From NCBI RefSeq assembly GCF_001468285.1, contig NZ_LNSB01000013.1:1-64000 (forward strand): a stretch of 64,000 bases of DNA. The letters run 5' to 3'. This DNA is from Sphingopyxis sp. HIX. GTDB taxonomy: Bacteria > Pseudomonadota > Alphaproteobacteria > Sphingomonadales > Sphingomonadaceae. A program made the translations under genes and the position numbers. Below, one piece after another: positions 1 to 64,000 of this stretch; the stretch's first letter is position 1, and each line of letters begins with the position of its first letter. The notes beneath the pieces are model-generated. The model ran no database searches, was not told the DNA's origin, and worked only from the letters and a program-made list of their open reading frames with translations.

Positions 1-45
1 AGTCGCAGCGGGGTGGGCCATTGCAGCGTTGCTGCCCACCCCCAA

Positions 46-67
46 CCCCTCCCGCAAGCGGGAGGGG
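46..67. repeat. Perfect 10-bp inverted repeat, GC-rich palindromic element
   Basis: CCCCTCCCGC at 46-55 and GCGGGAGGGG at 58-67 are perfect reverse complements around a two-base AA loop. A second, weaker hairpin lies at 11-41 (GGGTGGGC / GCCCACCC). There is no T-run on either side, so it does not look like an intrinsic terminator. It resembles the short dispersed palindromes of sphingomonad intergenic DNA, an inference that a genome-wide count would settle. Confidence 0.5.
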
Positions 68-100
68 AGATCGACGTCCGCTCCCCACCCCAAACCGGCC

Positions 101-134
101 AAAAAAATGGGGCGGCCCCTTGCGGAGCCGCCCC
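101..134 (-). terminator. Intrinsic terminator of the haem-receptor/DUF6607-like unit
   Basis: Read on the minus strand, GGGGCGGC (134-127) pairs perfectly with GCCGCCCC (116-109) around a 10-base loop, and a run of seven T follows at 107-101. It lies about 30 bases beyond the stop codon of the minus-strand gene ending at 166, as expected for a Rho-independent terminator. Confidence 0.85.
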
Positions 135-165
135 TGCAGTTGCGGGCTTCACATGGTGAAGGTCG

Positions 166-1140
166 TCAGAGCTTTCGCGTGTTGGTCTCGATCAGCTTCT
201 TCGCCTCGGCGATCGCTTTTTCGGTCGTCAGCTTCTTGTCCTGGATTTCGTCGGCCATTTCGAGCAGGCGACCGCTGATCACCGTGCCGGTCTGCGCCTC
301 CTCCTGGATCGCGATGCCGCCCTTGGCCGCGGCGACGCGGTCCCATTCGGCGCGGATCGCGGCCCAATAATCCTTGGTGGCGGCCCAATAATCGTCGGCG
401 GCCTTCACGTCATATTGGTCGTATTTGATATAGGTGTTGAGGACATATTCCTGGACGATCGGCACCAGCTTGCCGTCCTTGGTCCCCATCTTGGTGTTGT
501 CCTGCCAATGGACCCAGCCGTCGGGCGAGGGCTGGTGGCGGTTGATCGAATAATAGCGGTCGTAGACGGGGTTGCGGACCGCGTCGCGGCGCGCAAGCGG
601 GCGCCAGGTCCAGTTGGAGCGCCAGCGGCGGATGCCCGCCTGCGTCTCGAACTGGCCCCAGCCGCCGTAGCGCGGGCTGTCGTCGACCTGATAGACCGTC
701 TGCGACCAGCGCCCGGTGCGCATCCGTTCGGGGACGTCCTCCCACGTCCAGGCGTTGCGGTCCGAATAGACGAGGACCTTCGCGGGTTCATATTCCCAGT
801 CCTGGCGCCAATGCTTGATGATCATGCTCTTGTCGTCGTCGCCGGTGATGACGAGCATGTGCTGCAGGACGATCTTGCGGCCGGTGTCCTCGATCACGCG
901 CACGACCTCGTTACCGCCCGAGCGCTTGGGTTCGAGCACCTCGTAATTCGGGTCCCAGCGCGTCGATTCCTGCATGTTGAAGCTGACGCGGTAATTGCCC
1001 GCCATCGCGAGGATGTCGGCGCGGTCCTGCTCGAAATTGGCGGCCGCGGTTTCCTCGGCGATCGGCGGATGCGCCAGCGCGGCGGTTGGCAGCGCGGCTG
1101 TGAGCAGCAGCGCGGCGGCGATCGTGCGATAAGTCTTCAT
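166..1140 (-). CDS. Secreted DUF6607-like protein, partner of a haem receptor
   Basis: A 324-residue protein with a clear Sec signal peptide (basic MKTYR, a hydrophobic run, then ALA-HPP near residue 24), so it is probably periplasmic. It is rich in Trp and Tyr (motifs such as HWRQDWEYEP, YGGWGQFET and WRSNWTWRP around residues 110-180) with a charged C-terminal helix. From memory it matches the family annotated DUF6607, whose members usually sit beside TonB-dependent haem receptors; no function is established. It starts 22 bases after the stop of the receptor gene and is closed by the terminator at 101-134, so the two are probably one transcript. A role in haem or haemoprotein handling is inferred from context only. 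Confidence 0.75.
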   Translation of the reverse strand: MKTYRTIAAALLLTAALPTAALAHPPIAEETAAANFEQDRADILAMAGNYRVSFNMQESTRWDPNYEVLEPKRSGGNEVVRVIEDTGRKIVLQHMLVITGDDDKSMIIKHWRQDWEYEPAKVLVYSDRNAWTWEDVPERMRTGRWSQTVYQVDDSPRYGGWGQFETQAGIRRWRSNWTWRPLARRDAVRNPVYDRYYSINRHQPSPDGWVHWQDNTKMGTKDGKLVPIVQEYVLNTYIKYDQYDVKAADDYWAATKDYWAAIRAEWDRVAAAKGGIAIQEEAQTGTVISGRLLEMADEIQDKKLTTEKAIAEAKKLIETNTRKL

Positions 1141-1162
1141 CGGTGCAGTCCTTCGGTTTTGC

Positions 1163-3454
1163 TCAGAAGCGGTAGCTGAGCGAGGCGCTCGCGTTGCGGC
1201 CGGGCTGGGTATAGGCGTCGGCGATCAGCGAGGTCGAAGCGAGGCCGCGGACGTCGCTCCACCAGCTGTATTTCTTGTCGAGGATGTTGAAGACGCCGGC
1301 GCGCAAGGTCAGCCCGTCGACGATGCGCACGAAGGCGGTCGCGTCGAGGATGGTGAAGCCGTCGGGGCGGAAACATTGCGGCGTGCAGAGCCCGTCGGTG
1401 CGCGACGCCTCCTTGCGCGCGGCGTGCGTCATGATGACCTGCCCGCCGAAGCGCCCGCTGCGTTCACGATAACCGATGCCGGCCACCAGCTTCAGCGGGT
1501 CGATCGTCGACAGCGGGCTGCGCGCGCCGGTCGGCTCGATCACGTCGCCGGTGGCATAGGATAGGGCGAGCGTCGTATAGAGGCCGGACGACGCTCGCCC
1601 CTCGAACCGCGCTTCGGCGCCCTTGACGCGAACACGATCGAGATTCACGAATTGATAGACGGCCGGGTCGGCGGGGGTGAAGCTGCCGTCCACGACCTCC
1701 TGGCTGATGAAATCCTTGTAGCGCGAGCGGAACGCCGTCACGTCGAGGCTGATCGCGTCGTTCGAAAAGCGGATGCCGCCCTCGAAGCTTTCGCTGCGCT
1801 CGGGCCCGAGATCGGGGTTCGGGATCGAGGTGTAGCCCGAGGCGAGATTTTCGAAGAACTGGTTTACCTGGCCGGGCTCCGGCGCCTTGAAGCCGGTGGC
1901 ATAGTTGCCGAACAGGCGGACCTCGTCGGTGATCTTGAACACCGCGCCGAATTTGGGCGAGACGCGCGAGCCGTCCTGTCCGGCGCCGTTGAAGGCAGGG
2001 AGCAGCGGATCGTCGTCGGGCGACAGATCGTACCAGTCGAAGCGCAGCGCCGGATAGAGCAGCAGGCGGCCGTCGGCGATCGAGATTTCGTCGCCGACGA
2101 ACAGGCCGGCGCGGGTGAAATCGGTGCTGGGGAAGGCGCGCGTCGGGAAGGTCTCGCCGAAGGGCGGCACGGTGCCGTCGCGCAGGCCGCGCTGGCGCGT
2201 CTTGCTGATGTCGCCGCCGAAGACGAGGCGGTGCGAGATGGAACCGGTGTTGAAGTCGGCGCGCGCGTCGGCGGCGGCGCCGATCACGCGGTTCTCGAAG
2301 GTGTTGAGGCGGGTGCGGTCGGCGGCGGGGGTGCGGTCTTCCTCGGTGTACTGATTATCCTCGCCGTCCTGCCAGTAGAGCGCGACGCGGGCGAAATCGA
2401 TCGCGCCCTCGCCTTCCCAGCTCCAGTCGAGCGACACGCGCTTGCGCTCACCGCTGTCGAAGCCTTCGAGGCGGTCGACGCTGGAGGTGATCACGCCCGC
2501 GGCGTTGCGCGTCGCGGTCACGCCGGTCAGGCCGTTGGTGTAGAGATGGGTGTCGAGATATTCGCCGGTCAGGCGCAACTTGTGGCCGTTGGCGGGATCG
2601 TAGACGATGCGCGCGAGCGCGGCGTTCGACTTGCCGTCCTGCGGGTTGGGCAAGGTGCGCTGCGGCCCGGTGCCGGGGACGAGGCCCGAAGTACCGGGAG
2701 TCCCGACGGGGAAGACGATGCCGGGGTTGGTGCCCTTGTTGTCGAGTTCCTTCCAGTCGCGGCGCGTATAGGCGGCCATCACCGACCAGTCGCCGCTGCG
2801 GCCCGCGATGATCGCGGTTTCGCTATATTCGTCGTCGGCGCTGCTGTAAGCGGCGCGGACGAGGCCGCCGACGGACTTGCCGCCGGTCAGGAAATCGGCG
2901 GGATCGCTGGTGACGAAGCTGACCGCGCCGGCGAGACCGTCGCTGCCGTAGAGCGCCGACGAGGGGCCGCGCAGGATTTCGACCGACTTGACGAGGCCGA
3001 GGTCGACATAGTCGCCGCGGCCCGCGGCCTGCGCGCCGAAGCTGAAGCCGTCGGGGACGCGCACGCCGTCGACCTGGATCAGCACGCGGTTGCCGCCGAT
3101 GCCGCGGATGTTGAAGCTGTCGTTGCCCGCGCGGCCGGTCGCGCCGAGCGCGGCGCCGAAACGCGCGGGCTGGCGCTGGACGCTGACGCCGGGCTCGAAG
3201 CGGATAAGGTCGCGGATGTCGGTCGCCAGCTCGTTGGCGATCTGCTCCTCGGTGATCAGCGAGACGGTGAGCGGCACATCCTCGGCCTTCACCTCGGTGC
3301 GCGTCGCGGTGACGACGATCTGGTTCTTGCGCGCCACCCAATATTCGCCGTCATTGTCCTGCGCCATCGCGGGCGCGGCGGTCGCGGCAAGCGCGATACC
3401 GAGCGCGGTGCCCGCGGCGAGCCGGTGGATGGACGGCGAACCCTGGATCTTCAA
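1163..3454 (-). CDS. TonB-dependent haem/haemoprotein outer-membrane receptor
   Basis: A 763-residue outer-membrane receptor. It has a signal peptide (cleavage near AMA-QDN), a TonB-box-like IVVTATR segment, a plug domain (residues about 60-170, with GVRVPDG and SSALYGSDGLAG) and a beta-barrel ending in YRF. The barrel carries FKAP followed by NPDLGPERS, the haem-receptor FRAP/NPNL signature, so haem or a haemoprotein is the likely ligand. The start codon is TTG at 3454, preceded by AAGGGGAAG at good spacing; no ATG lies close by. Upstream are a sigma70-like promoter and two Fur-type palindromes, indicating iron control. It is followed by the DUF6607-like gene. A siderophore receptor is the main alternative. 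Confidence 0.85.
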   Translation of the reverse strand: MKIQGSPSIHRLAAGTALGIALAATAAPAMAQDNDGEYWVARKNQIVVTATRTEVKAEDVPLTVSLITEEQIANELATDIRDLIRFEPGVSVQRQPARFGAALGATGRAGNDSFNIRGIGGNRVLIQVDGVRVPDGFSFGAQAAGRGDYVDLGLVKSVEILRGPSSALYGSDGLAGAVSFVTSDPADFLTGGKSVGGLVRAAYSSADDEYSETAIIAGRSGDWSVMAAYTRRDWKELDNKGTNPGIVFPVGTPGTSGLVPGTGPQRTLPNPQDGKSNAALARIVYDPANGHKLRLTGEYLDTHLYTNGLTGVTATRNAAGVITSSVDRLEGFDSGERKRVSLDWSWEGEGAIDFARVALYWQDGEDNQYTEEDRTPAADRTRLNTFENRVIGAAADARADFNTGSISHRLVFGGDISKTRQRGLRDGTVPPFGETFPTRAFPSTDFTRAGLFVGDEISIADGRLLLYPALRFDWYDLSPDDDPLLPAFNGAGQDGSRVSPKFGAVFKITDEVRLFGNYATGFKAPEPGQVNQFFENLASGYTSIPNPDLGPERSESFEGGIRFSNDAISLDVTAFRSRYKDFISQEVVDGSFTPADPAVYQFVNLDRVRVKGAEARFEGRASSGLYTTLALSYATGDVIEPTGARSPLSTIDPLKLVAGIGYRERSGRFGGQVIMTHAARKEASRTDGLCTPQCFRPDGFTILDATAFVRIVDGLTLRAGVFNILDKKYSWWSDVRGLASTSLIADAYTQPGRNASASLSYRF

Positions 3455-3472
3455 TTGTCTTCCCCTTACAGT

Positions 3473-3489
3473 TTGCGAGTGACTCGCAA
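3473..3489. promoter_or_regulatory. Fur-like operator 1, perfect palindrome
   Basis: TTGCGAGT-G-ACTCGCAA is a perfect 8-1-8 palindrome centred on 3481. It overlaps the predicted transcription start of the haem receptor gene, placing a bound repressor on the promoter. The architecture resembles alphaproteobacterial Fur/Mur boxes; assignment to the Fur encoded at 9661-10086 is inference. Confidence 0.6.
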
Positions 3490-3496
3490 TAGCGGC

Positions 3497-3525
3497 GCTC
3501 TAGGAGCGTGAAGCGCAGGGGTCAA
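3497..3525 (-). promoter_or_regulatory. Sigma70-like promoter of the haem receptor
   Basis: On the minus strand TTGACC (3525-3520) is separated by 17 bases from TAGAGC (3502-3497). The predicted start site falls a few bases further on, inside or next to operator 1, about 40 bases before the TTG start codon. Confidence 0.5.
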
Positions 3526-3536
3526 GCTTTATGATA

Positions 3537-3553
3537 ATGCGAATCGTTCGCGT
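3537..3553. promoter_or_regulatory. Fur-like operator 2
   Basis: A second palindrome centred on 3545, with GCGAA (3539-3543) and TTCGC (3547-3551) around TCG, has the same general layout as operator 1. It lies just upstream of the -35 element, 64 bases from the centre of operator 1. Its distance from the TIR gene start (3654) leaves open an effect on that gene too. Confidence 0.45.
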
Positions 3554-3653
3554 AAAATGAATGATCCTCCTCACGCGCAGCGATGGGGAGGATCATTCAG
3601 CCATTGCCCTCCCCTGCCCCGCGCGGCATGATCGGCGCGGGGGGACAGGAGCG

Positions 3654-4634
3654 ATGGCGGCAGAGGTCTTCATCAGCTATTCGTCGAAGGACCGCACCGT
3701 CGCGAACATGGTGTGCGCGCTGCTCGAGGAGCGCGGGCACCGCTGCTGGATCGCGCCGCGCGACATATTGCCCGGCACCGAATGGGGCGAGGCGATCATC
3801 ACCGGCCTCAAGGGCGCGCAGGTCTTCGTCCTCGTTTTTTCGCAGCACGCCAACACCTCGCCGCAGATCCTGCGCGAGGTCGAGCGCGCAGTGCACCTCG
3901 GCCTGCCGATCATCCCCTTTCGCATCGAGGACGTCGTCCCCGAACGCAGCCTCGAATATTTCATGAGCGTGCCGCACTGGCTCGACGCGCTGTCGCCGCC
4001 GGTCGAGGACCATATCGCGCGGCTGGGCGACGTGGTGAGCCAGCTGGTCAATGGTGTCACCGATGCGCGCGAATATCGCTCGGCCAAGCCGCAGGGCGCC
4101 GCGAAGCTCAGCTGGAACAATGCGCTGGTGCGCGCGGGGACGGGCGGCGCGGTGCTCGCGCTGCTGCTGCTCGCGGCGTGGCTCGGCGGGCTGGCGCCGC
4201 CCGCCTCGCCGGTGGGCTGGCTCGCGGCGCTGGTCGCGCTCGCGATCCCCGCGGGGGTGATCGGCAGCGGGCAGGCGAAATGGTGGACCAAGCGCGGCGT
4301 GCAGTCGGCGCTGCTTGCGCTGCTGTTCGTTGCGGCGGCGGCTTATGGCTGGGCGCACAGCGGCTATGTGATCGCGGGCGAACAGGGCGCGCCGCTGGTG
4401 CGCGGCACCGAATGCACGCCCGATGCGAAGCTGGTCTACGAGAGCGAATGCCCCGACCTGCCGTCCGACGCGCTGATCGACGCGGCCTATGACGAGGCGG
4501 CGCTGTGGACCGCGGGGTCGATCGGGCGCGTCAAGCTGATGCTGGGCGGGGCGTGGATGCTCGCCGCGGCGGCAGCGGCGCTGCTGGTCGCGGGCTGGCT
4601 CGGCGGGCCGCGGCGCCTGAAGCAGGAGGAATGA
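3654..4634 (+). CDS. TIR-domain protein with four membrane helices
   Basis: A 326-residue protein. Residues 3-115 form a TIR_2-type domain: VFISYSSKDR, CWIAPRDILPG, VFVLVFSQHAN and the SPQILREVERAV helix whose Glu75 is at the position of the catalytic glutamate of NAD-cleaving TIRs. Four hydrophobic helices follow (about 161-179, 185-203, 216-234 and 295-316). With the TIR domain inside, the loop 236-294 would face the periplasm; it holds two cysteines (254 and 266). I chose ATG 3654 because the domain begins immediately after it and AGGAG precedes it, although the spacing is short; the frame is open upstream to 3561. The stop is one base from the next ATG, so it is the first gene of an operon with the two secreted proteins. 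Function is unknown; a stress or defence effector or a signalling role are both possible. Confidence 0.8.
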   Translation: MAAEVFISYSSKDRTVANMVCALLEERGHRCWIAPRDILPGTEWGEAIITGLKGAQVFVLVFSQHANTSPQILREVERAVHLGLPIIPFRIEDVVPERSLEYFMSVPHWLDALSPPVEDHIARLGDVVSQLVNGVTDAREYRSAKPQGAAKLSWNNALVRAGTGGAVLALLLLAAWLGGLAPPASPVGWLAALVALAIPAGVIGSGQAKWWTKRGVQSALLALLFVAAAAYGWAHSGYVIAGEQGAPLVRGTECTPDAKLVYESECPDLPSDALIDAAYDEAALWTAGSIGRVKLMLGGAWMLAAAAAALLVAGWLGGPRRLKQEE

Positions 4635-4635
4635 G

Positions 4636-5541
4636 ATGCGCATCGGGGGGATGATGGCCGCACTGACGGCGCTGACAGGACCGGTCGCGGCAGAGGCGCA
4701 GACGCCGCCCGACGCGGCGGCGCTGAAGGCGATCGAGGCCAAGGTGCCGCCGCAAGGCTGGTATCCCGAGGGCTATTACGACGTCCGCATCGCCGCCGAG
4801 GCGCAGGTGGCCGAACATCCGCGCGCGGTGAAGGACCTGGTCTTCGACTGGGACGACGGCAACGGCAAGCGCTACGACATCATCGATTGCAGCGCCGAAT
4901 ATTATACCGATTCCGCCGAATATGACGCGGTGACGCTGCGCTATGTGACCGATGCGGTCGACATCTCGCGCATCCGTTCCGAACTCGAGCGGCTGGGCTT
5001 CCCGCTCGCGGTCTATGCCGAGCCGCTCGCCGCCTTCGAGCGCGCACGGGTCGAGGCGGCGGCGAAGCTGTCCGAGCGCGAAGTGCGCATTGCCGCGGGG
5101 GTTGAGATGCCCGCGGAAGACGAGCCCTATCCCGACGACGTCGGCGATTATGAAGATTCGGCCGAATACAAGTTCGTCCAGGCGGTCGAGGCCAATCGCA
5201 AAAGGCTCGCACCCAAGCTGCCCGCGGTGACGCTCGAGGGCGGCTGCGGCGCGGGCGACGGCGCCCCGGTGATCGTCAAGACCAGCCCGCCGGGCGGCGA
5301 GGTGCTGCTGGTCAACGCCTTCGCCTTCAAGGTGTGCACACGCAAGAAAACCGACCCGTGGGACCGCTTCGCGTGCAAGTGGAACGAGATCGAGACGGGG
5401 GTCGAGAAGCAGCTCTCCGGCCGCTACGTCTATCAGGTGAAATGGCCCGACGGGGTGGTGCGCAAGGGCACGCGCGAGATCATCGCGGGCCCCGACGGCG
5501 ATCCGGCGTCGACGGTGACGTTCCGGAAAACGGGGAGCTGA
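4636..5541 (+). CDS. Secreted four-cysteine protein A, partner of the TIR protein
   Basis: A 301-residue protein with an N-terminal signal peptide (cleavage near AEA-QTP, residue 21) and no other membrane segment, so probably periplasmic. I recognise no family. Two blocks are shared with the next gene: GWYPEGYYDVRIAAEA (41-56) and a C-terminal module from about residue 219 to the end (VLLVNAFAFKVCTRKKTDPW, then WNEIETG and YVYQVKWPDG). Cysteines 85, 204, 234 and 247 all have counterparts in the paralogue, suggesting two conserved disulfides. Its ATG lies one base after the TIR stop codon, so the genes are co-transcribed and probably translationally coupled. Confidence 0.7.
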   Translation: MRIGGMMAALTALTGPVAAEAQTPPDAAALKAIEAKVPPQGWYPEGYYDVRIAAEAQVAEHPRAVKDLVFDWDDGNGKRYDIIDCSAEYYTDSAEYDAVTLRYVTDAVDISRIRSELERLGFPLAVYAEPLAAFERARVEAAAKLSEREVRIAAGVEMPAEDEPYPDDVGDYEDSAEYKFVQAVEANRKRLAPKLPAVTLEGGCGAGDGAPVIVKTSPPGGEVLLVNAFAFKVCTRKKTDPWDRFACKWNEIETGVEKQLSGRYVYQVKWPDGVVRKGTREIIAGPDGDPASTVTFRKTGS

Positions 5542-5543
5542 GC

Positions 5544-6410
5544 ATGGGCGGCCGAACGCTCGCCGCCTTGCTGCTGCTCGCGGGTCCGGCGACCGCCGCC
5601 GCGCAGGAGACCGACGAAGCCGCTGCGATGCGCGGCTTCGAGGCGGCCGTGCCGCGGCAGGACTGGTATCCCGAGGGCTATTACGACATCCGCATCGCCG
5701 CCGAGGCCGAGATGGCCGAGGTCATCGCGAGCCCCGCCGCGGACCGCCCCGAAACGCCGGGCGGCGACCATAATCTGATCGCCTGCGACGCGCGAAAGCT
5801 GAGCAGCAGCGCGGCCGACCCGTTGCTGGAACGTTATGGCGATACCGCGCTCGAAACCGCACGGCTGCGCGCGCAGCTCGGCCGGCTCGGCTATCCGGCC
5901 GGCGTCGCGGCCAGCCCCTTGCTCGCCTTCGAACGGGCGCGCATCGCGGTCGATGGCGGCGGCAAGGGATCGGGCGATCCCTATGAAGTGCTCGCCGAGG
6001 CGCTCAACGCCGCGCGGGCGAGCACGCCCGCCCTGCCCGAAGTCTTCGCCTTCGACGAATGCCGCCCGCCGCCCGCCGCCGCCCCTTCGCCGGCTCCCGG
6101 CAGGCCGGCCGTCGCCGCAGTCCGGCCACGGCGGACGGCCGGCGTGACCTTCGTCACCCAGCCTTCGGCGGGCGAGCTGTTGATGATCGACGCCTTTGCG
6201 TTCAAGGTCTGCACGCGCAAGCAGTCCGACCCGTGGGACCGCTTCCAGTGCCGCTGGAACGAGATCGAGACCGGCGTCGCGAAGCCGATGTCGGGCCGCT
6301 TCGTCTATCAGGTCAAATGGCCCGACGGCACGATACGCAAGGGCACACGCGAGGTCGCGCCCGGACCGGGCGGCGCGGCCACCGTCACCTTCCGCAAGAC
6401 GGGAAGCTAG
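5544..6410 (+). CDS. Secreted four-cysteine protein B, paralogue of A
   Basis: A 288-residue protein with a signal peptide (cleavage near AAA-QET, residue 20). It is a tandem paralogue of the preceding gene: DWYPEGYYDIRIAAEA (40-55) and a C-terminal module with FAFKVCTRKQSDPWDRF, WNEIETG and YVYQVKWPDGT are nearly identical, while the middle diverges and gains a Pro/Ala-rich linker (about 174-198). Cysteines 81, 173, 223 and 236 match those of protein A. The start is ATG 5544, two bases after the previous stop. The stop codon overlaps the phoH stop on the opposite strand, both within the tetranucleotide CTAG at 6407-6410. Function unknown. Confidence 0.7.
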   Translation: MGGRTLAALLLLAGPATAAAQETDEAAAMRGFEAAVPRQDWYPEGYYDIRIAAEAEMAEVIASPAADRPETPGGDHNLIACDARKLSSSAADPLLERYGDTALETARLRAQLGRLGYPAGVAASPLLAFERARIAVDGGGKGSGDPYEVLAEALNAARASTPALPEVFAFDECRPPPAAAPSPAPGRPAVAAVRPRRTAGVTFVTQPSAGELLMIDAFAFKVCTRKQSDPWDRFQCRWNEIETGVAKPMSGRFVYQVKWPDGTIRKGTREVAPGPGGAATVTFRKTGS

Positions 6411-7414
6411 GCCCCCGGCCCCTCATAGGCATCGACGATGCGCCCGACGATCGGGTGGCGCACGACGTCGGCGCTGGTGAAGCGGCTGACGTTGATGCCC
6501 TCCAGCCCTTCGAGCCGCGCGACCGCGTCGGCGAGACCCGAGGTTGCGGGGACCGGCAGGTCGACCTGTTTCGGGTCGCCGCAGATCACCATGCGGCTGT
6601 TCATGCCGAAACGCGTGAGGAACATCTTCATCTGCGGGATCGTCGTGTTCTGCGCCTCGTCGAGGATGATGAAGGCGTCGGCGAGCGTGCGCCCGCGCAT
6701 GAAGGCGAGCGGCGCGATCTCGATCTCTCCGCTCGCGATGCGGCGCTCGACCTGCTCGGCGGGCAGGCAATCGTGGAGCGCATCGTAGAGCGGGCGCAGA
6801 TAGGGATCGACCTTTTCCTTCATGTCGCCGGGCAGGAAGCCCAATTTCTCGCCCGCCTCGACCGCGGGGCGCGAGAGGATCAGGCGCTGGACGCTGCCGG
6901 TGATCAGCTGCGCCACCGCCTGCGCGACCGCGAGATAGGTCTTGCCGGTGCCCGCGGGGCCGAGCGCGAAGATCACGTCGTCGCGGGCGAGCGCCTGCAT
7001 ATAGGGGACCTGCGACGGCGCGCGCGGGACGATCGTCTTCTTGCGCGTGCGGATCATGATCGGCGGCGCCGCGTTGGTATCGTGGCGGATGATGCCGTCG
7101 AGCGTCGGCTGCGCCGACATCGCGATCACCCCGTCGACCATGCCGGCGTCGACCTCCTGCCCCTGTTCGGCGCGGTTGTAGAGATCGACGAGCACGTCGC
7201 GCGCGCGCGCCGCGGCCTCGGCCTCACCCTCGATCTGGACGCGGTTGCCGCGCGCCGAGATATAGACGCCGAGCCGGTTTTCGATCGCTACCAGGTTGCG
7301 GTCGAATTCGCCGAACAGGATGCCCAGCAGCTGGGTCCGCTCAAACTCCGCCGTCAATCGGACGCGGTCGCCGGGTTCGGCGGGGGCAGCGGCAGTCAGC
7401 GGGCGTTTGGACAT
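6407..7414 (-). CDS. phoH: PhoH family ATPase
   Basis: A 335-residue cytoplasmic protein with the PhoH P-loop ATPase domain: Walker A GPAGTGKT (about residues 151-158), followed by the PhoH-typical RPAVEAGEKLGFLPGD stretch and the Walker B LDEAQNTT. The N-terminal third looks like a KH-type RNA-binding segment, as is usual for PhoH. It lies downstream of miaB, the usual order in Alphaproteobacteria, where ybeY normally follows; here it is instead the last gene of the run and converges on the TIR operon. GGAG precedes the ATG at good spacing. Confidence 0.93.
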   Translation of the reverse strand: MSKRPLTAAAPAEPGDRVRLTAEFERTQLLGILFGEFDRNLVAIENRLGVYISARGNRVQIEGEAEAAARARDVLVDLYNRAEQGQEVDAGMVDGVIAMSAQPTLDGIIRHDTNAAPPIMIRTRKKTIVPRAPSQVPYMQALARDDVIFALGPAGTGKTYLAVAQAVAQLITGSVQRLILSRPAVEAGEKLGFLPGDMKEKVDPYLRPLYDALHDCLPAEQVERRIASGEIEIAPLAFMRGRTLADAFIILDEAQNTTIPQMKMFLTRFGMNSRMVICGDPKQVDLPVPATSGLADAVARLEGLEGINVSRFTSADVVRHPIVGRIVDAYEGPGA

Positions 7415-7448
7415 ATGGGCAAGGCTCCTTCGGACAGGATTCGACTGT

Positions 7449-7468
7449 ACTCCCGCGAAGGCGGGAGT
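7449..7468. repeat. Short palindromic repeat between miaB and phoH
   Basis: ACTCCCGC (7449-7456) and GCGGGAGT (7461-7468) are perfect reverse complements around a GAAG loop. I recall this element as widely dispersed in sphingomonad intergenic DNA, so it is a taxonomic hint. It lies in the 135-base gap between miaB and phoH and could form an RNA hairpin between the two messages. Confidence 0.6.
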
Positions 7469-7549
7469 CCATCATCGGCGGCTTCCCGATTCGACAGAAG
7501 GAGAGGCATGTGCGGCTTTACAGTCACACATGACCCTCCTGCACCGTCA

Positions 7550-8887
7550 CTAGGCGACCGCTTCCATGAGCGGTTCGGCGCCCAGGCTGTTGGGTCCGGC
7601 CGACGCAATGCGCACTTCGACCATGTTGCCGATGGCCAGCCCCGGTGCGACGAGATGCGCCGATTGCAGCCAGGGCGTCTTGCCGATCAGCTGGCCGTCC
7701 AATTTGCCCTTGCGTTCGAGCAGCAGCTGCGTCGTGCGGCCGACGGTCGCGGCGTTGAAGGCGTGCTGCTGTTCGTTGAGCAAAGCCTGCAGCCGCTGGA
7801 GGCGGTCGTTCATGACGGCTTCGTCGACCTGATCGTCCATGGTCGCGGCCGGGGTGCCGGGGCGGCGCGAATATTTGAAGCTGTACGCCATCGCATATTT
7901 GGTCGCGCGGACGATATCGAGCGTCGCCTGAAAATCCGCCTCGCTCTCGCCGGGGAAGCCGACGATGAAATCGCCCGAGATCGCAATGTCAGGGCGCGCC
8001 GCGCGGACGCGTTCGATGACTTTGAGATAGGAATCGACGCTATGGCTGCGGTTCATCGCCGCGAGGATGCGGTCGCTGCCCGCCTGCACCGGCAGGTGGA
8101 GGAAGGGCATGAGCTCGGGAATCTCGCCATGCGCGGCGATCAGCCCGTCGGTCATGTCGTTGGGATGGCTGGTGGTATAGCGGATGCGCTCCAGCCCGTC
8201 GATGCGCGCCAAGTCGCGGATCAGCCCGTCGAGGCCGACCGCCCTGCCCTTCGTATCCGCGCCGTCCCACGCGTTGACGTTCTGGCCGAGCAGCGTGATC
8301 TCGCGCACCCCGCCGGCGACGAGCGCCTGCGCCTCGGCGATCAGGTCGGCGTAGGGCCGGCTGATCTCGGCGCCGCGCGTGTAGGGCACGACGCAGTAAG
8401 TGCAGAATTTGTCGCAGCCTTCCTGCACCGTCAGGAAGGCGGTCGGGCGCTGGCCGCCGGCGCGCTTCGGCAGCGCGCCGAACTTGCTTTCGAGCGGCAT
8501 GTCGAGGTCGATCGCCTTCTCGCCCTTGGCCGCCTTCGCGATCAGGTCGGGCAGGCGATGATAGGCTTGCGGGCCGACGACGACGTCGACGCTCGGCGCG
8601 CGGCGTGCGATCTCGGCGCCTTCGGCCTGCGCGACGCAGCCCGCGACGGCGATCGTCGGGGTGCTGCCGTCGGCACGCTTCAGCCGGCCGATGTCCGAAT
8701 AGACCTTCTCGGCCGCTTTCTCGCGGATGTGGCAGGTGTTGAGCACGACGAGGTCGGCGTCCGCGCCGTCGGCGGCGGCCACATAGCCTTCGGCGCCCAG
8801 CATCTCGGCCATGCGCTCGCCGTCATAGACGTTCATCTGGCAACCGAAGGATTTGACGTGAAAAGTCTTGGGAGAGTCGGATTTCAT
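7550..8887 (-). CDS. miaB: tRNA-2-methylthio-N6-dimethylallyladenosine synthase MiaB
   Basis: A 445-residue radical-SAM methylthiotransferase that modifies A37 of tRNAs reading UNN codons. The N-terminal UPF0004 domain has its three cluster cysteines (SFGCQMN, NTCHIRE and AGCVAQ). The radical-SAM motif CDKFCTYC carries the second 4Fe-4S cluster, and a C-terminal TRAM domain (about 375-440) should bind tRNA. I used ATG 8887 because the conserved FHVKSFGCQMN strand begins about nine residues later; the frame is open further upstream, but that part does not resemble the family. It starts 7 bases after the plsC stop, so it is in the fur-plsC-miaB transcript. Confidence 0.95.
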   Translation of the reverse strand: MKSDSPKTFHVKSFGCQMNVYDGERMAEMLGAEGYVAAADGADADLVVLNTCHIREKAAEKVYSDIGRLKRADGSTPTIAVAGCVAQAEGAEIARRAPSVDVVVGPQAYHRLPDLIAKAAKGEKAIDLDMPLESKFGALPKRAGGQRPTAFLTVQEGCDKFCTYCVVPYTRGAEISRPYADLIAEAQALVAGGVREITLLGQNVNAWDGADTKGRAVGLDGLIRDLARIDGLERIRYTTSHPNDMTDGLIAAHGEIPELMPFLHLPVQAGSDRILAAMNRSHSVDSYLKVIERVRAARPDIAISGDFIVGFPGESEADFQATLDIVRATKYAMAYSFKYSRRPGTPAATMDDQVDEAVMNDRLQRLQALLNEQQHAFNAATVGRTTQLLLERKGKLDGQLIGKTPWLQSAHLVAPGLAIGNMVEVRIASAGPNSLGAEPLMEAVA

Positions 8888-8894
8888 CGGCGCG

Positions 8895-9689
8895 CTATAG
8901 GCGATGCCGCGACGCGGCGGAAGGGCGCGCATTTTCCGCGATTTCCGCGGCGATCGCGGCGCGCGCGGCCTCGTTGATCGCCTTGCGGTCCTGCTCGACA
9001 TGGTCGGGCAGCGGATCGAGATAATGGATGGTCAGCGGGATCGCGCGCCGCCGCGCGAGCAGCCGTTTGAAGTTGTCGAGCCCGGATTCGGGGTCGAGCC
9101 ACGCGATGTCGTTCGCCTCAGCCCCATAGTCGAGGAACACCGGCTGGACGCGCAGCTTCGGCGGGGTCGGGACGATCGCCTGGAACAGCGAGGCGCGAAA
9201 GGGCAGCAGGCCGTCGCCGGGCCCGGTCGTACCCTCCGGGAACAAGGTCACCGGGCGCCCGCGCGCGAGCGCCTCGCGCAGGCTGTTTGCCTGGTTGTGG
9301 ATCTCGCGCTTCGCCTCGCGCTGGACGTAGATGGTCTTGTTCTGGTCGGCGAGCCAGCCGACGAGCGGCGTCGTCTCGACCTCCGCCTTCGACACGAAGG
9401 CCGAGCGCGCGGCCCCGCCGAGCGCGAGGATGTCGAGCCAGCTGACATGGTTCGAGACGAACAATACGTCGCGCCGCAGCCGCGTGCCGGTGGTGTGAAT
9501 GCGCAGCCCCGCGATCCAGCCGACGGCATTGAGGAAGGCCATGACCATCGGCGAGGGCCGGCCGACTGCGCGGTAGCAGAGATGCGGCACGATCAGGAAC
9601 AGCAACGTCAGCACCATCAGGGCGAGACGCGCGACCGTGCGCCAGGTTATGCGGGCGGCGTCAGCCCTTGTCGCGACCGAGGGAGACAC
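8895..9689 (-). CDS. plsC: 1-acyl-sn-glycerol-3-phosphate acyltransferase
   Basis: A 264-residue inner-membrane acyltransferase that makes phosphatidic acid from lysophosphatidate. It has hydrophobic helices at about 20-60, then the HX4D catalytic motif NHVSWLD (about 80-86) and the substrate-binding block FPEGTTG (about 150-156). The start is GTG 9689 with GGAG seven bases before it; this overlaps the end of fur by 29 bases, suggesting translational coupling. A PlsC-family acyltransferase of lipid A or ornithine-lipid synthesis cannot be excluded. Confidence 0.88.
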   Translation of the reverse strand: MSPSVATRADAARITWRTVARLALMVLTLLFLIVPHLCYRAVGRPSPMVMAFLNAVGWIAGLRIHTTGTRLRRDVLFVSNHVSWLDILALGGAARSAFVSKAEVETTPLVGWLADQNKTIYVQREAKREIHNQANSLREALARGRPVTLFPEGTTGPGDGLLPFRASLFQAIVPTPPKLRVQPVFLDYGAEANDIAWLDPESGLDNFKRLLARRRAIPLTIHYLDPLPDHVEQDRKAINEAARAAIAAEIAENARPSAASRHRL

Positions 9690-10086
9690 CGTAAAGCTCC
9701 ATGCGATGGTCGACGAGGCGGAAGCCCAGGCGTTCGGCGATCACCTTCTGCAACGCCTCGAGCTCGGGATCGACGAATTCGATCACCTTGCCCGTCTCGA
9801 CGTCGATCAGATGGTCGTGATGCGCCTCGGGCGCGGCCTCGTAGCGCGAGCGGCCGTCGCCGAAATCGTGGCGGTCGAGGATGCCCGCCTCTTCGAACAG
9901 GCGCACGGTACGATAGACGGTCGCGATCGAGATGCCGCTGTCGAGCTTCGACGCGCGCTCATAGAGCGTTTCGACATCGGGATGATCTTCGCTGTCGGAG
10001 ATCACGCGCGCGATGATGCGGCGCTGCTCGGTGATGCGCAGCCCCTTTTCGTGGCACAAAGCTTCGAGGTCGATGGTACCGGACAT
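9661..10086 (-). CDS. fur: Fur family metalloregulator (Fur/Mur type)
   Basis: A 141-residue winged-helix repressor. The recognition-helix region SGISIATVYRTVRLFEEAG (about 50-68) and the metal-site stretch HHDHLIDVETGKVIEF (about 90-105) are typical. The C-terminal CxxC cysteines of the E. coli protein are absent (IDVETG takes their place), as in alphaproteobacterial Fur/Mur proteins that may sense manganese as well as iron. It is the likely controller of the palindromes at 3473-3489 and 3537-3553. It overlaps the plsC start downstream. Confidence 0.9.
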   Translation of the reverse strand: MSGTIDLEALCHEKGLRITEQRRIIARVISDSEDHPDVETLYERASKLDSGISIATVYRTVRLFEEAGILDRHDFGDGRSRYEAAPEAHHDHLIDVETGKVIEFVDPELEALQKVIAERLGFRLVDHRMELYGVSLGRDKG

Positions 10087-10160
10087 GCGGGCCTTTCCTG
10101 CAATATGCAGCCGTGTCGTTCTTCTTTAATCTGTATAGGCACGGCCCGCGCATAGGACAA

Positions 10161-10185
10161 GGGCGGCGCCATCGCGGCACCGCCC
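10161..10185 (-). terminator. Possible weak terminator after mucR
   Basis: GGGCGGTGCC and GGCGCCGCCC (minus strand, 10185-10161) form a 10-bp stem with one wobble pair and a 5-base loop. Only TTGTCCT follows, so termination would be weak; it may just be a hairpin between mucR and fur. Confidence 0.35.
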
Positions 10186-10219
10186 TCACCTGCCCTTCCG
10201 GGCCGCCGTTTGAAGCGCG

Positions 10220-10660
10220 TCAGGCCGCCTTCTTGGCCTTGGGCTTGCGACCGCCGCCGCGACCCTTGGTGCCGAGGCCGATTTCCTTGGCCAGCGCGCG
10301 GCGCTTTTCGGCATAGTTGGGCGCGACCATCGGATAGTCGGCGGGCAGGCCCCACTTGGCGCGATAGTCGTCGGGGGTCATGCCATAATGCGTCATCAGG
10401 TGGCGGCGAAGCATCTTGAGCTTCTTGCCGTCTTCGAGACAGACGATGTAGTCCGGCTTGACCGAGGTGCGGATCGAAACCGCCGGGACCGGCTTTTCCT
10501 CTTCGACCACTTGCGTGCCGAGGCCCGAAAGCGCGGCATGCACATTATTGATAAGGACCGAAAGATCCGAGATCGCGACGCTGTTGTTGCTGACATGGGC
10601 AGCGACAATATCCGCCGTAAGGGTGACCAGCATTTCGCTGGTATCGGCTTGCTCCGACAT
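10220..10660 (-). CDS. mucR: MucR/Ros family transcriptional regulator
   Basis: A 146-residue DNA-binding protein of the alphaproteobacterial Ros/MucR family. The zinc finger reads CLEDGKKLKMLRRHLMTHYG (about 83-102), with Cys-Asp-His-His ligands as in MucR proteins where the second Cys is replaced by Asp. The N-terminal half is the helical oligomerisation region, and the lysine-rich tail (KPKAKKAA) should add non-specific DNA affinity. Such proteins act as H-NS-like silencers and regulate exopolysaccharide and cell-cycle genes. It is an isolated cistron between rimI and fur with about 110 bases upstream. Confidence 0.9.
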   Translation of the reverse strand: MSEQADTSEMLVTLTADIVAAHVSNNSVAISDLSVLINNVHAALSGLGTQVVEEEKPVPAVSIRTSVKPDYIVCLEDGKKLKMLRRHLMTHYGMTPDDYRAKWGLPADYPMVAPNYAEKRRALAKEIGLGTKGRGGGRKPKAKKAA

Positions 10661-10771
10661 GGGACAGATTCCTTATTTGTTATACCCAGAAGTTGGATGA
10701 CGAATATTGAGAGTCTTCTTCATCCGCACTTGCCCATGCCACTTTGGCGTCGCTTCCGCAAGCTAGTTACC

Positions 10772-11251
10772 CTAGTTATCTCGGTTGTGGAGGAAACGCC
10801 TCATCGTAATGGCATCGCGGATCGTCCCGTCGGCGCCGCGGTAATAGTCCTTGCGCCGCCCGCATTCCGAAAAACCGCTCTGCCGATAGAGATGAACGGC
10901 GTCATTGTCGGCGCGCATTTCGAGGAAATAGTCTTCGGCACCTTCGGCGGCCGCCCAGCCCTGCCAGTCGGCCATCAGTCGCGCGCCGACCCCGCGGCCG
11001 CGCCATTCGGGATCGACCGCGAGGAGCAATAATTCGCTTTCGGGACCGGCGATCCGCGCCGCCGAAAAGCCGCACGGGATCTCGCCGTCCCACGCGAGGC
11101 AGACGCGCGCCGAGGGCAAGGCGAAAAGCGTCAGCAGCTGCGCACGGCTCCACGCCTCGCCATAGGCGGGGTCGAACGCCGCCTCCATCACCTGCATCAC
11201 CGCCGCGAGGTCGGCGACGCGCGCGGCGGCGAGGCGGATCGTGTCGCTCAC
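10772..11251 (-). CDS. rimI: Ribosomal-protein-alanine N-acetyltransferase-like GNAT
   Basis: A 159-residue GNAT acetyltransferase. The acetyl-CoA loop is visible as DPEWRGRGVGARLM (about residues 75-88), followed by the C-terminal YRQSGFSECGRRKDYY typical of RimI. The start is GTG 11251, which overlaps the tsaB stop in the tetranucleotide GTGA; the tsaB-rimI order is conserved widely, supporting the name. Its substrate in this organism (ribosomal S18 or others) is not shown by the sequence. Confidence 0.85.
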   Translation of the reverse strand: MSDTIRLAAARVADLAAVMQVMEAAFDPAYGEAWSRAQLLTLFALPSARVCLAWDGEIPCGFSAARIAGPESELLLLAVDPEWRGRGVGARLMADWQGWAAAEGAEDYFLEMRADNDAVHLYRQSGFSECGRRKDYYRGADGTIRDAITMRRFLHNRDN

Positions 11252-11895
11252 GCCGGCTGCGCCATCGGCTTGGCGTCGGGCGCGCGGCCGTAGATAGGAC
11301 TGGGATCGGCGAAGATCGCGCCCGCGGGCAGGCGCGCGAAGGCGCGCGCGTCGGGCAGCATCGCCAGCGCCGTGCCATGGCCGCGCCGGGCGACGAAGGC
11401 CTCGGCGCGGTTGCCGACGACCAGCGCGTCGTCCAGCGCGATCGCGGCTTCGGGGAGCAGCGATTGCACGTCGGCGCGCGGCGACAGGTCGGCGGCGAAG
11501 GGCTGGACGAACCACTGGCCGTGGCCGCCCTCCATCACGACCAGCGCGCCGTCCGCGTCGGCAATGTCGGCGGCCGCCGCTGCGGCGACCAGTGCAAGCG
11601 TCGAAAAGCCCCGCACCGGCACCTGCCAGCCGAGCGCCAGCGCACGCGCCGCGGCGACGCCGATGCGCACGCCCGCAAAGCTCCCGGGGCCGCAGCCGAC
11701 GAAGATCGTATCGGCGCGCCCGCCGCCCGCGAGCTCGGCGATCAGCGGGACGAGCCGCTCGGCATGGCCGCGGCCGATCACATCGTGCCGAAAATCGTCC
11801 AGGCGAGCGCCGGCAAACAGCGCGACCGAACAGGCCTCGCTGGCGGAGTCGATGACGAGGCGGCTGGCCTCAGACGATGCGGTTGAAGCGGTCAA
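11248..11895 (-). CDS. tsaB: tRNA threonylcarbamoyladenosine synthesis protein TsaB
   Basis: About 215 residues of the ASKHA-fold TsaB/YeaZ family, the partner of TsaD in t6A37 modification of ANN-decoding tRNAs. The first strand [15 protein letters not shown] and the [21 protein letters not shown] loop-helix are diagnostic. The start is uncertain: no ATG or GTG lies just before the conserved first strand, and the nearest candidate is TTG 11895, without a clear ribosome binding site and inside the end of the upstream nitroreductase gene. The stop overlaps the rimI start (GTGA). Translational coupling to the upstream gene would explain the poor start. Confidence 0.85.
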
Positions 11896-12463
11896 AGCCG
11901 GGCCGCGGGCTGCGGTCGAAGATGGTCGCGGGATCGCCATAGCCGAGCGTCGAGATGAAGTTGCTGCGCACCGTCGGCTGGTCGGCGAAAAAGGCGGCGT
12001 CGACCGCCTCGTTGCTGAAGCCCGACATCGGCCCGGTGTCGAGCCCGAGCGCGCGCGCCGCGAGGATGAAATAGGCGCCCTGCAGGCTCGAGTTGCGGAA
12101 AGCGGTCGCGTGCGCCAGCTCAGGGTTCGTATTGAACCAGGGCTTCGCATCGGCGTGCGGGAAGAGTTCGGGCAGATTCTCGTAGAATTCGAGATCCATG
12201 CCGACGATCGCGGTCACCGGCGCCTGGCGGATCTTGTCGCCATTGGCGGGCAGCGCGAGCGCGGCGAGCTTTTCCTTGGCTTCGTCCGAGGTCACCCAGA
12301 CGATGCGCGCGGGCAGGCTGTTGGCGCTGGTCGGCCCATATTTCACCAGGTCCCAGATGGCGTGCAATTGCGCCTCGCTCACCGGCTTGTCGACATAGCC
12401 GTTATAGGTGCGCGCGGTGCGGAACAGCTGGTCGAGGGCCTCGTTGGAAAGCGGCTCGCTCAT
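11870..12463 (-). CDS. Nitroreductase family protein, RutE/HadB-type
   Basis: A 197-residue FMN-dependent oxidoreductase. The Pro-Thr-Ser-Ala-Asn FMN-binding motif is in [18 protein letters not shown] (about 39-56), and the C-terminal [14 protein letters not shown] resembles putative malonic-semialdehyde reductases of the RutE/HadB group. No rut genes are nearby, so the real substrate is open. The end of the gene overlaps the start proposed for tsaB, so the two are probably on one transcript. Confidence 0.82.
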
Positions 12464-12499
12464 CGGGTCATTCTCCTGGATGGTAGGGTCCTGAGAGGG

Positions 12500-13075
12500 T
12501 CAGACGGCGTGGACCGCCGTCACTTCGGGCACATAATGTTTGAGCAAGGATTCGATGCCGTTCTTCAGCGTCGCGGTCGACGAGGGGCAGCCGGCGCAGG
12601 CACCCTGCATCTTGAGGTACACATTCCCCTTGTCGAAACCGCGATAGACGATGTCGCCGCCGTCGTTGGCGACCGCGGGGCGGACGCGCGTCTCGATCAG
12701 TTCCTTGATCTGCTCGACGATGTCGGCGTCGGCGGGATCATCGGCAAAGGCCTCATCCTCGGCGGGGACCGAAAAGCCCGATGCGCTCGCGGGATGGAAG
12801 AGCGGCATGTCGGCGAGGAAATGGTCCATCACGATGCCGAGGATGTCGGGCTTCACATCGGCCCATTCGGCGCCCGGCGCGATCGTCACCGAGACGAAGT
12901 CGCGGCCGAAGAAGACGCCGGTGACGTCGCCGAGCGTGAAGAGCGCGGTCGCGAGCGGCGAGGCCTGCGCTTCCTCGGGGCTCGCGAAGTCGCGCGTGCC
13001 GCTTTCCATGACCACCCGGCCGGGCAGGAATTTGCGCGTCGCGGGATTGGGCGTCGATTCGGTTTCGATCAGCAT
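12500..13075 (-). CDS. NfuA/NifU-like iron-sulfur scaffold protein
   Basis: A 191-residue Fe-S cluster carrier. The N-terminal Nfu domain begins MLIETESTPNPATRKFLPG, and the C-terminal NifU domain (about 110-185) has the GGDIVYRGF block and the cluster cysteines CAGC before PSSTATLKNGI. I chose ATG 13075 because the domain begins there; an ATG three codons earlier (13084) is also possible. It heads the minus-strand housekeeping run and is divergent from the gene at 13139, with a 63-base shared gap. Confidence 0.9.
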   Translation of the reverse strand: MLIETESTPNPATRKFLPGRVVMESGTRDFASPEEAQASPLATALFTLGDVTGVFFGRDFVSVTIAPGAEWADVKPDILGIVMDHFLADMPLFHPASASGFSVPAEDEAFADDPADADIVEQIKELIETRVRPAVANDGGDIVYRGFDKGNVYLKMQGACAGCPSSTATLKNGIESLLKHYVPEVTAVHAV

Positions 13076-13138
13076 GGGGGGCATGTGGGACGCGATCGGG
13101 CTTTGTGCAAGCCGACAAAGATGCGCTAGGGGCGAAAA

Positions 13139-14011
13139 ATGCGCCGTTTCTCCTACTTCGCCGCGATCGACTGGTCGGGCGCGCGCGGTCCGCGCCAGCG
13201 CGGCATCGCGCTGGCGGTAGCGAGCGGCGCGGCGGCGCCCGAACTGGTCCGCCCCGGGCACATCTGGTCACGCGCCGAGATATTGGCCTGGCTCGAAGAC
13301 GTGGCGGCATCGGGCGCCGACATGCTGATCGGCTTCGATTTTTCGGCGGCCTTCGCCTTCGAGGATCGCGGCGCCTATTTTCCCGAATGGCGGGAGAGCC
13401 CTGCCGACCTGCCGACGCTATGGGCGCTCGTCGAGGCGCTGGCGGCGGCCGATCCCAACTATGAGATCGCGAGCTTCTTGGCGCATCCCGAGGCGCGGCG
13501 CCATTTCCGCCACGGCCGCGGCGAGGTCGGCGACCTGTTCGAGGCCGGCGCGGGGCGGCTGCGCGTTGTCGAACAGTATCAGCGCGCGACGAAACAGGCG
13601 GCGAGCGTCAGCAATTTCAACCTCGTCGGCGCGGCGCAGGTCGGCAAGGCGAGCCTGTCGGGCATGCGCCTGCTCCACCGGCTGCGCGGCAAGCTGCCGC
13701 TCTGGCCGCTCGATCCGGTGCCGTCCAAGGGCCCAATGCTCGCCGAAATCTACACCAGCCTCGCCGCGCGCGCGGCGGGGATCGGCGGCGGGCGCAGCAA
13801 GATCCGCGACGGCGCAGCGCTCGACGCTGCACTGGCAGCGCTCGGCTCGCCGCCCGCGGGGTTCGCCGGGCCGGTGAGCGACCATGCCAGCGACGCGCTG
13901 CTCACCGCGGCCTGGCTCCGCGCGATCGCCGGCGAGGCGGCACCCTGGTCCCCTGCCCTGCTGACCGCGGGCCTCGCGCGCACCGAGGGCTGGACCTTCG
14001 GCATCATTTGA
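13139..14011 (+). CDS. Unassigned protein, possible RNase H-like fold (DUF429-like)
   Basis: A 290-residue cytoplasmic protein with no signal peptide. I do not recognise a named family. The opening FAAIDWSGARGPRQRGIALA, the internal IGFDFSAAFAFE and the late DHASDALLTAAWLRAI (about 247-262) place acidic residues where RNase H-like proteins such as DUF429 carry theirs, so a metal-dependent nuclease-type fold is a guess. It is transcribed away from nfuA and is followed by tRNA-Thr. An ATG is at 13139 and the protein begins directly in a beta-strand, supporting the start. Confidence 0.6.
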   Translation: MRRFSYFAAIDWSGARGPRQRGIALAVASGAAAPELVRPGHIWSRAEILAWLEDVAASGADMLIGFDFSAAFAFEDRGAYFPEWRESPADLPTLWALVEALAAADPNYEIASFLAHPEARRHFRHGRGEVGDLFEAGAGRLRVVEQYQRATKQAASVSNFNLVGAAQVGKASLSGMRLLHRLRGKLPLWPLDPVPSKGPMLAEIYTSLAARAAGIGGGRSKIRDGAALDAALAALGSPPAGFAGPVSDHASDALLTAAWLRAIAGEAAPWSPALLTAGLARTEGWTFGII

Positions 14012-14030
14012 CGCAAAGGGCGACGCATAG

Positions 14031-14106
<76 letters not shown>

Positions 14107-14130
14107 GATGCCCCATCGACCGCAGCCGTA

Positions 14131-14799
14131 TCAGGGCTCCCCCTCGCCCAGCATATAGTCCGCCACGCTGAAGGCATGGCTCGCCTGATAGGCGTTGCGG
14201 CCGCGGTTCATGTGGGTGAGGTTGAAGCGCCGGATCGCGCGCAGCGTGACCGGATCGGCGAGGAAGATGCGGATCGAGGCCGCGCCGCGGACCTTGACGA
14301 TGAAAAGGTCCGAGCTGGCGGGGCAGGCGTAGGTCAGATCCTCGGGCCGCTGCACGCCTTGTTCGAGGCGCATGGGGTCGATCGCTTCGGGCATGATCGA
14401 CCCGTCGACCGTGAAATCCGAGACGTGCAAGATGAAGCGGGCGCGCAGGTCGTCGCCATCGGCATAGAGGGTGAAGAGCTCCATCCAGCTCGCGTTGACG
14501 CGGACCAGCGGCTTGTCCGAGGTCGAGGGCAGGCATGAGACGGACCAATAATAACGCTCGGTCGCGCGTGGGATCGGGATGCACGTCCGGCCGTAGCGTT
14601 CGAGGATTTCGAACAGCGCGGGCGCCTGCGGGCGGCGCAGCAATTTCTGGAAGCGCGGCGCATAGCGGAGCCGCTGCTCGATCGAATCGGGCCGTTCATC
14701 CGCGTCGGCGAGCTGCGCTCCTTCGAGCCAGGCCTGCTGCTGGTCGAGGTCGAGGAATTGGCGCAGCCCCTTGGCGGCCTGGCTGGACTTGCTGGTCAT
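14131..14799 (-). CDS. Hypothetical protein
   Basis: A 222-residue protein I cannot assign. It is soluble (no signal peptide or membrane helix), begins with a short helical stretch (KGLRQFLDLDQQQAWLEG) and continues as mixed alpha/beta sequence with KLLRRPQAPALFEILERYGR, then YYWSVSCLP and RARFILHVSDFTVDG. The start ATG 14799 gives a plausible N-terminus (MTSKSSQAAKG); the frame is open further but without family-like sequence. It converges on the tRNA gene and lies apart from the alginate operon by about 80 bases. Confidence 0.6.
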   Translation of the reverse strand: MTSKSSQAAKGLRQFLDLDQQQAWLEGAQLADADERPDSIEQRLRYAPRFQKLLRRPQAPALFEILERYGRTCIPIPRATERYYWSVSCLPSTSDKPLVRVNASWMELFTLYADGDDLRARFILHVSDFTVDGSIMPEAIDPMRLEQGVQRPEDLTYACPASSDLFIVKVRGAASIRIFLADPVTLRAIRRFNLTHMNRGRNAYQASHAFSVADYMLGEGEP

Positions 14800-14882
14800 G
14801 CGCCGAGGATGTGCGATACGCGCCCGATCATCAATGATAGGATTGCGGGCGAACGAACGGGCATGCTCGGCGCCGCCCGCGG

Positions 14883-15902
14883 CTAGCGCGCGATATCCTG
14901 CGTCCCGAACGACGCCTGCTCGACCGCCGAGCGGCCGAAGGGGGCGAAGTCGCCGCGCAGGCCGTGCTTGAGCGCGGCGAGCGCGAGGCCGTGGCGCGCG
15001 GCATCGGCCAGCGTCTTGCCCGACCACAGCCCGTCGAGCACGCCGGCGGCGAAGGCGTCGCCGGTTCCGACGCGGTCGATCACCGGGGCGATAGGGGCGG
15101 GCTCGGTCGTCCCGCTGTCATCGCGCGTATCGATGCGCGCGGCGATGCGGTGCGTATCGGGGCCGACGATCTCGCGCGCGGTCGACGCGACATGGGTCAG
15201 CGACGGAAAGGCGTCGAGCAGCGCGAGCGCCGCCTCGCGCCGCCGGTCCGCGCCCTCGCCCGAAAAATCGCGGCCGAGCAGCAGCGCGGCGTCGCGGTGG
15301 TTGCCGAAGAGCAGGGTCGCCTGCGCGACGATGGGTTTGAGGATCGCGGCCGGATCGGGCTGCCAGCGCTCCCAGAGGCGCCCGCGCCAATTGCCGTCGA
15401 AGGAGACGCCGATCCCGGCAGCGCGCGCATGCGTCGCGGCCTCGAGCGCGGCGGCCGCGCCGGCGGGGCCGAGCGCGGGGGTGACGCCAGAGAGGTGCAA
15501 CCAGCCTACGCCGGCCAGCAGCGCGTCCCAGTCCCAGCTCTCGGGCTTGGTCTCGGCGAAAGCCGAGGCGGCGCGGTCGTAGACGACCTCGGCGGGGCGC
15601 ATCGCGCCGCCGGGAAGGTGGTAATAGAGCCCCATACGCCCCGCGGGGCGGAGCACGGGCGCGACGTCGACGCCGTGGCGGCGGAGTTCGCCGAGCACGC
15701 CGTCGCCGATGGGCCCCTCGGGCACCGCGCTGATCATCGCGGTCCGGCGCCCAAGCGCGGCGAGCGCGACCGCGACATTGGCCTCGGCGCCGCCGACATA
15801 GGCGTCGAAGCGCGCCGATTGCAGCGGCAGTTCGCCGTGCGGGACCGAGACGCGCATCACGATCTCGCCGAAACAGGCGATGGGATCTTCGGGAGCGATC
15901 AT
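14883..15902 (-). CDS. kdgK: 2-keto-3-deoxygluconate kinase
   Basis: A 339-residue PfkB-family sugar kinase. The N-terminal GGAEANVAVALAALG (about 37-51) and the C-terminal DRVGTGDAFAAGVLDG (about 289-304), with the catalytic Asp of the GxGD motif, are the two family signatures. In this locus the likely reaction is KDG + ATP to KDPG, the last dedicated step of alginate monomer catabolism. The start ATG overlaps the upstream stop in ATGA (15899-15902), and it is the last gene of the fadR-hydratase-kdgK operon. No KDPG aldolase follows, so that enzyme must be elsewhere. Another ketose or uronate substrate is possible. Confidence 0.87.
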   Translation of the reverse strand: MIAPEDPIACFGEIVMRVSVPHGELPLQSARFDAYVGGAEANVAVALAALGRRTAMISAVPEGPIGDGVLGELRRHGVDVAPVLRPAGRMGLYYHLPGGAMRPAEVVYDRAASAFAETKPESWDWDALLAGVGWLHLSGVTPALGPAGAAAALEAATHARAAGIGVSFDGNWRGRLWERWQPDPAAILKPIVAQATLLFGNHRDAALLLGRDFSGEGADRRREAALALLDAFPSLTHVASTAREIVGPDTHRIAARIDTRDDSGTTEPAPIAPVIDRVGTGDAFAAGVLDGLWSGKTLADAARHGLALAALKHGLRGDFAPFGRSAVEQASFGTQDIAR

Positions 15903-16678
15903 GACTGGAAGCCGGTCTCCGGAACCGCGGTGCAGGCGATGGTCGCGGCGGCGCCGAAGCTTGCCTCGGCGCGTTGGCCGATGACGATGGGATGCACGCC
16001 GGTGATCGCGCCGGCCGAAATCCACTGCCCGGGCGCGAGCGCGATGACGCCGCGGCGGTGGAGGCCGAGGAGGAAGTTCAGCGAACCCCACGGCCCGTCG
16101 AGGACGTCGATCGCGCGGCCGGTCCCGACCGTCCCGCCCTCGATCCGTGTTTCGACCGCCAGCGTCATGAACTCGGCGACGTCGAGCGACGGACCGAGCA
16201 GCAGGCCATTGTTGATGCCGATGTCGGCGACGATGCCGAACGGCGCATGGGCGTGGACGTCGGGCGCGGGCGAGCTCGCGACCTCGAAACCCGCGCGGAT
16301 GTCGCCGATCCAGGCCGCGCCGTCGTCGCTGCCGCTCACCTCGGTGTCGGGCACGGCGCGCAGACGCAGCATCACCTCGGCCTCGATCGCCCCCGCGCCG
16401 CCCTCGAAGACCATCGCCGCGCCCGCCGCGCCGCCCAGTTCGGCGATCCGCAGCACCGGACCCGCGACACGCTCGGCACCGAGCGTCTCGATGAGCGGGG
16501 CCGGGATGCGCCCGACCTTCCAGCCGAGCACCGGGGTGCCGAGCGCGATGGTGAGGCGCTGCTGGATATCATAGGCGCCAGCGAGAGTGGTCGGGACCGG
16601 CGCCGGAAAGGCGGGGAGCGCCCGGCCCGAAAGCCGCGCGGCGAGGAGCGCCGCGGCCGGATCGGGCACCTCGGGCAT
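15899..16678 (-). CDS. FAH-fold 2-keto-4-pentenoate hydratase-like protein
   Basis: A 259-residue member of the MhpD/fumarylacetoacetate-hydrolase superfamily: GWKVGRIP (about 50), the metal-ligand pair in AIEAEVMLRL (about 97-106), and LDGPWGSLNFLLGLHRRG near the C-terminus. These enzymes add water to, or cleave, 2-keto-enol acids with a divalent metal. The gene is stitched between the regulator and kdgK by one-base and four-base overlaps, so it should act on a keto-deoxy sugar acid of the same pathway, but I know of no established alginate step needing it. It could serve a side product or another uronate. Confidence 0.75.
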   Translation of the reverse strand: MPEVPDPAAALLAARLSGRALPAFPAPVPTTLAGAYDIQQRLTIALGTPVLGWKVGRIPAPLIETLGAERVAGPVLRIAELGGAAGAAMVFEGGAGAIEAEVMLRLRAVPDTEVSGSDDGAAWIGDIRAGFEVASSPAPDVHAHAPFGIVADIGINNGLLLGPSLDVAEFMTLAVETRIEGGTVGTGRAIDVLDGPWGSLNFLLGLHRRGVIALAPGQWISAGAITGVHPIVIGQRAEASFGAAATIACTAVPETGFQS

Positions 16679-17424
16679 CAGGCGAGCTTGGCGCTCAGCA
16701 GGTAGCGCTGGCGGCTTTCGGCCGATTGGCGGCGCAGTTCGACCATCGCGCGTTCCTCGGTCTCGTCGAGCATCGATTCGATCAGGCGGTTGAAGTGGCG
16801 CCGCATCGCGAGCCGCGCGCCGGTCGCGTCGCGCTTGCGCAGCGCCGCGACGACGTCGGCATGCTCGGCCTGGCGCGCCGCGCCGTCCTTGCGGCAGACG
16901 AGCGAGTGGCTGCTGCGCACCTCGGGCAATTCCATGCGCATCCGCCACAGGCTCTCGATCACATGGATGATCGCCTTGTTGCTCGAGGCGGCGGCGATCG
17001 TCATGTGGAACTCGCGGTCGATCGCGCTGATCTCGTCCTCGCTCTTGGCATCGTCGGCCATCGCGGCGAGCAATTCGTCGAGCTTTTCGAGCGTTTCGGA
17101 CGAGATCGTCGGCGCCGCGAGCGCCGCGGCCTCGGCCTCGAACAGCGAGCGCGCCTCGGTGAGTTCGAAGGCGCTGACCTTGGGCAGCACCGCATTGTCA
17201 CCGGGCAGCACCGCCTCGACATAGGCGCCCGCGCCGGTGCGGATATGGATCCACCCCGTCGCCTGCAGCGCGATCTCGGCCTCGCGGATCGTCACGCGAC
17301 TGACGTCGAAACGCTCGGACAGCTCACGCTCGCCCGGCAGCCTTGTCCCCGGCGGGAAGGTCCCGTCGAGAATCAGGCGCCGGATCGTGTCGGCGACATC
17401 TTCGAAAAGGCGGCGTTCGGCCAT
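16678..17424 (-). CDS. FadR-subfamily GntR transcriptional regulator
   Basis: A 248-residue repressor. The N-terminal winged helix (residues about 5-75: FPPGTRLPGERELSERFDVSRVTIREAEIALQATGWI) is GntR; the helical C-terminal FCD domain (about 95-230, with metal-binding-type EFHMTIAAASSN) belongs to the FadR/UxuR group that binds sugar acids. It heads the operon with the hydratase-like gene and kdgK, so a pathway intermediate such as KDG is the likely inducer. A palindrome containing GTATGACAA lies 37 bases before its ATG, consistent with autoregulation, and the same half-site occurs before the other alginate transcripts. Confidence 0.87.
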   Translation of the reverse strand: MAERRLFEDVADTIRRLILDGTFPPGTRLPGERELSERFDVSRVTIREAEIALQATGWIHIRTGAGAYVEAVLPGDNAVLPKVSAFELTEARSLFEAEAAALAAPTISSETLEKLDELLAAMADDAKSEDEISAIDREFHMTIAAASSNKAIIHVIESLWRMRMELPEVRSSHSLVCRKDGAARQAEHADVVAALRKRDATGARLAMRRHFNRLIESMLDETEERAMVELRRQSAESRQRYLLSAKLA

Positions 17425-17460
17425 GGTCAGTCATCTCCCCGCTGTAGACTTCATCATGTC

Positions 17461-17480
17461 CATACAATCCGGTATGACAA
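17461..17480. promoter_or_regulatory. Candidate alginate-regulon operator, fadR promoter
   Basis: CATAC (17461-17465) and GTATG (17472-17476) form an inverted repeat with a 6-base spacer, and the right half reads GTATGACAA (17472-17480). The same half-site occurs at 27788-27796, and its variants at 20443-20479 and 27827-27835. Its position just before the regulator gene suggests autoregulation. Confidence 0.6.
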
Positions 17481-17508
17481 GTTTGAAGCCCATGACCGAA
17501 ATCGTTTT

Positions 17509-20370
17509 CTAGATCCGCGCGCGGATGCCGATGAAATATTTGGCGCCGTAATAATGATACTGCCGGCTGCTGCCATAGACCGGCATGTAGGTCGCCTTGG
17601 GCTCGTTGAAGATGTTGAGCGCCTCGAAGCGCAGCGACACGCCCTTCATCAGGTCGAGCGAGGCGCGGAAATCGACGGTCTCGCTGGGCCCGACGTAGCG
17701 CAGCTGGCTGTTGCCGCCGACGAAATCCTGGAAATAGCGCGACCGGTAATTGTAGATCGCCTGCAGCGACACGGGGCCGAGCTCGTAATAGGCCTGCGCC
17801 GACAGCACATGCTTCGAATAGCCCGACAGGTTCGCCGGCGGGATGATGCCCGCGCTGACGGTGTCGGTTTCGGGATCATATTGGTCGCCGAGCCGGATGT
17901 CCTGCGTCTCGAAATTGGAGTCGGCATAATTGTAGCTGATTTTCGCGCCCAGCCCGTCGAGCGGCTTGGGCAGGAAGGAGAAGCGCGTCGCGGCGGTGAG
18001 TTCGAGGCCGTAGATGCGCGACTTGTCGGGGCTGTTGCGCGTCTGGGTCACCGGGATCGCGACGCTCTGGCCGTCGATGGTGAAATCCTCGTCGAACACC
18101 ACCGGCTGGAAGCCGCCGGTGAACTGCTTGTAATAGACCGTCGCCGACAGCAGGCTGTCCTTGTTCGGATACCATTCGAAGGCGAGGTCGGCGTTCCACG
18201 ACATCAGCGGCTTGAGGCGCGGGCTGCCGTTGGCGGTGATGTTGCGGATCGCATCCTCGACCGAGGTGAAGCTGGTGCCGTCCTCGAGCAGGATCGTCCG
18301 TCCCGCGCCGAGCGCGCTGGGGTTGGGACGCGACATCGCACGATAGCCCGCGGCGCGGACCAGCGTGTTCGGCGCGACCTCGAAGATCGCGTTGATGCTG
18401 GGCAGGATGCGCGTGTTGCTGCTCTTGATCGTCACCGTGTCGAAATCGCCCGAGGTTTCGAGACGGATCGTGCCGTCGGGGTTGTTCACGATGCTGAGGT
18501 CGCTGCGCAGGCCGTTCGAGGTCACATCGGTCTTGACGACGCGCACGCCGACATTGCCGCGCACCGGCATGCTGCCAAGATCGCCGCCATATTCGGCCAT
18601 GACATAACCCGCGAGCGTGCGTTCGGTGACGTCGCGATTGGCGACCGAGCGCGTGTCGGCAGGAAGCCCCGGATCCTCGCTGCCCATATATTCGCGGAAC
18701 AGGCAGTCGACGTCGAAGGTCGCCCAGCTGTGGATATTATTGCCCTCGGCCGCCGACAGGAAATCGGTCTGCGGAAAGGCCTGGCGGCAGAGATTGTTGA
18801 TGCGGCGATCTTCGGCGATCGGCGGGTTCAGGTTGAAGTCGCCGTTGCGCACGTCGTAGTCGCGATAGGTCAGATGCGACCAGCGCGCGCCCGCCGACAG
18901 CGTCTTGAGGAAACCGTCCAACTCATAGGCGGCGTCGAAGCGCCCGGCGTAGATTTCGTTGCGGCGCTTGCTCTCGTCCCGGCGGAAGCGCGCGTCGTCC
19001 CAGAACAGATTGTGATTATCGAGGTCGAAGCGCGGATCGATCGTGATCGTCGGCACGAAGCTGCCCGGCGTGATCGAATAGGTGTAGGGAATGCGCATGT
19101 TGTTGAAGACGGTGCGCACGCCGTTGACGTCGGTGGGGTCGGTGCGCAGGCGGACGTTGCGTTCGATTTCCTTGCGGATCGTGCGCGAATAGCTGCCGTC
19201 GAGGTTGATAGTCAGCCGGTCGGTCGGCTGCCATTCGACCGACAGCCCGCCGCCCAGATATTGTTCGGCGCGCGACAGTTCGGAACCGTTCGATTCGATC
19301 GCGCTGATGCCATTGAGGCTCTGGACGATGCCATTCTCGTCAAAGACGACGTTGGTCAGGCCGTAGCGTCCCTCGGACAGGTTGAGGTCACGGCGGCTCT
19401 CGACATAGGTGCGCTTCGAATATTGGACGTCGAGGTTGATATCGAGCGTGTCCGACGGCTGCCACTGGATCGCGCCGAAGATCGCGTCGCGCTTGTCGGT
19501 CTCGCTGATCTGGCGGAAGGTATAGGCGTTGGGGACGAGGTAGAAGGGCAGGTTCTGTCCATATTCGTCGCGCGTATATTCGTTGCAATTGTTGTTCGCG
19601 ACGACGGGCGCAGCCTGGCACGCGGTCCAGGTCGTCGAGGCGGCATAGGTCTCCTCGGGATTGTTGGTGTCGTTGCGCTGCGCGCCGATCGCGATGCCGA
19701 TCGTGTCGTTCGCGAACTGGTCGACATAGCTCAGGGTCCCGCGCCAGCCCACCCCGCCCGAGCCGCCGGTGATGCGGTCGCCATAGGGGTTGAATTGCGC
19801 CTTGATCTCGCCCTGCAGCCGCGTCTTGCCGAAATCGAGCGGACGCAAGGTGCCGATTTCGATCGTCCCCGCGACGCCCCCCTCGACGAGGCTCGCCTGC
19901 TGGGTCTTGTAGATCTTGATGTTGTTGACGAGTTCCGACGGGAACTGGTTGAAGTTGACCGAGCGGTCGCCGCTGCCGTTGGTCGCGTCGCGGCCGTTGA
20001 AGGTCGCGTTCGACAGGAAGGGGCCGAGGCCGCGCAGCGCGATTTCGGACGCGTCGCCCTTTTCGCGGTGCGTCGTCGCGCCGGTGATCGTCTGGATCGC
20101 CTGCCCCACCGAGATCGCCGGAATGTCGCCGATGTCGTCCGACGACAAGGCGTCGACGATCGCCGTCTCCTCGCGCTTGGTGTTGATCGAATTCTGGATC
20201 GTCTCGCGGATGCCGGTGACGACGATCGCATCTTCCTCCTGCGCCGCGTCCTGCGGCGCGGGGGCCTCCTGCGCGGCCGCGGGCGTGGCGGCGATCAGCA
20301 GCGTCGAACCGGCACCGGCCAGCAACGCGGCGCGCAGGCTGCGCGCGCGGATCGGATTAAGAGAAGTCAC
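17509..20370 (-). CDS. TonB-dependent receptor, alginate locus copy 1
   Basis: A 953-residue outer-membrane receptor of the sphingomonad/Caulobacter/Xanthomonas carbohydrate type. It has a signal peptide (cleavage near AAA-QEA), a TonB box in AIVVTGIRE (about 48-56), a plug domain (about 60-200, with LRGLGPFLSNATFNG) and a long barrel that ends in GIRARI rather than the usual terminal Phe. The start is GTG 20370 with AGGGAGAG before it. A perfect 12-bp inverted repeat lies about 70-110 bases upstream. Transport of alginate oligosaccharides is inferred from the locus. Confidence 0.85.
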   Translation of the reverse strand: MTSLNPIRARSLRAALLAGAGSTLLIAATPAAAQEAPAPQDAAQEEDAIVVTGIRETIQNSINTKREETAIVDALSSDDIGDIPAISVGQAIQTITGATTHREKGDASEIALRGLGPFLSNATFNGRDATNGSGDRSVNFNQFPSELVNNIKIYKTQQASLVEGGVAGTIEIGTLRPLDFGKTRLQGEIKAQFNPYGDRITGGSGGVGWRGTLSYVDQFANDTIGIAIGAQRNDTNNPEETYAASTTWTACQAAPVVANNNCNEYTRDEYGQNLPFYLVPNAYTFRQISETDKRDAIFGAIQWQPSDTLDINLDVQYSKRTYVESRRDLNLSEGRYGLTNVVFDENGIVQSLNGISAIESNGSELSRAEQYLGGGLSVEWQPTDRLTINLDGSYSRTIRKEIERNVRLRTDPTDVNGVRTVFNNMRIPYTYSITPGSFVPTITIDPRFDLDNHNLFWDDARFRRDESKRRNEIYAGRFDAAYELDGFLKTLSAGARWSHLTYRDYDVRNGDFNLNPPIAEDRRINNLCRQAFPQTDFLSAAEGNNIHSWATFDVDCLFREYMGSEDPGLPADTRSVANRDVTERTLAGYVMAEYGGDLGSMPVRGNVGVRVVKTDVTSNGLRSDLSIVNNPDGTIRLETSGDFDTVTIKSSNTRILPSINAIFEVAPNTLVRAAGYRAMSRPNPSALGAGRTILLEDGTSFTSVEDAIRNITANGSPRLKPLMSWNADLAFEWYPNKDSLLSATVYYKQFTGGFQPVVFDEDFTIDGQSVAIPVTQTRNSPDKSRIYGLELTAATRFSFLPKPLDGLGAKISYNYADSNFETQDIRLGDQYDPETDTVSAGIIPPANLSGYSKHVLSAQAYYELGPVSLQAIYNYRSRYFQDFVGGNSQLRYVGPSETVDFRASLDLMKGVSLRFEALNIFNEPKATYMPVYGSSRQYHYYGAKYFIGIRARI

Positions 20371-20442
20371 GTCGTCTCTCCCTGAAAATCGATTCTGTTC
20401 TAGCCGATGCTGTCGAGCATGGCGGCCAATTTGTCAACAATA

Positions 20443-20479
20443 GTGTATGGCAAATTGGTTAGTCCATTTTGCCATACAC
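20443..20479. promoter_or_regulatory. Candidate alginate-regulon operator, large inverted repeat
   Basis: GTGTATGGCAAA (20443-20454) and TTTGCCATACAC (20468-20479) are perfect 12-bp reverse complements separated by 13 bases. Each arm contains GTATGGCAA, a variant of the GTATGACAA half-site found before fadR and between PL6 and the second receptor. A TTGACA hexamer read on the minus strand (20437-20432) lies directly beside it, upstream of the receptor gene; I see no good -10 at the matching spacing. Confidence 0.65.
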
Positions 20480-20485
20480 ACTTGA

Positions 20486-21325
20486 TCAGCGCACGAGCTG
20501 ACTCCGCAGGCCGGGGACCGCGCGCGCCAGCGCCTGCGTCACCAGCTTGGCGGTGACCTCGGCCCCGACGTCGCCGAGGTGGGTGTAATCGAACTTGCGC
20601 GTCACCTGCCCGCGCGCGCCGTCGCCGACGATCGGCGCGGGCTCGGGCGGCGCCGGGCGCGCGGTGAGCGTCGTGCCCGCCTTCGCCGCGGCGAGTTCCT
20701 CGTCGGTCGGCGGCTCCTGCGCGAGCTTGGTCGCCATTTCCGCGCCCATCTCCTGCGCCTGCGCCGCGCTGAGTGCGTTGAGGTCGACGAGCGGCACGTC
20801 CATCGCCTTGGCGACGGCGCGCACCTGGTCCGACCAGCTCGCGAGCGTGTTCCTGAGCTTGCCGTCCTTGAACTCGCGGCGTGTCAGCGGGGTGACGAGC
20901 ACCGGCGTCGCGCCCACCGCCTTCACCTCCTCGACGAAGCGCTTGAGGTTGGCGGGGAATTCGGTCGTCTCGTCGGTCCAGCGTTCGGGGCGCGACGACT
21001 GGTCGTTGTGCGCGAACTGGATCAGCACCCAGGTGCCGCGATAACCCGGCACCTTCGCCTCGGCGAGCGCGATGTCCCAGCCGCCCTCCTGGCGGTAGCT
21101 GCGCGTGCTGCGCCCGCCGCGCCCGGCGTTGAGGCAGGCGACCGAGGACTTCACATGATGCGCGCAGAACGCCCCGCCCCAGCCGCTGTGCGGTGCCATG
21201 GTGGAATCGCCGACGAGGATGATCTTGTACGGCTCGAGCGGCGGCGCATCGGTCCGTTCGCGCGTCTGCGCCTGCGCCCCGCCCGAAAGCAGCACGCAGG
21301 CGGCGGTTGCGGCAAGCCAGCGCAT
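20486..21325 (-). CDS. SGNH acetylesterase, rhamnogalacturonan-acetylesterase-like
   Basis: A 279-residue secreted esterase with a signal peptide (cleavage near AQA-QTR). The SGNH blocks are in order: VGDSTM (nucleophile Ser), NAGRGGRSTRS (Gly), IQFAHND (Asn) and DYTHLGDVGAE (Asp-x-x-His). The closest named group is rhamnogalacturonan acetylesterase (CE12-like). Because its stop-start junctions tie it to the SDR and lyase genes, its natural substrate may be O-acetyl groups on bacterial alginate; that is inference. The start ATG 21325 overlaps the SDR stop (TGATG). A run of Pro/Ala around residues 210-230 looks like an insertion. Confidence 0.8.
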   Translation of the reverse strand: MRWLAATAACVLLSGGAQAQTRERTDAPPLEPYKIILVGDSTMAPHSGWGGAFCAHHVKSSVACLNAGRGGRSTRSYRQEGGWDIALAEAKVPGYRGTWVLIQFAHNDQSSRPERWTDETTEFPANLKRFVEEVKAVGATPVLVTPLTRREFKDGKLRNTLASWSDQVRAVAKAMDVPLVDLNALSAAQAQEMGAEMATKLAQEPPTDEELAAAKAGTTLTARPAPPEPAPIVGDGARGQVTRKFDYTHLGDVGAEVTAKLVTQALARAVPGLRSQLVR

Positions 21326-22077
21326 CACGAGAAGGCCAGGCCGCCGTTGATGTCGAGGCAGACGCCCGCGAGGAAGCTCGCCGCGGGCGAGGCGAGATAG
21401 ACGATCGTGTCGGCGACCTCGTCGGGATGGCCCTCGCGGCGGAGCGGCGTGTTGCCCGCGGTTGCGGCGCGGCCCTCGGGCTGCGAGAAGATGTCGTGGA
21501 AGCTGGTGCCGATCAGGCCGGGGCAAACCGCGTTGACGCGAATGCCCTGCGGCCCGAGTTCCTTGGCCATCGAGCGGGTATAGGTCATCAGCGCGCCCTT
21601 CGCGGTCGCATAGACCGACGCGCCGGGGCCGCCGCCGTCGCGGCCGGCCTGGCTCGACACGTTCACCACCGCCGAGCCTTCGCCGAGGAAAGGCAGCGAC
21701 GCCTGGAGCACGAGGAAGGCCGATTTGAGGTTGAGCGTCATGACATGGTCGAAAAAGGCCTCGTCCATCTCGCTCAAAGTCTTGCGCGCGACCATACCGC
21801 CCGCGAGGTTGACGAGGATGTCGAGCCGGCCGCTGAACGCGATCCCGACCTCCTCGAGCATCGCCTTGACCGCGCCGCTGTCGGTGACGTCAGCCTGGAT
21901 AAGGAAGGCGTCGCCGCCCGCGTCCTTGATCGCTTTCAGCGTGTCCTCGGCGGCTTCGCGCCCGCTGTTGTAGTTGATCGCGACGCGGACGCCGGCACGC
22001 GCGAGCGCGATCGAGACCGACCGGCCGATATCGCGGCCGCCGCCAGTGACGAGCGCGGTTTTCCCCTGGAGATTCAT
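21325..22077 (-). CDS. Short-chain dehydrogenase, likely DEH reductase
   Basis: A 250-residue classical SDR with TGGGRDIG (nucleotide binding), NLAGG, the catalytic Ser in NVSSQAG and YATAKGAL (Tyr-x3-Lys). In alginate clusters an SDR of this class reduces 4-deoxy-L-erythro-5-hexoseulose uronate, made spontaneously from the lyase product, to KDG; the neighbours (MFS, PL17, PL6, kdgK) support that role. I set the start at ATG 22077, with GGAAG eight bases before it; a GTG three codons upstream is too close to that site. FabG-like activity on other substrates cannot be excluded by sequence. Confidence 0.8.
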   Translation of the reverse strand: MNLQGKTALVTGGGRDIGRSVSIALARAGVRVAINYNSGREAAEDTLKAIKDAGGDAFLIQADVTDSGAVKAMLEEVGIAFSGRLDILVNLAGGMVARKTLSEMDEAFFDHVMTLNLKSAFLVLQASLPFLGEGSAVVNVSSQAGRDGGGPGASVYATAKGALMTYTRSMAKELGPQGIRVNAVCPGLIGTSFHDIFSQPEGRAATAGNTPLRREGHPDEVADTIVYLASPAASFLAGVCLDINGGLAFS

Positions 22078-22090
22078 CTGGTGCACTTCC

Positions 22091-23374
22091 TTATTCTTGA
22101 TTGTTGGCGGGTTTGACGGTGACCGGTGCGACGCGGCCGCCGACCAGCCAGAAGCACAGGAAGGAGATGGGCACGATCGCCGCGGAGAGCGCGAAGATCG
22201 GCGCGTAGCTCGTCTCGGTGAGCGCCGGGACGAGCCACGTCGTGATCAGCGTGCCCGCGACCGCGGCGGTGCCGCTGATCCCCGCGAGGCTGCCGACCGC
22301 GCCGCCGCCGAAATAGTCGCTGGGCAGCGTCTGGATGTTGCCGATCGCCATCTGGAACCCGAACAGGATGCACGCGATCAGCAGCACCGCGGTCAGCGGA
22401 TCGCTGGCGCCGATCGTCAGCAGCAGCGCGGGCAGCATGATCGCGCAGCCGATCGCGATGGTCGTCATCCGCGCCTTGTGCACGCCGCCGCCCTTGCCGA
22501 TGATCCGCCCCGCGAGCCAGCCGCCGAACAGGCTGCCGAGCATCGCGCCGACGAAGGGCACCCAGGCGAAGAGCCCGATCTGCTTGACGTCGAAGCCGAA
22601 GGTCTCGGCGAGATAGATCGGCAGCCACGAGACGAAGAGCCACCAGACGGGGTCGAGGAAGAAGCGCGAGAGGATGACGCCCCAGCTCTGGCGATAGCGG
22701 AGCAGCTCGCCGAGCGGCACGCGGCGGTCGTCGTCGCGCCCCGCCTCGGTGCGCCCGGTCAGGATATAGTCGCGTTCTTCTTCGCTCAGCCCCGGATGCT
22801 TGTCGGGATCGGCCTTGTAGAACCACAGCCATGGGATGAGCCACACGAAGCCGAGCACGCCGATGAGCAGGAAGGTGCCGTGCCAGCCGAACTGGACGAA
22901 GAGCAGCGCGATCAGCGGCGCCGACACGATGCCGCCGAGCGAAGCTCCGGCGTTGAAGATGCCCTGCGCCAGCGCACGCTCGCGCGACGGGAACCACAGC
23001 GCGTTCGCCTTGGCGGCGCCGGGCCAGTTGCCCGCCTCGCTGATCCCGAGCGTCGCGCGCAGCACCATCAGCAGCGGCATCGAGCGCACCAGTGCATGCG
23101 CCGCGATCGACAGCGACCAGAACACGATCGAGATGGTGAAGCCCATCCGCGTGCCGATCGCGTCGAAGATGCGCCCGAAGAGCGACTGGCCGAAGGCGTA
23201 GAAGATCATGAAGATCGTCACCAGCAGCGCATAATCTTCCTTCGACGCGCCGATTTCCTTCGACACCTCGGGCCACATCACCGCGAGCGCGTTGCGGTCG
23301 ATATAGTTGATGACGGTCGCCAGCGCGATCAGTCCGATCACGCACCAGCGGAAGCGGCCCTTGATATTGCTCAT
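22091..23374 (-). CDS. MFS transporter, hexuronate/ACS family
   Basis: A 427-residue inner-membrane transporter with about 12 helices. The first helix carries VINYIDRNALAVMWP, the signature of the anion:cation symporter group (ExuT, GudP and similar), and the 2-3 loop reads GRIFDAIGTRMGF. It is therefore predicted to import unsaturated uronate or DEH from the periplasm with protons. The start ATG overlaps the PL17 stop in ATGA, so uptake and depolymerisation are one transcript. Confidence 0.85.
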   Translation of the reverse strand: MSNIKGRFRWCVIGLIALATVINYIDRNALAVMWPEVSKEIGASKEDYALLVTIFMIFYAFGQSLFGRIFDAIGTRMGFTISIVFWSLSIAAHALVRSMPLLMVLRATLGISEAGNWPGAAKANALWFPSRERALAQGIFNAGASLGGIVSAPLIALLFVQFGWHGTFLLIGVLGFVWLIPWLWFYKADPDKHPGLSEEERDYILTGRTEAGRDDDRRVPLGELLRYRQSWGVILSRFFLDPVWWLFVSWLPIYLAETFGFDVKQIGLFAWVPFVGAMLGSLFGGWLAGRIIGKGGGVHKARMTTIAIGCAIMLPALLLTIGASDPLTAVLLIACILFGFQMAIGNIQTLPSDYFGGGAVGSLAGISGTAAVAGTLITTWLVPALTETSYAPIFALSAAIVPISFLCFWLVGGRVAPVTVKPANNQE

Positions 23375-25533
23375 TTCTTCGCTCCGGTCTTGGCGAGGTC
23401 GAGGCGGCCGACGGGGCCGGTCCAGGCGAGGGTTTGGCCGTCGATGCCGACACTGTGCTTCGCCGTCGCCGTCACATCGTCGGCGACGGCAATCGCGATG
23501 CGGCGTCCGTCGACGAGGGTGACGAGGATGATATCGATGTCCCCTTCGCGGCGATGCTCGAGCCCCGTCACGCGCGCGCTGCTCGCGACGACCGTCTCGG
23601 CCGAGGCGTCATAGGCGCCATGCGGTTCGAGCAGGCTGACGAAGGTCGCGTCGCCCGCGCCGTCGACGCGCTGGATGACCACCGGTTCGCGGCGGAGGTT
23701 GAAGTCGGGATCGTTGGCGCCGCTCTCGGCGACGATGAAGCGCGCGCCCGCGGGCGGCAGCATATGATAGGAGTAGAAGCGGCTGCCTTGCATCCAGGTG
23801 AGCCGCGCCTTGCCGGCCTTGCTCCCCTCGCCGTCGACCCACAGATGCTGGTAGCCATTGGCCTGGCCGAGCACCGGGCGCTCGGCGAGCTTGCGGGCGA
23901 ACGCAATGTCGCTGTCGATGATATGCCCCGAAAAATGCAGCGGCAGGTCGTAACGATGCCTGCCGCTGCCAGTCGGGTGGAGGATATCGAGGACGAGCGG
24001 GTTGGCGAGGCCGTCGACCTCGACCAGAAGCAAGGCGCGGCGGAAGGCGACGTCCTTGTACGCGCCGTCGATCGCGCCGATCGCATAGCGCGTCGGCCCG
24101 TCGAGCGACGCCGCGAGCTGGCGCGTGCCGACCTTCTCGCCCGCCTTCCAATCGCCGCCGAAATGGCTTTGTTCGTCGACGACCAGCGTGTTGTGCGCGA
24201 TCGTCGCGCTCGCCCAGCTGTCGTTCTCGGGCAAATAGCGCCCGCCCTGCTTCGCCTCGACGTTGAGGAAGCGCGCGGCGCCGTAATCGGTCACCACCGC
24301 GCCGGTCTCGTCATAATAGAGCCAGCCGAGCCGGTCGAAATGGCCGTGCCCCATGCCCTGCACGGTGTTCTTGGCGACGAGCAGCGGCCCGCTCGGATCG
24401 GGCTTGGTGCGCAGCAGGACGAGCGCGCCCTGCTTGCCGTCGGGACCGTCGGAGAGCAGCCGCGAGCCGAAGGGCCAGGGCTGCGCCTTGCCCGCCGCGA
24501 GGTCGGCGGCCATCGCCTGCCCCGCGGGGGTCAGCACGGTGCGCCCCTGCCAGTCGGCGATCGACAGGAAGGCCGGATCTTTCGTGGCGCCATAGGCGAT
24601 CGCGACCGCGTGATAGAGTTCCTCGGTGCGCAGGCTCTTGTCGGGCATCGCATCGTTGATCGGCAGGAAATAGCCGTCGTGGGTGACGTCGATCGCGGTG
24701 CGGATCGCCTTCAGGACGATGCCGCCCCGATATTCGAAAATCCGGCGGTCGGGATCGTTTGCCGCGATCGCCGCGGCGAAGACGACGAAAGGCTGCAGCG
24801 CATAGCGTTGGTAATAAGGTCCTTCGGCATAATAGCCGTCGGGCGAGAAGAGCAGGTCGAGCTGGCGCAGGAAGCCCGCCTTGCCGCTCTTGTCGAGCCC
24901 GAGCAGCGCCTTGTCGACGAGGTCGCGGTCGCCGAGCAGATAGCCCGACAGCCCGACGCCGGCCGCGGCCCAGGTCGCGTGATTATGGATGCGGTCGATC
25001 ACCTCGGGCGAGCCGTCGGAGAGGAAATGCGCCATCGGGCGGATCACCCGGTCGTCGATGCGCTGGCGGTCGGCGGCCGAGAGCGAGGCGCGGATCTCGG
25101 CATAGCCCTGCACCGCATTGACGAGGAAGACGCTGTCGTTGAGGCTTTGCCAGAAGAGGCGCCCCGCGCTCTGGTTGGCCTTGGCCGGATGCGGGCCGAG
25201 CCCCGGATAGAGGTCGGCATAAGCGAGCAGCATGGCGCGGACATGGTCGCGGTAACGCGCCTCGCCGGTCAGGCGGAAGAGCTGGCCGCCCTCGAAGATG
25301 ACGCGGTAGTTGCGCTTGTGTTGCTCGTGGGTGAAGCCGCCGCCCGGGTCCTTGGGCACGGGCACGTTGATGCCCGCCGCGATCGAGGCGTCGACGTCGC
25401 GCCGCGCGCGCTCGACCTCGCCCGCGAAGAGTGGGGCATAGGCCTGCGGGACGGCGGCGGGCGGGGTCTGGGCCTGCGCCGGGATGGCGTGCAGCGTCGC
25501 GGCGGCGAGCAGGAGCGCGAGGGTGCGGGTCAT
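23371..25533 (-). CDS. PL17 oligoalginate lyase
   Basis: A 720-residue periplasmic lyase (signal peptide to about residue 21, AQA-QTP). The N-terminal alginate_lyase (alpha/alpha toroid) domain carries NQSAGRLFWQSLND, the catalytic pair Asn184-His185 in RIHNHATWAAAG, and the Tyr in YYAEGPYYQRYALQPF (240-241), matching the Asn/His/Tyr catalytic set of PL17 exolyases such as Alg17C. The C-terminal half (about 390-715) is the heparinase II/III-like beta domain with GMGHGHFDRLGWLYYDE. It should release unsaturated monouronate from alginate oligosaccharides. Four-base overlaps join it to the PL6 gene and the MFS gene. Confidence 0.9.
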   Translation of the reverse strand: MTRTLALLLAAATLHAIPAQAQTPPAAVPQAYAPLFAGEVERARRDVDASIAAGINVPVPKDPGGGFTHEQHKRNYRVIFEGGQLFRLTGEARYRDHVRAMLLAYADLYPGLGPHPAKANQSAGRLFWQSLNDSVFLVNAVQGYAEIRASLSAADRQRIDDRVIRPMAHFLSDGSPEVIDRIHNHATWAAAGVGLSGYLLGDRDLVDKALLGLDKSGKAGFLRQLDLLFSPDGYYAEGPYYQRYALQPFVVFAAAIAANDPDRRIFEYRGGIVLKAIRTAIDVTHDGYFLPINDAMPDKSLRTEELYHAVAIAYGATKDPAFLSIADWQGRTVLTPAGQAMAADLAAGKAQPWPFGSRLLSDGPDGKQGALVLLRTKPDPSGPLLVAKNTVQGMGHGHFDRLGWLYYDETGAVVTDYGAARFLNVEAKQGGRYLPENDSWASATIAHNTLVVDEQSHFGGDWKAGEKVGTRQLAASLDGPTRYAIGAIDGAYKDVAFRRALLLVEVDGLANPLVLDILHPTGSGRHRYDLPLHFSGHIIDSDIAFARKLAERPVLGQANGYQHLWVDGEGSKAGKARLTWMQGSRFYSYHMLPPAGARFIVAESGANDPDFNLRREPVVIQRVDGAGDATFVSLLEPHGAYDASAETVVASSARVTGLEHRREGDIDIILVTLVDGRRIAIAVADDVTATAKHSVGIDGQTLAWTGPVGRLDLAKTGAKK

Positions 25534-27740
25534 GGGCGCGCCTCGACATTGCCTTCGACCAGCCCGCGCGGCGGGCCTTTCCAGGCGAGCTCCTCGATGC
25601 GCGGCGCGGGGGTCGCGGCGAAGGCGTTCGACGCGATGCGCGTCTCGGGCGCGCCGACCGAGTGGATCACGACGATGCCGTCCGACTTGGCGAAATTATT
25701 CTGCACGATCTCGGCGTGCTGCGCGCCCGAGATGCGCAGCGACGCACCGTCGGCGCCGCTGTCGGCGACGCTCGACCCGGTCATCGCGAACCATGGACCG
25801 AAGGTGCTTTCGTCGCTGCCCTTGCGCAAGAGGTCGGCGACCATCGCAACGCGCGCGAAATGGCTGCCGGTAACCGTCAGCCGCTCCATCGGGTACCAGC
25901 CCTTGGCCTCCTGCTCGCCGGTCGCGGCGACGACGACGCCCATCTCGGCGAAGGCGCTGTTCGTGATGATCACATCGTCGGCAAAGGTACCCGGCGCCAT
26001 CACGATGCCGTCGAGGCGGCCCTTGCCCGGCCCCGCCACCGACACGCCGTCCAGCGTGAGGCTGTAATTGGGCGCGGCACCGGGGCCGACCGCGATCAGC
26101 GCGCCCTCGCCCGCCGCGCCGCGCGCATCGATGTCCAGATTTTCGAGGCGCAGTCCGCCGCCACCTTCGATGCGCGCGAGCCCTGCCGCGACGCGCAGCA
26201 CGGGCTTCGCATCCTTCGCCCCCGCGATCGTCAACCGGTGGCGCAGCGCCAGCGGCGCGGCGACCTCATAGGTGCCCGCCGCGAGCGACAGCGTATCGCC
26301 CGCCCGGCTCTCGGCCACCGCCGCAGCGAGCGAGGCGCCCGCGGCGAGCGGGTGCGTGGCGCCGGTGCCGAACGCCGCCTCGGGCGCCTCGCCGCGGTAC
26401 CAGCTCGCGCCGACCTCGGCGCGCGTCACGGGCTGGAGGTCGCGCGGCGCGCCGACCGCGGCGAGTGCCGGGTCGGTCGGATAGAGCAAGCCGTTCGCGG
26501 CGCGCTCGAGCGTCACCTCGCGCTGCTCGACCCCCGCGCCGAGCAGCGGCTTGGCGACCTTCGCCTCGACATTGCCGGCGAGCGCGATGCCGCCGATCTC
26601 GCCCTCGGCGCGGAACGGGTCTTCGCCCTTCGTACCGACGATCAGGTTGCGCTCGAACCGACTGTCGACGGGCGCCGCCGAGCGTTCGGCATCGGCGCCG
26701 GCGGCGAGCGTGATGCGCGCGCTGTCGATGATGCTGTTATTCTCGATCCGCGCATTCGCGACCTGATGATAGCGGTTGATCACCGAGTTCGGCACGCCGT
26801 TCATCACGCTGAGCGCGCTCTTGAACGAACTGCCCGAAAGCCCCTCGAAATAATTGCCGCGCACTTGCTGGTCGCGGTTGATCACGCGCACCCCGCCGGT
26901 GTCGGGCACGCCCTTGCCGAGGAAGATATTGCGCTCGACGATATTGCCGTTGCCGTGGCGCAGCACGAAGGCGCCCTGCGCTTCGAGCACGAGATTTTCG
27001 CGGAGGATATTGCCGCCCGACTTGACCGACACGATCTCGACCTCGCCGCTGGTGCGGTCGAAGATGTTGCGCTCGACGATGCTGTTCGACGCCGACAGCG
27101 ATTCCTCGCTGGTGCCGATGCGGATCGTCTCGCCGCCGTTCGAGCCCAGCGGCGGGCGCGGGCCGAAATAATTGTGATCGATGCGGTGGCGGTTATCGAG
27201 CGGGTCGCCCGCGCGGCGGATCACCGCGAGCGTGACGCCGCTGTTGGTCTTGCCCTCGAAATGCGAATGGTCGACGCGGTTGCCGGTGCCGTAGAGCGCG
27301 ACCCAGATATCCTCGGCGCGGCGGTCGGGCTTGCTGTAGCCGTCAATGACGACCTCGGTCACGCGCGTATCGCTCGCGAGCGTCTTCGAATCGCGGCGGA
27401 AGGCGATCACTTCGCCGGTCGGGCTCGACCCGTTCTTGAAGACGAGACCCGAAACGAGCAGGTGCCGGCCGCCGATGCGCAGGTTCGACTGGCCGGTGAG
27501 CAACACCTTGCCCCTGGTCTGCGCGGTCAGCGCGATCGGCTTGTCCGCGGTGCCGGTACCCGTGAAGACGATCTGGAAATCGCGCCACTCGCCGTCGGCG
27601 AGGATGATATTGTCGCCAGGCTGCGCCTTTTTGACCGCGACCTGATATTGCGCCTGGTCGCTGACGAGCAGGTCGCGCGCTAGCGCCGGATGCGCCGCCG
27701 AGACCAGCAAAATAGCCGTTAGAACCGCCCTTGTCCGCAC
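25530..27740 (-). CDS. PL6 alginate lyase (chondroitinase-B-like)
   Basis: A 736-residue secreted lyase (signal peptide ending near LA-RDL) made of two parallel beta-helix domains, about 22-390 and 440-730, as in AlyGC-type PL6 enzymes. The catalytic Lys240 in EIVSVKSGGN and Arg261 in FVLRHGNGN are 21 residues apart, the same spacing as Lys220/Arg241 of AlyGC, and the preceding SGEVEI supplies a calcium-site glutamate. It starts with GTG at 27740 and is the first gene of the PL6-PL17-MFS-SDR-esterase operon, facing the second receptor across an operator-rich gap. Endo or exo mode cannot be told from sequence. Confidence 0.9.
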   Translation of the reverse strand: MRTRAVLTAILLVSAAHPALARDLLVSDQAQYQVAVKKAQPGDNIILADGEWRDFQIVFTGTGTADKPIALTAQTRGKVLLTGQSNLRIGGRHLLVSGLVFKNGSSPTGEVIAFRRDSKTLASDTRVTEVVIDGYSKPDRRAEDIWVALYGTGNRVDHSHFEGKTNSGVTLAVIRRAGDPLDNRHRIDHNYFGPRPPLGSNGGETIRIGTSEESLSASNSIVERNIFDRTSGEVEIVSVKSGGNILRENLVLEAQGAFVLRHGNGNIVERNIFLGKGVPDTGGVRVINRDQQVRGNYFEGLSGSSFKSALSVMNGVPNSVINRYHQVANARIENNSIIDSARITLAAGADAERSAAPVDSRFERNLIVGTKGEDPFRAEGEIGGIALAGNVEAKVAKPLLGAGVEQREVTLERAANGLLYPTDPALAAVGAPRDLQPVTRAEVGASWYRGEAPEAAFGTGATHPLAAGASLAAAVAESRAGDTLSLAAGTYEVAAPLALRHRLTIAGAKDAKPVLRVAAGLARIEGGGGLRLENLDIDARGAAGEGALIAVGPGAAPNYSLTLDGVSVAGPGKGRLDGIVMAPGTFADDVIITNSAFAEMGVVVAATGEQEAKGWYPMERLTVTGSHFARVAMVADLLRKGSDESTFGPWFAMTGSSVADSGADGASLRISGAQHAEIVQNNFAKSDGIVVIHSVGAPETRIASNAFAATPAPRIEELAWKGPPRGLVEGNVEARP

Positions 27741-27778
27741 TATGCCTCACCCATCTTCTGATTCTCGCTCACTGGTCT

Positions 27779-27835
27779 ATACAAGCGGTATGACAATATC
27801 AACCCGGCTTTGGTCTGAATCATGGGTTGACATAC
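27779..27835. promoter_or_regulatory. Candidate alginate-regulon operators, PL6/receptor divergent gap
   Basis: TATAC (27779-27783) and GTATG (27788-27792) form an imperfect inverted repeat whose right half is GTATGACAA (27788-27796). A second half-site in opposite orientation, TTGACATAC, lies at 27827-27835. Both sit between the divergent PL6 and receptor starts (27740 and 27888), so one regulator could control both directions. Confidence 0.6.
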
Positions 27836-27887
27836 TGGCCTGACAGGAAGAGCTTGCCGCAAAACAAGACCTGGGAGGGAGTGGGAT

Positions 27888-30800
27888 ATGATTCGGGCCA
27901 GCCTGATGCGCGTTTCGCGCGGCAAGATGAATTTCGCGGCGGCGCTGCTGGGCACGACCGCGCTGCTCGGCGTCCCCGCCTTCGCGCAGGACGCGGCAGC
28001 GCAGGACAGCACCGCGACCGACGCGAGTGACGATGACACGATCGTCGTTTCCGGCATCCGCAGCTCCCTTGCCACCGCGCTGGGCGAGAAACGCACCTCG
28101 GACAATATCGTCGAAGTCATCCAGGCCGAGGATATCGGCAAGCTGCCCGACCAGAACCTCGCCGAAGTGCTGGAAAATGTCACCGGGGTCCAGATCACGC
28201 GCCAGGCGGGCGTCGGCAATGCGGTGCAGATCCGCGGCACCGACGCCAACCGCACCGAAATCAACGGCGTGTCGACCGTCGGGTCGGGCGCCGGCCGCTC
28301 GGGCATCAGCTTCGAGGATCTGCCCGCCGCGCTGATCGCCTCGGTCGAGGTCACCAAGGTGCCGACCGCGCAGACGATCGAGGGATCGGTCGGCGGTACG
28401 ATCAACCTGCGCACGATCCGCCCGCTCGACCTCCGCGATCCGCTGATCGCCGCGCGCGTGCAGTTCGAAAACAGCGACCTCTCCAAATCGACGCTGCCGC
28501 GCGTCTCGGCGACGCTCGGCAACCGCTGGGATACCGGCATCGGCGAGATCGGCATCGTCGTGAGCGGCAGCTATGCGCGGCAGGACGTCGCGGCGTTCAA
28601 GCCGCGGGTCGACCGCGATGCGCTCGTGCTGCCGGGCTCGGGGCCGAGCGCCGAGGCCTTCCCTTTCCTGCGCATCCAGTTCCTGCAGCAGGGGCTCGAG
28701 AATTACGAATATGAGACGTACAACGGCACCGCCGCGCTCGAGTGGAAGCCCAACGACGACCTCAAATTCTATTTCGACGCGACGCTGAACAACCAGCAGC
28801 GCGGCCAGCAGAGCCACCGCGTCCAGATTTCGGGCACCGCGACCCCTTCGGTGGTCGACGCGATGAACAATAGCGACTTCGAAACCGTCGATTTCGGCAC
28901 GCTCGACGGCCCCAATGGCCCGATCGACCTCGGTACGGTGCAGGCCGCGCTCGCGGGCACGATCGGCATCGGCGGCTCGACCGGGACGGTCATCGATCCG
29001 AACCTGCGCACCTCGTCCGACACCGGTGCGCGCGTGACCAAGAGCCGCGTGTTCGACCTCGGCACCGAATGGCAGGTGACCGACAAGCTGAGCCTCCGCG
29101 CCGAGCTGTCGCTGTCGACCTCGAAGTCCGATTTCCCCAATTTCTCGACCACGCTCGACTTCATCAACCCCAACGGGCCGCAGCCCGTGATCGGGCGCAG
29201 CATCGACAATGGCGTGCCGATCGAATTCGACCTGCGCGGCGGCACGCTGCAATTCGGCATCGACCAGGCGAGCCCCTTCGCGCCGACGACCGCGCAACTG
29301 CTCGACCCCGCCAATTACCAGCTGCAGCAGGTGACGCAGGGCGCCAATTCGACCGATAATGAGGAGCGCGCGGCGCGGCTCGACTTCAGCTACGACACGA
29401 GCGACCTCAACCCCTTCGTCACCTCGGTCGACTTCGGCTGGCGCTGGAACCGCACCTCGGCCGAGAACAGCGAATTTTCGAACAATGTCAGCCTGACCAA
29501 CACCACCACCGCGTGGAACCGTCCGTCGGGCGACCTCTTCTCCGATATATTGATCCCGGGGCCGAACAACTTCAACGCCGCCGACGGGCGCGAGCTTTAT
29601 TTCCCCGACTTCCTGCTGATCGACGGCGGCCTCGCCTTCCGCGATCCGGCGAGCGTCCTCGCGGCGCTCAACGAAGCGATCGCGGCGAGCAATGCCGCGC
29701 GGACGCAAGGGCCAGCGGTCGCGTCGCTCGCGACGCCGACCGAATCCTTCGCGGGCTTCTTCAGCATCAAGGAGACGACCAACGCCGCCTATTTCCAGGC
29801 CAATATGGAGGGCGAGATCGCGGGCATGCCGGTGCGCGGCAATGCGGGCTTCCGCTGGCTGCACACCAGGTTGTCGTCGACCGGCAACAACATCGCCAAC
29901 GGCGCGGTCACCGGCCAGACCGTCGCGAAGAGCGACTATAATTTCCTGCTGCCGCGCTTCAGCCTGGTGCTCGAGCCCGCCGACAGGTTGCTGGTCCGCG
30001 CAGGCATCGCGCGCGACATCCGCCGGCCCAATTTCGACACGCTGTCGACCTCCTTCTCGTTCGGCACGGGCGCGAACACCCCGGTCGCGGTCGGCAACCC
30101 CGACCTGGTGCCCGAGGCGGTGTGGTCGTTCGACCTGTCGGGCGAATATTATTTCGCGCCGTCGAGCCTGGTCAGCATCGGCTTCTTCCACAAGAGCCGC
30201 ACGAACCTGTTCGCGCAGCGGCAGGAGGATCCGGCGCCGAACCTCGACGCGAACGGCAATCTCAACATCTCGATCGATCCCGCCTGCCCCGGCGGCGGCA
30301 TCTACAACCCGATCGCCAACCGCAACATCAACAACCCGATCCAGGGCGTCGGCATCTGCGTCCCGCGCAGCTCGACCTTCAACGTCCCGGGCAGCACGAC
30401 GCAGACCGGCATCGAAATCGCCTTCCAGCACGATCTGTCGGCGTGGGAAGACGCGCTCGGCTTCGCCTCGGGCTTCGGCGTGATCGGCAATTTCACCTAT
30501 CAGAAGACCGGCGGATCGGCGCGCGAGTTTCGCGTCGCCGACGGGCCGCGGACGGTGTTCACCCAGCTGGGTTTCCCGAATTCGCGCGACCTGATCACGC
30601 TGACCAACCTGTCGAAATATGCCTATAACGCGACGTTATTCTACGACAAATACGGGCTGAACGCGCGGCTGCGCTACACATGGCGGTCGAGCTATGTGTC
30701 GAACGACCCCTTCTTTTTCGGCCTGCCGCTGATCAACGGCGCGCGCGGGCAGCTCAACGCCAGCATCAACTACGACATCACCGACAACATCAACGTCGGG

Positions 30801-30923
30801 GTCGAGGGGATCAACCTGCTGCGCGGCGACCAGAACCAATATTGCGTGAACAACAAGGCGCTGCTGTGTTTCCAGGGGCTCACCGACCGGCGGATCACCG
30901 CCGGGCTGAGCGTGAAGTTCTAG
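27888..30923 (+). CDS. TonB-dependent receptor, alginate locus copy 2
   Basis: A 1011-residue outer-membrane receptor. It has a signal peptide (cleavage near AFA-QDA), a TonB box DTIVVSGIRSS (about 50-60), a plug domain with the IGKLPDQNLAEVLENVTGVQ motif typical of TIGR01782-type receptors, and a barrel ending in LSVKF. An excellent ribosome site (GGGAGGGAG) precedes ATG 27888. It is divergent from the lyase operon and shares its operators, so alginate oligosaccharide uptake is the likely task. It differs strongly from copy 1, so the pair may take different chain lengths or compositions. The stop is three bases from the convergent AIM24 stop. Confidence 0.87.
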   Translation: MIRASLMRVSRGKMNFAAALLGTTALLGVPAFAQDAAAQDSTATDASDDDTIVVSGIRSSLATALGEKRTSDNIVEVIQAEDIGKLPDQNLAEVLENVTGVQITRQAGVGNAVQIRGTDANRTEINGVSTVGSGAGRSGISFEDLPAALIASVEVTKVPTAQTIEGSVGGTINLRTIRPLDLRDPLIAARVQFENSDLSKSTLPRVSATLGNRWDTGIGEIGIVVSGSYARQDVAAFKPRVDRDALVLPGSGPSAEAFPFLRIQFLQQGLENYEYETYNGTAALEWKPNDDLKFYFDATLNNQQRGQQSHRVQISGTATPSVVDAMNNSDFETVDFGTLDGPNGPIDLGTVQAALAGTIGIGGSTGTVIDPNLRTSSDTGARVTKSRVFDLGTEWQVTDKLSLRAELSLSTSKSDFPNFSTTLDFINPNGPQPVIGRSIDNGVPIEFDLRGGTLQFGIDQASPFAPTTAQLLDPANYQLQQVTQGANSTDNEERAARLDFSYDTSDLNPFVTSVDFGWRWNRTSAENSEFSNNVSLTNTTTAWNRPSGDLFSDILIPGPNNFNAADGRELYFPDFLLIDGGLAFRDPASVLAALNEAIAASNAARTQGPAVASLATPTESFAGFFSIKETTNAAYFQANMEGEIAGMPVRGNAGFRWLHTRLSSTGNNIANGAVTGQTVAKSDYNFLLPRFSLVLEPADRLLVRAGIARDIRRPNFDTLSTSFSFGTGANTPVAVGNPDLVPEAVWSFDLSGEYYFAPSSLVSIGFFHKSRTNLFAQRQEDPAPNLDANGNLNISIDPACPGGGIYNPIANRNINNPIQGVGICVPRSSTFNVPGSTTQTGIEIAFQHDLSAWEDALGFASGFGVIGNFTYQKTGGSAREFRVADGPRTVFTQLGFPNSRDLITLTNLSKYAYNATLFYDKYGLNARLRYTWRSSYVSNDPFFFGLPLINGARGQLNASINYDITDNINVGVEGINLLRGDQNQYCVNNKALLCFQGLTDRRITAGLSVKF

Positions 30924-30926
30924 GGG

Positions 30927-31682
30927 CTAGCTGACCTTCGCGGTCGGCATCAGCCAGGCGGTGCCGCGGCCGTTGAGCTTGTAGACGAAGCCCTCGCCGC
31001 TGCGCAACGCGTTGCGCAGCCCCTTGACCAGCGGGCCGATGGTGACGCTGAGCTCGGCGGAGAACATCAGCATGAAGTCGCCGTCGACGGTGAGTTCCTG
31101 GCTGCCGTCGAGTTCGACGATGTCGATCTCCTCGACCGGCACCGGCGCCTCGACCGCGAACACCCCCTTGCCGCTCATCTTGGGCTGGACGAGGCCGTTG
31201 CCGCCGAGCACGCCGGCGATGGTGTTGTGGCGATGCGTCGTCAGCTGGATGCCCGCGCCGCAGGCATAAAAGGCCTTATCGTCGAGCAGCAGCGAATCGC
31301 CATCGATCTCGCCGATGATGAAATTGCGGCGGCCGGGCTCGGTCCAGATCGTGCCATGGCCCGAGAATTTGGTCGCGAAGGCCGATTCGCCGGTCCCCGC
31401 CGAGGCGAGCGCGCGGCCGAAGAAGCCCTTGTCCTCGTGCTGCTGGACGGTCGATTCGATCTTGCCGTGCATATATTGCAGCGCCCCGGGTTCGAGCATC
31501 ACCGCGCCGCCCGAAAGCTTGATGCACAGCTGGAAGATGTCGGTATTCTCGACGATATAATGCACCCCGCCCTCGGCGGTCGGCATACCGCGGGTGACCA
31601 GCCTTTTTTCGACGAAGCGATATTTCTCGATCCGGACGCCGCCGGCTTCGACGGCTTCTTCCAGTCTGCGAAATTCGGTCAT
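30927..31682 (-). CDS. AIM24 family protein, end of the Ter operon
   Basis: A 251-residue AIM24/DUF124 protein, a beta-rich fold without signal peptide. Glycine-rich strands such as LEPGALQYMHGKIES and FSGHGTIWTEPG are typical. Members frequently accompany TerD and TelA genes in stress operons, but no biochemical role is established. It starts 17 bases after the upstream small protein's stop and is the last gene of the minus-strand Ter operon, converging on the TonB receptor. Confidence 0.82.
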   Translation of the reverse strand: MTEFRRLEEAVEAGGVRIEKYRFVEKRLVTRGMPTAEGGVHYIVENTDIFQLCIKLSGGAVMLEPGALQYMHGKIESTVQQHEDKGFFGRALASAGTGESAFATKFSGHGTIWTEPGRRNFIIGEIDGDSLLLDDKAFYACGAGIQLTTHRHNTIAGVLGGNGLVQPKMSGKGVFAVEAPVPVEEIDIVELDGSQELTVDGDFMLMFSAELSVTIGPLVKGLRNALRSGEGFVYKLNGRGTAWLMPTAKVS

Positions 31683-31699
31683 CTTCGGGCTCCTTCGGG

Positions 31700-32191
31700 T
31701 CAGCGGAACGGGTTTTCGTCGTCCGAATAGCGTTCGTTTATGAACTGCGTGTTGTTGGTGAAGGCGTCGATGTCGTGCTGCGCCAGGTCGCGGAGCATCG
31801 AATCGACGCGCTCCTGCAATTTGTCGAGGCTGGCGTCGAGCAGGAAGCTCGCCGACTTGCCCGTCTTGCGGAAAATCTCGCCGCGGTGGCTGGCGGGGAC
31901 GTCGATATAGCTCTGCACCAGCCCAGGCAGGTGGACGTCGCGCATCTGGCCGGTGTCGACGCGGCTGAAGCTGGGCACCTGTTCGCGTTCCATCGCCTTT
32001 TCGACCGCGGTGATCGATTCGAGGATGGTGGCGATCTTGGCCTTGGCGCTCTTGGGGATGCGCTCGTCGTCATAGTCGAAGGCGGGGGGCGCCGCGGCCG
32101 GCGGCGGCGCAGCGGGCGGCGGCGCGGGGTTGCCGCGCGGCGTTTCCGCCTCCCCGCCGAACAGGCGGCCGAGCCGTCGCAACATGCTCAT
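31700..32191 (-). CDS. Small TelA-partner protein, weakly XpaC-like
   Basis: A 163-residue protein. After a basic N-terminus (MSMLRRLGRLFGG) comes a Pro/Ala-rich linker (about 23-36), then a helical domain with LESITAVEKAMEREQ, VHLPGLVQSYIDVP and LDASLDKLQERVDSMLRDLA. The arrangement resembles the XpaC-like proteins that travel with TelA, though the similarity is weak and judged by eye. It lies between TelA (72 bases) and AIM24 (17 bases). The start ATG 32191 has only a partial ribosome site; ATG 32185 is equally possible. Confidence 0.6.
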   Translation of the reverse strand: MSMLRRLGRLFGGEAETPRGNPAPPPAAPPPAAAPPAFDYDDERIPKSAKAKIATILESITAVEKAMEREQVPSFSRVDTGQMRDVHLPGLVQSYIDVPASHRGEIFRKTGKSASFLLDASLDKLQERVDSMLRDLAQHDIDAFTNNTQFINERYSDDENPFR

Positions 32192-32263
32192 CGCGTCTCT
32201 TTCCCGCCTGCTGCCGTCATCCTGCCCCATCCATAGCCGCGCGCACCGGGCTTTCCAAGGCGG

Positions 32264-33319
32264 TCAAAGCGCGCTCAGCGCCGAACGATGCTGGCCATCG
32301 AGCGCATCGACCGAGGCGGTGACGTCGGCGAACGCCGCGCGGAGCGCCGCCACCTGTTGGGCCGCCTCGGCGCTGTCCAGCGCAAAGCCGGCATTGCCGT
32401 CGGCCGAGGCCTGCGCCGAGCGTTCGAGCAGCGAGCCCGCCGCCGCCGTCACGCCGCCGATGCGCGACAACACCATGCGCTGGTTGGTCAGCGTCTGCGC
32501 CGCGACGATCGCGGTCTGCAGCGCGGCGATCGTCGTCGCCGAGGCGCGGTCGATGCCCTTGATCAACTCGATATTGTTGGTCTGGATGATGCCGAGCATC
32601 GCATAGCCCTGCTGCGACACCGCCATTTGCGTCAGCAGGTCGCCGTGGCGCTGGCGCGCCTGGAACAGCGCGGTCGAGCGCAGCCGCTGCGCCTTGTTCG
32701 GATCGCCCTGATCGAGCTGCGACGCGAGTTTCTCGAAGCGCGCGTCGAGGTGGCCCGACATCTCGACCGCCTCGGCGAGGCTCGCGAGCAAAGGCCAGGT
32801 CGCGGCGCGGAAGCGCTCGATCGCGATATTGTCCTGGAGCAGCAGGTCGCGGCTTGCCGCCAGCGCACCGAGCGCGGCTTCGATCTCGCCCTCGGCGTCG
32901 CGATAGCGGTCGAAATAGCTCGTCAGCCGGTTGCCCGAGGGGAAGAGCCCGAGCAGGCGCCGCGGTTTGAGCAGTTCGTCGCCCACGCCGGGGTCGAGCC
33001 GCTCGACCACCGCGCGCAGCCGTTCGAGATGCGTGTGCACCGCGGTGACCGCACCGTCGCGGTTGCCGGTGCGCGACATGGTGGCGCGCGCCTGGTCGGA
33101 GAGCAGTTTGACCTCGCGGCTGCCGAGCGCCGCGATCTGCGCCGCCTTGCTGTCGAATTCGGGGCTGTGCGGGTCGATCGACACGAAGGCCCCCGCGAAT
33201 TCGCGCGCGACCGCCTTCAGCCGCGCGACGGTCGAAGCGTCGAGCGCGACCTCGCTGCCGCTCGCCGGCCGCGCGGGGGGCGCCGAGGGCGCCGGGGGTT
33301 CGAGATCGAGCCCGCTCAT
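32264..33319 (-). CDS. telA: TelA/KlaA family toxic-anion resistance protein
   Basis: A 351-residue helical protein of the TelA family. After a Pro/Ala-rich head (residues 1-25) it is almost all amphipathic helix; the conserved regions include LPSGNRLTSYFDRYRDAEGE-like sequence near 130-150, LLQDNIAIERFRAATWPLL, and the C-terminal QGYAMLGIIQTNNIELIKGID that is characteristic of TelA. It is linked genetically to tellurite and colicin/phage tolerance, but its molecular role is unknown. Its ATG overlaps the CitE-like stop (ATGA, 33316-33319). Confidence 0.85.
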   Translation of the reverse strand: MSGLDLEPPAPSAPPARPASGSEVALDASTVARLKAVAREFAGAFVSIDPHSPEFDSKAAQIAALGSREVKLLSDQARATMSRTGNRDGAVTAVHTHLERLRAVVERLDPGVGDELLKPRRLLGLFPSGNRLTSYFDRYRDAEGEIEAALGALAASRDLLLQDNIAIERFRAATWPLLASLAEAVEMSGHLDARFEKLASQLDQGDPNKAQRLRSTALFQARQRHGDLLTQMAVSQQGYAMLGIIQTNNIELIKGIDRASATTIAALQTAIVAAQTLTNQRMVLSRIGGVTAAAGSLLERSAQASADGNAGFALDSAEAAQQVAALRAAFADVTASVDALDGQHRSALSAL

Positions 33320-34218
33320 GCCACCCGGACGTCGGCCTGCTGTTCGGGGCCCGCGACTCCATGCGCCTGCGCGCGGCGCACGATCATGCCCGCCCAGGGC
33401 GCGTGCGTCGCGGGTTCGCACATGCTGCCGTTGCTGCCGAACACCGCGGGCGCCTCCTGGCTCAATATCGCGCGCGCCTCGGCCATTTCGGACGCGTCGG
33501 GGCGATAGACCGAATGGATGATCGATATCTGCTCGGGGTGGATCGCGGTCTTGGTGAGCAGGCCATGCTCGATATCCTGCTCGACCTCGCGGCGGAGAAC
33601 GTCGGGCGAGGAGAAATGCTCGAACACCGGCGCCGCGACGCCGAAGCCGTTGGGGATGAAGGTGCCGGTGATGTCGCGGATGACGCTGCCGAGCGGGCCG
33701 TCGTAGGCGGTGCGGTAGCGCGAGCGGCGGATGCCGAGCAGGCCGAGGATGTCGTTGCCGCCGATGCGCACCGCCGACACGCGCTCGGCATAGGGCTTGA
33801 GCTGGTCGCAGAGGCGCGCGAGCGCGGCGCGGTCGAACGCCTCTTCGCCCTCGATCGTCGGCATGATGCGGTGATGCTCGTGCATCAGCGCGGTGAGCCA
33901 GACGGGCAGCGACTGGGTCGTCACCTTGGGCAGGACGAAGCCGTCGATACGGTCGATGCCCTCCATGTGGAGCAATTGCGTCAGCATCGGGAAATTGCGC
34001 GGGCGGATATAGATGGACAGCGTCGGCGCGCGCTCGGCGAAACCCGCGAGCAGCGCCTGCAGCGCGGCGGTCGCCGCGGGCACCTGGTCGTCGCGCACCG
34101 AATCCTCGAGGCAGATGACGACCGAGCGCAGGTCGTCGATCGCGCCATAGGCGATCGCCTTTGCGGTCGGGTTGATGGCGGGGACGTAGAGGGTGGCACC
34201 CAGTTCGACCGCGTTCAT
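33316..34218 (-). CDS. HpcH/HpaI (CitE-like) aldolase/lyase of the Ter pathway
   Basis: A 300-residue TIM-barrel protein of the CitE/HpcH group: LYVPAINPTAKAIAY, the metal-site CLEDSV (about 40-45), IYIRPRNFP, and the C-terminal KTAIHPEQISIIHSVY. CitE-like enzymes cleave or form C-C bonds of acyl or hydroxy acids with magnesium. In Ter operons this subfamily belongs to the predicted biosynthetic block for a nucleoside-like metabolite (comparative-genomics proposal by Anantharaman and co-workers). Four-base overlaps join it to both neighbours. Confidence 0.85.
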   Translation of the reverse strand: MNAVELGATLYVPAINPTAKAIAYGAIDDLRSVVICLEDSVRDDQVPAATAALQALLAGFAERAPTLSIYIRPRNFPMLTQLLHMEGIDRIDGFVLPKVTTQSLPVWLTALMHEHHRIMPTIEGEEAFDRAALARLCDQLKPYAERVSAVRIGGNDILGLLGIRRSRYRTAYDGPLGSVIRDITGTFIPNGFGVAAPVFEHFSSPDVLRREVEQDIEHGLLTKTAIHPEQISIIHSVYRPDASEMAEARAILSQEAPAVFGSNGSMCEPATHAPWAGMIVRRAQAHGVAGPEQQADVRVA

Positions 34219-35333
34219 TGCTGCTCTGCTCCCAAGTCTTTGATAATGGTGACGGCCCGATAGGTCCGCAAGTTTCTTTCGATCACCGGTACGCCCGCCT
34301 GGCGAGCGAGCAGCACGATGTGCGCGACGTCGGGGTCGCCACGCCGCTGGACATGGATATGGTCTGGCACACGGCGCAGGATCGCGCGAGTGGCTTCGGC
34401 GATGCCAGGCTTGATGCGGTTGATGTCGGTGATCCCGGCTTCGGCGGCGAGTTCGGCGATGGTGTCGGCGGCGCCTTGCCGCACGGTCGCGACCTCGCCG
34501 GCGGACCAGGGGCGCTCGGCGCTCCCCTGCCACTCGCCCGCCGCCTCGATCGCATCGATATAGGCGCGGCTGACGTCGCGCGCGGCGTGTTCGGGCATGG
34601 CGAGGCAGGCGTGAAAATCGTGCGGGCCAACGAGGTCGGTGTTGAGCACCGAGCGGCTGACGAGACCCGAGACGATGCCGTTGAGCAACCCCCCGGGGAT
34701 GACATAATCGTCGAAGCTCGCTGCGAGGTCGGCGACCCCCGCAGGATCGGCTACCACCGCGAGGAAGGGCGCGAAACCGGTGGCGCCGTCGCCGAGCGAG
34801 CGGTCGAGTTCGCCGCGGATCGCGCCCTTGCCCGTCCAGCCGTCGACGAAGACGGCATTCGCGGTGCCGTGGCGGTGCGCGACATAGGCGAGCGCGTTGG
34901 TGTCGATGCCGCGGCCGCGGATGATGCTGATCGAATAATGATGCGCCGCGACCCCGCGCCGGACGAGCGCGCGCTTGAGGAGGATGCCGATCGGCGTGCC
35001 CGCGCGCGCGAGCGACAGGATCACGCAGCTTTCGGCCGTTTCGCGGCGCGCGGCGATTGCCGCCGCCAGCACCTCGACATCGTGGCGGACGCGCGCGGCA
35101 TTGGCGGCGAGCGCGGCGTGGTAGAGGCGCATATAGGCCTCGCCGGGCACCGCCTCGGCCGAGAGCATTTCGGAATAATGGCGCGCGCCCGACTGGATCA
35201 GCCGCTCCTTCTCGGCGATGTCGACCGGCTCGATCCGCCGGGGATTGAGCAGGAAGACAACGTCGTCCGGGTCATAGGAGCCCGAAAAGCTCCAATTCCC
35301 TTCCGCGTCGAGATAGATGGCGCTGCGTGTCAT
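34215..35333 (-). CDS. StiP-type phosphoribosyltransferase/PELOTA-domain protein
   Basis: A 372-residue protein matching the family often labelled cysteine protease StiP. The N-terminal part (about 15-250) is a phosphoribosyltransferase-like domain with LSLARAGTPIGILLKRAL and the acidic VFVDGWTGKGAIRGEL loop; the C-terminal part (about 285-372) with HIVLLARQAGVPVIERNLRTY resembles the PELOTA RNA-binding domain. It is a hallmark of the Ter biosynthetic block. The start ATG 35333 is four bases after the HAD stop, and the frame is open upstream without family-like sequence. Confidence 0.8.
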   Translation of the reverse strand: MTRSAIYLDAEGNWSFSGSYDPDDVVFLLNPRRIEPVDIAEKERLIQSGARHYSEMLSAEAVPGEAYMRLYHAALAANAARVRHDVEVLAAAIAARRETAESCVILSLARAGTPIGILLKRALVRRGVAAHHYSISIIRGRGIDTNALAYVAHRHGTANAVFVDGWTGKGAIRGELDRSLGDGATGFAPFLAVVADPAGVADLAASFDDYVIPGGLLNGIVSGLVSRSVLNTDLVGPHDFHACLAMPEHAARDVSRAYIDAIEAAGEWQGSAERPWSAGEVATVRQGAADTIAELAAEAGITDINRIKPGIAEATRAILRRVPDHIHVQRRGDPDVAHIVLLARQAGVPVIERNLRTYRAVTIIKDLGAEQQ

Positions 35334-35337
35334 CGCG

Positions 35338-36078
35338 TCAATCGACCCAGCCATTGCCGTCGACGACCTGCGCCCACAGCTGCGAGCGCGTCGGCACCAC
35401 TGCAAAATCGCAGAGGTCCATGAAACCGACGTCGGAGACGCTGTCGCCGATGCCGATCACCGGCCGGTCGGGCGCCTCGCTCCGCGCGCGGTCGATCAGG
35501 TAGCGTACCGCGACGCGCTTGCTGAGCCAGGGCGGCAGATAGGCGAGATTGTTGCCGTTGCGATGGCAGCGCCAGTCTTTCGGCACGTGGGGTGCCAGTT
35601 CCTGCTCGAGCACCGCGAGTGCCTGGTCGTCATGCTCGTTGCTCTTGATCACGACATAGAGGTCGAGGCCATTCTCTTCGACCATCCAGTGGCGGAATCG
35701 GACGGTGCAGAGCGGGTCGGCGATGGCGCGATAGACGTCGGCGACGGGATCGACGCGAAGTGCCTCCCCCGCGAGCCGGTCGTGCCAGACACGGTCGATC
35801 TCGCCGTCGTCGCCGACGATGCAGCCGCCGTTCGAGCAGATCGCGGGCGCCTGTTCGATCGCCACGCGCGCGAGCACGTCGCGGCCGCGCGCGGTCACGG
35901 GCACGACGGTGCCGTCCCGCAGCCAGCCAAGGAAATGCTGCTGCATCGGGGTCGCGAAGCCGCTGGGGCTGCCGTCGAGCAGGCTGCTCATCTGGCGCAG
36001 CCCTTCCATGCCCGGCGGGCATTTGGGCATCGTCTGGAACAAGGTGTCGTCGAGGTCGGTGAGGACGAGCGGGCGCAT
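35338..36078 (-). CDS. HAD-superfamily phosphatase of the Ter operon
   Basis: A 246-residue HAD hydrolase. Motif I is VLTDLDDTLF (Asp9 nucleophile), motif II is in VPVTARG, and motif IV is IGDSVSDVGFM, with a Cof-type cap between. Such enzymes in Ter operons are predicted to dephosphorylate the nucleoside-like product. Its ATG lies five bases after the phosphoribosyltransferase stop. The substrate is unknown. Confidence 0.85.
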   Translation of the reverse strand: MRPLVLTDLDDTLFQTMPKCPPGMEGLRQMSSLLDGSPSGFATPMQQHFLGWLRDGTVVPVTARGRDVLARVAIEQAPAICSNGGCIVGDDGEIDRVWHDRLAGEALRVDPVADVYRAIADPLCTVRFRHWMVEENGLDLYVVIKSNEHDDQALAVLEQELAPHVPKDWRCHRNGNNLAYLPPWLSKRVAVRYLIDRARSEAPDRPVIGIGDSVSDVGFMDLCDFAVVPTRSQLWAQVVDGNGWVD

Positions 36079-36082
36079 CGGA

Positions 36083-37231
36083 TCAGCCCTCCGCCGCATA
36101 ATGGCAAAGCACAACTTCGACCGGCACGTCGGAGCCAAGTTCGGCGAGCGCGGCCTCGGTCTCGGCCTGTTGGTCGGCGGCGACTTCGGTGACGACGAGC
36201 ACGCGGTCGGGGGCATGGCCGAGCATATTGTAGAGGAAGCAGGGCGCGCCGCTGCCATAGCTGTCGGCGAAGGTCGAGCGGCTGGCCATCGCGCCGCCGA
36301 GAAGCGCCGGGCTGCGCGTGATGCACTGGACCGCGGCGATACCGCCGTTACGCTCGACCTCTTCGGCGACGCGCAGCGCCTCATAGCTATGCTCGCCCTC
36401 GCCGAGCACGAGGACGCGCTCGCCCGGCGCGGCGCGCACCGGCGCGCGGGTCGCGGCCTCGGACGCCAGCAGGCCGGTGCGGCTCGCCATGCCCGACGCC
36501 GGCGCCGCGCCGGGGGTGTTGCTGGCTGCCGCCAGTTCGGGGACGGCGGGCGGCACCGCGGCGGCGGTCCAGTCCATCCGGCCTTCAACGATCGCGCGCG
36601 CGGCGCTTGGCCGCGGCATCGCGTCCAGATAGGCGCGGTCGCTCCAGTCGGTGATGCACACGGTCTCGATGCGCTCGACCAGCGGCATCGCGGCAACCAG
36701 CGCCTCGGCCGCGGCCACGAAGGTCTTGCCGGTCGAACATTCGTCGTCGACGATCACCAGCGAACGAGCGGATGCCGCGAGCGCGCGGATCGCGGGATCG
36801 GCGATTTGGACGAGGTGCGAGGTCGCGTGACTATGCCCTTCCTCGAAGCGCGCGACGATCTCGGCGCCTTCCACGCGCTGACGCGACGATTGCAGATAGA
36901 CCGCCTCGTGCCCCGGATGCCGCGCCTGCCAGGCGGCAAAAACCCCCTGCCCCAGCGCGGTCGCGGTTTCGGCCATGCCGAGGAAGGCGACGGGTTCGGG
37001 CAGGTCGGCGGCGATCCGGGCCGCCATCGCGTCCATCGCCTCGCGCATCGCCGCGGGGCGCGCGGGCAGATGGCGGCCGAGGACTTTCGAGACGATCAGG
37101 AAGCCGCGCTTGGGGTTCGCGCGCGCCGCAAAATCGCAATAGGCGTCGAGGTCGACATCCTCCGCGGTCACCAGCCCCAGCTGCCCGGTCGCAAGGTCGA
37201 TGATCGTCTTCTGGGACAGCTCCTGGAGCAT
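36083..37231 (-). CDS. Phosphoribosyltransferase-TRSP domain protein
   Basis: A 382-residue protein with an N-terminal phosphoribosyltransferase domain specific to Ter operons (about 1-215; the PRPP loop is LVIVDDECSTGKTF) and a C-terminal TRSP domain (about 265-380; PGERVLVLGEGEHSYEALRVAEEVE, then TFADSYGSGAPCFLYN). A Pro/Ala-rich linker separates them. Together with the HAD, StiP-like, CitE-like and ATP-grasp proteins it forms the predicted metabolite-synthesis module. The 77 bases before it separate it from the upstream hypothetical gene. Confidence 0.83.
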   Translation of the reverse strand: MLQELSQKTIIDLATGQLGLVTAEDVDLDAYCDFAARANPKRGFLIVSKVLGRHLPARPAAMREAMDAMAARIAADLPEPVAFLGMAETATALGQGVFAAWQARHPGHEAVYLQSSRQRVEGAEIVARFEEGHSHATSHLVQIADPAIRALAASARSLVIVDDECSTGKTFVAAAEALVAAMPLVERIETVCITDWSDRAYLDAMPRPSAARAIVEGRMDWTAAAVPPAVPELAAASNTPGAAPASGMASRTGLLASEAATRAPVRAAPGERVLVLGEGEHSYEALRVAEEVERNGGIAAVQCITRSPALLGGAMASRSTFADSYGSGAPCFLYNMLGHAPDRVLVVTEVAADQQAETEAALAELGSDVPVEVVLCHYAAEG

Positions 37232-37308
37232 GGACGCGATTTTTCCTCAAAATGGTGAAATCATGATGGCGGTTTCGGCCCGGCCGGCCAGTCGACGACG
37301 AAAGCGCC

Positions 37309-38136
37309 CTAATCCAAGCGCTGCTGGACTTTCAGCTTCCCCCGCGGATCGGCCTCCAGCCTCGCCCCGAAGCGGCGCAGGAGTTCCGCGGGGTCGATCG
37401 CCCTGATGTTGGCGCAATCGACCTGGTTCCAGCCGTCGCGATCGATTTCGGCGACCGCGACATATTCGTCGGCAAGCTGACCGGTGGATCCACAGCGCTG
37501 CGTATGAGCGGAGACCGCGACCGAACGGATATCGCTACTGACCGAAAAGCTGTGCCCGATCAAGCGCAGGATCAGCGACGCGACATGGCCCATATACAGC
37601 GCGGCGATCTCCCTTGGCGGCATCGGCCGGGCGATCAGCGCGGCATAGCCGATATTGGCGACCCAGCGGCTCGTCGGCATTGCCTCGATCGCGGGCAGGC
37701 CGACGTCGAGGAGCAGCCGGTCGCCGCGCAATTCGAGCGCGACATTGGTCTCGTGCGCGAATTGCAGGTCGCCGAGCGCGGCGAGCAATTTTTCCTCGAT
37801 GCCCGCGGTCGCGGGGCCGGTATTGGCGGCCGCGGCGCGCCACAGCATCACCGCCTCGATATGCGCCTGGTCGCTGGCATAGGCCTCGCGCGGCGGCTTG
37901 GCCGCGGCCGGCGGCGCGGCGCGCAGGACCGCCGGAACATCGTGATGCTGCGCCGTCAGCGCGTCGATCTGCGCATTGCGCGCGGCGGCATGCTGCGCCA
38001 GCAGCTCGGCGATCTCGGCCTTCATCGCGCGGCGCGCGACGGGGTAGAGCGCGGGATCGAGCGGACTGCCGCGGTCGTCGGCGAAACGGATCGCGTCGCC
38101 GTCGAGCATGGCTTCGAGCCGGTCGGGCAAAGGCAT
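37309..38136 (-). CDS. Hypothetical protein inside the Ter operon
   Basis: A 275-residue protein with no signal peptide or membrane helix that I cannot place in a family. The first 110 residues are helical and Ala-rich (ARRAMKAEIAELLAQHAAAR); the last 90 contain SVSSDIRSVAVSAHTQRCGS, EYVAVAEIDRDGWNQVDCAN and IDPAELLRRFGARLEADPRG, which look like an alpha/beta domain. It starts 17 bases after the TerD-trypsin stop and is in the same direction as the rest, so it belongs to the operon. Confidence 0.6.
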   Translation of the reverse strand: MPLPDRLEAMLDGDAIRFADDRGSPLDPALYPVARRAMKAEIAELLAQHAAARNAQIDALTAQHHDVPAVLRAAPPAAAKPPREAYASDQAHIEAVMLWRAAAANTGPATAGIEEKLLAALGDLQFAHETNVALELRGDRLLLDVGLPAIEAMPTSRWVANIGYAALIARPMPPREIAALYMGHVASLILRLIGHSFSVSSDIRSVAVSAHTQRCGSTGQLADEYVAVAEIDRDGWNQVDCANIRAIDPAELLRRFGARLEADPRGKLKVQQRLD

Positions 38137-38153
38137 GGCAGCGGCCGTCCGGC

Positions 38154-39284
38154 TCAGCTGCTAACGATGATGCTGATCACCGAGCCGCGCAGCCGCTGCA
38201 CGACGTTGCGGCGATTATTGTCCTCCGACAGGCCGGTGGCCGGGATATCGACGCCCGAGGCGGCGAGCATCTCGTGCACCAGCGCGACCTTGATCCCGAA
38301 ATTGACATTCTCGCTGATCGCGCCGCGATCGCGCAGGTTTCCGTGCGCCAGCGACGAGGAGGTGATGCCGACGAGATTGCCGAATTCGTCGAGGATCGCG
38401 CCGCCCGACGAGCCCGAGCCGATCGGCGCGGTGAACTGGAAGCGCGCGACGTCGCCCTCCCAGCCCTTGAGCCCCGAGACATTGCCGGTCGAGACCTTGA
38501 GGTCGGTGCCGAGCAGATCCATCAGCGGATAGCCCGCGGCGAGCACTGCCTCGCCCAGCCAGATCGGCGATGCATGGCGGAGCGGCAGCGGGGTGCCCTG
38601 GACCTCGCCCTGCAGGATCGCGAGGTCGTGCATCGGGTCGACGGCGAGCATGGTCAGCGCCTGCTTGCTGCCGCCGAGTTTGAAGTCGTTGCCGCCCTCG
38701 ATCACATGCGCGTTGGTGACGACGACCCCGGGCGCGACGAGCACGCCGCTGCCCGAGCCGAGCGAGGTGCCCGGCGGTGGCGGCGGGCGGTGATCGCCCC
38801 ACGGATTGCCCGAACCGCCGCCGCCGCTGCTGCGCTGGCGTCCCGGGATCGCATCGACCGAGAAATTGCGTGCGCGCGCGAAGGCCTCGATGCCGAAGGT
38901 ATAGCCTTCGTTGGCGACCTTCACCCGCCGGGCGCCGTTGCGCATATAGGCCTCGGCGATGATGACCGCAGCGAGCTGGTCGAAGGGCGCGGGGAAGTCG
39001 TAGCTGGTGCCGCCGAAATCGACGGTGAGCGGATAGGCGTCGTTGACGAAGCCACCGCTGCGGTCGTCGACGATGTAGAGCAAGAGCTCGGCATGGTCGC
39101 CGAGGTCGGACATCGCCGACAAGGTCCACTCGCCCGCGCCGCTTCCCTTTTCGAGCGGCTGGAAAGCGCCCTCGCGCGAGACCGCGAGTATGCCGACGCG
39201 GTCGGCGCCGCGCCCGCCGACGCGGATCGTGCACGCGCTGCTGTCGTCGACCGCGAGCCGTTCGCCGGGTTGCGCCTTGTTCAT
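38154..39284 (-). CDS. TerD-like/trypsin-like serine protease fusion
   Basis: A 376-residue protein. The N-terminal part (about 1-150) resembles TerD, most clearly at DQLAAVIIAEAYMRNGARRVK and GYTFGIEAFARARNFSV, which correspond to the end of a TerD domain, but the calcium-site DLDAS motif is absent. A glycine/proline linker (about 150-175) leads to a trypsin-like domain (about 178-365) with the catalytic triad visible: His in VVTNAHVIEGG, Asp in MHDLAILQG and Ser in GSGSSGGAILDE. There is no signal peptide, so it may act inside the cell. Its ATG lies 13 bases after the ATP-grasp stop. Confidence 0.8.
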   Translation of the reverse strand: MNKAQPGERLAVDDSSACTIRVGGRGADRVGILAVSREGAFQPLEKGSGAGEWTLSAMSDLGDHAELLLYIVDDRSGGFVNDAYPLTVDFGGTSYDFPAPFDQLAAVIIAEAYMRNGARRVKVANEGYTFGIEAFARARNFSVDAIPGRQRSSGGGGSGNPWGDHRPPPPPGTSLGSGSGVLVAPGVVVTNAHVIEGGNDFKLGGSKQALTMLAVDPMHDLAILQGEVQGTPLPLRHASPIWLGEAVLAAGYPLMDLLGTDLKVSTGNVSGLKGWEGDVARFQFTAPIGSGSSGGAILDEFGNLVGITSSSLAHGNLRDRGAISENVNFGIKVALVHEMLAASGVDIPATGLSEDNNRRNVVQRLRGSVISIIVSS

Positions 39285-39297
39285 CGCCCCTCCCCCT

Positions 39298-40311
39298 TCA
39301 TGCCGCGACGGCCTGGACGACGGTCGTGAACGACACTTCGCTGTCGATCGCGCGCCGGTCGATGGTCTCCGGGGTCAGCCGGCCGGTGAGCAAGCCCGCC
39401 CAGTCGGCGACGAGGCGGCAGCCGACCTGGTCGGCATAGACGACCCCGCCCGCGGGCCGGGCGTTGATCTCGAGCAATTTCCAGCTGTCGTCGTTCGCAC
39501 GGCGGAACTGCGCGTTGACGAGGCCGTGGAGGCCGAAGCGCCGGACGATCGCCGCGACCGCGTCCTCGAGCGGGTGGCGCGAGACGATATGCTGGTGGCC
39601 GTTCGCCATCTTGGTGCGCGCGGCATATTTGAGCAGGCGGCCGTGGTCGGCCAGTATGTCGAACGAGATTTCGGGGCCGGGCAGATAGGGCATGACGACG
39701 ATGTCGTCGATCGGCCCGCGCGCCTCCTGCTCGGCGAGCGCCGCGACATAGAGCTCGGCGCGGATGCGGCGGCGTTCGGGGTCCTTGAGGTGCGCCATCG
39801 GATCGACGTCCATCAGGCGCCAGAAGCCGAGGCCGTTGACCCCCTGCCGCGGCTTGACGCAGGGGCTCGACCCGTCGTCGGGCCAGCGCGCCAGCAGCTC
39901 GGCGAGCTCGCCGCTGCTCTGCGCCAGATGCGTCGGCAGGTGATGCTCCTCGCCCGCCAGCGCCTCGGCGAAGCCGTATTTGTCGTCGAGCAGCGCGAGC
40001 GTCGCCATGTCGGCGGGCAGGTGCACGCGGCACGGCAGTTCCGCCGCCGCGATCAGCTTGCGATGGCGCGTCGGGATGAAGAGGTCGATGCCCTCGCGCG
40101 CGATCGTCTCGCGCACCCACGCCAGATAGGCGTCGCGGTCGTCGGCGGGCGCATCGGCCGAACCGCCGTCGATCCAGGTCGCGGTCGGGCCTGGATAGCG
40201 CGCCGCGTGCGGCCCCACGCTGATACAGACCTCGAGCGAGGGATCGGCGGCGCGCATCAGCCCCGCGATCGGCGCGAGCGAAAAACCGCGATTGAACCAG
40301 ATACGCATCAT
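39298..40311 (-). CDS. ATP-grasp ligase of the Ter operon
   Basis: A roughly 337-residue ATP-grasp enzyme. CVKPRQGVNGLGFW (about 155-168) is the ATP-binding loop, and LLEINARPAGGVVYADQVG (about 285-305) carries the metal-ligand Glu-x-Asn. ATP-grasp proteins join a carboxylate to an amine or thiol through an acyl phosphate; in Ter operons a member is predicted to act on the nucleoside-like metabolite. I began at ATG 40311 before MRIWFNRGF; an ATG at 40323 would add four residues and an adjacent ATG at 40308 would remove one. Confidence 0.82.
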   Translation of the reverse strand: MMRIWFNRGFSLAPIAGLMRAADPSLEVCISVGPHAARYPGPTATWIDGGSADAPADDRDAYLAWVRETIAREGIDLFIPTRHRKLIAAAELPCRVHLPADMATLALLDDKYGFAEALAGEEHHLPTHLAQSSGELAELLARWPDDGSSPCVKPRQGVNGLGFWRLMDVDPMAHLKDPERRRIRAELYVAALAEQEARGPIDDIVVMPYLPGPEISFDILADHGRLLKYAARTKMANGHQHIVSRHPLEDAVAAIVRRFGLHGLVNAQFRRANDDSWKLLEINARPAGGVVYADQVGCRLVADWAGLLTGRLTPETIDRRAIDSEVSFTTVVQAVAA

Positions 40312-40326
40312 CGCGCCCGGCATGCC

Positions 40327-40340
40327 GGGACCGCGGTCCC
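40327..40340. promoter_or_regulatory. Intercistronic palindrome, terD to ATP-grasp
   Basis: GGGACCGCGGTCCC is a perfect 14-bp palindrome in the gap between the stop of the downstream terD gene and the ATP-grasp gene. It is one of four perfect inverted repeats in the gaps of this operon. No T-run follows. Confidence 0.4.
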
Positions 40341-40359
40341 GCTAAGGCCGGGCACGCGA

Positions 40360-40941
40360 TCAGCCAAGGTTGACGCCCATACTGCCGGCGAGACCCGAAA
40401 GACCGCTTTCCCAGCCCTCGCCGATCGCCTTGACCTTGATGTCGCCCTGCGGACCGCGATACAGCTCGACGAAGATCAGCGAGGTGTTCATGCTGCCGTC
40501 TTCGGAGAGGTCGAAGCGCGCGAGTTCCTTGCCGTCGGCGTCGTTGATCACGCGCGCATAGGCGTTCGAGACCGAGCCGAAATTCTGTTTCCGCTCCTGG
40601 CCCTCGTGGATCGTGACCGCGACGACGACCTTCTTCACATCGGCGCCGAGGCGACCGAAGTCGACCTTCACCGTCTCGTCGTCGCCCGCGCCCTCGCCGG
40701 TGCGGTTGTCGCCGCCATAGACGACCGCGCCGTCGGGCGAGGACTTATTGTTGTAGAAGATGAAATGCGCGTCGCTCAGCACCTTGTCGTTGGCGCCGAG
40801 AACGAACGCCGAGGCGTCGAGGTCGAAGGCCGCGCCGTCGGTCTGGCGCACGTCCCAGCCGAGCCCCACGGTCACCGCCGACAGGCCGGGCGCTTCCTTG
40901 CTGAGCGACACATTGCCGCCCTTGCTCAATGACACTGCCAT
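40360..40941 (-). CDS. terD: TerD family protein (second tandem copy)
   Basis: A 193-residue TerD-domain protein, complete over its length: [19 protein letters not shown] at the start, the calcium-site [11 protein letters not shown] (about 38-48), [14 protein letters not shown] (about 83-96) and the closing GFWIF-like [26 protein letters not shown]. TerD proteins bind calcium and are tied to tellurite, phage and stress responses. It is a tandem paralogue of the gene at 41013. AAAGGACGCGGAC provides the ribosome site. Confidence 0.9.
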
Positions 40942-40964
40942 GTCCGCGTCCTTTCAAATCCTTG

Positions 40965-41002
40965 GGAAGGGACCGGCCGACCCTTGTCGGCCGGTCCCTT
41001 CC
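40965..41002. promoter_or_regulatory. Perfect 17-bp inverted repeat between terD copies
   Basis: GGAAGGGACCGGCCGAC (40965-40981) and its exact reverse complement (40986-41002) enclose a four-base loop. No T-run follows on the minus strand, so it is a hairpin in the message between the two terD genes rather than a full terminator; it may stabilise the upstream mRNA or set the expression ratio. Confidence 0.6.
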
Positions 41003-41012
41003 TATATCCGCG

Positions 41013-41588
41013 TCAACCGATGTTGACGCCAAAGTTGCTGGCGAGCGGGCCGAGGCCACCCTTGAAGCCCTGACCGACGGCGCGGAACTTCCATTCGCCG
41101 GCGTTGCGATAGACTTCGCCGAGGATCAGCGCGGTTTCGACCGAAGCGTCTTCCGCCAGGTCATAGCGCACGATTTCGGTGCCGGTCTTGTTGTCGACCA
41201 GGCGGATGAAGGCGTTCGAGACCTGGCCGAAGGTCTGGCCGCGCGATTCGCCGTCGTGGATGGTGACCGCGACCGCGACCTTCTCGACGTCGGCGGGGAC
41301 CTTCGACAGCACGATCTTGATCTGCTCGTCGTCGCCATCGCCTTCGCCGGTGCGGTTGTCGCCCTGGTGGACCACGGCGCCGCCGATGTCCTTGTTGTTA
41401 TAGAAGCAGAAGTCGCCGTCCGAGCGGACCTTGCCGTCGCCCTTCAACAGGAAGGCCGAGGCGTCGAGGTCGAAATCCTGCCCGTCGGTGGCGCGGACGT
41501 CCCAGCCGAGGCCGACCATGACCTCGTCGAGGCCGGGCGATTCCTTCGACAGGCTGACGTTGCCGCCCTTTGAAAGAGAAATTGCCAT
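41013..41588 (-). CDS. terD: TerD family protein (first tandem copy)
   Basis: A 191-residue TerD-domain protein with the same plan as its neighbour: [35 protein letters not shown] (calcium site), [20 protein letters not shown] and [20 protein letters not shown], ending SNFGVNIG. Together with the copy at 40360 it looks like a recent tandem duplication that has diverged mostly in the linker strands. It follows TerC after a 77-base gap that holds a short palindrome. Confidence 0.92.
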
Positions 41589-41618
41589 GGAGTTTCATCC
41601 TTTCCGTTGCTGGTTGGA

Positions 41619-41639
41619 ATGGCCGGACCGTCCGGCCAT
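41619..41639. promoter_or_regulatory. Inverted repeat between terC and terD
   Basis: ATGGCCGGAC (41619-41628) and GTCCGGCCAT (41630-41639) are perfect reverse complements around a single C. It is another hairpin-forming sequence placed between genes of the Ter operon, without a T-run. Confidence 0.5.
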
Positions 41640-41665
41640 CCCCCGATATTGCGTCCCCGTTATCT

Positions 41666-42736
41666 TCAAGCCCTTGCGGTTTCGGCCTCGCCCTCGTCCG
41701 CGCCGTCCCCGTCGGGGTTGGCGCGGTTCCAGCGCACCGAGGACCAGAAGGCGATGCCGATCAGCACCGCACCGATCAGCCCGGTGATCACCTCCGGAAT
41801 ATGCTGGAAGGTGTTGATGTACATGATCACCGCCAGCGCGAGGATGGCATAGAAGGCGCCATGCTCGAGGTAGCGATATTCGGACATCGTGCCCTTGCGG
41901 ACGAGGAAGATCGTCATCGAACGCACGAACATCGCGCCGATGCCGAGGCCGATGGCGATGATGATCAGGTTGTTGGTGAGTGCGAACGCCCCGATCACGC
42001 CATCGAACGAGAAGCTGGCGTCGAGCACTTCGAGGTAGAGGAAGGCACCGAAGCCGGCCTTCGCCACCTGGCCGGTGGTCGGCGTCGGGGGTTCGAGCAC
42101 ATGGTTGACGATCTCGACCACGATGAAGGTCAGGAGGCCGCCGATCGCCGCGATGATGAAGACCAGCGCGTCGGCGTCGGACAGCATCGTCGAGGTGAGC
42201 CAGGTGCCGAGCAGGACCAGCCCGATCGCCACCGCGTCGATGTCGGCGACCTTGGCGAGCGGCCGTTCGATCGCTGCGATCCAGTCGACTTCCTTATCGG
42301 AATCGAAGAAATATTTGAGGCCGACCATGCCGAGGAAGGCGCCGCCGAAGCCCATCAGGCCGATATGCGCGTCGCTGACGATGCGCTGATATTCCTGGGG
42401 CTCGTTGAGCGCGAGCTTGAACGCCTCGATCGGGCCGAGGCCCGCCGCGACCATCACGATCACGAGCGGGAAGACGATGCGCATCCCGAACACCGCGATC
42501 GCGATACCCCAGGTGAGGAAGCGTTGCTGCCAGACCGGGTCCATGTCCTTCAAGACCGAGGCGTTGACCGCGGCATTGTCGAACGAGAGCGAGACCTCGA
42601 GCACCGAGAGCACGATACAGATCCACACGATGCCGAGCACCCCGTCGACCGTGCCGGTGAGCTCCCAGCCGTACCAAGCGCCCAATGCGAGCGCCACCAC
42701 GGTGAATAGCAGCGAACCGCCAAAATGTTTGAACAT
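41666..42736 (-). CDS. terC: TerC/DUF475 family integral membrane protein
   Basis: A 356-residue inner-membrane protein with about eight to nine helices. The TerC signatures are the acidic intramembrane motifs LEVSLSFDNAAVNASVL (about 48-64) and LEVLDASFSFDGVIGAFALTNN (about 227-248), with Asp residues placed to bind metal ions. The family is implicated in manganese export and in supporting exoenzyme metallation, and in Ter operons it is thought to be the membrane anchor of TerD/TerB complexes. It lies 39 bases after the TerA-like gene. Confidence 0.9.
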   Translation of the reverse strand: MFKHFGGSLLFTVVALALGAWYGWELTGTVDGVLGIVWICIVLSVLEVSLSFDNAAVNASVLKDMDPVWQQRFLTWGIAIAVFGMRIVFPLVIVMVAAGLGPIEAFKLALNEPQEYQRIVSDAHIGLMGFGGAFLGMVGLKYFFDSDKEVDWIAAIERPLAKVADIDAVAIGLVLLGTWLTSTMLSDADALVFIIAAIGGLLTFIVVEIVNHVLEPPTPTTGQVAKAGFGAFLYLEVLDASFSFDGVIGAFALTNNLIIIAIGLGIGAMFVRSMTIFLVRKGTMSEYRYLEHGAFYAILALAVIMYINTFQHIPEVITGLIGAVLIGIAFWSSVRWNRANPDGDGADEGEAETARA

Positions 42737-42775
42737 CGAAATTCGTCCCCTTCCCGCCGCAGCGGTCCTTAAAAA

Positions 42776-43972
42776 TCAGTCTTTCGAACCCGCGGCCCAG
42801 CGCAGGAAGATGCCGATGTCGTCGGCATATTCCTTCTGGTCACGGTAATAGCGCATGTGGCGCTGCATCTTCAGGCTGCCGCCCTCGTTATCGAGGATTG
42901 CGATGCCGCACAGCCGGCAATTGTCGCGCCCTTCGTCGAGGCGGACCTCGATCTCGGGCTGGCCGGGGATCGTCATGCGCACGACGCCGTCGGTCTTGTT
43001 CCAGTTGGGAACCCCGTCGTAGATCAGCGCGAACACCGCGATCCGCTTGATATGGTCGAAATATTGCCCGTTGACGCGGATCGTCTCGCCCGCCGAAACC
43101 GCGCCGGTGCGGTCGTCGCCCGACAGCTGGATGAAGGGTTCGCGGTGGAAGTCGCCGAACGCGCGGCCCAGCGCCTGGATCACGCCCTTGTAGCCGTCCT
43201 GCAGTTCGAACAGCACGCCGAGATCGAGGTCGATATTCTTGGGCCCGCCGCCAAAGAAGCCGCGCTTCTGTTCGGGCTGGCTCCAGTTGAGGTTGAGCAC
43301 GATCTCGCCGAAGGTCGAGCCGGTCTTCTTGAGGCTGACGCTGGGGCTCGATTTTTCGAGCGTGATCTTCTTGAGGCTGACCGGTGCCGACGGCGCAGGC
43401 GCAGGGGCCGGAGCGGGCGCAGGCGCGGGAGCCGGGGCGGGCGCGGGCGCCGGGGCGGGAGCGGGAGCCGGCGCATCGGCCACCTCGCCACCGAAATGGC
43501 CGATCAGGCTCGCGAGGCCGCCGGCAAAGCCCGCGGCGATCGTCCCGCATTTCCAGCCCGAGCTGTGGCGGTAGAATTCGACCATCATCACCGCCTTTTC
43601 GTTGGTGAGATGCTCGGCGACGTTGAACTCGGCCTTGCCGCCGTCGATCGAGACGAGCAGCGGCCTGGCATCGGCGATCGAGCGGTCGTCGTGCGTCGCG
43701 GTGAAGACGATACGGTCGATGCTGGCGGGCAGCGCGTCGAGGTCGACCGCGAACACCGCCTTGTCCGACGAGGGCGACAGGCTGATCGCCCCCTCGGGCG
43801 TGCGCGGGTTGGAGAAGAGCACGACATAACGGTCGTCGCCGATCTTGCGCTCGGCGTTGAGCCCGAAGGCCGCGATATCCACCCCCGCGAGGCCGAAGGA
43901 TACCACGACTTCGCAGCGGTTGCCGACGCCGAGATCGGCGAGGCCGCGCTTTTCACCCTTTTGCAATTGCAT
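42776..43972 (-). CDS. TerA-like two-domain protein with (Ala-Pro)14 linker
   Basis: A 398-residue protein. Residues 1-160 form a TerD-like domain whose end, EFYRHSSGWKCGTIAAGFAGGLASL, is clear; residues 167-194 are 14 uninterrupted Ala-Pro pairs; residues 198-398 form a second TerD/TerA-type domain (GEIVLNLNWSQ, the calcium-site NIDLDLGVLFEL, GDDRTGAVSAGETI) with a TerA-like C-terminal tail (NCRLCGIAILDNEGGSLKMQRHMRYY). The linker should be a stiff, extended rod holding the two domains apart. It sits between the first terD gene and terC. Confidence 0.83.
   Translation of the reverse strand: MQLQKGEKRGLADLGVGNRCEVVVSFGLAGVDIAAFGLNAERKIGDDRYVVLFSNPRTPEGAISLSPSSDKAVFAVDLDALPASIDRIVFTATHDDRSIADARPLLVSIDGGKAEFNVAEHLTNEKAVMMVEFYRHSSGWKCGTIAAGFAGGLASLIGHFGGEVADAPAPAPAPAPAPAPAPAPAPAPAPAPAPSAPVSLKKITLEKSSPSVSLKKTGSTFGEIVLNLNWSQPEQKRGFFGGGPKNIDLDLGVLFELQDGYKGVIQALGRAFGDFHREPFIQLSGDDRTGAVSAGETIRVNGQYFDHIKRIAVFALIYDGVPNWNKTDGVVRMTIPGQPEIEVRLDEGRDNCRLCGIAILDNEGGSLKMQRHMRYYRDQKEYADDIGIFLRWAAGSKD
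43391..43474 (-). repeat. 84-base Ala-Pro coding repeat
   Basis: Fourteen consecutive codon pairs for Ala-Pro, using mixed GCN and CCN codons (GCG, GCC, GCT, CCC, CCG, CCT), lie in frame in the TerA-like gene. The synonymous variation shows it is kept at the protein level rather than being a fresh slippage array, although its length could still vary between strains. Confidence 0.85.
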
Positions 43973-43988
43973 CGATGCCCCCCTTGCC

Positions 43989-44007
43989 GTCGCGGCTTCG
44001 CCGCGAC
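43989..44007. promoter_or_regulatory. Inverted repeat between the leading terD and TerA-like genes
   Basis: GTCGCGGC (43989-43996) and GCCGCGAC (44000-44007) are perfect reverse complements around a TTC loop, between the first terD gene of the operon and the TerA-like gene. No T-run follows. Confidence 0.5.
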
Positions 44008-44029
44008 GCGGATCGTTGAGTTTGACGGA

Positions 44030-44617
44030 TCAGATCAGGCTGCGCGACTGGTCGGCGAGCTGCTGGACATGCACGCCCTGCGCGCGTTCGCCCAGCGCCT
44101 TGTAGATCCATTCGCCGCCGCTGCGCTTCAACGAGGCGAGGATCAGCCCGGTATAGCTGCCGCTCTCGCTGATGTCGTAGCGCGCGAGTTCGCGGTTGGT
44201 CGACAAGTCGATGACGCGACCGAAGGCGTTGGCGACCTTGTCGAAGGTCTGGCCGCGGAAGCTGGTGACGGTGAGCACGAGCGTCTCGACGTTCGACGGC
44301 AGGCGCGTCAGGTCGATCATGATCGTCTCGTCGTCGCCGTCGCCCTCGCCGGTGAGATTGTCACCGCTGTGGCGGATCGAGCCGTCGTCGCTGGTCAGTT
44401 TCTGGAACCACACGACGTCGACGATATTGCCGCCGCCGTCGAACACGAGGCACGAGGCGTCGAGGTCGATCTCTTCGTTGCCGCCCGCGAGCTTGGCGAA
44501 GAAACCCTTTGCCGGGGCCATGTCCCAGCCCACGCCGAGCGCGATGCGGGTGAGCCCGCTGCCGCCGGCTTCCTTCGACAGGCTGACACTCGAATTCTTG
44601 TTGAGCGAAATGGCCAC
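44030..44617 (-). CDS. terD: TerD family protein, first gene of the Ter operon
   Basis: A 195-residue TerD-domain protein: AISLNKNSSVSLSKEAGG, the calcium-site [36 protein letters not shown], and FGRVIDLSTNRELARYDIS. The tail is longer and less conserved than in the other copies. The start is GTG 44617, with GGAGGAG six bases upstream; the frame is open further but without family-like sequence. It opens the 15-gene minus-strand operon that ends at 30927. TATATC on the minus strand (44664-44659) could be part of its promoter, with no convincing -35. Confidence 0.88.
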   Translation of the reverse strand: MAISLNKNSSVSLSKEAGGSGLTRIALGVGWDMAPAKGFFAKLAGGNEEIDLDASCLVFDGGGNIVDVVWFQKLTSDDGSIRHSGDNLTGEGDGDDETIMIDLTRLPSNVETLVLTVTSFRGQTFDKVANAFGRVIDLSTNRELARYDISESGSYTGLILASLKRSGGEWIYKALGERAQGVHVQQLADQSRSLI

Positions 44618-44793
44618 TTGTCTCTCCTCCACCGACGGACATCCACGGGAGTCCGACTGATATAAACCGCCCCCCGGCCTGTCCATATCTTTGTCGGCGG
44701 TCACCGATGCGACTAATCGGCGAAATAATTCTGTAACTCATGTGGTTAAGCAGAGGTTTTGGCGGCGGGATTTACGCGCCGGCACGCGCCGTT

Positions 44794-47457
44794 TTAATGC
44801 CGCGCGCCCGGCTCGATCAGCTTGAGCCCCAGCGTCGAGGCGTTGAGTACCGCCTCCTCGCGCGTCCCCGCGCGCAATTTGCGCATCACATTCTTGAGGT
44901 GCCACTTCACCGTCTCGGGCGCGAGTTGCAGCGTGCGGGCGATTTCCTTGTTCGACTCGCCGGCGTTGAGCGCGCTCAATATCTCGATCTCGCGCTCGGT
45001 AAGGAAGGAGAAGGCCTCGCCCGGCGCGGCACCGTGCCCGCCCTCGAGCGCGGGGTTGCGGCGCGAGGGCTCGGCGAGGCGCAGCAGCGCGAGAAAACAG
45101 CCCGAGGCATAGGCCTCGCTGCAGAAATTCTGCACCGCGCGCACCCCGGTGACGTCGAGCACGTCGACGATCGTGCGGCGGAAGCCGACGCTGGCGGCGT
45201 GGTTGAGGAAGCGTACCGTCTCCAATTCGACCATCTTGTCGCAGCGGCCGCTGAGCTGCGGCAATATGTTGAACAGCGTTGCCGATGTGCGCAGCTCGGC
45301 ATCGTCGGCGCTCGACGCGAGCTGGAGCAGCAGTGCCGCGACGCGCGTCAGCCGCGGGCGGTCCCCGGCGGCGATCGCCTCATAGGCCCGCATTTCGGCG
45401 AGCAGCGCGAAGGCGCGGCCGGGCGCCGACAGCGGATCGAGCACCGCCGCTTCCTCGTCGGCGGTGGCCACCACCGCCTCGGGATCGACCGTCTGCGGCA
45501 ACCGCAGCCGCGCGCGCTCGACGACGCACAGCGCCTTGAGCGGCGCCCAGCCGCGATCGAAGGCGACAAGTTCGGCGCGGTCGATCAGCGCCGCGGCGCG
45601 ATCGGCCTGCTCGGCGCCCGCCGCGGTGCGGATCGCGACGAGATAGGCGTTGAGCAACGCGTCCTGGAAACAGGCGTTGTCGAGCTGGGGGAGCGCGCGG
45701 GCCGCGAGCATGGCTGCGGTATTGAAATCCTCGCGCTCGTAGCAGCAGCGCGCCAGCGCTGCGTCGACCAGCGCCGTCGCGAGCCCCTGTTCCGCGCCCT
45801 GCGGCGCATCGCGCAGCATCCGCTCGGCTTCGCCGAGCTGCGCCTGCGCCCGCGCGGCGGCAGCCCTGGCGGTGATCGCGAGCGCCAGCGGCAGGTCGAG
45901 CGGGCGCCCGCGACCGCGCAGCAGCAGTGGCCGCACGGCGTCGTGGACCAGCCCGAACAGCCCGCGCTTCAGCGCGCCATGCGCCAGCGTCGCATGCAGC
46001 ATTGATGCAGCGAAATCCGAGAGTTCGACCGGCGCGGCGAGCAACTGGTCGCAGGCCTCGACGGCCTGATCGAGCCCGTCGGCGGCGTAAGCGCGGTGGA
46101 GCAGGTCGAGTGCGGGCGCGTCGGCACCCGCGGCTTCGAAACCGCCCTCGTCCTGCCCGCCCAGCACCGCGAGCCACGCGCGCGCGCGGCCGAGGTCGAG
46201 GCTGGCGGCGATGGTCCCGGCGGGGAGCGCGGCGATCCAGTCGCCGGCCTGCTCGATATGGCCGCTTTCGATCATCGGCATCGCGGCGGCGGCAATGAGC
46301 GCGCCGGCCTGCTCGAAATCTGCGGCCGCCAGCGCCTGCTCGATCGCCTCGGCGGTCAGCCCCGCGGCGGCATAATAGCGCGCGGCTGCGCAGTGCAGTT
46401 GCGCGGCACGGCCGGGTTCGGCGCGATCGAGGCGGCGGCGCAGTGCGGCGCGAAACGCGGGGTGCAGCCGGTATGACGCACCGTCTTCGCCGGCTTCGAC
46501 GAAGAGCCCCTGCCCCGCCAGATCGCGCAGCCGGTCGCTGCTACCTCCATCGCCACTTAGCAGGCGCGCGAGTTGAGCATCGAGGCGCGGCGCGACCGCG
46601 CAGCGCTGAAGTAACAGGCGCGAGGCATCGGGCAGGCCGTCGACCACCTGCGCGAGGAAGACATCGATGCGCGCGAGCAGGCCGGCAAAATCGCCTCCCT
46701 TCAGCAGTTCGGGGCACTGCGCCGCGAGCCTGAGCCCGGCGGGCCAGCCTTCGAGCAATTCATGCAGTCGAGCGGCGTCTTGAGCCTCGAGCGACGCACC
46801 CGCGGCGGAAAGGAAAGCGCTCGCCGCCGCATCGTCCAGCCCCAGCTCGGCCGAGCCGATCCGCAGCGCCATGCCGCGGCGCTCGACCGTGTCGACGGCA
46901 ACCGTGGGGGCGGTACGGCCGGTCAGGACGAGATGCAGTTGCGCGGGCGGGTGGCGGAGCACGGCGTCGAGCAATTCGGTCGCGCGCGCGTCGGCGAGCC
47001 AGTCGGCGTCGTCGAGGATCAGCAGGAGCGGCCGGTCGTCGGCGTCAATCGCCTCGGCCAGTTCGGCCGCGAGGTCGGGCCCGGACCTATCCGCTCCCCC
47101 CGATTGAGGCGCGCGGCCGCACGCGAGGTGCACTGCTGCCGCGATATGCGAAGCCGCCGCCGGGCCATCGTCGTCGGCGGCGAACGAGACCCAGCCCGCG
47201 CGCCAGCCCGCGGTCTTCGCCTCGGCGAACAGTGCGGCGGCGAAAGCGGTCTTGCCGTAACCCATGGGTGCCCGCACCAGCGCGAGCTCGCGCTGCGCGA
47301 GCCGGTCCAGCCATAGGGCGGCACGGTCGAGGCCGACGAGATCGGCCGGGAAACGCGGCGGGCGATATTTGGGCGGCACCGGCGCCGCGCGGGCATGATC
47401 CCCCACGACGCGCAGATGCGCCTTGGCCTCGGTCCTCGATCCCGGTTGGATGGTCAT
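44794..47457 (-). CDS. MalT-type LuxR transcriptional regulator
   Basis: An 887-residue STAND-class activator. Walker A is RAPMGYGKT (about 62-70), Walker B is LLLILDDADWL (about 147-157), an alpha-helical repeat region follows (about 370-790), and a LuxR helix-turn-helix closes the protein (about 815-880, FLTEREIEILSALNAGESNK, then VKWHLKNVMRKL). Like MalT, it should bind ATP and a small inducer and oligomerise on DNA. It is divergent from the TonB receptor operon at 47626, which it probably controls through the palindromes at 47480-47495 and 47542-47572. Confidence 0.87.
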   Translation of the reverse strand: MTIQPGSRTEAKAHLRVVGDHARAAPVPPKYRPPRFPADLVGLDRAALWLDRLAQRELALVRAPMGYGKTAFAAALFAEAKTAGWRAGWVSFAADDDGPAAASHIAAAVHLACGRAPQSGGADRSGPDLAAELAEAIDADDRPLLLILDDADWLADARATELLDAVLRHPPAQLHLVLTGRTAPTVAVDTVERRGMALRIGSAELGLDDAAASAFLSAAGASLEAQDAARLHELLEGWPAGLRLAAQCPELLKGGDFAGLLARIDVFLAQVVDGLPDASRLLLQRCAVAPRLDAQLARLLSGDGGSSDRLRDLAGQGLFVEAGEDGASYRLHPAFRAALRRRLDRAEPGRAAQLHCAAARYYAAAGLTAEAIEQALAAADFEQAGALIAAAAMPMIESGHIEQAGDWIAALPAGTIAASLDLGRARAWLAVLGGQDEGGFEAAGADAPALDLLHRAYAADGLDQAVEACDQLLAAPVELSDFAASMLHATLAHGALKRGLFGLVHDAVRPLLLRGRGRPLDLPLALAITARAAAARAQAQLGEAERMLRDAPQGAEQGLATALVDAALARCCYEREDFNTAAMLAARALPQLDNACFQDALLNAYLVAIRTAAGAEQADRAAALIDRAELVAFDRGWAPLKALCVVERARLRLPQTVDPEAVVATADEEAAVLDPLSAPGRAFALLAEMRAYEAIAAGDRPRLTRVAALLLQLASSADDAELRTSATLFNILPQLSGRCDKMVELETVRFLNHAASVGFRRTIVDVLDVTGVRAVQNFCSEAYASGCFLALLRLAEPSRRNPALEGGHGAAPGEAFSFLTEREIEILSALNAGESNKEIARTLQLAPETVKWHLKNVMRKLRAGTREEAVLNASTLGLKLIEPGARH

Positions 47458-47479
47458 GTCTCGCCCTCCATCTGAACCC

Positions 47480-47495
47480 CATGGCTATAGCCATG
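47480..47495. promoter_or_regulatory. 16-bp perfect palindrome, candidate LuxR operator
   Basis: CATGGCTATAGCCATG is a perfect palindrome in the divergent gap between the MalT-like regulator and the receptor. Its GGCTAT core recurs in the inverted repeat at 47542-47572. Confidence 0.55.
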
Positions 47496-47541
47496 CGGCG
47501 CCCGCGGCAAGCGTCCCCCCCATCGCTCCCCCCGCCGCCTC

Positions 47542-47572
47542 GGCTATGACGCCGCCCGGCTCCGCCATAGCC
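47542..47572. promoter_or_regulatory. Spaced inverted repeat, candidate LuxR operator
   Basis: GGCTATG (47542-47548) and CATAGCC (47566-47572) are reverse complements separated by 17 bases, 54 bases or more before the receptor ATG. The arms share GGCTAT with the palindrome at 47480-47495. Confidence 0.45.
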
Positions 47573-47625
47573 TCTCCCCATCGACGGCCTCGCATCGACG
47601 GGCCGCGAGCCGTGGGAGAGACGAT

Positions 47626-50235
47626 ATGATCAACAAGGCTTTTCTGGCGACCTGCCTGTCCACCACCATGCTGGTCGGCTGGCACGCCCCCGCCCTTGCC
47701 CAGGACGCGCCGGCCGATGCGCCGGCCGACGCCGCCGCGGCGGAGGCCGACAGCGGCGGGATCGCCGAGATCGTCGTCACGGCGCAGAAGCGCGCGCAGA
47801 ATCTGCAGGACGTCCCCGTCGCGGTGTCCGCCATCGGCGGCGACGCGCTCGAAAGCCGCGGGATCACCGAGACCTCCGACCTGATGGGCGCGGTGCCCAG
47901 CCTCCAGGTCACCAGCCCCTATGGCAACACCCAGCCCAATTTCGCGCTGCGCGGCATTTCGGTCGCGAACGAATTTTCGGCGTCCACGGCTTCGCCGGTC
48001 GGGGTCTATGTCGACGAAGTCTATCAGAGCTTCCGCGCCAGCCACGGCCAGCAGCTCTACGACATCGACCGCGTCGAGGTGCTGCGCGGGCCGCAAGGCA
48101 CACTCTATGGCCGCAACACCACCGGCGGCGCGGTCAGCTTCTTCACCCGCAAGCCCGAGCTCGACGGCAACAACGGCTATCTGACGCTGGGGTACGGCAA
48201 TTACGACACCAAGACGGTGCAGGGCGCCGCCGAATTCACGCTGGTTCCCGACGTGCTCGGCATCCGGGTCGCGGGCACCCGCTCGAAGGGCGACGGCTGG
48301 CAGTTCAACCCCGCGCAGAACCGCCATGTCGGCACCACCGACACGATCGGCGGCCGCATCGCGATCCGCTGGAAACCGACCGACCGGCTCGACATCAACC
48401 TCAAATTCTATGCCGCGAAGGACGATCCGCTCGGCGCCAACGCCTATGCGATCGGCCAGCTCGCGGGCAATCGCGACGCGCTCGGCTATTCGCGCTTCGA
48501 CCCCGCGCAAAACGGCGGGCGGGCGCTGCGCCGCAACGAGGTGTCGGCGGACACCGGCGGCACCTATTATACCCGCTCGCAGGGCGCCGCGCTCAACATC
48601 AGCTACGAGGCCAGCGACACTGTGACGCTCACCTCGATCACCGGCTTCGACAAGGGCCGCTATGCGATCGACCCCAATGACTGCGACGGCTCGCCGAACG
48701 ACCTCTGCGCGATCCGCTTCCGCTCGCGCAGCAAGAATTTCAACCAGGACTTCCGCCTCGCCTATTCGGACGACAGCCTCGACGTCATTGCGGGCCTCTA
48801 TTACGGCAAGGACACGGTCAAGACATCGAACGAGCCCGACTTCTTCGGCGTGATCCGCCCGCTGCTGCTCGGCGCGGGGCTGCCCGGCAGCTACAACAAC
48901 GCCGCGGTCGCGACGCCCGACTCGATCGGCATCGTTCCCGCCTTCGCCGCCAATCCGGCGCTCGACCCGACCAATCCCGCGAGTTGCGCGCCGGTCGCGG
49001 TCAATCCCAACGGCTTCCTCGACGCGCGCTCGCTGATCGCGCTCCTGACCGACATCCAGCTCAACAATTCGGGCGGCGGCGGCTTCGGCGGGGCGATCTC
49101 GGCCGCGTGCCGCGCCGCGGGCGCGCCGCCCTTCACCCCGATCCTGGGCTCGCAGAAATTCGACATCCAGCGGCCCTCGAAGGCGATCTACGGCGACGTC
49201 ACCTGGAAAGCGACCGACGCGCTGACCATCGCGGTGGGCCTGCGCTACACGATGGACAAGGTGAAGTTCCGGAACGGCAGCACGATCCTGTACAGCCTCG
49301 ACGGCACCACCCCGGTGGTGAACCTGATCCCGTACAGCAACCCCTATAATCCCAATTTGCCGACGATGAACCTCAGCAGCAAGGCGAACCGGCTGACCGG
49401 GCGCGTCAACGTCAGCTACAAGTTCGCCGACGACGTGATGGGTTATCTGCAATATAGCCGCGGCTATCGCAGCGGCAGCTACAACGGCCTCGCCTACCAA
49501 GGCACGAACCAGGTCTATTATATCAAGCCCGAGCAGGTGAACGCCTATGAAGGCGGGCTCAAGACGCGCTTCCTCGACCGCCGCGTCCAGCTCAACCTCG
49601 CGGGCTTCTATTACGACTATTCGAACCAGCAGACGACGCAGGTCGTCGGCGCGACGACCTTCACCCGCAGCGCCAACGGCCGCGTCTATGGTGGCGAGGC
49701 CGAGCTGACGGTGCAGGCGGCAGATTCGCTCCGCCTCGACGCGACGCTCGGGCTGCTCAACAGCAAGTATAAGGGCAATGTCGTCGATCCCGCCGATCCC
49801 GCGACGCAGTTCACGCGCAACGTCAACGGCAACAGCTTCCCCAACGCGCCGGAGACGACCTTCACCGCGGGTTTCGAATGGGACGTGTTCGACAGCAATG
49901 CCGGCAAGCTGACGCTGCGCGGCGACGCCAATTATATGGGCAAATATTATTTCGACTCGTTCGGCGATTACGGGCTCGATCCGTGCGACAAGCCCGGCGC
50001 GCCCGGCGCGATCCGCCCGGCGGGGACCGCCTTCACCTGCGGCAATCCGTCCTACTGGCTGCTCAACAGCCGCCTGACCTATCAGAAGGACAGCTTCTCG
50101 GTCAGCGCGTGGGTCAAGAACCTGACCAACAAATATTATTACACCTACGGGCTCAACATCGACGTGTTCGGGCTCGACTATCTGAACCGCGGCATGCCGC
50201 GCACCTATGGCGTCGAGGCGACGGTGAAATTCTGA
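47626..50235 (+). CDS. TonB-dependent receptor of a small-molecule uptake operon
   Basis: An 869-residue outer-membrane receptor with a signal peptide (cleavage near ALA-QDA), a TonB box EIVVTAQKR (about 48-56), a plug with GVYVDEVYQSF and VEVLRGPQGTLYGRNTTGGA (about 128-165), and a barrel ending in VEATVKF. The plug is of the CirA/FyuA-like class used by sphingomonads for aromatic, terpenoid or steroid substrates. It leads an SDR, a saccharopine-dehydrogenase-like oxidoreductase and an acyl-CoA ligase, which points to uptake of a carboxylated or oxidisable hydrophobic compound. The ligand cannot be named from sequence. Confidence 0.85.
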   Translation: MINKAFLATCLSTTMLVGWHAPALAQDAPADAPADAAAAEADSGGIAEIVVTAQKRAQNLQDVPVAVSAIGGDALESRGITETSDLMGAVPSLQVTSPYGNTQPNFALRGISVANEFSASTASPVGVYVDEVYQSFRASHGQQLYDIDRVEVLRGPQGTLYGRNTTGGAVSFFTRKPELDGNNGYLTLGYGNYDTKTVQGAAEFTLVPDVLGIRVAGTRSKGDGWQFNPAQNRHVGTTDTIGGRIAIRWKPTDRLDINLKFYAAKDDPLGANAYAIGQLAGNRDALGYSRFDPAQNGGRALRRNEVSADTGGTYYTRSQGAALNISYEASDTVTLTSITGFDKGRYAIDPNDCDGSPNDLCAIRFRSRSKNFNQDFRLAYSDDSLDVIAGLYYGKDTVKTSNEPDFFGVIRPLLLGAGLPGSYNNAAVATPDSIGIVPAFAANPALDPTNPASCAPVAVNPNGFLDARSLIALLTDIQLNNSGGGGFGGAISAACRAAGAPPFTPILGSQKFDIQRPSKAIYGDVTWKATDALTIAVGLRYTMDKVKFRNGSTILYSLDGTTPVVNLIPYSNPYNPNLPTMNLSSKANRLTGRVNVSYKFADDVMGYLQYSRGYRSGSYNGLAYQGTNQVYYIKPEQVNAYEGGLKTRFLDRRVQLNLAGFYYDYSNQQTTQVVGATTFTRSANGRVYGGEAELTVQAADSLRLDATLGLLNSKYKGNVVDPADPATQFTRNVNGNSFPNAPETTFTAGFEWDVFDSNAGKLTLRGDANYMGKYYFDSFGDYGLDPCDKPGAPGAIRPAGTAFTCGNPSYWLLNSRLTYQKDSFSVSAWVKNLTNKYYYTYGLNIDVFGLDYLNRGMPRTYGVEATVKF

Positions 50236-50311
50236 CGGGTCGCCCCCGGGGTCGGCGGGCAATCCTCCTCCCGCCCGTCGGCCCTACCCCCTTTGAGCCA
50301 AGGATCATGTC

Positions 50312-51082
50312 ATGATGCGTTTTACGGGAAAGAGCGTGCTGATCACCGGCGCCGCGCGCGGCATCGGCCTCGCCGCGGCGCAGGAATTCGCACGCGAGGG
50401 GGCGTCGGTGACGATCACCGATATCGACCTCGATGAAGCCGAGGCGGCGGCGGCGGCGATCCGCGGCGAAGGGCTGAAGGCCGAAGCGCGGCGGCAGGAC
50501 GTCGCCGACGAAGCGGCGTGGGACGCGCTGATCGCCGATATCGCCGCGCGCGACGGCGGGCTCGACATCCTCGTCAACAACGCCGGCATGGGTTTCCTGA
50601 AATCGGTCGTCGATACGGGCCTTGCCGAATGGCGGCGGCTGATGGCGGTCAACCTCGAAAGCGTGTTCCTCGGCACCCGCGCCGCGATCAAGGCGATGAA
50701 GGACAAGGGCGGCGTCATCGTCAACGTCGCCTCGATCGCGGCGAACGTCGCCGAGCCGCTCTTCCCCGCATACAACGCCAGCAAGGCCGGGGTCGCGATG
50801 TTCACCAAGGCCGCCGCGGTCGATTGCGCGCGCAAGGGCTGGCCGGTGCGCATCAACTCGCTCCACCCCGGCTATTGCGAGACCAAGCTCGTCGTCGACG
50901 CGGTCGGTGCGCTCGGCGACGAGGCCGCGGGTTTCGCCGCCGCCACCGCCGCCGCGATCCCGATGGGACGCATGGCGACGCCGTACGAGATCGCGCGGCC
51001 GCTGCTGTTCCTGGCGAGCGACGACGCGGCGTACATGTGCGGCAACGAACTGATCGTCGACGGCGGCTACACCGCGGTCTGA
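50312..51082 (+). CDS. Short-chain dehydrogenase/reductase
   Basis: A 256-residue classical SDR: TGAARGIG at the nucleotide site, NNAGMGF, the catalytic Ser in NVASIAANV, and YNASKAG (Tyr-x3-Lys). The C-terminal ELIVDGGYTAV is typical of hydroxysteroid or cyclic-alcohol dehydrogenases. It probably oxidises a hydroxyl of the compound imported by the upstream receptor. AAGGA precedes the ATG; an ATG one codon later is also possible. Confidence 0.87.
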   Translation: MMRFTGKSVLITGAARGIGLAAAQEFAREGASVTITDIDLDEAEAAAAAIRGEGLKAEARRQDVADEAAWDALIADIAARDGGLDILVNNAGMGFLKSVVDTGLAEWRRLMAVNLESVFLGTRAAIKAMKDKGGVIVNVASIAANVAEPLFPAYNASKAGVAMFTKAAAVDCARKGWPVRINSLHPGYCETKLVVDAVGALGDEAAGFAAATAAAIPMGRMATPYEIARPLLFLASDDAAYMCGNELIVDGGYTAV

Positions 51083-51113
51083 CGCTGACAAATCAACGAA
51101 AAGGGAAGAGGAC

Positions 51114-52235
51114 ATGAGCAAGAAACCGGTCATCGTCTATGGCGCATCGGGCTACACCGGGCGCCTCGTCTGCGAATATCTGCGCGAGCTGGGCATCCCC
51201 TTCATCGCCGCGGGGCGCGACAAGAAGCGCGTGCAGGAAGTGATGGACAAGGTCCCGGGCATCGAAACCGCCGACTATGAAGTCGCCGAGGTCGAGCATG
51301 ATGTCGCGGCGCTGACGAAGCTGTTCAAGGGCGCGAGCGTCGTGTGCAACATGGTCGGCCCCTTCATCAAATATGGCCCCGAGGCGGTCGAGGCGTGCCT
51401 GGCCGCGGGCTGCCATTATCTCGACACCACCGGCGAGCAGGACTGGATGATGCTGGCGCAGGAAAAATGGGGCGACGCCTTCGCGAAGAAGGGCCTGCTG
51501 CTCTCGCCCTGCGTCGCGCATATGTACACCACCGGCGAGATCGCCGCGAATATCGCGCTCGAGACGATGCCCGGGCTCGACACGCTCGACATGCTCGTGC
51601 TGTGGAAGGGTTTTCCCACTTATGCCTCGGTCCAGACGATCTTCACCATCCTCAAGGCCGACTGGTATTATCTCGAGAACAACCAATATGTGCAGTGGCC
51701 GACGCTGACGACGACCGAGTGCCAGGTCCCCGGCCAGCACGCCACCGCGCTCACCCTGCCGTGGGGCGGCACCTCGCATCCCTTGTGGTTCAAGAACGAT
51801 CCGCGCGTCTCCACGGTCAAGGTCTATGGCGGCGTCTTCGCGCGCGAGGTGATGGACAATGTGGTCAATATGACCAAGATGATCGACACCGACATCAAGC
51901 CGCTGCCGTTCAAGGAACAGGAGGCGGCGCTCGCCAAGATGGCCGAATCGGTGCAGGGCGACATGCCGCCGCGCGAGAATCCGCGGCTCAACACCAGCAT
52001 CGATTCGGTCTATGCCTCGGGTCCGCTCGGCCGCGTCCATGTGCTGCTTCACGGCAATTGCAACTATAAGCAGACCGGGCTGATGCAGGCCTGGGCCGCC
52101 GCCAACCTGCTCCAGCAGGCGCCGCGCCGTACCGGCTTCGCTTCGGCGTGCCAGGCCTTCGGGCATCGCGAGATCCTCGGCACCTTGCGCCAGTTCGGGC
52201 TGGTGCTGAAACCGATCGTCACGGTCAACGACTGA
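51114..52235 (+). CDS. Saccharopine dehydrogenase-like oxidoreductase
   Basis: A 373-residue NAD(P)-dependent protein with a Rossmann start VIVYGASGYTGRLVCEYLRE (GxxGxxG about 9-15) and the saccharopine-dehydrogenase/trans-acting enoyl reductase layout: NMVGPFIKYGPEAVEACLAA, then YLDTTGEQDW. The family reduces or oxidises diverse substrates, so the reaction is open; in this operon it presumably acts on the same ligand as the SDR. The ribosome site AAGGGAAGAGG is strong. Confidence 0.8.
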   Translation: MSKKPVIVYGASGYTGRLVCEYLRELGIPFIAAGRDKKRVQEVMDKVPGIETADYEVAEVEHDVAALTKLFKGASVVCNMVGPFIKYGPEAVEACLAAGCHYLDTTGEQDWMMLAQEKWGDAFAKKGLLLSPCVAHMYTTGEIAANIALETMPGLDTLDMLVLWKGFPTYASVQTIFTILKADWYYLENNQYVQWPTLTTTECQVPGQHATALTLPWGGTSHPLWFKNDPRVSTVKVYGGVFAREVMDNVVNMTKMIDTDIKPLPFKEQEAALAKMAESVQGDMPPRENPRLNTSIDSVYASGPLGRVHVLLHGNCNYKQTGLMQAWAAANLLQQAPRRTGFASACQAFGHREILGTLRQFGLVLKPIVTVND

Positions 52236-52248
52236 GGAGGTGGGACCA

Positions 52249-53793
52249 ATGCGGTTGGTCGACTGGCTCGACAAAGGGGCGTCGCTCGGCGCCGACGCGC
52301 CCTGCCTGACGATGGACGGGCAGAGCCTGTCCTATGCCGAGGTTCAGGCGCTGACGCACCGCGTCGCGCGCGGCCTCGACGCGTCGGGCATCCTGCCCGG
52401 CCAGCATGTCGCGATCCTGTCGGGCAACGACCCCACCGCCTTCGCCTGCGTCTTCGCCATCTCGCGCGCCGCCGCGGTCTGGTGCCCGATCAACCCGCGC
52501 AACGAGGCGGCCGAAAACGCCTATGTGCTCGACAATTTCGACTGCACCGCGCTGATCTTTCATTCGAAGTTCGCCGACCTCGTCGACGAACTGCGCGGCC
52601 AATTGCCCAAGTTGAAGCTGCTCGTCTGCCTCGACGCCGAACAGGATTTCGCGCCGTCGCTGGCCGAGTGGCTGGCGGGCGTCGACGCCAGTCCCTTCGC
52701 GGCGGCGCCCGTCAGCGACCTCGCGATGCTGCCCGGCACCGGCGGCACCACGGGCCACCCCAAGGGGGTGATGCTGACCAATCGCAACCTCGAGGCGATG
52801 ACCGCGCTGACGCTGATGGGTTATCCCTTCGCGGGGCGCCCCGTCTATCTCGCGATGGCGCCGCTCACCCATGCGGCAGGCGTGCTCACCTTCCCGATCA
52901 TGGCGCACGGCGGCGAGGTCGTGATCATGCCCTATCCCGACATCGGCGAATTTCTCGCGCTCGCCTCGCGCCACGGCGCGACGCACAGCTTCCTGCCGCC
53001 GACCTTGATCTACATGCTGCTCGACCACCCGGCGCTGCCCGCGACCGATCTCTCTTCCATGCTTTGCTTCTGGTACGGCGCCGCGCCGATCTCGCCCGCG
53101 CGGCTCGAGGAAGCGATCGCCAAGCTCGGCCCGGTGATGGCGCAGCTCTTCGGTCAGACCGAGGCGCCGATGATGATCTCGATGATGGCGCCGAAGGACC
53201 ATCTGAACCCCGACGGTTCGGTCGCGCGCCACCGCCTGTCCTCTGCGGGCAAGCCCGGTCCGCTCGTCCGCGTCGCGATCCTCGACAGCGAGGGCCGCGA
53301 ACTGCCGCAGGGCGAGCGCGGCGAGATCGTCGTGCGCGGCAGCCTGGTCATGGACGGCTATTACAAGAACCCCACAGCCACCGCCGAAGCCACCGTGGAC
53401 GGCTGGCACCGCACCGGCGACATCGGCTATCTCGACCCCGACAATTTCCTGTTCATCGTCGACCGCGCCAAGGACATGATCATCACCGGCGGCTTCAACG
53501 TCTATTCGGCCGAGGTCGAGGCGGCGCTGCTCGCGCACCCCGCGGTGCAGGACGGCGCGGTGTTCGGCCTGCCCGACGACAAATGGGGCGAGCGCGTCTG
53601 CGCCGTGGTCCAGCTGCGCGCCGGGCAGGACGCCGACCCGCAGGAGATCATCGCCTCGGTGAAGGCCGCGATCGGCAGCGTCAAGGCGCCCAAGGAGCTC
53701 GAAATCTGGCCCGACCTGCCGCGCTCGAAGGTCGGCAAGGTGCTCAAGAAGGATATTCGCGCCGCGAAGCTGGCGGCGGCGAACGACGCCTGA
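52249..53793 (+). CDS. Acyl-CoA ligase (AMP-dependent synthetase)
   Basis: A 514-residue ANL-superfamily enzyme. The phosphate-binding loop is LPGTGGTTGHPKGVML (about 161-176), the A5 block LFGQTEAPMM, the hinge GWHRTGDIGYLDPDNFLFIVDRAKDMI, and the C-terminal lysine block PRSKVGKVLKKDIR. It should activate a carboxylic acid with ATP and CoA, committing the imported compound to degradation. I used ATG 52249 because GAGGAGG is eight bases before it; the GTG at 52240 is inside that site. The preceding stop is 13 bases upstream. Confidence 0.88.
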   Translation: MRLVDWLDKGASLGADAPCLTMDGQSLSYAEVQALTHRVARGLDASGILPGQHVAILSGNDPTAFACVFAISRAAAVWCPINPRNEAAENAYVLDNFDCTALIFHSKFADLVDELRGQLPKLKLLVCLDAEQDFAPSLAEWLAGVDASPFAAAPVSDLAMLPGTGGTTGHPKGVMLTNRNLEAMTALTLMGYPFAGRPVYLAMAPLTHAAGVLTFPIMAHGGEVVIMPYPDIGEFLALASRHGATHSFLPPTLIYMLLDHPALPATDLSSMLCFWYGAAPISPARLEEAIAKLGPVMAQLFGQTEAPMMISMMAPKDHLNPDGSVARHRLSSAGKPGPLVRVAILDSEGRELPQGERGEIVVRGSLVMDGYYKNPTATAEATVDGWHRTGDIGYLDPDNFLFIVDRAKDMIITGGFNVYSAEVEAALLAHPAVQDGAVFGLPDDKWGERVCAVVQLRAGQDADPQEIIASVKAAIGSVKAPKELEIWPDLPRSKVGKVLKKDIRAAKLAAANDA

Positions 53794-53799
53794 AGCGCG

Positions 53800-54276
53800 T
53801 CACTCCTCCTCGGGTTTCGCGCGCCGCCGCTCCCAGAAGCTCTCGACGAACCCCAGCACGGTCAGCATCACAAAGCTGATCACGCTTGCGATCGCCACCA
53901 GCGGCCATTGCGCCGCACCGCACGCGACCCCGATCACCGCCGCGAGCCACAGATGCGCCGCGGTGGTGAGGTTCTTCACCTCGCCCTTGCTGAACACGAT
54001 CAGTCCCGCCCCGATGATCCCGATGAAGGCGCCCGTCGCCTCGAAGATACGCAGCGGGTCGGCGCGGTCGCCGCCGATCTGGCCATAGAGCGAAATCATC
54101 GACACCGTCATCGCCGCCGCGGCGAAGCAGATCAGCCCATGCGTGCGAAACCCCGCCTCGTGCCCGCGCACCTCGCGGTCGAGCCCGAGCAGCAAACCCA
54201 ACACGGCGGCGACCCCGAGCCGCGACAGGAGGTCCAGATCGATCCAGTGGACGAGTATCGGCGCGTTGAGTTCCAT
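53800..54276 (-). CDS. MgtC/SapB family membrane protein
   Basis: A 158-residue inner-membrane protein with about four helices: VAAVLGLLLGLDREVRGHEAGFRTHGL (the MgtC/SapB signature), FAAAAMTVSMISLYG, FIGIIGAGLIVF and HLWLAAVIGVACGAAQWPLVAIASVISFVML. The family includes MgtC, linked to magnesium starvation and virulence, but most members are uncharacterised. The start ATG 54276 gives MELNAPILVHWIDLDLL. It converges on the acyl-CoA ligase with six bases between stops. Confidence 0.83.
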   Translation of the reverse strand: MELNAPILVHWIDLDLLSRLGVAAVLGLLLGLDREVRGHEAGFRTHGLICFAAAAMTVSMISLYGQIGGDRADPLRIFEATGAFIGIIGAGLIVFSKGEVKNLTTAAHLWLAAVIGVACGAAQWPLVAIASVISFVMLTVLGFVESFWERRRAKPEEE

Positions 54277-54509
54277 CGCCGGGGATAGCGCGGCAGAAGG
54301 CGAAGGGTTCCGCGCGGGCGGTGCCGATATGACCGACCTTGACAGGATTGTCGAACGAGCCGAGGCGCACGCGTTCGGGTGGGCGTCAAAGGACGGCCGT
54401 GGCCTTGAGGAGGCGCGACGCGCGATGCACGTTTGTTCAAGGCTTTGGCGCACCCGCCGGATAATGCCTTCATCGGCGCCGCGTCTGCCGCAATAATGGG
54501 AATAATCCG

Positions 54510-55271
54510 GTGATCGATCCGTGGACGATATTCGTGGCCGCTGGTGCAGGCTTGCTTGGCGGCGCAATGAACGCGCTAGCGGGTGGCGGCACTTTCGCGA
54601 CGCTGCCCGCGCTGATCGCGCTCGGGCTGCCGGCGAATATCGCCAACGCCACCTCGAATGTCGCCCTCCTCCCCGGCGCGGGGACGAGCGCCTGGGCCTA
54701 TCGGAACGAACTCGGGCCGGTTGCCGGCCTGTCGGTCCGGTTGCTCGCGGCACTGACCTTCGTCTTCGGGCTGGTCGGCAGCCTGCTCCTCGTGCTCACG
54801 CCGACCGAGACCTTCGACATCCTCATTCCATGGTTGCTGCTCTTTGCCTTCGTCATGATGGCTTTCGGCAAGCGCGCAGCCGACTGGCTGCATGCGCGGG
54901 TCACGATCGGGCGGCCGACGCTGGTCGCGGTACAGGCGCTGCTCGGCATCTATGGCGGCTATTTCGGCGGCGGCGTGGGGCTCATCACCACGGCGCTCTA
55001 CGGGCTGCTCGCCAATATCCAGCCGCGCGAGCTGTTCGCGATCCGCACCGCAATGCTGGCGGTCGCGAACCTCGCCGCGGCGCTGGTTTTCATCGGTTTC
55101 GCGATGGTCTGGTGGTGGGCGTGCCTGCCCATGCTGCTGGGCTCGATCGTCGGCGGCTGGCTGGGGGCAATCGTCGGCAAGCGGCTCACCCACCGCGTCG
55201 TCCGCGTCTGGACGCTGCTGATCACCGGCGCCACCACCATCGTCTTTTTCCTGCGCGCCTACGGCGGTTGA
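54510..55271 (+). CDS. TSUP/TauE family permease
   Basis: A 253-residue inner-membrane protein with about eight helices and the internal duplication typical of TSUP (TauE/SafE) transporters: GAGLLGGAMNALAGGGTFATLPALIALGLP in the first half and ALLGIYGGYFGGGVGLITTALYG in the second. The family exports or imports small organic anions such as sulfite-related compounds. The start is GTG 54510 after a 233-base gene-free gap in which I see no clear promoter. The substrate is unknown. Confidence 0.83.
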   Translation: MIDPWTIFVAAGAGLLGGAMNALAGGGTFATLPALIALGLPANIANATSNVALLPGAGTSAWAYRNELGPVAGLSVRLLAALTFVFGLVGSLLLVLTPTETFDILIPWLLLFAFVMMAFGKRAADWLHARVTIGRPTLVAVQALLGIYGGYFGGGVGLITTALYGLLANIQPRELFAIRTAMLAVANLAAALVFIGFAMVWWWACLPMLLGSIVGGWLGAIVGKRLTHRVVRVWTLLITGATTIVFFLRAYGG

Positions 55272-55337
55272 GCGGCCCGGCTGGCCAGGGTCAGGACGGC
55301 CCGGCCACCGTGCCGATGAACGCGCGGCGGCCCAGCA

Positions 55338-56363
55338 TCAGGCGGTTGGCGCGCGATCGTAGACCAGACGGAAGCCGACATTGCTGGTGCCGAGGCCGGG
55401 GTCGCGGCCCTGCCGCGAGGCCGGGCGGTAACGCTGGCAATAGTTTGGTGCGCAGAGATAGCTGCCGCCCTTCACGGTGCGCGACGGCATCCCGGGGTTG
55501 AGCGGGTCATAGGCCGAGCCTTCGTCGGGGCCTTTCGGATTGTCCTGGTCGTCGGGGTTGTGCCCCGGCTTGAAGAAATCCGACGTCACTTCCCAGACAT
55601 TGCCGACCATGTCGTAGAGGCCGTTCGCGTTGGGCTGGTAGCAGCCGACCGGCGCGACACCCTTGAACCCGTCGCTCTCGGCATTGTAGTTCGGGAAGGC
55701 GCCCTGCCAGCTGTTCGCCTCTTCGGGCTGGACATTTTTCGACCGCTTGCCGGCGCTCGCCGCATATTCCCACTCGGCCTCGGTCGGGATGCGTCCTCCC
55801 GCCCATTTGGCATAAGCGGCCATATCGTCCCATGCGAGATGGACGACGGGCTCGTTCGCCACCTGATCGGGTCCCGTCGGCCCATGGGGCTTTTTCCAAT
55901 TCGCGCCAGGGACATATTTCCACCAGTCGGCGTAATTATTCGACGGGAAATCGGGCGGTGTGAATACCGCCGACCCCGCCTTCAGCATGTCGGCCGGGAT
56001 CTGTTCGACGGGAACCTGGAACTGCTTCGGATCGACGGGCTTTTCGGCGACGGTGACATAGCCGGTCGCCTTGACGAAGGCCGCGAACTGCCGGTTGGTC
56101 ACCTCGTGCGGGTCGATCCAGAAGCCCGCGACCGTCGTTTTGCGCACCGGCCCTTCCTCGTCATAGACATCGTCCTCGCCCATTTCGAACGTCCCGCCGG
56201 CAAGCTTGACCGGCGTGTCGGCAATCGCCGGGCATTTGCGTTGCGTCGCGGCAGCGGCGACCTGCTTGCCGTCGCCCGCCGCGCCGTCGCCGCAGGCGGA
56301 AAGAGCAAGGAGCGAGGCGGTCAGCGTCAGCGCGCCGAGGGATGCGGAAGGCTTGAAGGACAT
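55338..56363 (-). CDS. Formylglycine-generating-enzyme (SUMF1)-like lipoprotein
   Basis: A 341-residue protein with a lipobox LSAC (signal peptide ending near residue 24) and an FGE-sulfatase domain: GGTFEMGEDDVYDEEGP, WIDPHEVTNRQFAAFV, PTEAEWEYAA, MVGNVWEV, and the C-terminal GGSYLCAPNYCQRYRPASR. The two cysteines in that last block are five residues apart, the same spacing as the active-site pair of true formylglycine-generating enzymes, unlike many FGE-fold proteins that lack them. The lipid anchor places it in the periplasm or outer membrane. No sulfatase is in the window. I took ATG 56363; a GTG three codons earlier is possible. Confidence 0.82.
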   Translation of the reverse strand: MSFKPSASLGALTLTASLLALSACGDGAAGDGKQVAAAATQRKCPAIADTPVKLAGGTFEMGEDDVYDEEGPVRKTTVAGFWIDPHEVTNRQFAAFVKATGYVTVAEKPVDPKQFQVPVEQIPADMLKAGSAVFTPPDFPSNNYADWWKYVPGANWKKPHGPTGPDQVANEPVVHLAWDDMAAYAKWAGGRIPTEAEWEYAASAGKRSKNVQPEEANSWQGAFPNYNAESDGFKGVAPVGCYQPNANGLYDMVGNVWEVTSDFFKPGHNPDDQDNPKGPDEGSAYDPLNPGMPSRTVKGGSYLCAPNYCQRYRPASRQGRDPGLGTSNVGFRLVYDRAPTA

Positions 56364-56582
56364 GAAGATCACCAGCGAATGATTTGTGGGAACCAGGCGA
56401 ACCCAAGCTGAACGGACAGGTCTTGCCGGTCAATGGGCGGAAGCGGTCGTGGCCGGCACTATTGTACGCGCTCGGGAAGCTCCCGCCGCTACAGCAAAGC
56501 AGGCGAGCAGCACCACGGGTTGAGCGGTTGCAGGCGAATTGCACCTTGCAGACCCATACCATCGATATGCTTGAAAGATATC

Positions 56583-56659
56583 TGGTAGCGGAGGAGGGAC
56601 TCGAACCCCCGACACGCGGATTATGATTCCGCTGCTCTAACCTGCTGAGCTACTCCGCC
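56583..56659 (-). tRNA. tRNA-Met (anticodon CAU), elongator type
   Basis: Read on the minus strand from 56659: GGCGGAG pairs with CTCCGCT (first pair G-U), the anticodon stem GCGGA/TCCGC encloses ATCATAA giving CAT, the T-loop is GGTTCGAGTCC, the discriminator is A and CCA is encoded at 56585-56583. The first pair is a G-U pair and the body is of elongator-Met type rather than initiator; tRNA-Ile2 with a modified C34 is the alternative. Confidence 0.93.
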
Positions 56660-56720
56660 CCGAAAGGCCGCCCCTGCGGGCGAGCAGCGCCTATAGGCAG
56701 GCGGCGGGGTCTGGTCAATA

Positions 56721-57278
56721 TCATCTGCGCGGCCCCCGGAAATTGCGGGCGAAGGCGCTTTCCCACGGGCCGCCGCGGTAGTGATGCGCGGCGAGTCCCG
56801 CGACGATCAGCGGGCGCGGGCGGAAATCGCGGGCGAGGTCGGCCTGCAAGGCATGCGCGGCCTTCGCCGTCACCTTGTTCTGGACGGTGATGTGGAGTTT
56901 GGGCGTGCCGCGGTCCTGCGCGGTGAGCATGCCGGCAAAATGGTCGGCGATGCGCGCACGGATTTCGAGCAGTTCGGGACTGTCGATGCGGAAGGCGGTG
57001 CCGTTCCCCAGCGAATAAACCTCGGCCAGCCGCGCCGCGGGCGGGGGCGTGTCGGCGGCGATGGCGCGGATCAGGCCTTCGAGCTCGGCGAGCGCCGAGG
57101 GCGGGAGCTGGTGGAAGAGCGTGATATGCGCGGCGAGATGATTACGCTCGGGCGGGAAATTTGCGGTGCGGAGCGTGTCGAAGAGATGCTGGTCGGCCGC
57201 ACCCATCGTCGCAGTCACGATGATGGGCGCGGCGCCAGAGACCCGGTCGGGAGGGGGGATGACCGGATCGCCTGTCAC
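56721..57278 (-). CDS. 2'-5' RNA ligase/LigT-like protein
   Basis: A 185-residue 2H phosphoesterase-fold protein with both His-x-Thr motifs: HITLF (about 52) and HITVQNK (about 135), the pair that coordinates the phosphate in LigT and cyclic-phosphodiesterases. The family opens or closes 2',3'- or 2',5'-phosphodiester bonds in RNA, though many members are uncharacterised. The start is uncertain: I used GTG 57278, because the family's first strand (PIIVTATM) follows; the frame upstream to 57380 has only a TTG. Confidence 0.7.
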   Translation of the reverse strand: MTGDPVIPPPDRVSGAAPIIVTATMGAADQHLFDTLRTANFPPERNHLAAHITLFHQLPPSALAELEGLIRAIAADTPPPAARLAEVYSLGNGTAFRIDSPELLEIRARIADHFAGMLTAQDRGTPKLHITVQNKVTAKAAHALQADLARDFRPRPLIVAGLAAHHYRGGPWESAFARNFRGPRR

Positions 57279-57436
57279 GAGCAAAGATGGGCGCGGCAAG
57301 CGGGAGGGGGATGGCCGTCGTCCATGGGACACTCTGTCTCGCTCGCCACCCAAATGGCTAATCCCGCGGAAAATCGCCAATCGAAAAAGTGCATGACAAT
57401 AATCGTATAAGGCGATGACATATTATTATCCGGGCC

Positions 57437-58189
57437 TTAGCCGCTGTTCCAATGCGCTTTCAGCGCCGCGGCGACCGCATCGGGGCGCTCGGCGATGGCC
57501 CAATGGCCGGCCTTTTCGATCACCGTCAGCGGCGTGCCGGTGTTCGCGGCATAGCGCTGCGCGACCGACAGATCGACATAGGGATCGCCCTCGCCCCAGA
57601 TCAGTGCACCCTTCGCGGGGAGCTTCGCGATGTCGAGCGCCCAGTCGTGCGCGAAGCTCAGCCCCTTGGCCGAGCGGTAGAGCTTGAGGATCGCGCGGCG
57701 CTTGTCCTTGTTCGCCCATTGCGCCGCTTCCTCCTCTGCGATGTCGGCGGGCATGCCGGCGGCGGCGAGCCCCTCGGCGAGCTTGGCGGGCTTGCTCAGC
57801 GCCATGAACAGCTCGCCGAGGATCGGCGTGTTCCAGATGCGCGCGAGGCGGTGGCCGCGATAGTCGGGCTCGATCACCGCGTTCGAAATCGCCCAGCTGC
57901 GGATGAGGTCGGGGCGCAGCATCGCGACGCGCTGTGCGATCAGCGCGCCCCAGTCGTGGCCGACGATATCGATCGGCCCGTGCCGCGCGACCAAGGCCTC
58001 GGCCTGCCCCACCGCCCAGCCGGCATAGGCCTCCTTGGTTGCGGCAAAGCCCGCGGGGAGCGGGCCGGTGAAGCCGGGCAGCGCCGGAACCGCGACGGGC
58101 GTGTCGCCGAGCCCCAGCGCGGCAAGCAGGGGCTGCCAGATCAGCGGGCTGTCGGGGACGCCGTGGAGAAAGAGTTTCGCGGTGGTCAT
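57437..58189 (-). CDS. Alpha/beta hydrolase, haloalkane-dehalogenase/epoxide-hydrolase type
   Basis: A 250-residue hydrolase without signal peptide: oxyanion HGVPDSPLIW, nucleophile Asp in GHDWGALIA (an Asp nucleophile, not Ser), catalytic Asp in WGEGDPYVD and His in AGHWAIAERP. The Asp nucleophile points to haloalkane dehalogenase or epoxide hydrolase activity, which cannot be separated by sequence here. Only four bases separate it from the kelch lipoprotein stop. Confidence 0.82.
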   Translation of the reverse strand: MTTAKLFLHGVPDSPLIWQPLLAALGLGDTPVAVPALPGFTGPLPAGFAATKEAYAGWAVGQAEALVARHGPIDIVGHDWGALIAQRVAMLRPDLIRSWAISNAVIEPDYRGHRLARIWNTPILGELFMALSKPAKLAEGLAAAGMPADIAEEEAAQWANKDKRRAILKLYRSAKGLSFAHDWALDIAKLPAKGALIWGEGDPYVDLSVAQRYAANTGTPLTVIEKAGHWAIAERPDAVAAALKAHWNSG

Positions 58190-58193
58190 GGCG

Positions 58194-59330
58194 CTATCCC
58201 TTCGGCAGATGGACGATCCAGCTTTGCGCGGTCGGCTCGATCCGTCCCTCGCGATAGCCGCCCGCGAGCAAGGCGGTGTTCGCATCGGCGCGGACCAGCG
58301 TCATATAATTCCACTGGCCGCCGAGATCGTAATCGAGCCGCCGACCGGCGCCGGTCGCGATGTCGAAAATCTCGGGCGCGCTATCGCCCGCCGCGACGAG
58401 GACGCGGCCCCCGGGAAGCAGCAGCAGCCCGTCGCCGATCTTGAAGCGCGGATCGGCGAGATGGCCCGCGGGGACGAAGCGGCCCGCCGCGACGTCGTAG
58501 CGCTCGACCGAGCGGAGCTTGCCGCCATAGTCGCGGATGTCCGAGCCGCCGACAACGAGCACGTCGCCGTTCGCGAGGCGCACCGCGCCATGCTTGTAGC
58601 GGCCCTCGGCGAGATTCCCTGCCGCGGCGAAGCGCCCGGTTGCGGGGTCGAAGATCTCGGCACTGGCGAGGGCGCGGCGCGGTTCGCGGTCGGGGCGACC
58701 GCCGCCGACGATCAGGATACGGCCGTCGGTCAGCAGGGTGCCGGTCGCGCCGCTGCGCGCGGCAGCGAGCGATCCGGTGCGGGTCAGCTTGCCCGTCGCG
58801 GGATCGAAGATTTCGGCGTCGGTGCGGACGTCGCTGCCATCATAGCCGCCGGCGATCAGGATACGGCCGTCGGCGAGCGCGGCGACGGTCGGCGCGTTGC
58901 GCGGCGCGGCCAAGGCGGGACCGGCGACCGAGCGCCCGGTGGCGGGATCGAAGATTTCGGTCGCGGCGCTCACGCGGCCGTTCACCCAGCCGCCGAGGAT
59001 CAGCACCCGGCCATCGGCGAGCGCGGCCGCCGAGGGCTGGATGCGCGGCGCGAGCAGGCGCCCGGTCGCTATGACCGCCATGCCCGGCGCTTCGATGATG
59101 TCGACGGTGGCGCTGGCGGGGCCGGCTTCGCAGCCCGCTTCGACGCAGCCGCCGATGGCGAGCAAGGTGCCGCCGCCCGCCGCGATCAGCTGGTGCGTCG
59201 CGCGCGGCGCGCCGAGGCCGGGGCCCTGCTCGAAACGGACGTCGCTCGCCGCCTTCTCGGCCGCGCCGCCGCCGCTCATGCAGGCAGCGAGCGCAAACGC
59301 CGCGGCGGATAGTCCCAACAGGCGTCGCAT
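58194..59330 (-). CDS. Kelch-repeat lipoprotein
   Basis: A 378-residue secreted protein with a lipobox LAAC (residues about 16-19) and about six repeats of roughly 48 residues with the pattern EIFDPATGR, then G-x-LA-x-AR, then LADGRILIAGG. This is a galactose-oxidase/kelch beta-propeller. The copper-ligand residues of galactose oxidase are not evident, so binding rather than oxidation is more likely. GGAGGG lies seven bases before ATG 59330; ATG 59336 is also possible. Confidence 0.8.
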   Translation of the reverse strand: MRRLLGLSAAAFALAACMSGGGAAEKAASDVRFEQGPGLGAPRATHQLIAAGGGTLLAIGGCVEAGCEAGPASATVDIIEAPGMAVIATGRLLAPRIQPSAAALADGRVLILGGWVNGRVSAATEIFDPATGRSVAGPALAAPRNAPTVAALADGRILIAGGYDGSDVRTDAEIFDPATGKLTRTGSLAAARSGATGTLLTDGRILIVGGGRPDREPRRALASAEIFDPATGRFAAAGNLAEGRYKHGAVRLANGDVLVVGGSDIRDYGGKLRSVERYDVAAGRFVPAGHLADPRFKIGDGLLLLPGGRVLVAAGDSAPEIFDIATGAGRRLDYDLGGQWNYMTLVRADANTALLAGGYREGRIEPTAQSWIVHLPKG

Positions 59331-59352
59331 CGGCATCCCTCCCTCCGCGCGG

Positions 59353-60294
59353 CTACTCCATCTCCCCGCGGTCGCGGCGCAGCTGGTACCAGCGCTGGAC
59401 ATTGGCATTATGCTCGGACAGCGTCCGCGCGAAGATATGGCCGCCGTCGCCCTTGGCGACGAAGAAGAGGAAGTCGTTCGCCTCGGGGTCGAGCACCGCG
59501 GCAATCGACGCCTTGCCGGGGTTGGCAATCGGGCCCTGCGGCAGGCCCGCCATGCTGTAGGTGTTGTAGCCGTTCACCGCCTGGATCTCGGAGCGCAGGA
59601 TGCGGCGGCCGAGCGGCTTGCCCTTGGTGATCGGATAGATGATCGTCGGGTCGGCCTGGAGCTTCATGCCGACGCCGAGGCGGTTGGTATAGACCCCCGC
59701 GACGGTGCGGCGCTCGGCGGCGACGCCGGTTTCCTTTTCGACGATCGAGGCCAATGTGATGGCCTCATTGCGATCCTTGACCGCGGTTCGCGCGGTGCGT
59801 TTCTTCCAGAGTTCGTCGAAGGCCTTGTCCATCGCGGCCTGCATGCGCTTGATCACCGCGGCGCGCGTCTCGCCAGTGGTGAAGGCGTAGCTGTCGGGCA
59901 GGATGCTGCCCTCGGCGGGCACGGGAATTTCGCCCTTGAGGCGCTTTTCGGCCATCAGCCGGTCCCAGACCATGATCGAGGGCATGCCCTCGGGGATCAT
60001 CACGAGGCGCTGGATCGTCTTGCCCGACTGGAAGAGTTCCAGGATGTCGCCCGCGTCCATCCCCTTTTCGACCTTATACTCGCCGGGCTTGATCGGGTCC
60101 GACGAACCGAAGAAGCGCGCCTCGTTGCGGAAGCTCGAGGCCGAGACGAGCCCGGCCTTTTCGAGGATCTCGCCCGCTTTGGCTATGCTCGCGCCTTGCG
60201 GAATCACGACCTCGGCATCCTTCGGTGCGCCGCCCGAGCAGGCGGCGAGGAGGAGAGCGAGAATCGCCATCGTCAGCCAGCGGAACGGATGCAC
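59353..60294 (-). CDS. mltG: Endolytic transglycosylase MltG
   Basis: A 313-residue YceG/MltG protein. The N-terminus (MTMAILALLLAACSGG-like, residues about 8-21) has both a hydrophobic anchor and an LAAC lipobox; a LysM-like segment follows and the catalytic region includes LASIVEKETGVAAERRTVAGVY with the active-site Glu, plus PITKGKPLGRRI. It cleaves nascent glycan strands and terminates peptidoglycan chains at the inner membrane. GTG 60294 is the start, with GGAGAG eight bases before it. It lies downstream of fabF, its usual neighbour. Confidence 0.9.
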   Translation of the reverse strand: MHPFRWLTMAILALLLAACSGGAPKDAEVVIPQGASIAKAGEILEKAGLVSASSFRNEARFFGSSDPIKPGEYKVEKGMDAGDILELFQSGKTIQRLVMIPEGMPSIMVWDRLMAEKRLKGEIPVPAEGSILPDSYAFTTGETRAAVIKRMQAAMDKAFDELWKKRTARTAVKDRNEAITLASIVEKETGVAAERRTVAGVYTNRLGVGMKLQADPTIIYPITKGKPLGRRILRSEIQAVNGYNTYSMAGLPQGPIANPGKASIAAVLDPEANDFLFFVAKGDGGHIFARTLSEHNANVQRWYQLRRDRGEME

Positions 60295-60436
60295 GCTAAT
60301 CTCTCCAATCGGCGCTTAAGGAGACAAAGGATACGCACGCACGCATCGAAACTGTCTCCTTTGTCGCCTTAACGCCAGTCACCCGGCGGGTCGTGCCGAG
60401 GGGTAAAGCATGGCGGGATAATGTAGGAAAGAGGTT

Positions 60437-60580
60437 TTAATCCTCCCTGTGGCGAAGCCATGGGGAGGTGGCAGCGGCGCAGCCGCTGACGGAGGGGCGG
60501 TAGCGCTACGTCGCTGACCCCTCCACCATTCGCTTCGCGAACGGTCCCCCTCCCCACGGCTTCGCCGCGGGGAGGATTAA
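60437..60580. repeat. 144-base palindromic element with 32-bp inverted ends
   Basis: The ends 60437-60468 and 60549-60580 are reverse complements over 32 bases with three mismatches, each beginning TTAATCCTCCC and ending TGGGGAGG. Between them are nested hairpins (CAGCGGC/GCCGCTG at 60472-60488 and a GGAGGGG/CCCCTCC pair). It fills most of the 289-base gap between mltG and fabF. It resembles a non-coding mobile palindrome of the MITE/REP type; I see no flanking target duplication. Confidence 0.65.
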
Positions 60581-60583
60581 GTG

Positions 60584-61843
60584 TCAATCGACCGCCTTGA
60601 CGATCAGGCTGGCGTTGGTGCCGCCGAAGCCGAAGCTGTTGTTGAGCGCGGCCTTGACCGTGCGCTTCTTGGCGACCTTGGGGACGAGGTCGGCGCCCTC
60701 GGTGCCCTCGTCGGGATTGTCGAGGTTCAGCGTCGGCGGGACGATCTGGTCGCGGATCGCGAGGATGCAGAAGATCGTCTCGACCGCGCCCGCGCCGCCG
60801 AGCAGATGGCCGATCGCCGACTTGGTCGAGCTCATCGACACATTGCCCATCGCATCGCCGAACAGGCGCTTCACCGCGCCGAGTTCGATCGTGTCGGCCA
60901 TCGTCGAGGTGCCGTGCGCGTTGATATAGTCGATGTCGGCGGGGGTCATGCCCGCCTTCTTCAGCGCCGCGCTCATCGAGCGGAAGGCGCCGTCCATTTC
61001 GGGATCGGGCGCGGTGACGTGGTACGCGTCGCCCGACAGGCCATAGCCGACGACTTCGGCGTATATCTTGGCGCCGCGCGCCTTGGCATGCTCATATTCC
61101 TCGAGCACGACCACGCCCGCGCCCTCGCCCATCACGAAACCGTCGCGGTCCTTGTCATAGGGGCGGCTCGCCTGCTCCGGCCGGTCGTTGTAGGTCATGT
61201 TGAGCGCGCGCGCCTGCGCGAAGCCCGCGATGCCGATCGGGCAGATCGTCGCCTCGGCGCCGCCCGCGAGCATGATGTCGGCATCGTCGTCGCGGATCAT
61301 CCGCGCGGCGTCGCCGATCGAATGCGCGCCGGTCGAGCAGGCGGTGACGACCGCGTGGTTCGGACCTTTGAGGCCATATTTGATGCTGACCTGGCCCGAG
61401 ATCAGGTTGATCAGGCGGCCGTGGACGAAGTGCGGGCTGACGCGGCCCGGGCCCTTTTCGGCGAGCAGTAGGCTCTCGCTCTCGATGCCCGGCAGGCCGC
61501 CGATGCCCGAGCCGATCGAGCAGCCGGCACGCACCTTCAGTTCCTCGGGCATGTCGGTAAGGCCGGCGTCTTCGAGCGCCTGGCCCGCGGCGTCGATGCC
61601 GAAGATGATGAAGGGGTCGACCTGGCGCTGGACCTTGTGGTCGACGCGCTTGCCGGGATCGAAACCATATTCATGGTCGGGGCCCTTCACCTCGCAGGCG
61701 ATGGTGCATTTCTGGTCCGACGCGTCGAAATGGGTGATCGGGCCCGCGCCCGATTTCCCGGCGATCAGATTGGCCCAAGTGGTCTCGACGTCGCCACCCA
61801 GCGGCGTCACCAGACCCAGACCCGTCACCACAACCCGGCGCAT
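60584..61843 (-). CDS. fabF: Beta-ketoacyl-ACP synthase II
   Basis: A 419-residue condensing enzyme of fatty-acid elongation. The active-site Cys is in AVVTACSTGAHSIGDAA, and the two catalytic histidines are in NAHGTSTMADT and SAIGHLLGGAGAVE, matching the Cys-His-His triad. Start ATG 61843 has AGGA six bases upstream; an ATG two codons earlier directly abuts that site. The gene follows acpP, its normal partner, with a terminator between them. KAS I (FabB) would differ in the substrate pocket; the acpP neighbourhood favours FabF. Confidence 0.94.
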   Translation of the reverse strand: MRRVVVTGLGLVTPLGGDVETTWANLIAGKSGAGPITHFDASDQKCTIACEVKGPDHEYGFDPGKRVDHKVQRQVDPFIIFGIDAAGQALEDAGLTDMPEELKVRAGCSIGSGIGGLPGIESESLLLAEKGPGRVSPHFVHGRLINLISGQVSIKYGLKGPNHAVVTACSTGAHSIGDAARMIRDDDADIMLAGGAEATICPIGIAGFAQARALNMTYNDRPEQASRPYDKDRDGFVMGEGAGVVVLEEYEHAKARGAKIYAEVVGYGLSGDAYHVTAPDPEMDGAFRSMSAALKKAGMTPADIDYINAHGTSTMADTIELGAVKRLFGDAMGNVSMSSTKSAIGHLLGGAGAVETIFCILAIRDQIVPPTLNLDNPDEGTEGADLVPKVAKKRTVKAALNNSFGFGGTNASLIVKAVD

Positions 61844-61924
61844 AAACATTCCTTTCGTCGGTTCCCGCCCCCGCAGAAACCCGCATCACTTCGGTCGGCG
61901 CGCTTCTAATGAAGCTTGGCGCAT

Positions 61925-61972
61925 AAAAAAAGCTTCCCGGTCTCTGCGCGCGAGCGCTCGGGACCGGGAAGC
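61925..61972 (-). terminator. Strong intrinsic terminator after acpP
   Basis: On the minus strand GCTTCCCGGTC (61972-61962) pairs with GACCGGGAAGC (61942-61932) over 11 bp with a 19-base loop, followed by seven T (61931-61925). Two further small hairpins lie between it and the acpP stop (about 61982-62018), including GTCCGGC/GCCGGAC at 62002-62018. It probably separates the abundant acpP message from fabF while allowing some read-through. Confidence 0.88.
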
Positions 61973-62026
61973 CGGAAACGCGTGGGCGGCGTCGCCGCCA
62001 CGTCCGGCAACGCCGGACAGGGCGGA

Positions 62027-62263
62027 TCAGCCCTTGTTCGCTTCGATATAGTCGATCGCGTCCTTGACGGTGGCGATCTTTTCCGCCGCGTCGTCGGGGA
62101 TTTCGACGCCGAATTCTTCTTCGAACGCCATCACCAGTTCGACGATGTCGAGGCTGTCGGCGCCCAGATCGTCGATGAAGCTCGCTTCCTCGGTGACCTT
62201 GTCGGCTTCGACGCCCAGATGTTCGACGACGATCTTCTTAACCTTTTCGGCCGAATCGCTCAT
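62027..62263 (-). CDS. acpP: Acyl carrier protein
   Basis: A 78-residue acidic carrier protein. The phosphopantetheine Ser is in [12 protein letters not shown] (DSL, about residue 36-38), and the length and four-helix pattern match AcpP. It carries acyl chains for fatty-acid and lipid synthesis and is normally upstream of fabF, as here. It is followed by a strong terminator, so it is likely transcribed at a higher level than fabF. Confidence 0.96.
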
Positions 62264-62496
62264 GCGCTATTCCTTTTCTGACTAAGCCGTGAATGTTGAA
62301 ATTTGCCCTAGTGCGCGCCAGCGGGGCTGGCAAGAGGGCTGGCGTCGGGGTGCCCGGCGCGTGCGGTATCGACCAATGCCTCCTCTGCGGCGCTATGGGC
62401 CGACCGCTTCCCTTTCTGCCCCTCCGGCACCTGCGTGACGAAATAGGCAATGCCCTGCCCCGGTTCAAGATCGAACCGCCGCGGGCGGATGCGCCG

Positions 62497-64000
62497 TCAA
62501 TCGGTCGCCTTGGCGGTCGCGGGGCGCGGGCCCACCACGCCGGATTCGCGCAGCGCCATCGAAGCGCGCGCGATCACCGCGGGCGTGATCATGAACTGAC
62601 GCAGCACCGTCTCGGGTGGCGCGTTCGCAGGCTGGCCGGTATAGTCGAGCAGGCGCCGCCAGAGGCCGCGCGCCTGGTCGACCTCGCCCATCCGCGCCAG
62701 CACGATCGCACGCACCATCAGATATTGCGGCTCGAGGTTGCTGGGCGAGGGCATGCGGTCGAGCAACGCCAGCGCCTCGGCCTGCTCGCCGCGCTGCGAA
62801 TGGATAAAGGCGAGCGTCACCGCGGGAACCCCCGCGTGCGAATCGTCGAGCATGACCGACCGCGTGAGCAGCGCCTCGCCCTCGTCCGCGCGGCCGCACG
62901 AGGTGTTGAATAATCCGAAAAAGCCCGTGAGGTCGGCATCATAGGGATTGAGCGCGAGCGCCGCGCCGCCCTGCCCGATCCCGCGCTGGCAGTCGCCTCC
63001 ATAGAAATGCGCGCGCGACATCGCGAACAGCCCCGCCGCGCTGTTCGGCCCGACGCTATAGGCACGCCGCGCCAGTTCCTGCCCCTCGGCATAGGCTTCC
63101 TTGCCCTCCGCCGTCGCGCGGCGCTGCTGCCAGTCGCCGAAGCGGAGCAGCGACAGCGCGTTCAGCGGCACCGCATCCTGCGGCATGTCGGCGATCGTCG
63201 CGCGCAGGCAGCGGTCGACGCGCGCGGCGGTGGCGGGATTGCGCATCTGGCGCAGGCGGTTGAACTGCGCGAGGCAGGGGAAGCCGGTGGCATAATTGTC
63301 GGGCTCGCGCTGCAGCTGGTCGCGCACGATGACGCCATAGTCGCCGGCCACTCGGGCAATCGCGGGTTCGAGCCCGGTGAATTCGGGGATGTCGTCCGCG
63401 TCCACGCGGATCTGCTGCGACCAGATGGCGCGCTCGTCGGCGACGCGGTTGAGCACGAGGGTCACATCGACCGCGCCGCCTTCCAGCCGGCGCACGAGCA
63501 AGGCGTCGAGGCGATAGTCGGCACGCTGGCGCGGTCCCGTCGCACCGGCCGGACGCGAGGCGAGGAGCTGGACCAGCTCGAAGCGCCGGAAGCCGTCGCG
63601 CAATTTTCCGTCGAGCCCGCGCGCCATCGCCCGCGACGGCCCGCTGTCGCCCGACGCGGGCGCGCTGAGCTCGAGCGTCGGCATCGGCACGGAATCGCCG
63701 CCGAGCAACGGGCGGCCCGAATGCGCGAACCACCAGCCGGCGAAAGCCGCGAGCGCGAGCGCCGCGGCAAAGCCGAGCCACAGGAGCAGGCCGGGCTGCC
63801 GCGGCGCCCCCGCGGGACGCGCCGTGGAGGGCGGCACCGGTGTCACGCCGCCGGGCGCGGACGCACCGGCTTCGCCGGCCGGATGGCCTTCGCGCACCGC
63901 CTCGCCCGCGTCACCGCCGCGCGCCGCCGGCGGCGCGGCGCGATGCTGGACGACGATCTCGTAGCTGCCCTGCGGCACGCGCAGCCGGTGAAGCCATGGC
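62497..64000 (-). CDS. CadC-like membrane regulator/TPR protein, 5' end cut by window
   Basis: At least 500 residues, and the frame stays open to the window edge, so the true start is outside; a GTG at 63978 is inside the conserved part and is not the start. The first visible residues (P-W-L-H-R-L-R-V-P-Q-G-S-Y-E-I) match the stretch at the end of a CadC/ToxR-type winged-helix region. Then come a Pro/Ala-rich linker, one transmembrane helix (about LLLWLGFAAALALAAFAGWW), and a periplasmic part with a YRLDALLVRRLEGGAVDVTL domain and TPR-like repeats. It probably senses something in the periplasm and signals to DNA; the ligand is unknown. Confidence 0.72.
   Translation of the reverse strand, partial: PWLHRLRVPQGSYEIVVQHRAAPPAARGGDAGEAVREGHPAGEAGASAPGGVTPVPPSTARPAGAPRQPGLLLWLGFAAALALAAFAGWWFAHSGRPLLGGDSVPMPTLELSAPASGDSGPSRAMARGLDGKLRDGFRRFELVQLLASRPAGATGPRQRADYRLDALLVRRLEGGAVDVTLVLNRVADERAIWSQQIRVDADDIPEFTGLEPAIARVAGDYGVIVRDQLQREPDNYATGFPCLAQFNRLRQMRNPATAARVDRCLRATIADMPQDAVPLNALSLLRFGDWQQRRATAEGKEAYAEGQELARRAYSVGPNSAAGLFAMSRAHFYGGDCQRGIGQGGAALALNPYDADLTGFFGLFNTSCGRADEGEALLTRSVMLDDSHAGVPAVTLAFIHSQRGEQAEALALLDRMPSPSNLEPQYLMVRAIVLARMGEVDQARGLWRRLLDYTGQPANAPPETVLRQFMITPAVIARASMALRESGVVGPRPATAKATD

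What the first reader, a model, noticed from the sequence alone, without database searches (positions are those of the whole stretch)
3654..6410. Membrane TIR protein operonic with two secreted four-cysteine paralogues
The TIR protein keeps the CWIAPRDI motif and a Glu at the catalytic position, has four helices and a periplasmic loop with two cysteines. One and two bases after each stop come two exported paralogues with conserved WYPEGYYD and FKVCTRK modules and four matching cysteines. Known TIR defence modules (Thoeris and similar) have cytosolic partners; secreted partners next to a membrane TIR suggest a periplasmic sensor that controls a cytoplasmic TIR enzyme. Seen directly: gene order, motifs and cysteines. 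Inferred: the sensor-effector link and any NADase role.
Basis: partly seen in the sequence, partly recalled or inferred. Interest (0 to 1): 0.75.

Follow-up and report, generated by a model that had tools for sequence, protein, structure and literature searches.

The report
Membrane TIR receptor with exported partners
In some Sphingopyxis bacteria an immune-type TIR domain is fused to a four-helix membrane anchor that is inherited together with small exported proteins, which looks like a bacterial receptor that reads the outside of the cell membrane and acts inside, although what it senses and whether it fights viruses is untested.

Summary
In detail: TIR-4TM protein (3654-4634), then two exported four-cysteine paralogues (4636-5541, 5544-6410), 1 and 2 bases apart. 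The interpretation needs recasting. The conserved unit is the four-helix membrane domain with its two-cysteine loop plus the exported protein. Four loci outside Sphingopyxis (Sphingomonadales MAG, Sphingobium, Phenylobacterium MAG, Acidobacteria MAG) keep this pair without TIR, exported gene directly upstream. The TIR fusion was seen only in Sphingopyxis: 17 of 80 genomes have the membrane domain and the same 17 the exported family. More distant exported homologues stand alone. Glu75 is kept in 16 of 16 complete copies. TIR and loop are the most constrained parts (dN/dS about 0.15); the exported N-domain is looser (0.47). The operon has its own conserved promoter-like site (16 of 16), sits in a fixed core-genome site, is patchy, and is no Thoeris: 0 of 17 carry ThsA-type STALD. 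The same genome has four more TIR-TM-C-terminal-domain proteins, and operon genomes hold more other TIR hits (mean 3.8 against 0.9). Best reading: a membrane TIR receptor whose exported partners cluster or release it. Ligand, NAD cleavage and defence role are inferred.

The parts
3604..3632 (+). conserved promoter-like site TTGCCC-N17-CATGAT, 21 bases before the TIR start codon
   Evidence: same spacing in 16 of 16 complete Sphingopyxis loci, CATGAT in 14 and CATGGT in 2
3654..4634 (+). TIR-4TM protein, 326 aa
   Evidence: TIR_2 78.7 bits; four hydrophobic helices; alignment A6; AF2 model mean pLDDT 72, pTM 0.56
3654..4043 (+). cytosolic TIR domain (residues 1-130), Glu75 at 3876-3878
   Evidence: median dN/dS 0.16
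4113..4604 (+). four-helix membrane domain (residues 154-317), shared with TIR-less proteins of other taxa
4368..4511 (+). loop (residues 239-286), predicted periplasmic, with C254 and C266; motif CTxxAxxVxxxxCPxL and, 14 residues on, LWT
   Evidence: invariant columns across 20 proteins; median dN/dS 0.145; topology from helix count and positive-inside charge, inferred
4636..5541 (+). exported protein A, 301 aa: helical N-domain (about 25-190) and beta-sandwich C-domain (205-301)
   Evidence: no Pfam family
5544..6410 (+). exported protein B, 288 aa, paralogue of A
6407..7414 (-). PhoH-like gene, convergent: fixed downstream neighbour of the module (not part of it)
   Evidence: PF02562; on the downstream side in the window and 13 fetched loci, from 2 bases to about 1.2 kb past the last exported piece
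1163..3454 (-). TonB-dependent receptor, divergent upstream neighbour (not part of the module)
   Evidence: PF00593 and PF07715; also present without the module in 15 of 20 genomes

Best explanation
This is an accessory transmembrane receptor unit. Shown: a four-helix membrane domain with a conserved two-cysteine loop occurs together with an exported-type two-domain protein, in two gene orders and, with the TIR-less pairs, in two phyla (one of them through a single MAG); in Sphingopyxis an intact TIR domain is fused to the N-terminus of the membrane domain. Inferred: the loop is periplasmic and docks the conserved C-domain of the exported proteins; their variable helical N-domains meet the ligand or the stressed envelope component; binding or loss of binding clusters the membrane domains; clustered TIR domains form the composite active site known from TIR NADases and cleave or cyclise NAD+, stopping growth of the damaged or infected cell. 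The unit is one of several membrane TIR proteins in these genomes that differ in the part beyond the membrane. Confidence refers to the receptor reading (exported protein to membrane loop to TIR output), not to a proven NADase or anti-phage role, which I put at about 0.5 and 0.35.
For: Same 17 of 80 genus genomes carry both parts. TIR-less pairs in four other taxa with the exported gene directly upstream of the 4TM gene, two of them with overlapping stop and start. Loop and TIR share the strongest constraint (0.145, 0.16), the exported C-domain 0.23, its N-domain 0.47. Exported copy number varies from one to at least four behind one TIR gene. Glu75 kept in 16 of 16 and aligned to the Glu of four other TIRs. 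TIR half matches TIR structures including SARM1, and a profile of the family finds TIR-STING and TLR1 (E 0.0002 and 0.0015). Four other TIR proteins of the genome are TIR-TM-C-terminal domain, three with SH3+YARHG, OmpA or DUF3617. Clustering activates TIR NADases in SpbK (PMC12847820, passages).
Against: No direct contact evidence: no complex could be modelled. Outside Sphingopyxis the four pairs lack TIR, so the pair has some job that needs no TIR. In the genus the two parts lie in one operon, so the 17/17 match is one linked locus and not 17 independent events. PhoH-tree patchiness is close to random (9 changes against 11.1 shuffled; 140 of 1000 shuffles as low), which leaves loss against recombination open. 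The TIR half of the model is only moderate (ten-residue means of 40 to 77 over residues 1-130), Foldseek E for it is 0.002 or worse, and phmmer with the window TIR alone found no PDB relative at E 0.01. The neighbourhood is housekeeping (PhoH, MiaB-type radical SAM, acyltransferase, Fur, MucR), not a defence island.
Confidence: 0.55

Rival explanations
1. The 4TM protein and the exported protein form an envelope-assembly or quality-control pair; in Sphingopyxis the fused TIR is a non-catalytic scaffold or regulator that recruits other TIR proteins.
For: TIR-less pairs in four taxa; exported homologues alone in three more genomes; operon genomes hold more other TIR hits, as expected of a scaffold network.
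Against: Glu75 invariant in 16 of 16 and the TIR domain as constrained as any part measured; the pair is rare and patchy rather than universal.
Confidence: 0.25
2. The exported proteins are competition factors or decoys and the 4TM protein is their immunity or receptor; TIR reports on attack.
For: tandem duplication and fast N-domain and linker evolution of the exported proteins.
Against: the Sphingomonadales MAG homologue has a lipobox (LLAAC), as does the stand-alone G631 relative (LTAC), both by eye, which suggests anchoring in the own cell; conserved C-domain and no toxin family in Pfam.
Confidence: 0.1
3. The genes share only a promoter: TIR-4TM and the exported proteins act independently.
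For: a third own-genome copy of the exported protein lies 64 kb from the operon.
Against: pairing of 4TM and exported protein in reversed gene order in four other taxa.
Confidence: 0.1

Closest known systems
Thoeris (ThsB TIR + ThsA)
   Same: TIR domain as the likely enzyme; weak ThsB_TIR profile match under cut-off
   Different: membrane-anchored TIR with exported partners; no ThsA-type STALD domain in any of the 17 operon genomes
SpbK-type single TIR antiphage protein (PMC12847820, passages)
   Same: TIR fused to a second domain that could bring TIRs together
   Different: SpbK has an N-terminal domain that binds a phage portal; here a four-helix membrane domain with exported partners
VMAP-type ternary systems with diversified sensors (PMC10907252, passages)
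   Same: authors predict antigen sensors, one of them (DGR 5) secreted or on the surface, in loci with effector domains such as TIR: an earlier proposal of an exported sensor in a conflict locus
   Different: vWA-CLec sensors diversified by retroelements and a MoxR ATPase; nothing of that kind in this locus
TIR with 2TM SLATT proteins in Firmicute phages (PMC9503650, passages)
   Same: a TIR gene next to a membrane protein
   Different: separate two-helix protein, no exported partner mentioned in the passages seen
Animal Toll-like and IL-1 receptors
   Same: extracytoplasmic recognition, membrane span, cytosolic TIR (architecture in PMC7075850, passages)
   Different: four spans, TIR at the N-terminus, recognition part on separate exported proteins; no shared ectodomain
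Other Sphingopyxis TIR-TM proteins (TIR-TM-SH3-YARHG, TIR-TM-OmpA, TIR-TM-DUF3617)
   Same: N-terminal TIR, membrane span, C-terminal domain predicted periplasmic; same genome
   Different: single span with covalently attached domain; their neighbours were not examined
Zorya (PMC11890865, passages)
   Same: inner-membrane complex reaching the periplasm coupled to a cytosolic effector
   Different: ion-driven motor proteins with peptidoglycan-binding periplasmic domains and a nickase effector; no TIR in the unit

Membership tests
TIR domain (PF13676) | score over the curated cut-off | tested here: met
   78.7 bits against 28; 16 of the 20 members of A6 match at E 0.01, the number that carry the domain
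TIR NADase | catalytic Glu in the helix after the third strand | tested here: met
   Glu75 present in 16 of 16, one of six invariant columns with four other TIRs, in helix 70-81 of the model; equivalence to SARM1 Glu642 is recalled
TIR NADase | cleavage or cyclisation of NAD+ | not testable with these tools
   needs an assay
Thoeris | ThsA partner with STALD domain | tested here: not met
   PF18185 in 0 of 17 operon genomes, 4 of the other 63; ThsA types without STALD not tested
Thoeris | ThsB-type TIR | tested here: not met
   ThsB_TIR 17 bits against 21.2; Thoeris_type3_ThcB4 15.2 against 220
CBASS TIR-SAVED | SAVED domain on the TIR protein | tested here: not met
   PADLOC SAVED_TIR matches only profile 13-92 of 404, the TIR part; no SAVED family in the Pfam scan; the C-terminal part is the four-helix domain
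Toll-like receptor-like plan | extracytoplasmic sensor, membrane span, cytosolic TIR | tested here: inconclusive
   helices, loop charge and exported partners fit; topology and sensing not measured
PEGA or transthyretin-like domain (exported C-domain) | fold and profile match | tested here: inconclusive
Defence-island gene | sits among known defence genes | tested here: not met
   seven neighbours scanned are PhoH, radical SAM, acyltransferase, Fur, MucR, TonB receptor, DUF6607

The most novel reading that the evidence does not exclude
Sphingopyxis carries a set of bacterial counterparts of Toll-like receptors: a common cytosolic TIR output joined through the membrane to interchangeable periplasmic recognition parts (SH3-YARHG, OmpA, DUF3617, others), and in this locus to a four-helix module read out through fast-evolving, tandemly duplicated exported proteins. 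The TIRs may talk to each other or feed one shared downstream answer, because genomes with this operon hold about four times as many other TIR hits as those without.
Probability: 0.3. Interest if true: 0.85.

Novelty: new variant of a known kind. Interest (0 to 1): 0.6.

Why it matters
The characterised bacterial TIR defence modules I know of detect threats inside the cell (general knowledge); exported sensors near TIR effectors have been predicted before (PMC10907252, passages). A TIR protein wired through the membrane to exported proteins would let a bacterium answer to envelope events such as phage adsorption or wall damage before anything enters, and would be a bacterial parallel to Toll-like receptors with a directly testable parts list: loop, exported C-domain, exported N-domain, Glu75. 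The TIR-less pairs also give a natural way to find out what the membrane-exported pair does by itself.

Tried and rejected
Weak NADH-dehydrogenase 49 kDa/NuoD-type matches of the exported proteins (E 0.002 to 0.25; 10-17 bits against cut-offs of 24 to 600) centre on the DPWDRF..W.E segment and were set aside as chance. Four weak 4TM-profile hits in the family sample (E 0.002-0.0075) were taken as membrane-helix noise without reading them. Iron control of the operon: palindromes TTGCGA...TCGCAA and GCGAATCGTTCGC lie between the TonB receptor and the TIR gene, but my pattern finds such sites in only 10 of 16 loci, while the TTGCCC-N17-CATG(A/G)T site is in 16 of 16, so I treat the iron boxes as those of the TonB gene. 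(Offsets printed for them are not distances to the ATG.) Plasmids: only four Variovorax records with a C-domain match at E 1e-3, none for 4TM at E 0.01. Viral contigs: 21 pattern matches, none a relative. Phylum sample of 398: only the own genome. Foldseek gave no PDB match under E 0.001 for either model. Fold absence in the PDB lists is not evidence of a new fold.

Print searches: Sphingopyxis + TIR domain (1 paper, PADLOC, listing only); YARHG + TIR (0 papers); membrane-anchored/transmembrane TIR wording (175 papers, 12 listed, none relevant by title); TIR domain + OmpA + periplasmic domain + NAD (1, Zorya); further listings (1 paper; 6; 13; 10 of 1,012 listed; 4). Passages of six papers were seen; PMC11237479 concerns a different 'Tir' and was set aside. 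I found no description of this unit in these; subscription papers are mostly not held.
Full report
What is there. The TIR gene starts at 3654 with a purine-rich stretch before it and ends at 4634; the first exported gene follows after one base (4636-5541) and the second after two (5544-6410). The TIR domain is clear (PF13676, 78.7 bits, cut-off 28). The C-terminal half has four hydrophobic helices and a loop with C254 and C266. The exported proteins have no Pfam family.

Relatives inside the genus. The record titles of the genome scan name the genus as Sphingopyxis. A profile of the membrane domain finds 17 of 80 genus genomes, a profile of the exported protein finds 17 of 80, and the two sets are identical. 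Reading the loci: 16 of 17 could be read through the TIR and all 16 are TIR-4TM fusions with Glu75 (Glu76 by one extra residue in L052); the 17th (G330) is cut by a contig end. One to at least four exported genes or pieces follow. PhoH is on the downstream side in the window and in 13 fetched loci, from 2 bases to about 1.2 kb past the last exported piece; in G335 the operon appears split over two contigs, with an exported copy 2 bases from PhoH on the second; the loci of G330 and G361 end at contig ends. In 20 genus genomes without the module that I fetched (of the 63 without it), 15 keep the TonB receptor 221 to 3314 bases beyond PhoH and none shows TIR, 4TM or exported gene in the roughly 7 kb taken (tblastn E 1e-8). 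On a phoH plus DUF6607 tree of 34 genomes (14 with, 20 without; DUF6607 available for 25) the module changes state 9 times, against 11.1 for shuffled labels, 140 of 1000 shuffles being as low: presence is patchy and close to random on that tree, so losses or exchange at a fixed site are both possible.

Relatives outside the genus. In a sample of 298 genomes of the family three, the own genome included, have the exported protein (E up to 0.001), and the same three have a strong membrane-domain match (where the query was built from them, so this is not an independent test). In the two others, and in two more loci found by a scan of 84,980 species, the membrane protein is a free-standing 4TM protein without TIR and the exported gene lies directly upstream: Sphingomonadales MAG (L012/L053/L085), Sphingobium xanthum NL9 (L013/L054/L087), a Phenylobacterium MAG (L086) and an Acidobacteria MAG (L088). 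Stop and start overlap in L012 (TGATG) and L086 (ATGA); the gaps are 9 bases in L088 and 29 in L013. The alignment of 20 proteins keeps C254, T255, A258, V261, C266, P267, L269, the LWT triplet and other columns in all. The pattern scan is not exhaustive: 11 of its 15 loci belong to the genus, where the profile search found 17 genomes. A profile of 33 exported proteins finds, in 385 class genomes, three besides the own (G631, G647, G724), and nothing beyond the own genome in 398 phylum genomes. No 4TM or TIR profile match was found in the 12-13 kb fetched around those three. A TIR profile that finds the positive controls L006, L008 and L040 finds nothing in the four TIR-less pairs (4.6 to 16 kb each), in the Variovorax stretch, or around the solo copies of the own genome (15 kb) and of G335 (3.9 kb only). 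Own-genome copy three, at C13:70468-71346, lies among uvrB, an oxidoreductase and an S10 peptidase. So the exported protein is the widest part, the 4TM domain its frequent partner, and TIR a fusion seen only in Sphingopyxis.

Constraint. Pairwise counts over 16 genomes (120 pairs) give median dN/dS of 0.16 for TIR, 0.145 for the loop, 0.25 for the membrane domain, 0.23 for the exported C-domain, 0.47 for its N-domain, and 0.53-0.55 for linkers. A receptor whose fixed parts are output, loop and docking domain and whose variable part meets the outside would look like this; faster drift of a structurally tolerant N-domain would too. TIR and exported identities correlate only weakly (rho 0.28 over non-independent pairs).

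Structure. The exported protein models well (pLDDT 86, pTM 0.82): a helical N-domain and a beta-sandwich C-domain. The C-domain falls among transthyretin-like, CnaB and similar domains with low Z (best 5.4, rmsd 3.1, 79 residues). The TIR-4TM model is weaker (72, 0.56); its TIR half matches TIR structures, SARM1 and SPARTA included, at probability near 1.0 but E 0.002-0.02. By sequence the window TIR alone finds no PDB chain at E 0.01, while the family profile finds a metazoan TIR-STING (E 0.0002) and TLR1 (E 0.0015), aligned over residues 5-67 only, so not over Glu75. The two C-domain cysteines (C234, C247) are in 33 of 33; the one sequence that lost C204 also lacks C85, which fits a C85-C204 disulphide but is a single case.

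Expression. TTGCCC-N17-CATGAT or CATGGT lies 16-22 bases before the TIR start in 16 of 16 loci, so the operon probably has its own vegetative-type promoter (inferred from the consensus, not tested).

Other TIRs. The own genome has six further TIR_2 loci. Four have a TIR, one predicted span and a C-terminal part: with SH3_3 and YARHG, with OmpA, with DUF3617, and one without a family; two (L010, L011) show no span. Of 37 TIR hits in 21 genus genomes I read 32: 4 are this operon, 20 are TIR, single span and a C-terminal part of 137-336 residues, 1 has two spans, 5 show no span (one of them, L148, reads doubtfully) and 2 gave no usable frame; the remaining 5 hits, the window's own among them, were not in that table. 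Spans come from a hydropathy window, not a topology predictor. Over all 80 genomes, operon carriers have on average 3.8 other TIR hits (17 of 17 have at least one), the rest 0.90 (28 of 63); Mann-Whitney p 1.2e-7, and 5.8e-6 after removing a linear effect of genome size. Shared ancestry was not corrected for, a few hits are fragments or under the family's cut-off, and I subtracted one TIR per operon genome without checking each.

How it most likely works. Shown: parts, order, conservation, co-occurrence. Inferred: export to the periplasm, docking of the C-domain on the loop, change of clustering of the membrane domain, TIR assembly and NAD+ cleavage. Clustering-driven activation of TIR NADases is described for SpbK and others (PMC12847820, passages). 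Patchiness and TIR enrichment fit defence, but also fit other accessory stress functions.

Known or new. TIR domains, TIR NADases and membrane-coupled defence are known kinds, a secreted sensor has been predicted in a conflict-system locus of a type that often carries TIR effectors (PMC10907252, passages), and phage TIR genes sit beside 2TM SLATT genes (PMC9503650, passages). I found no description of this 4TM-exported pair, of its TIR fusion, or of the TIR-TM-SH3-YARHG or TIR-TM-OmpA plans in the searches listed under Tried and rejected; PMC7075850 (passages and its section on prokaryotic TIRs) says that bacterial TIR groups have diverse architectures. I rate it a new variant of a known kind.

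Noticed in passing
L006:631-1848, L007:535-1854, L008:1453-2472, L009:1486-3015: Four other TIR proteins of the same genome are TIR, one predicted span and a C-terminal domain: SH3_3+YARHG, OmpA, DUF3617, and one unknown.
   Followed up: partly
whole genus, 80 genomes: TIR_2 hits are unevenly spread: 35 of 80 genomes have none, operon carriers have 2-7 in all.
   Followed up: partly
3473-3489 and 3539-3551: Two palindromes that look like iron boxes between the divergent TonB receptor and the TIR operon; a Fur-family gene lies at 9661-10086.
   Followed up: partly
L055:5434-6384: Variovorax megaplasmid protein related to the exported C-domain, near a small hydrophobic protein and a type I restriction system.
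   Followed up: partly
L153-L155: Three Sphingopyxis genomes without the operon carry strong STALD (ThsA-type) matches, so Thoeris-like genes exist in the genus; a fourth hit (L156) is partial.
   Followed up: no
L039:8891-11991, L040:8580-10693: Extra exported copies downstream in two genomes are broken into partial reading frames, as if decaying.
   Followed up: no
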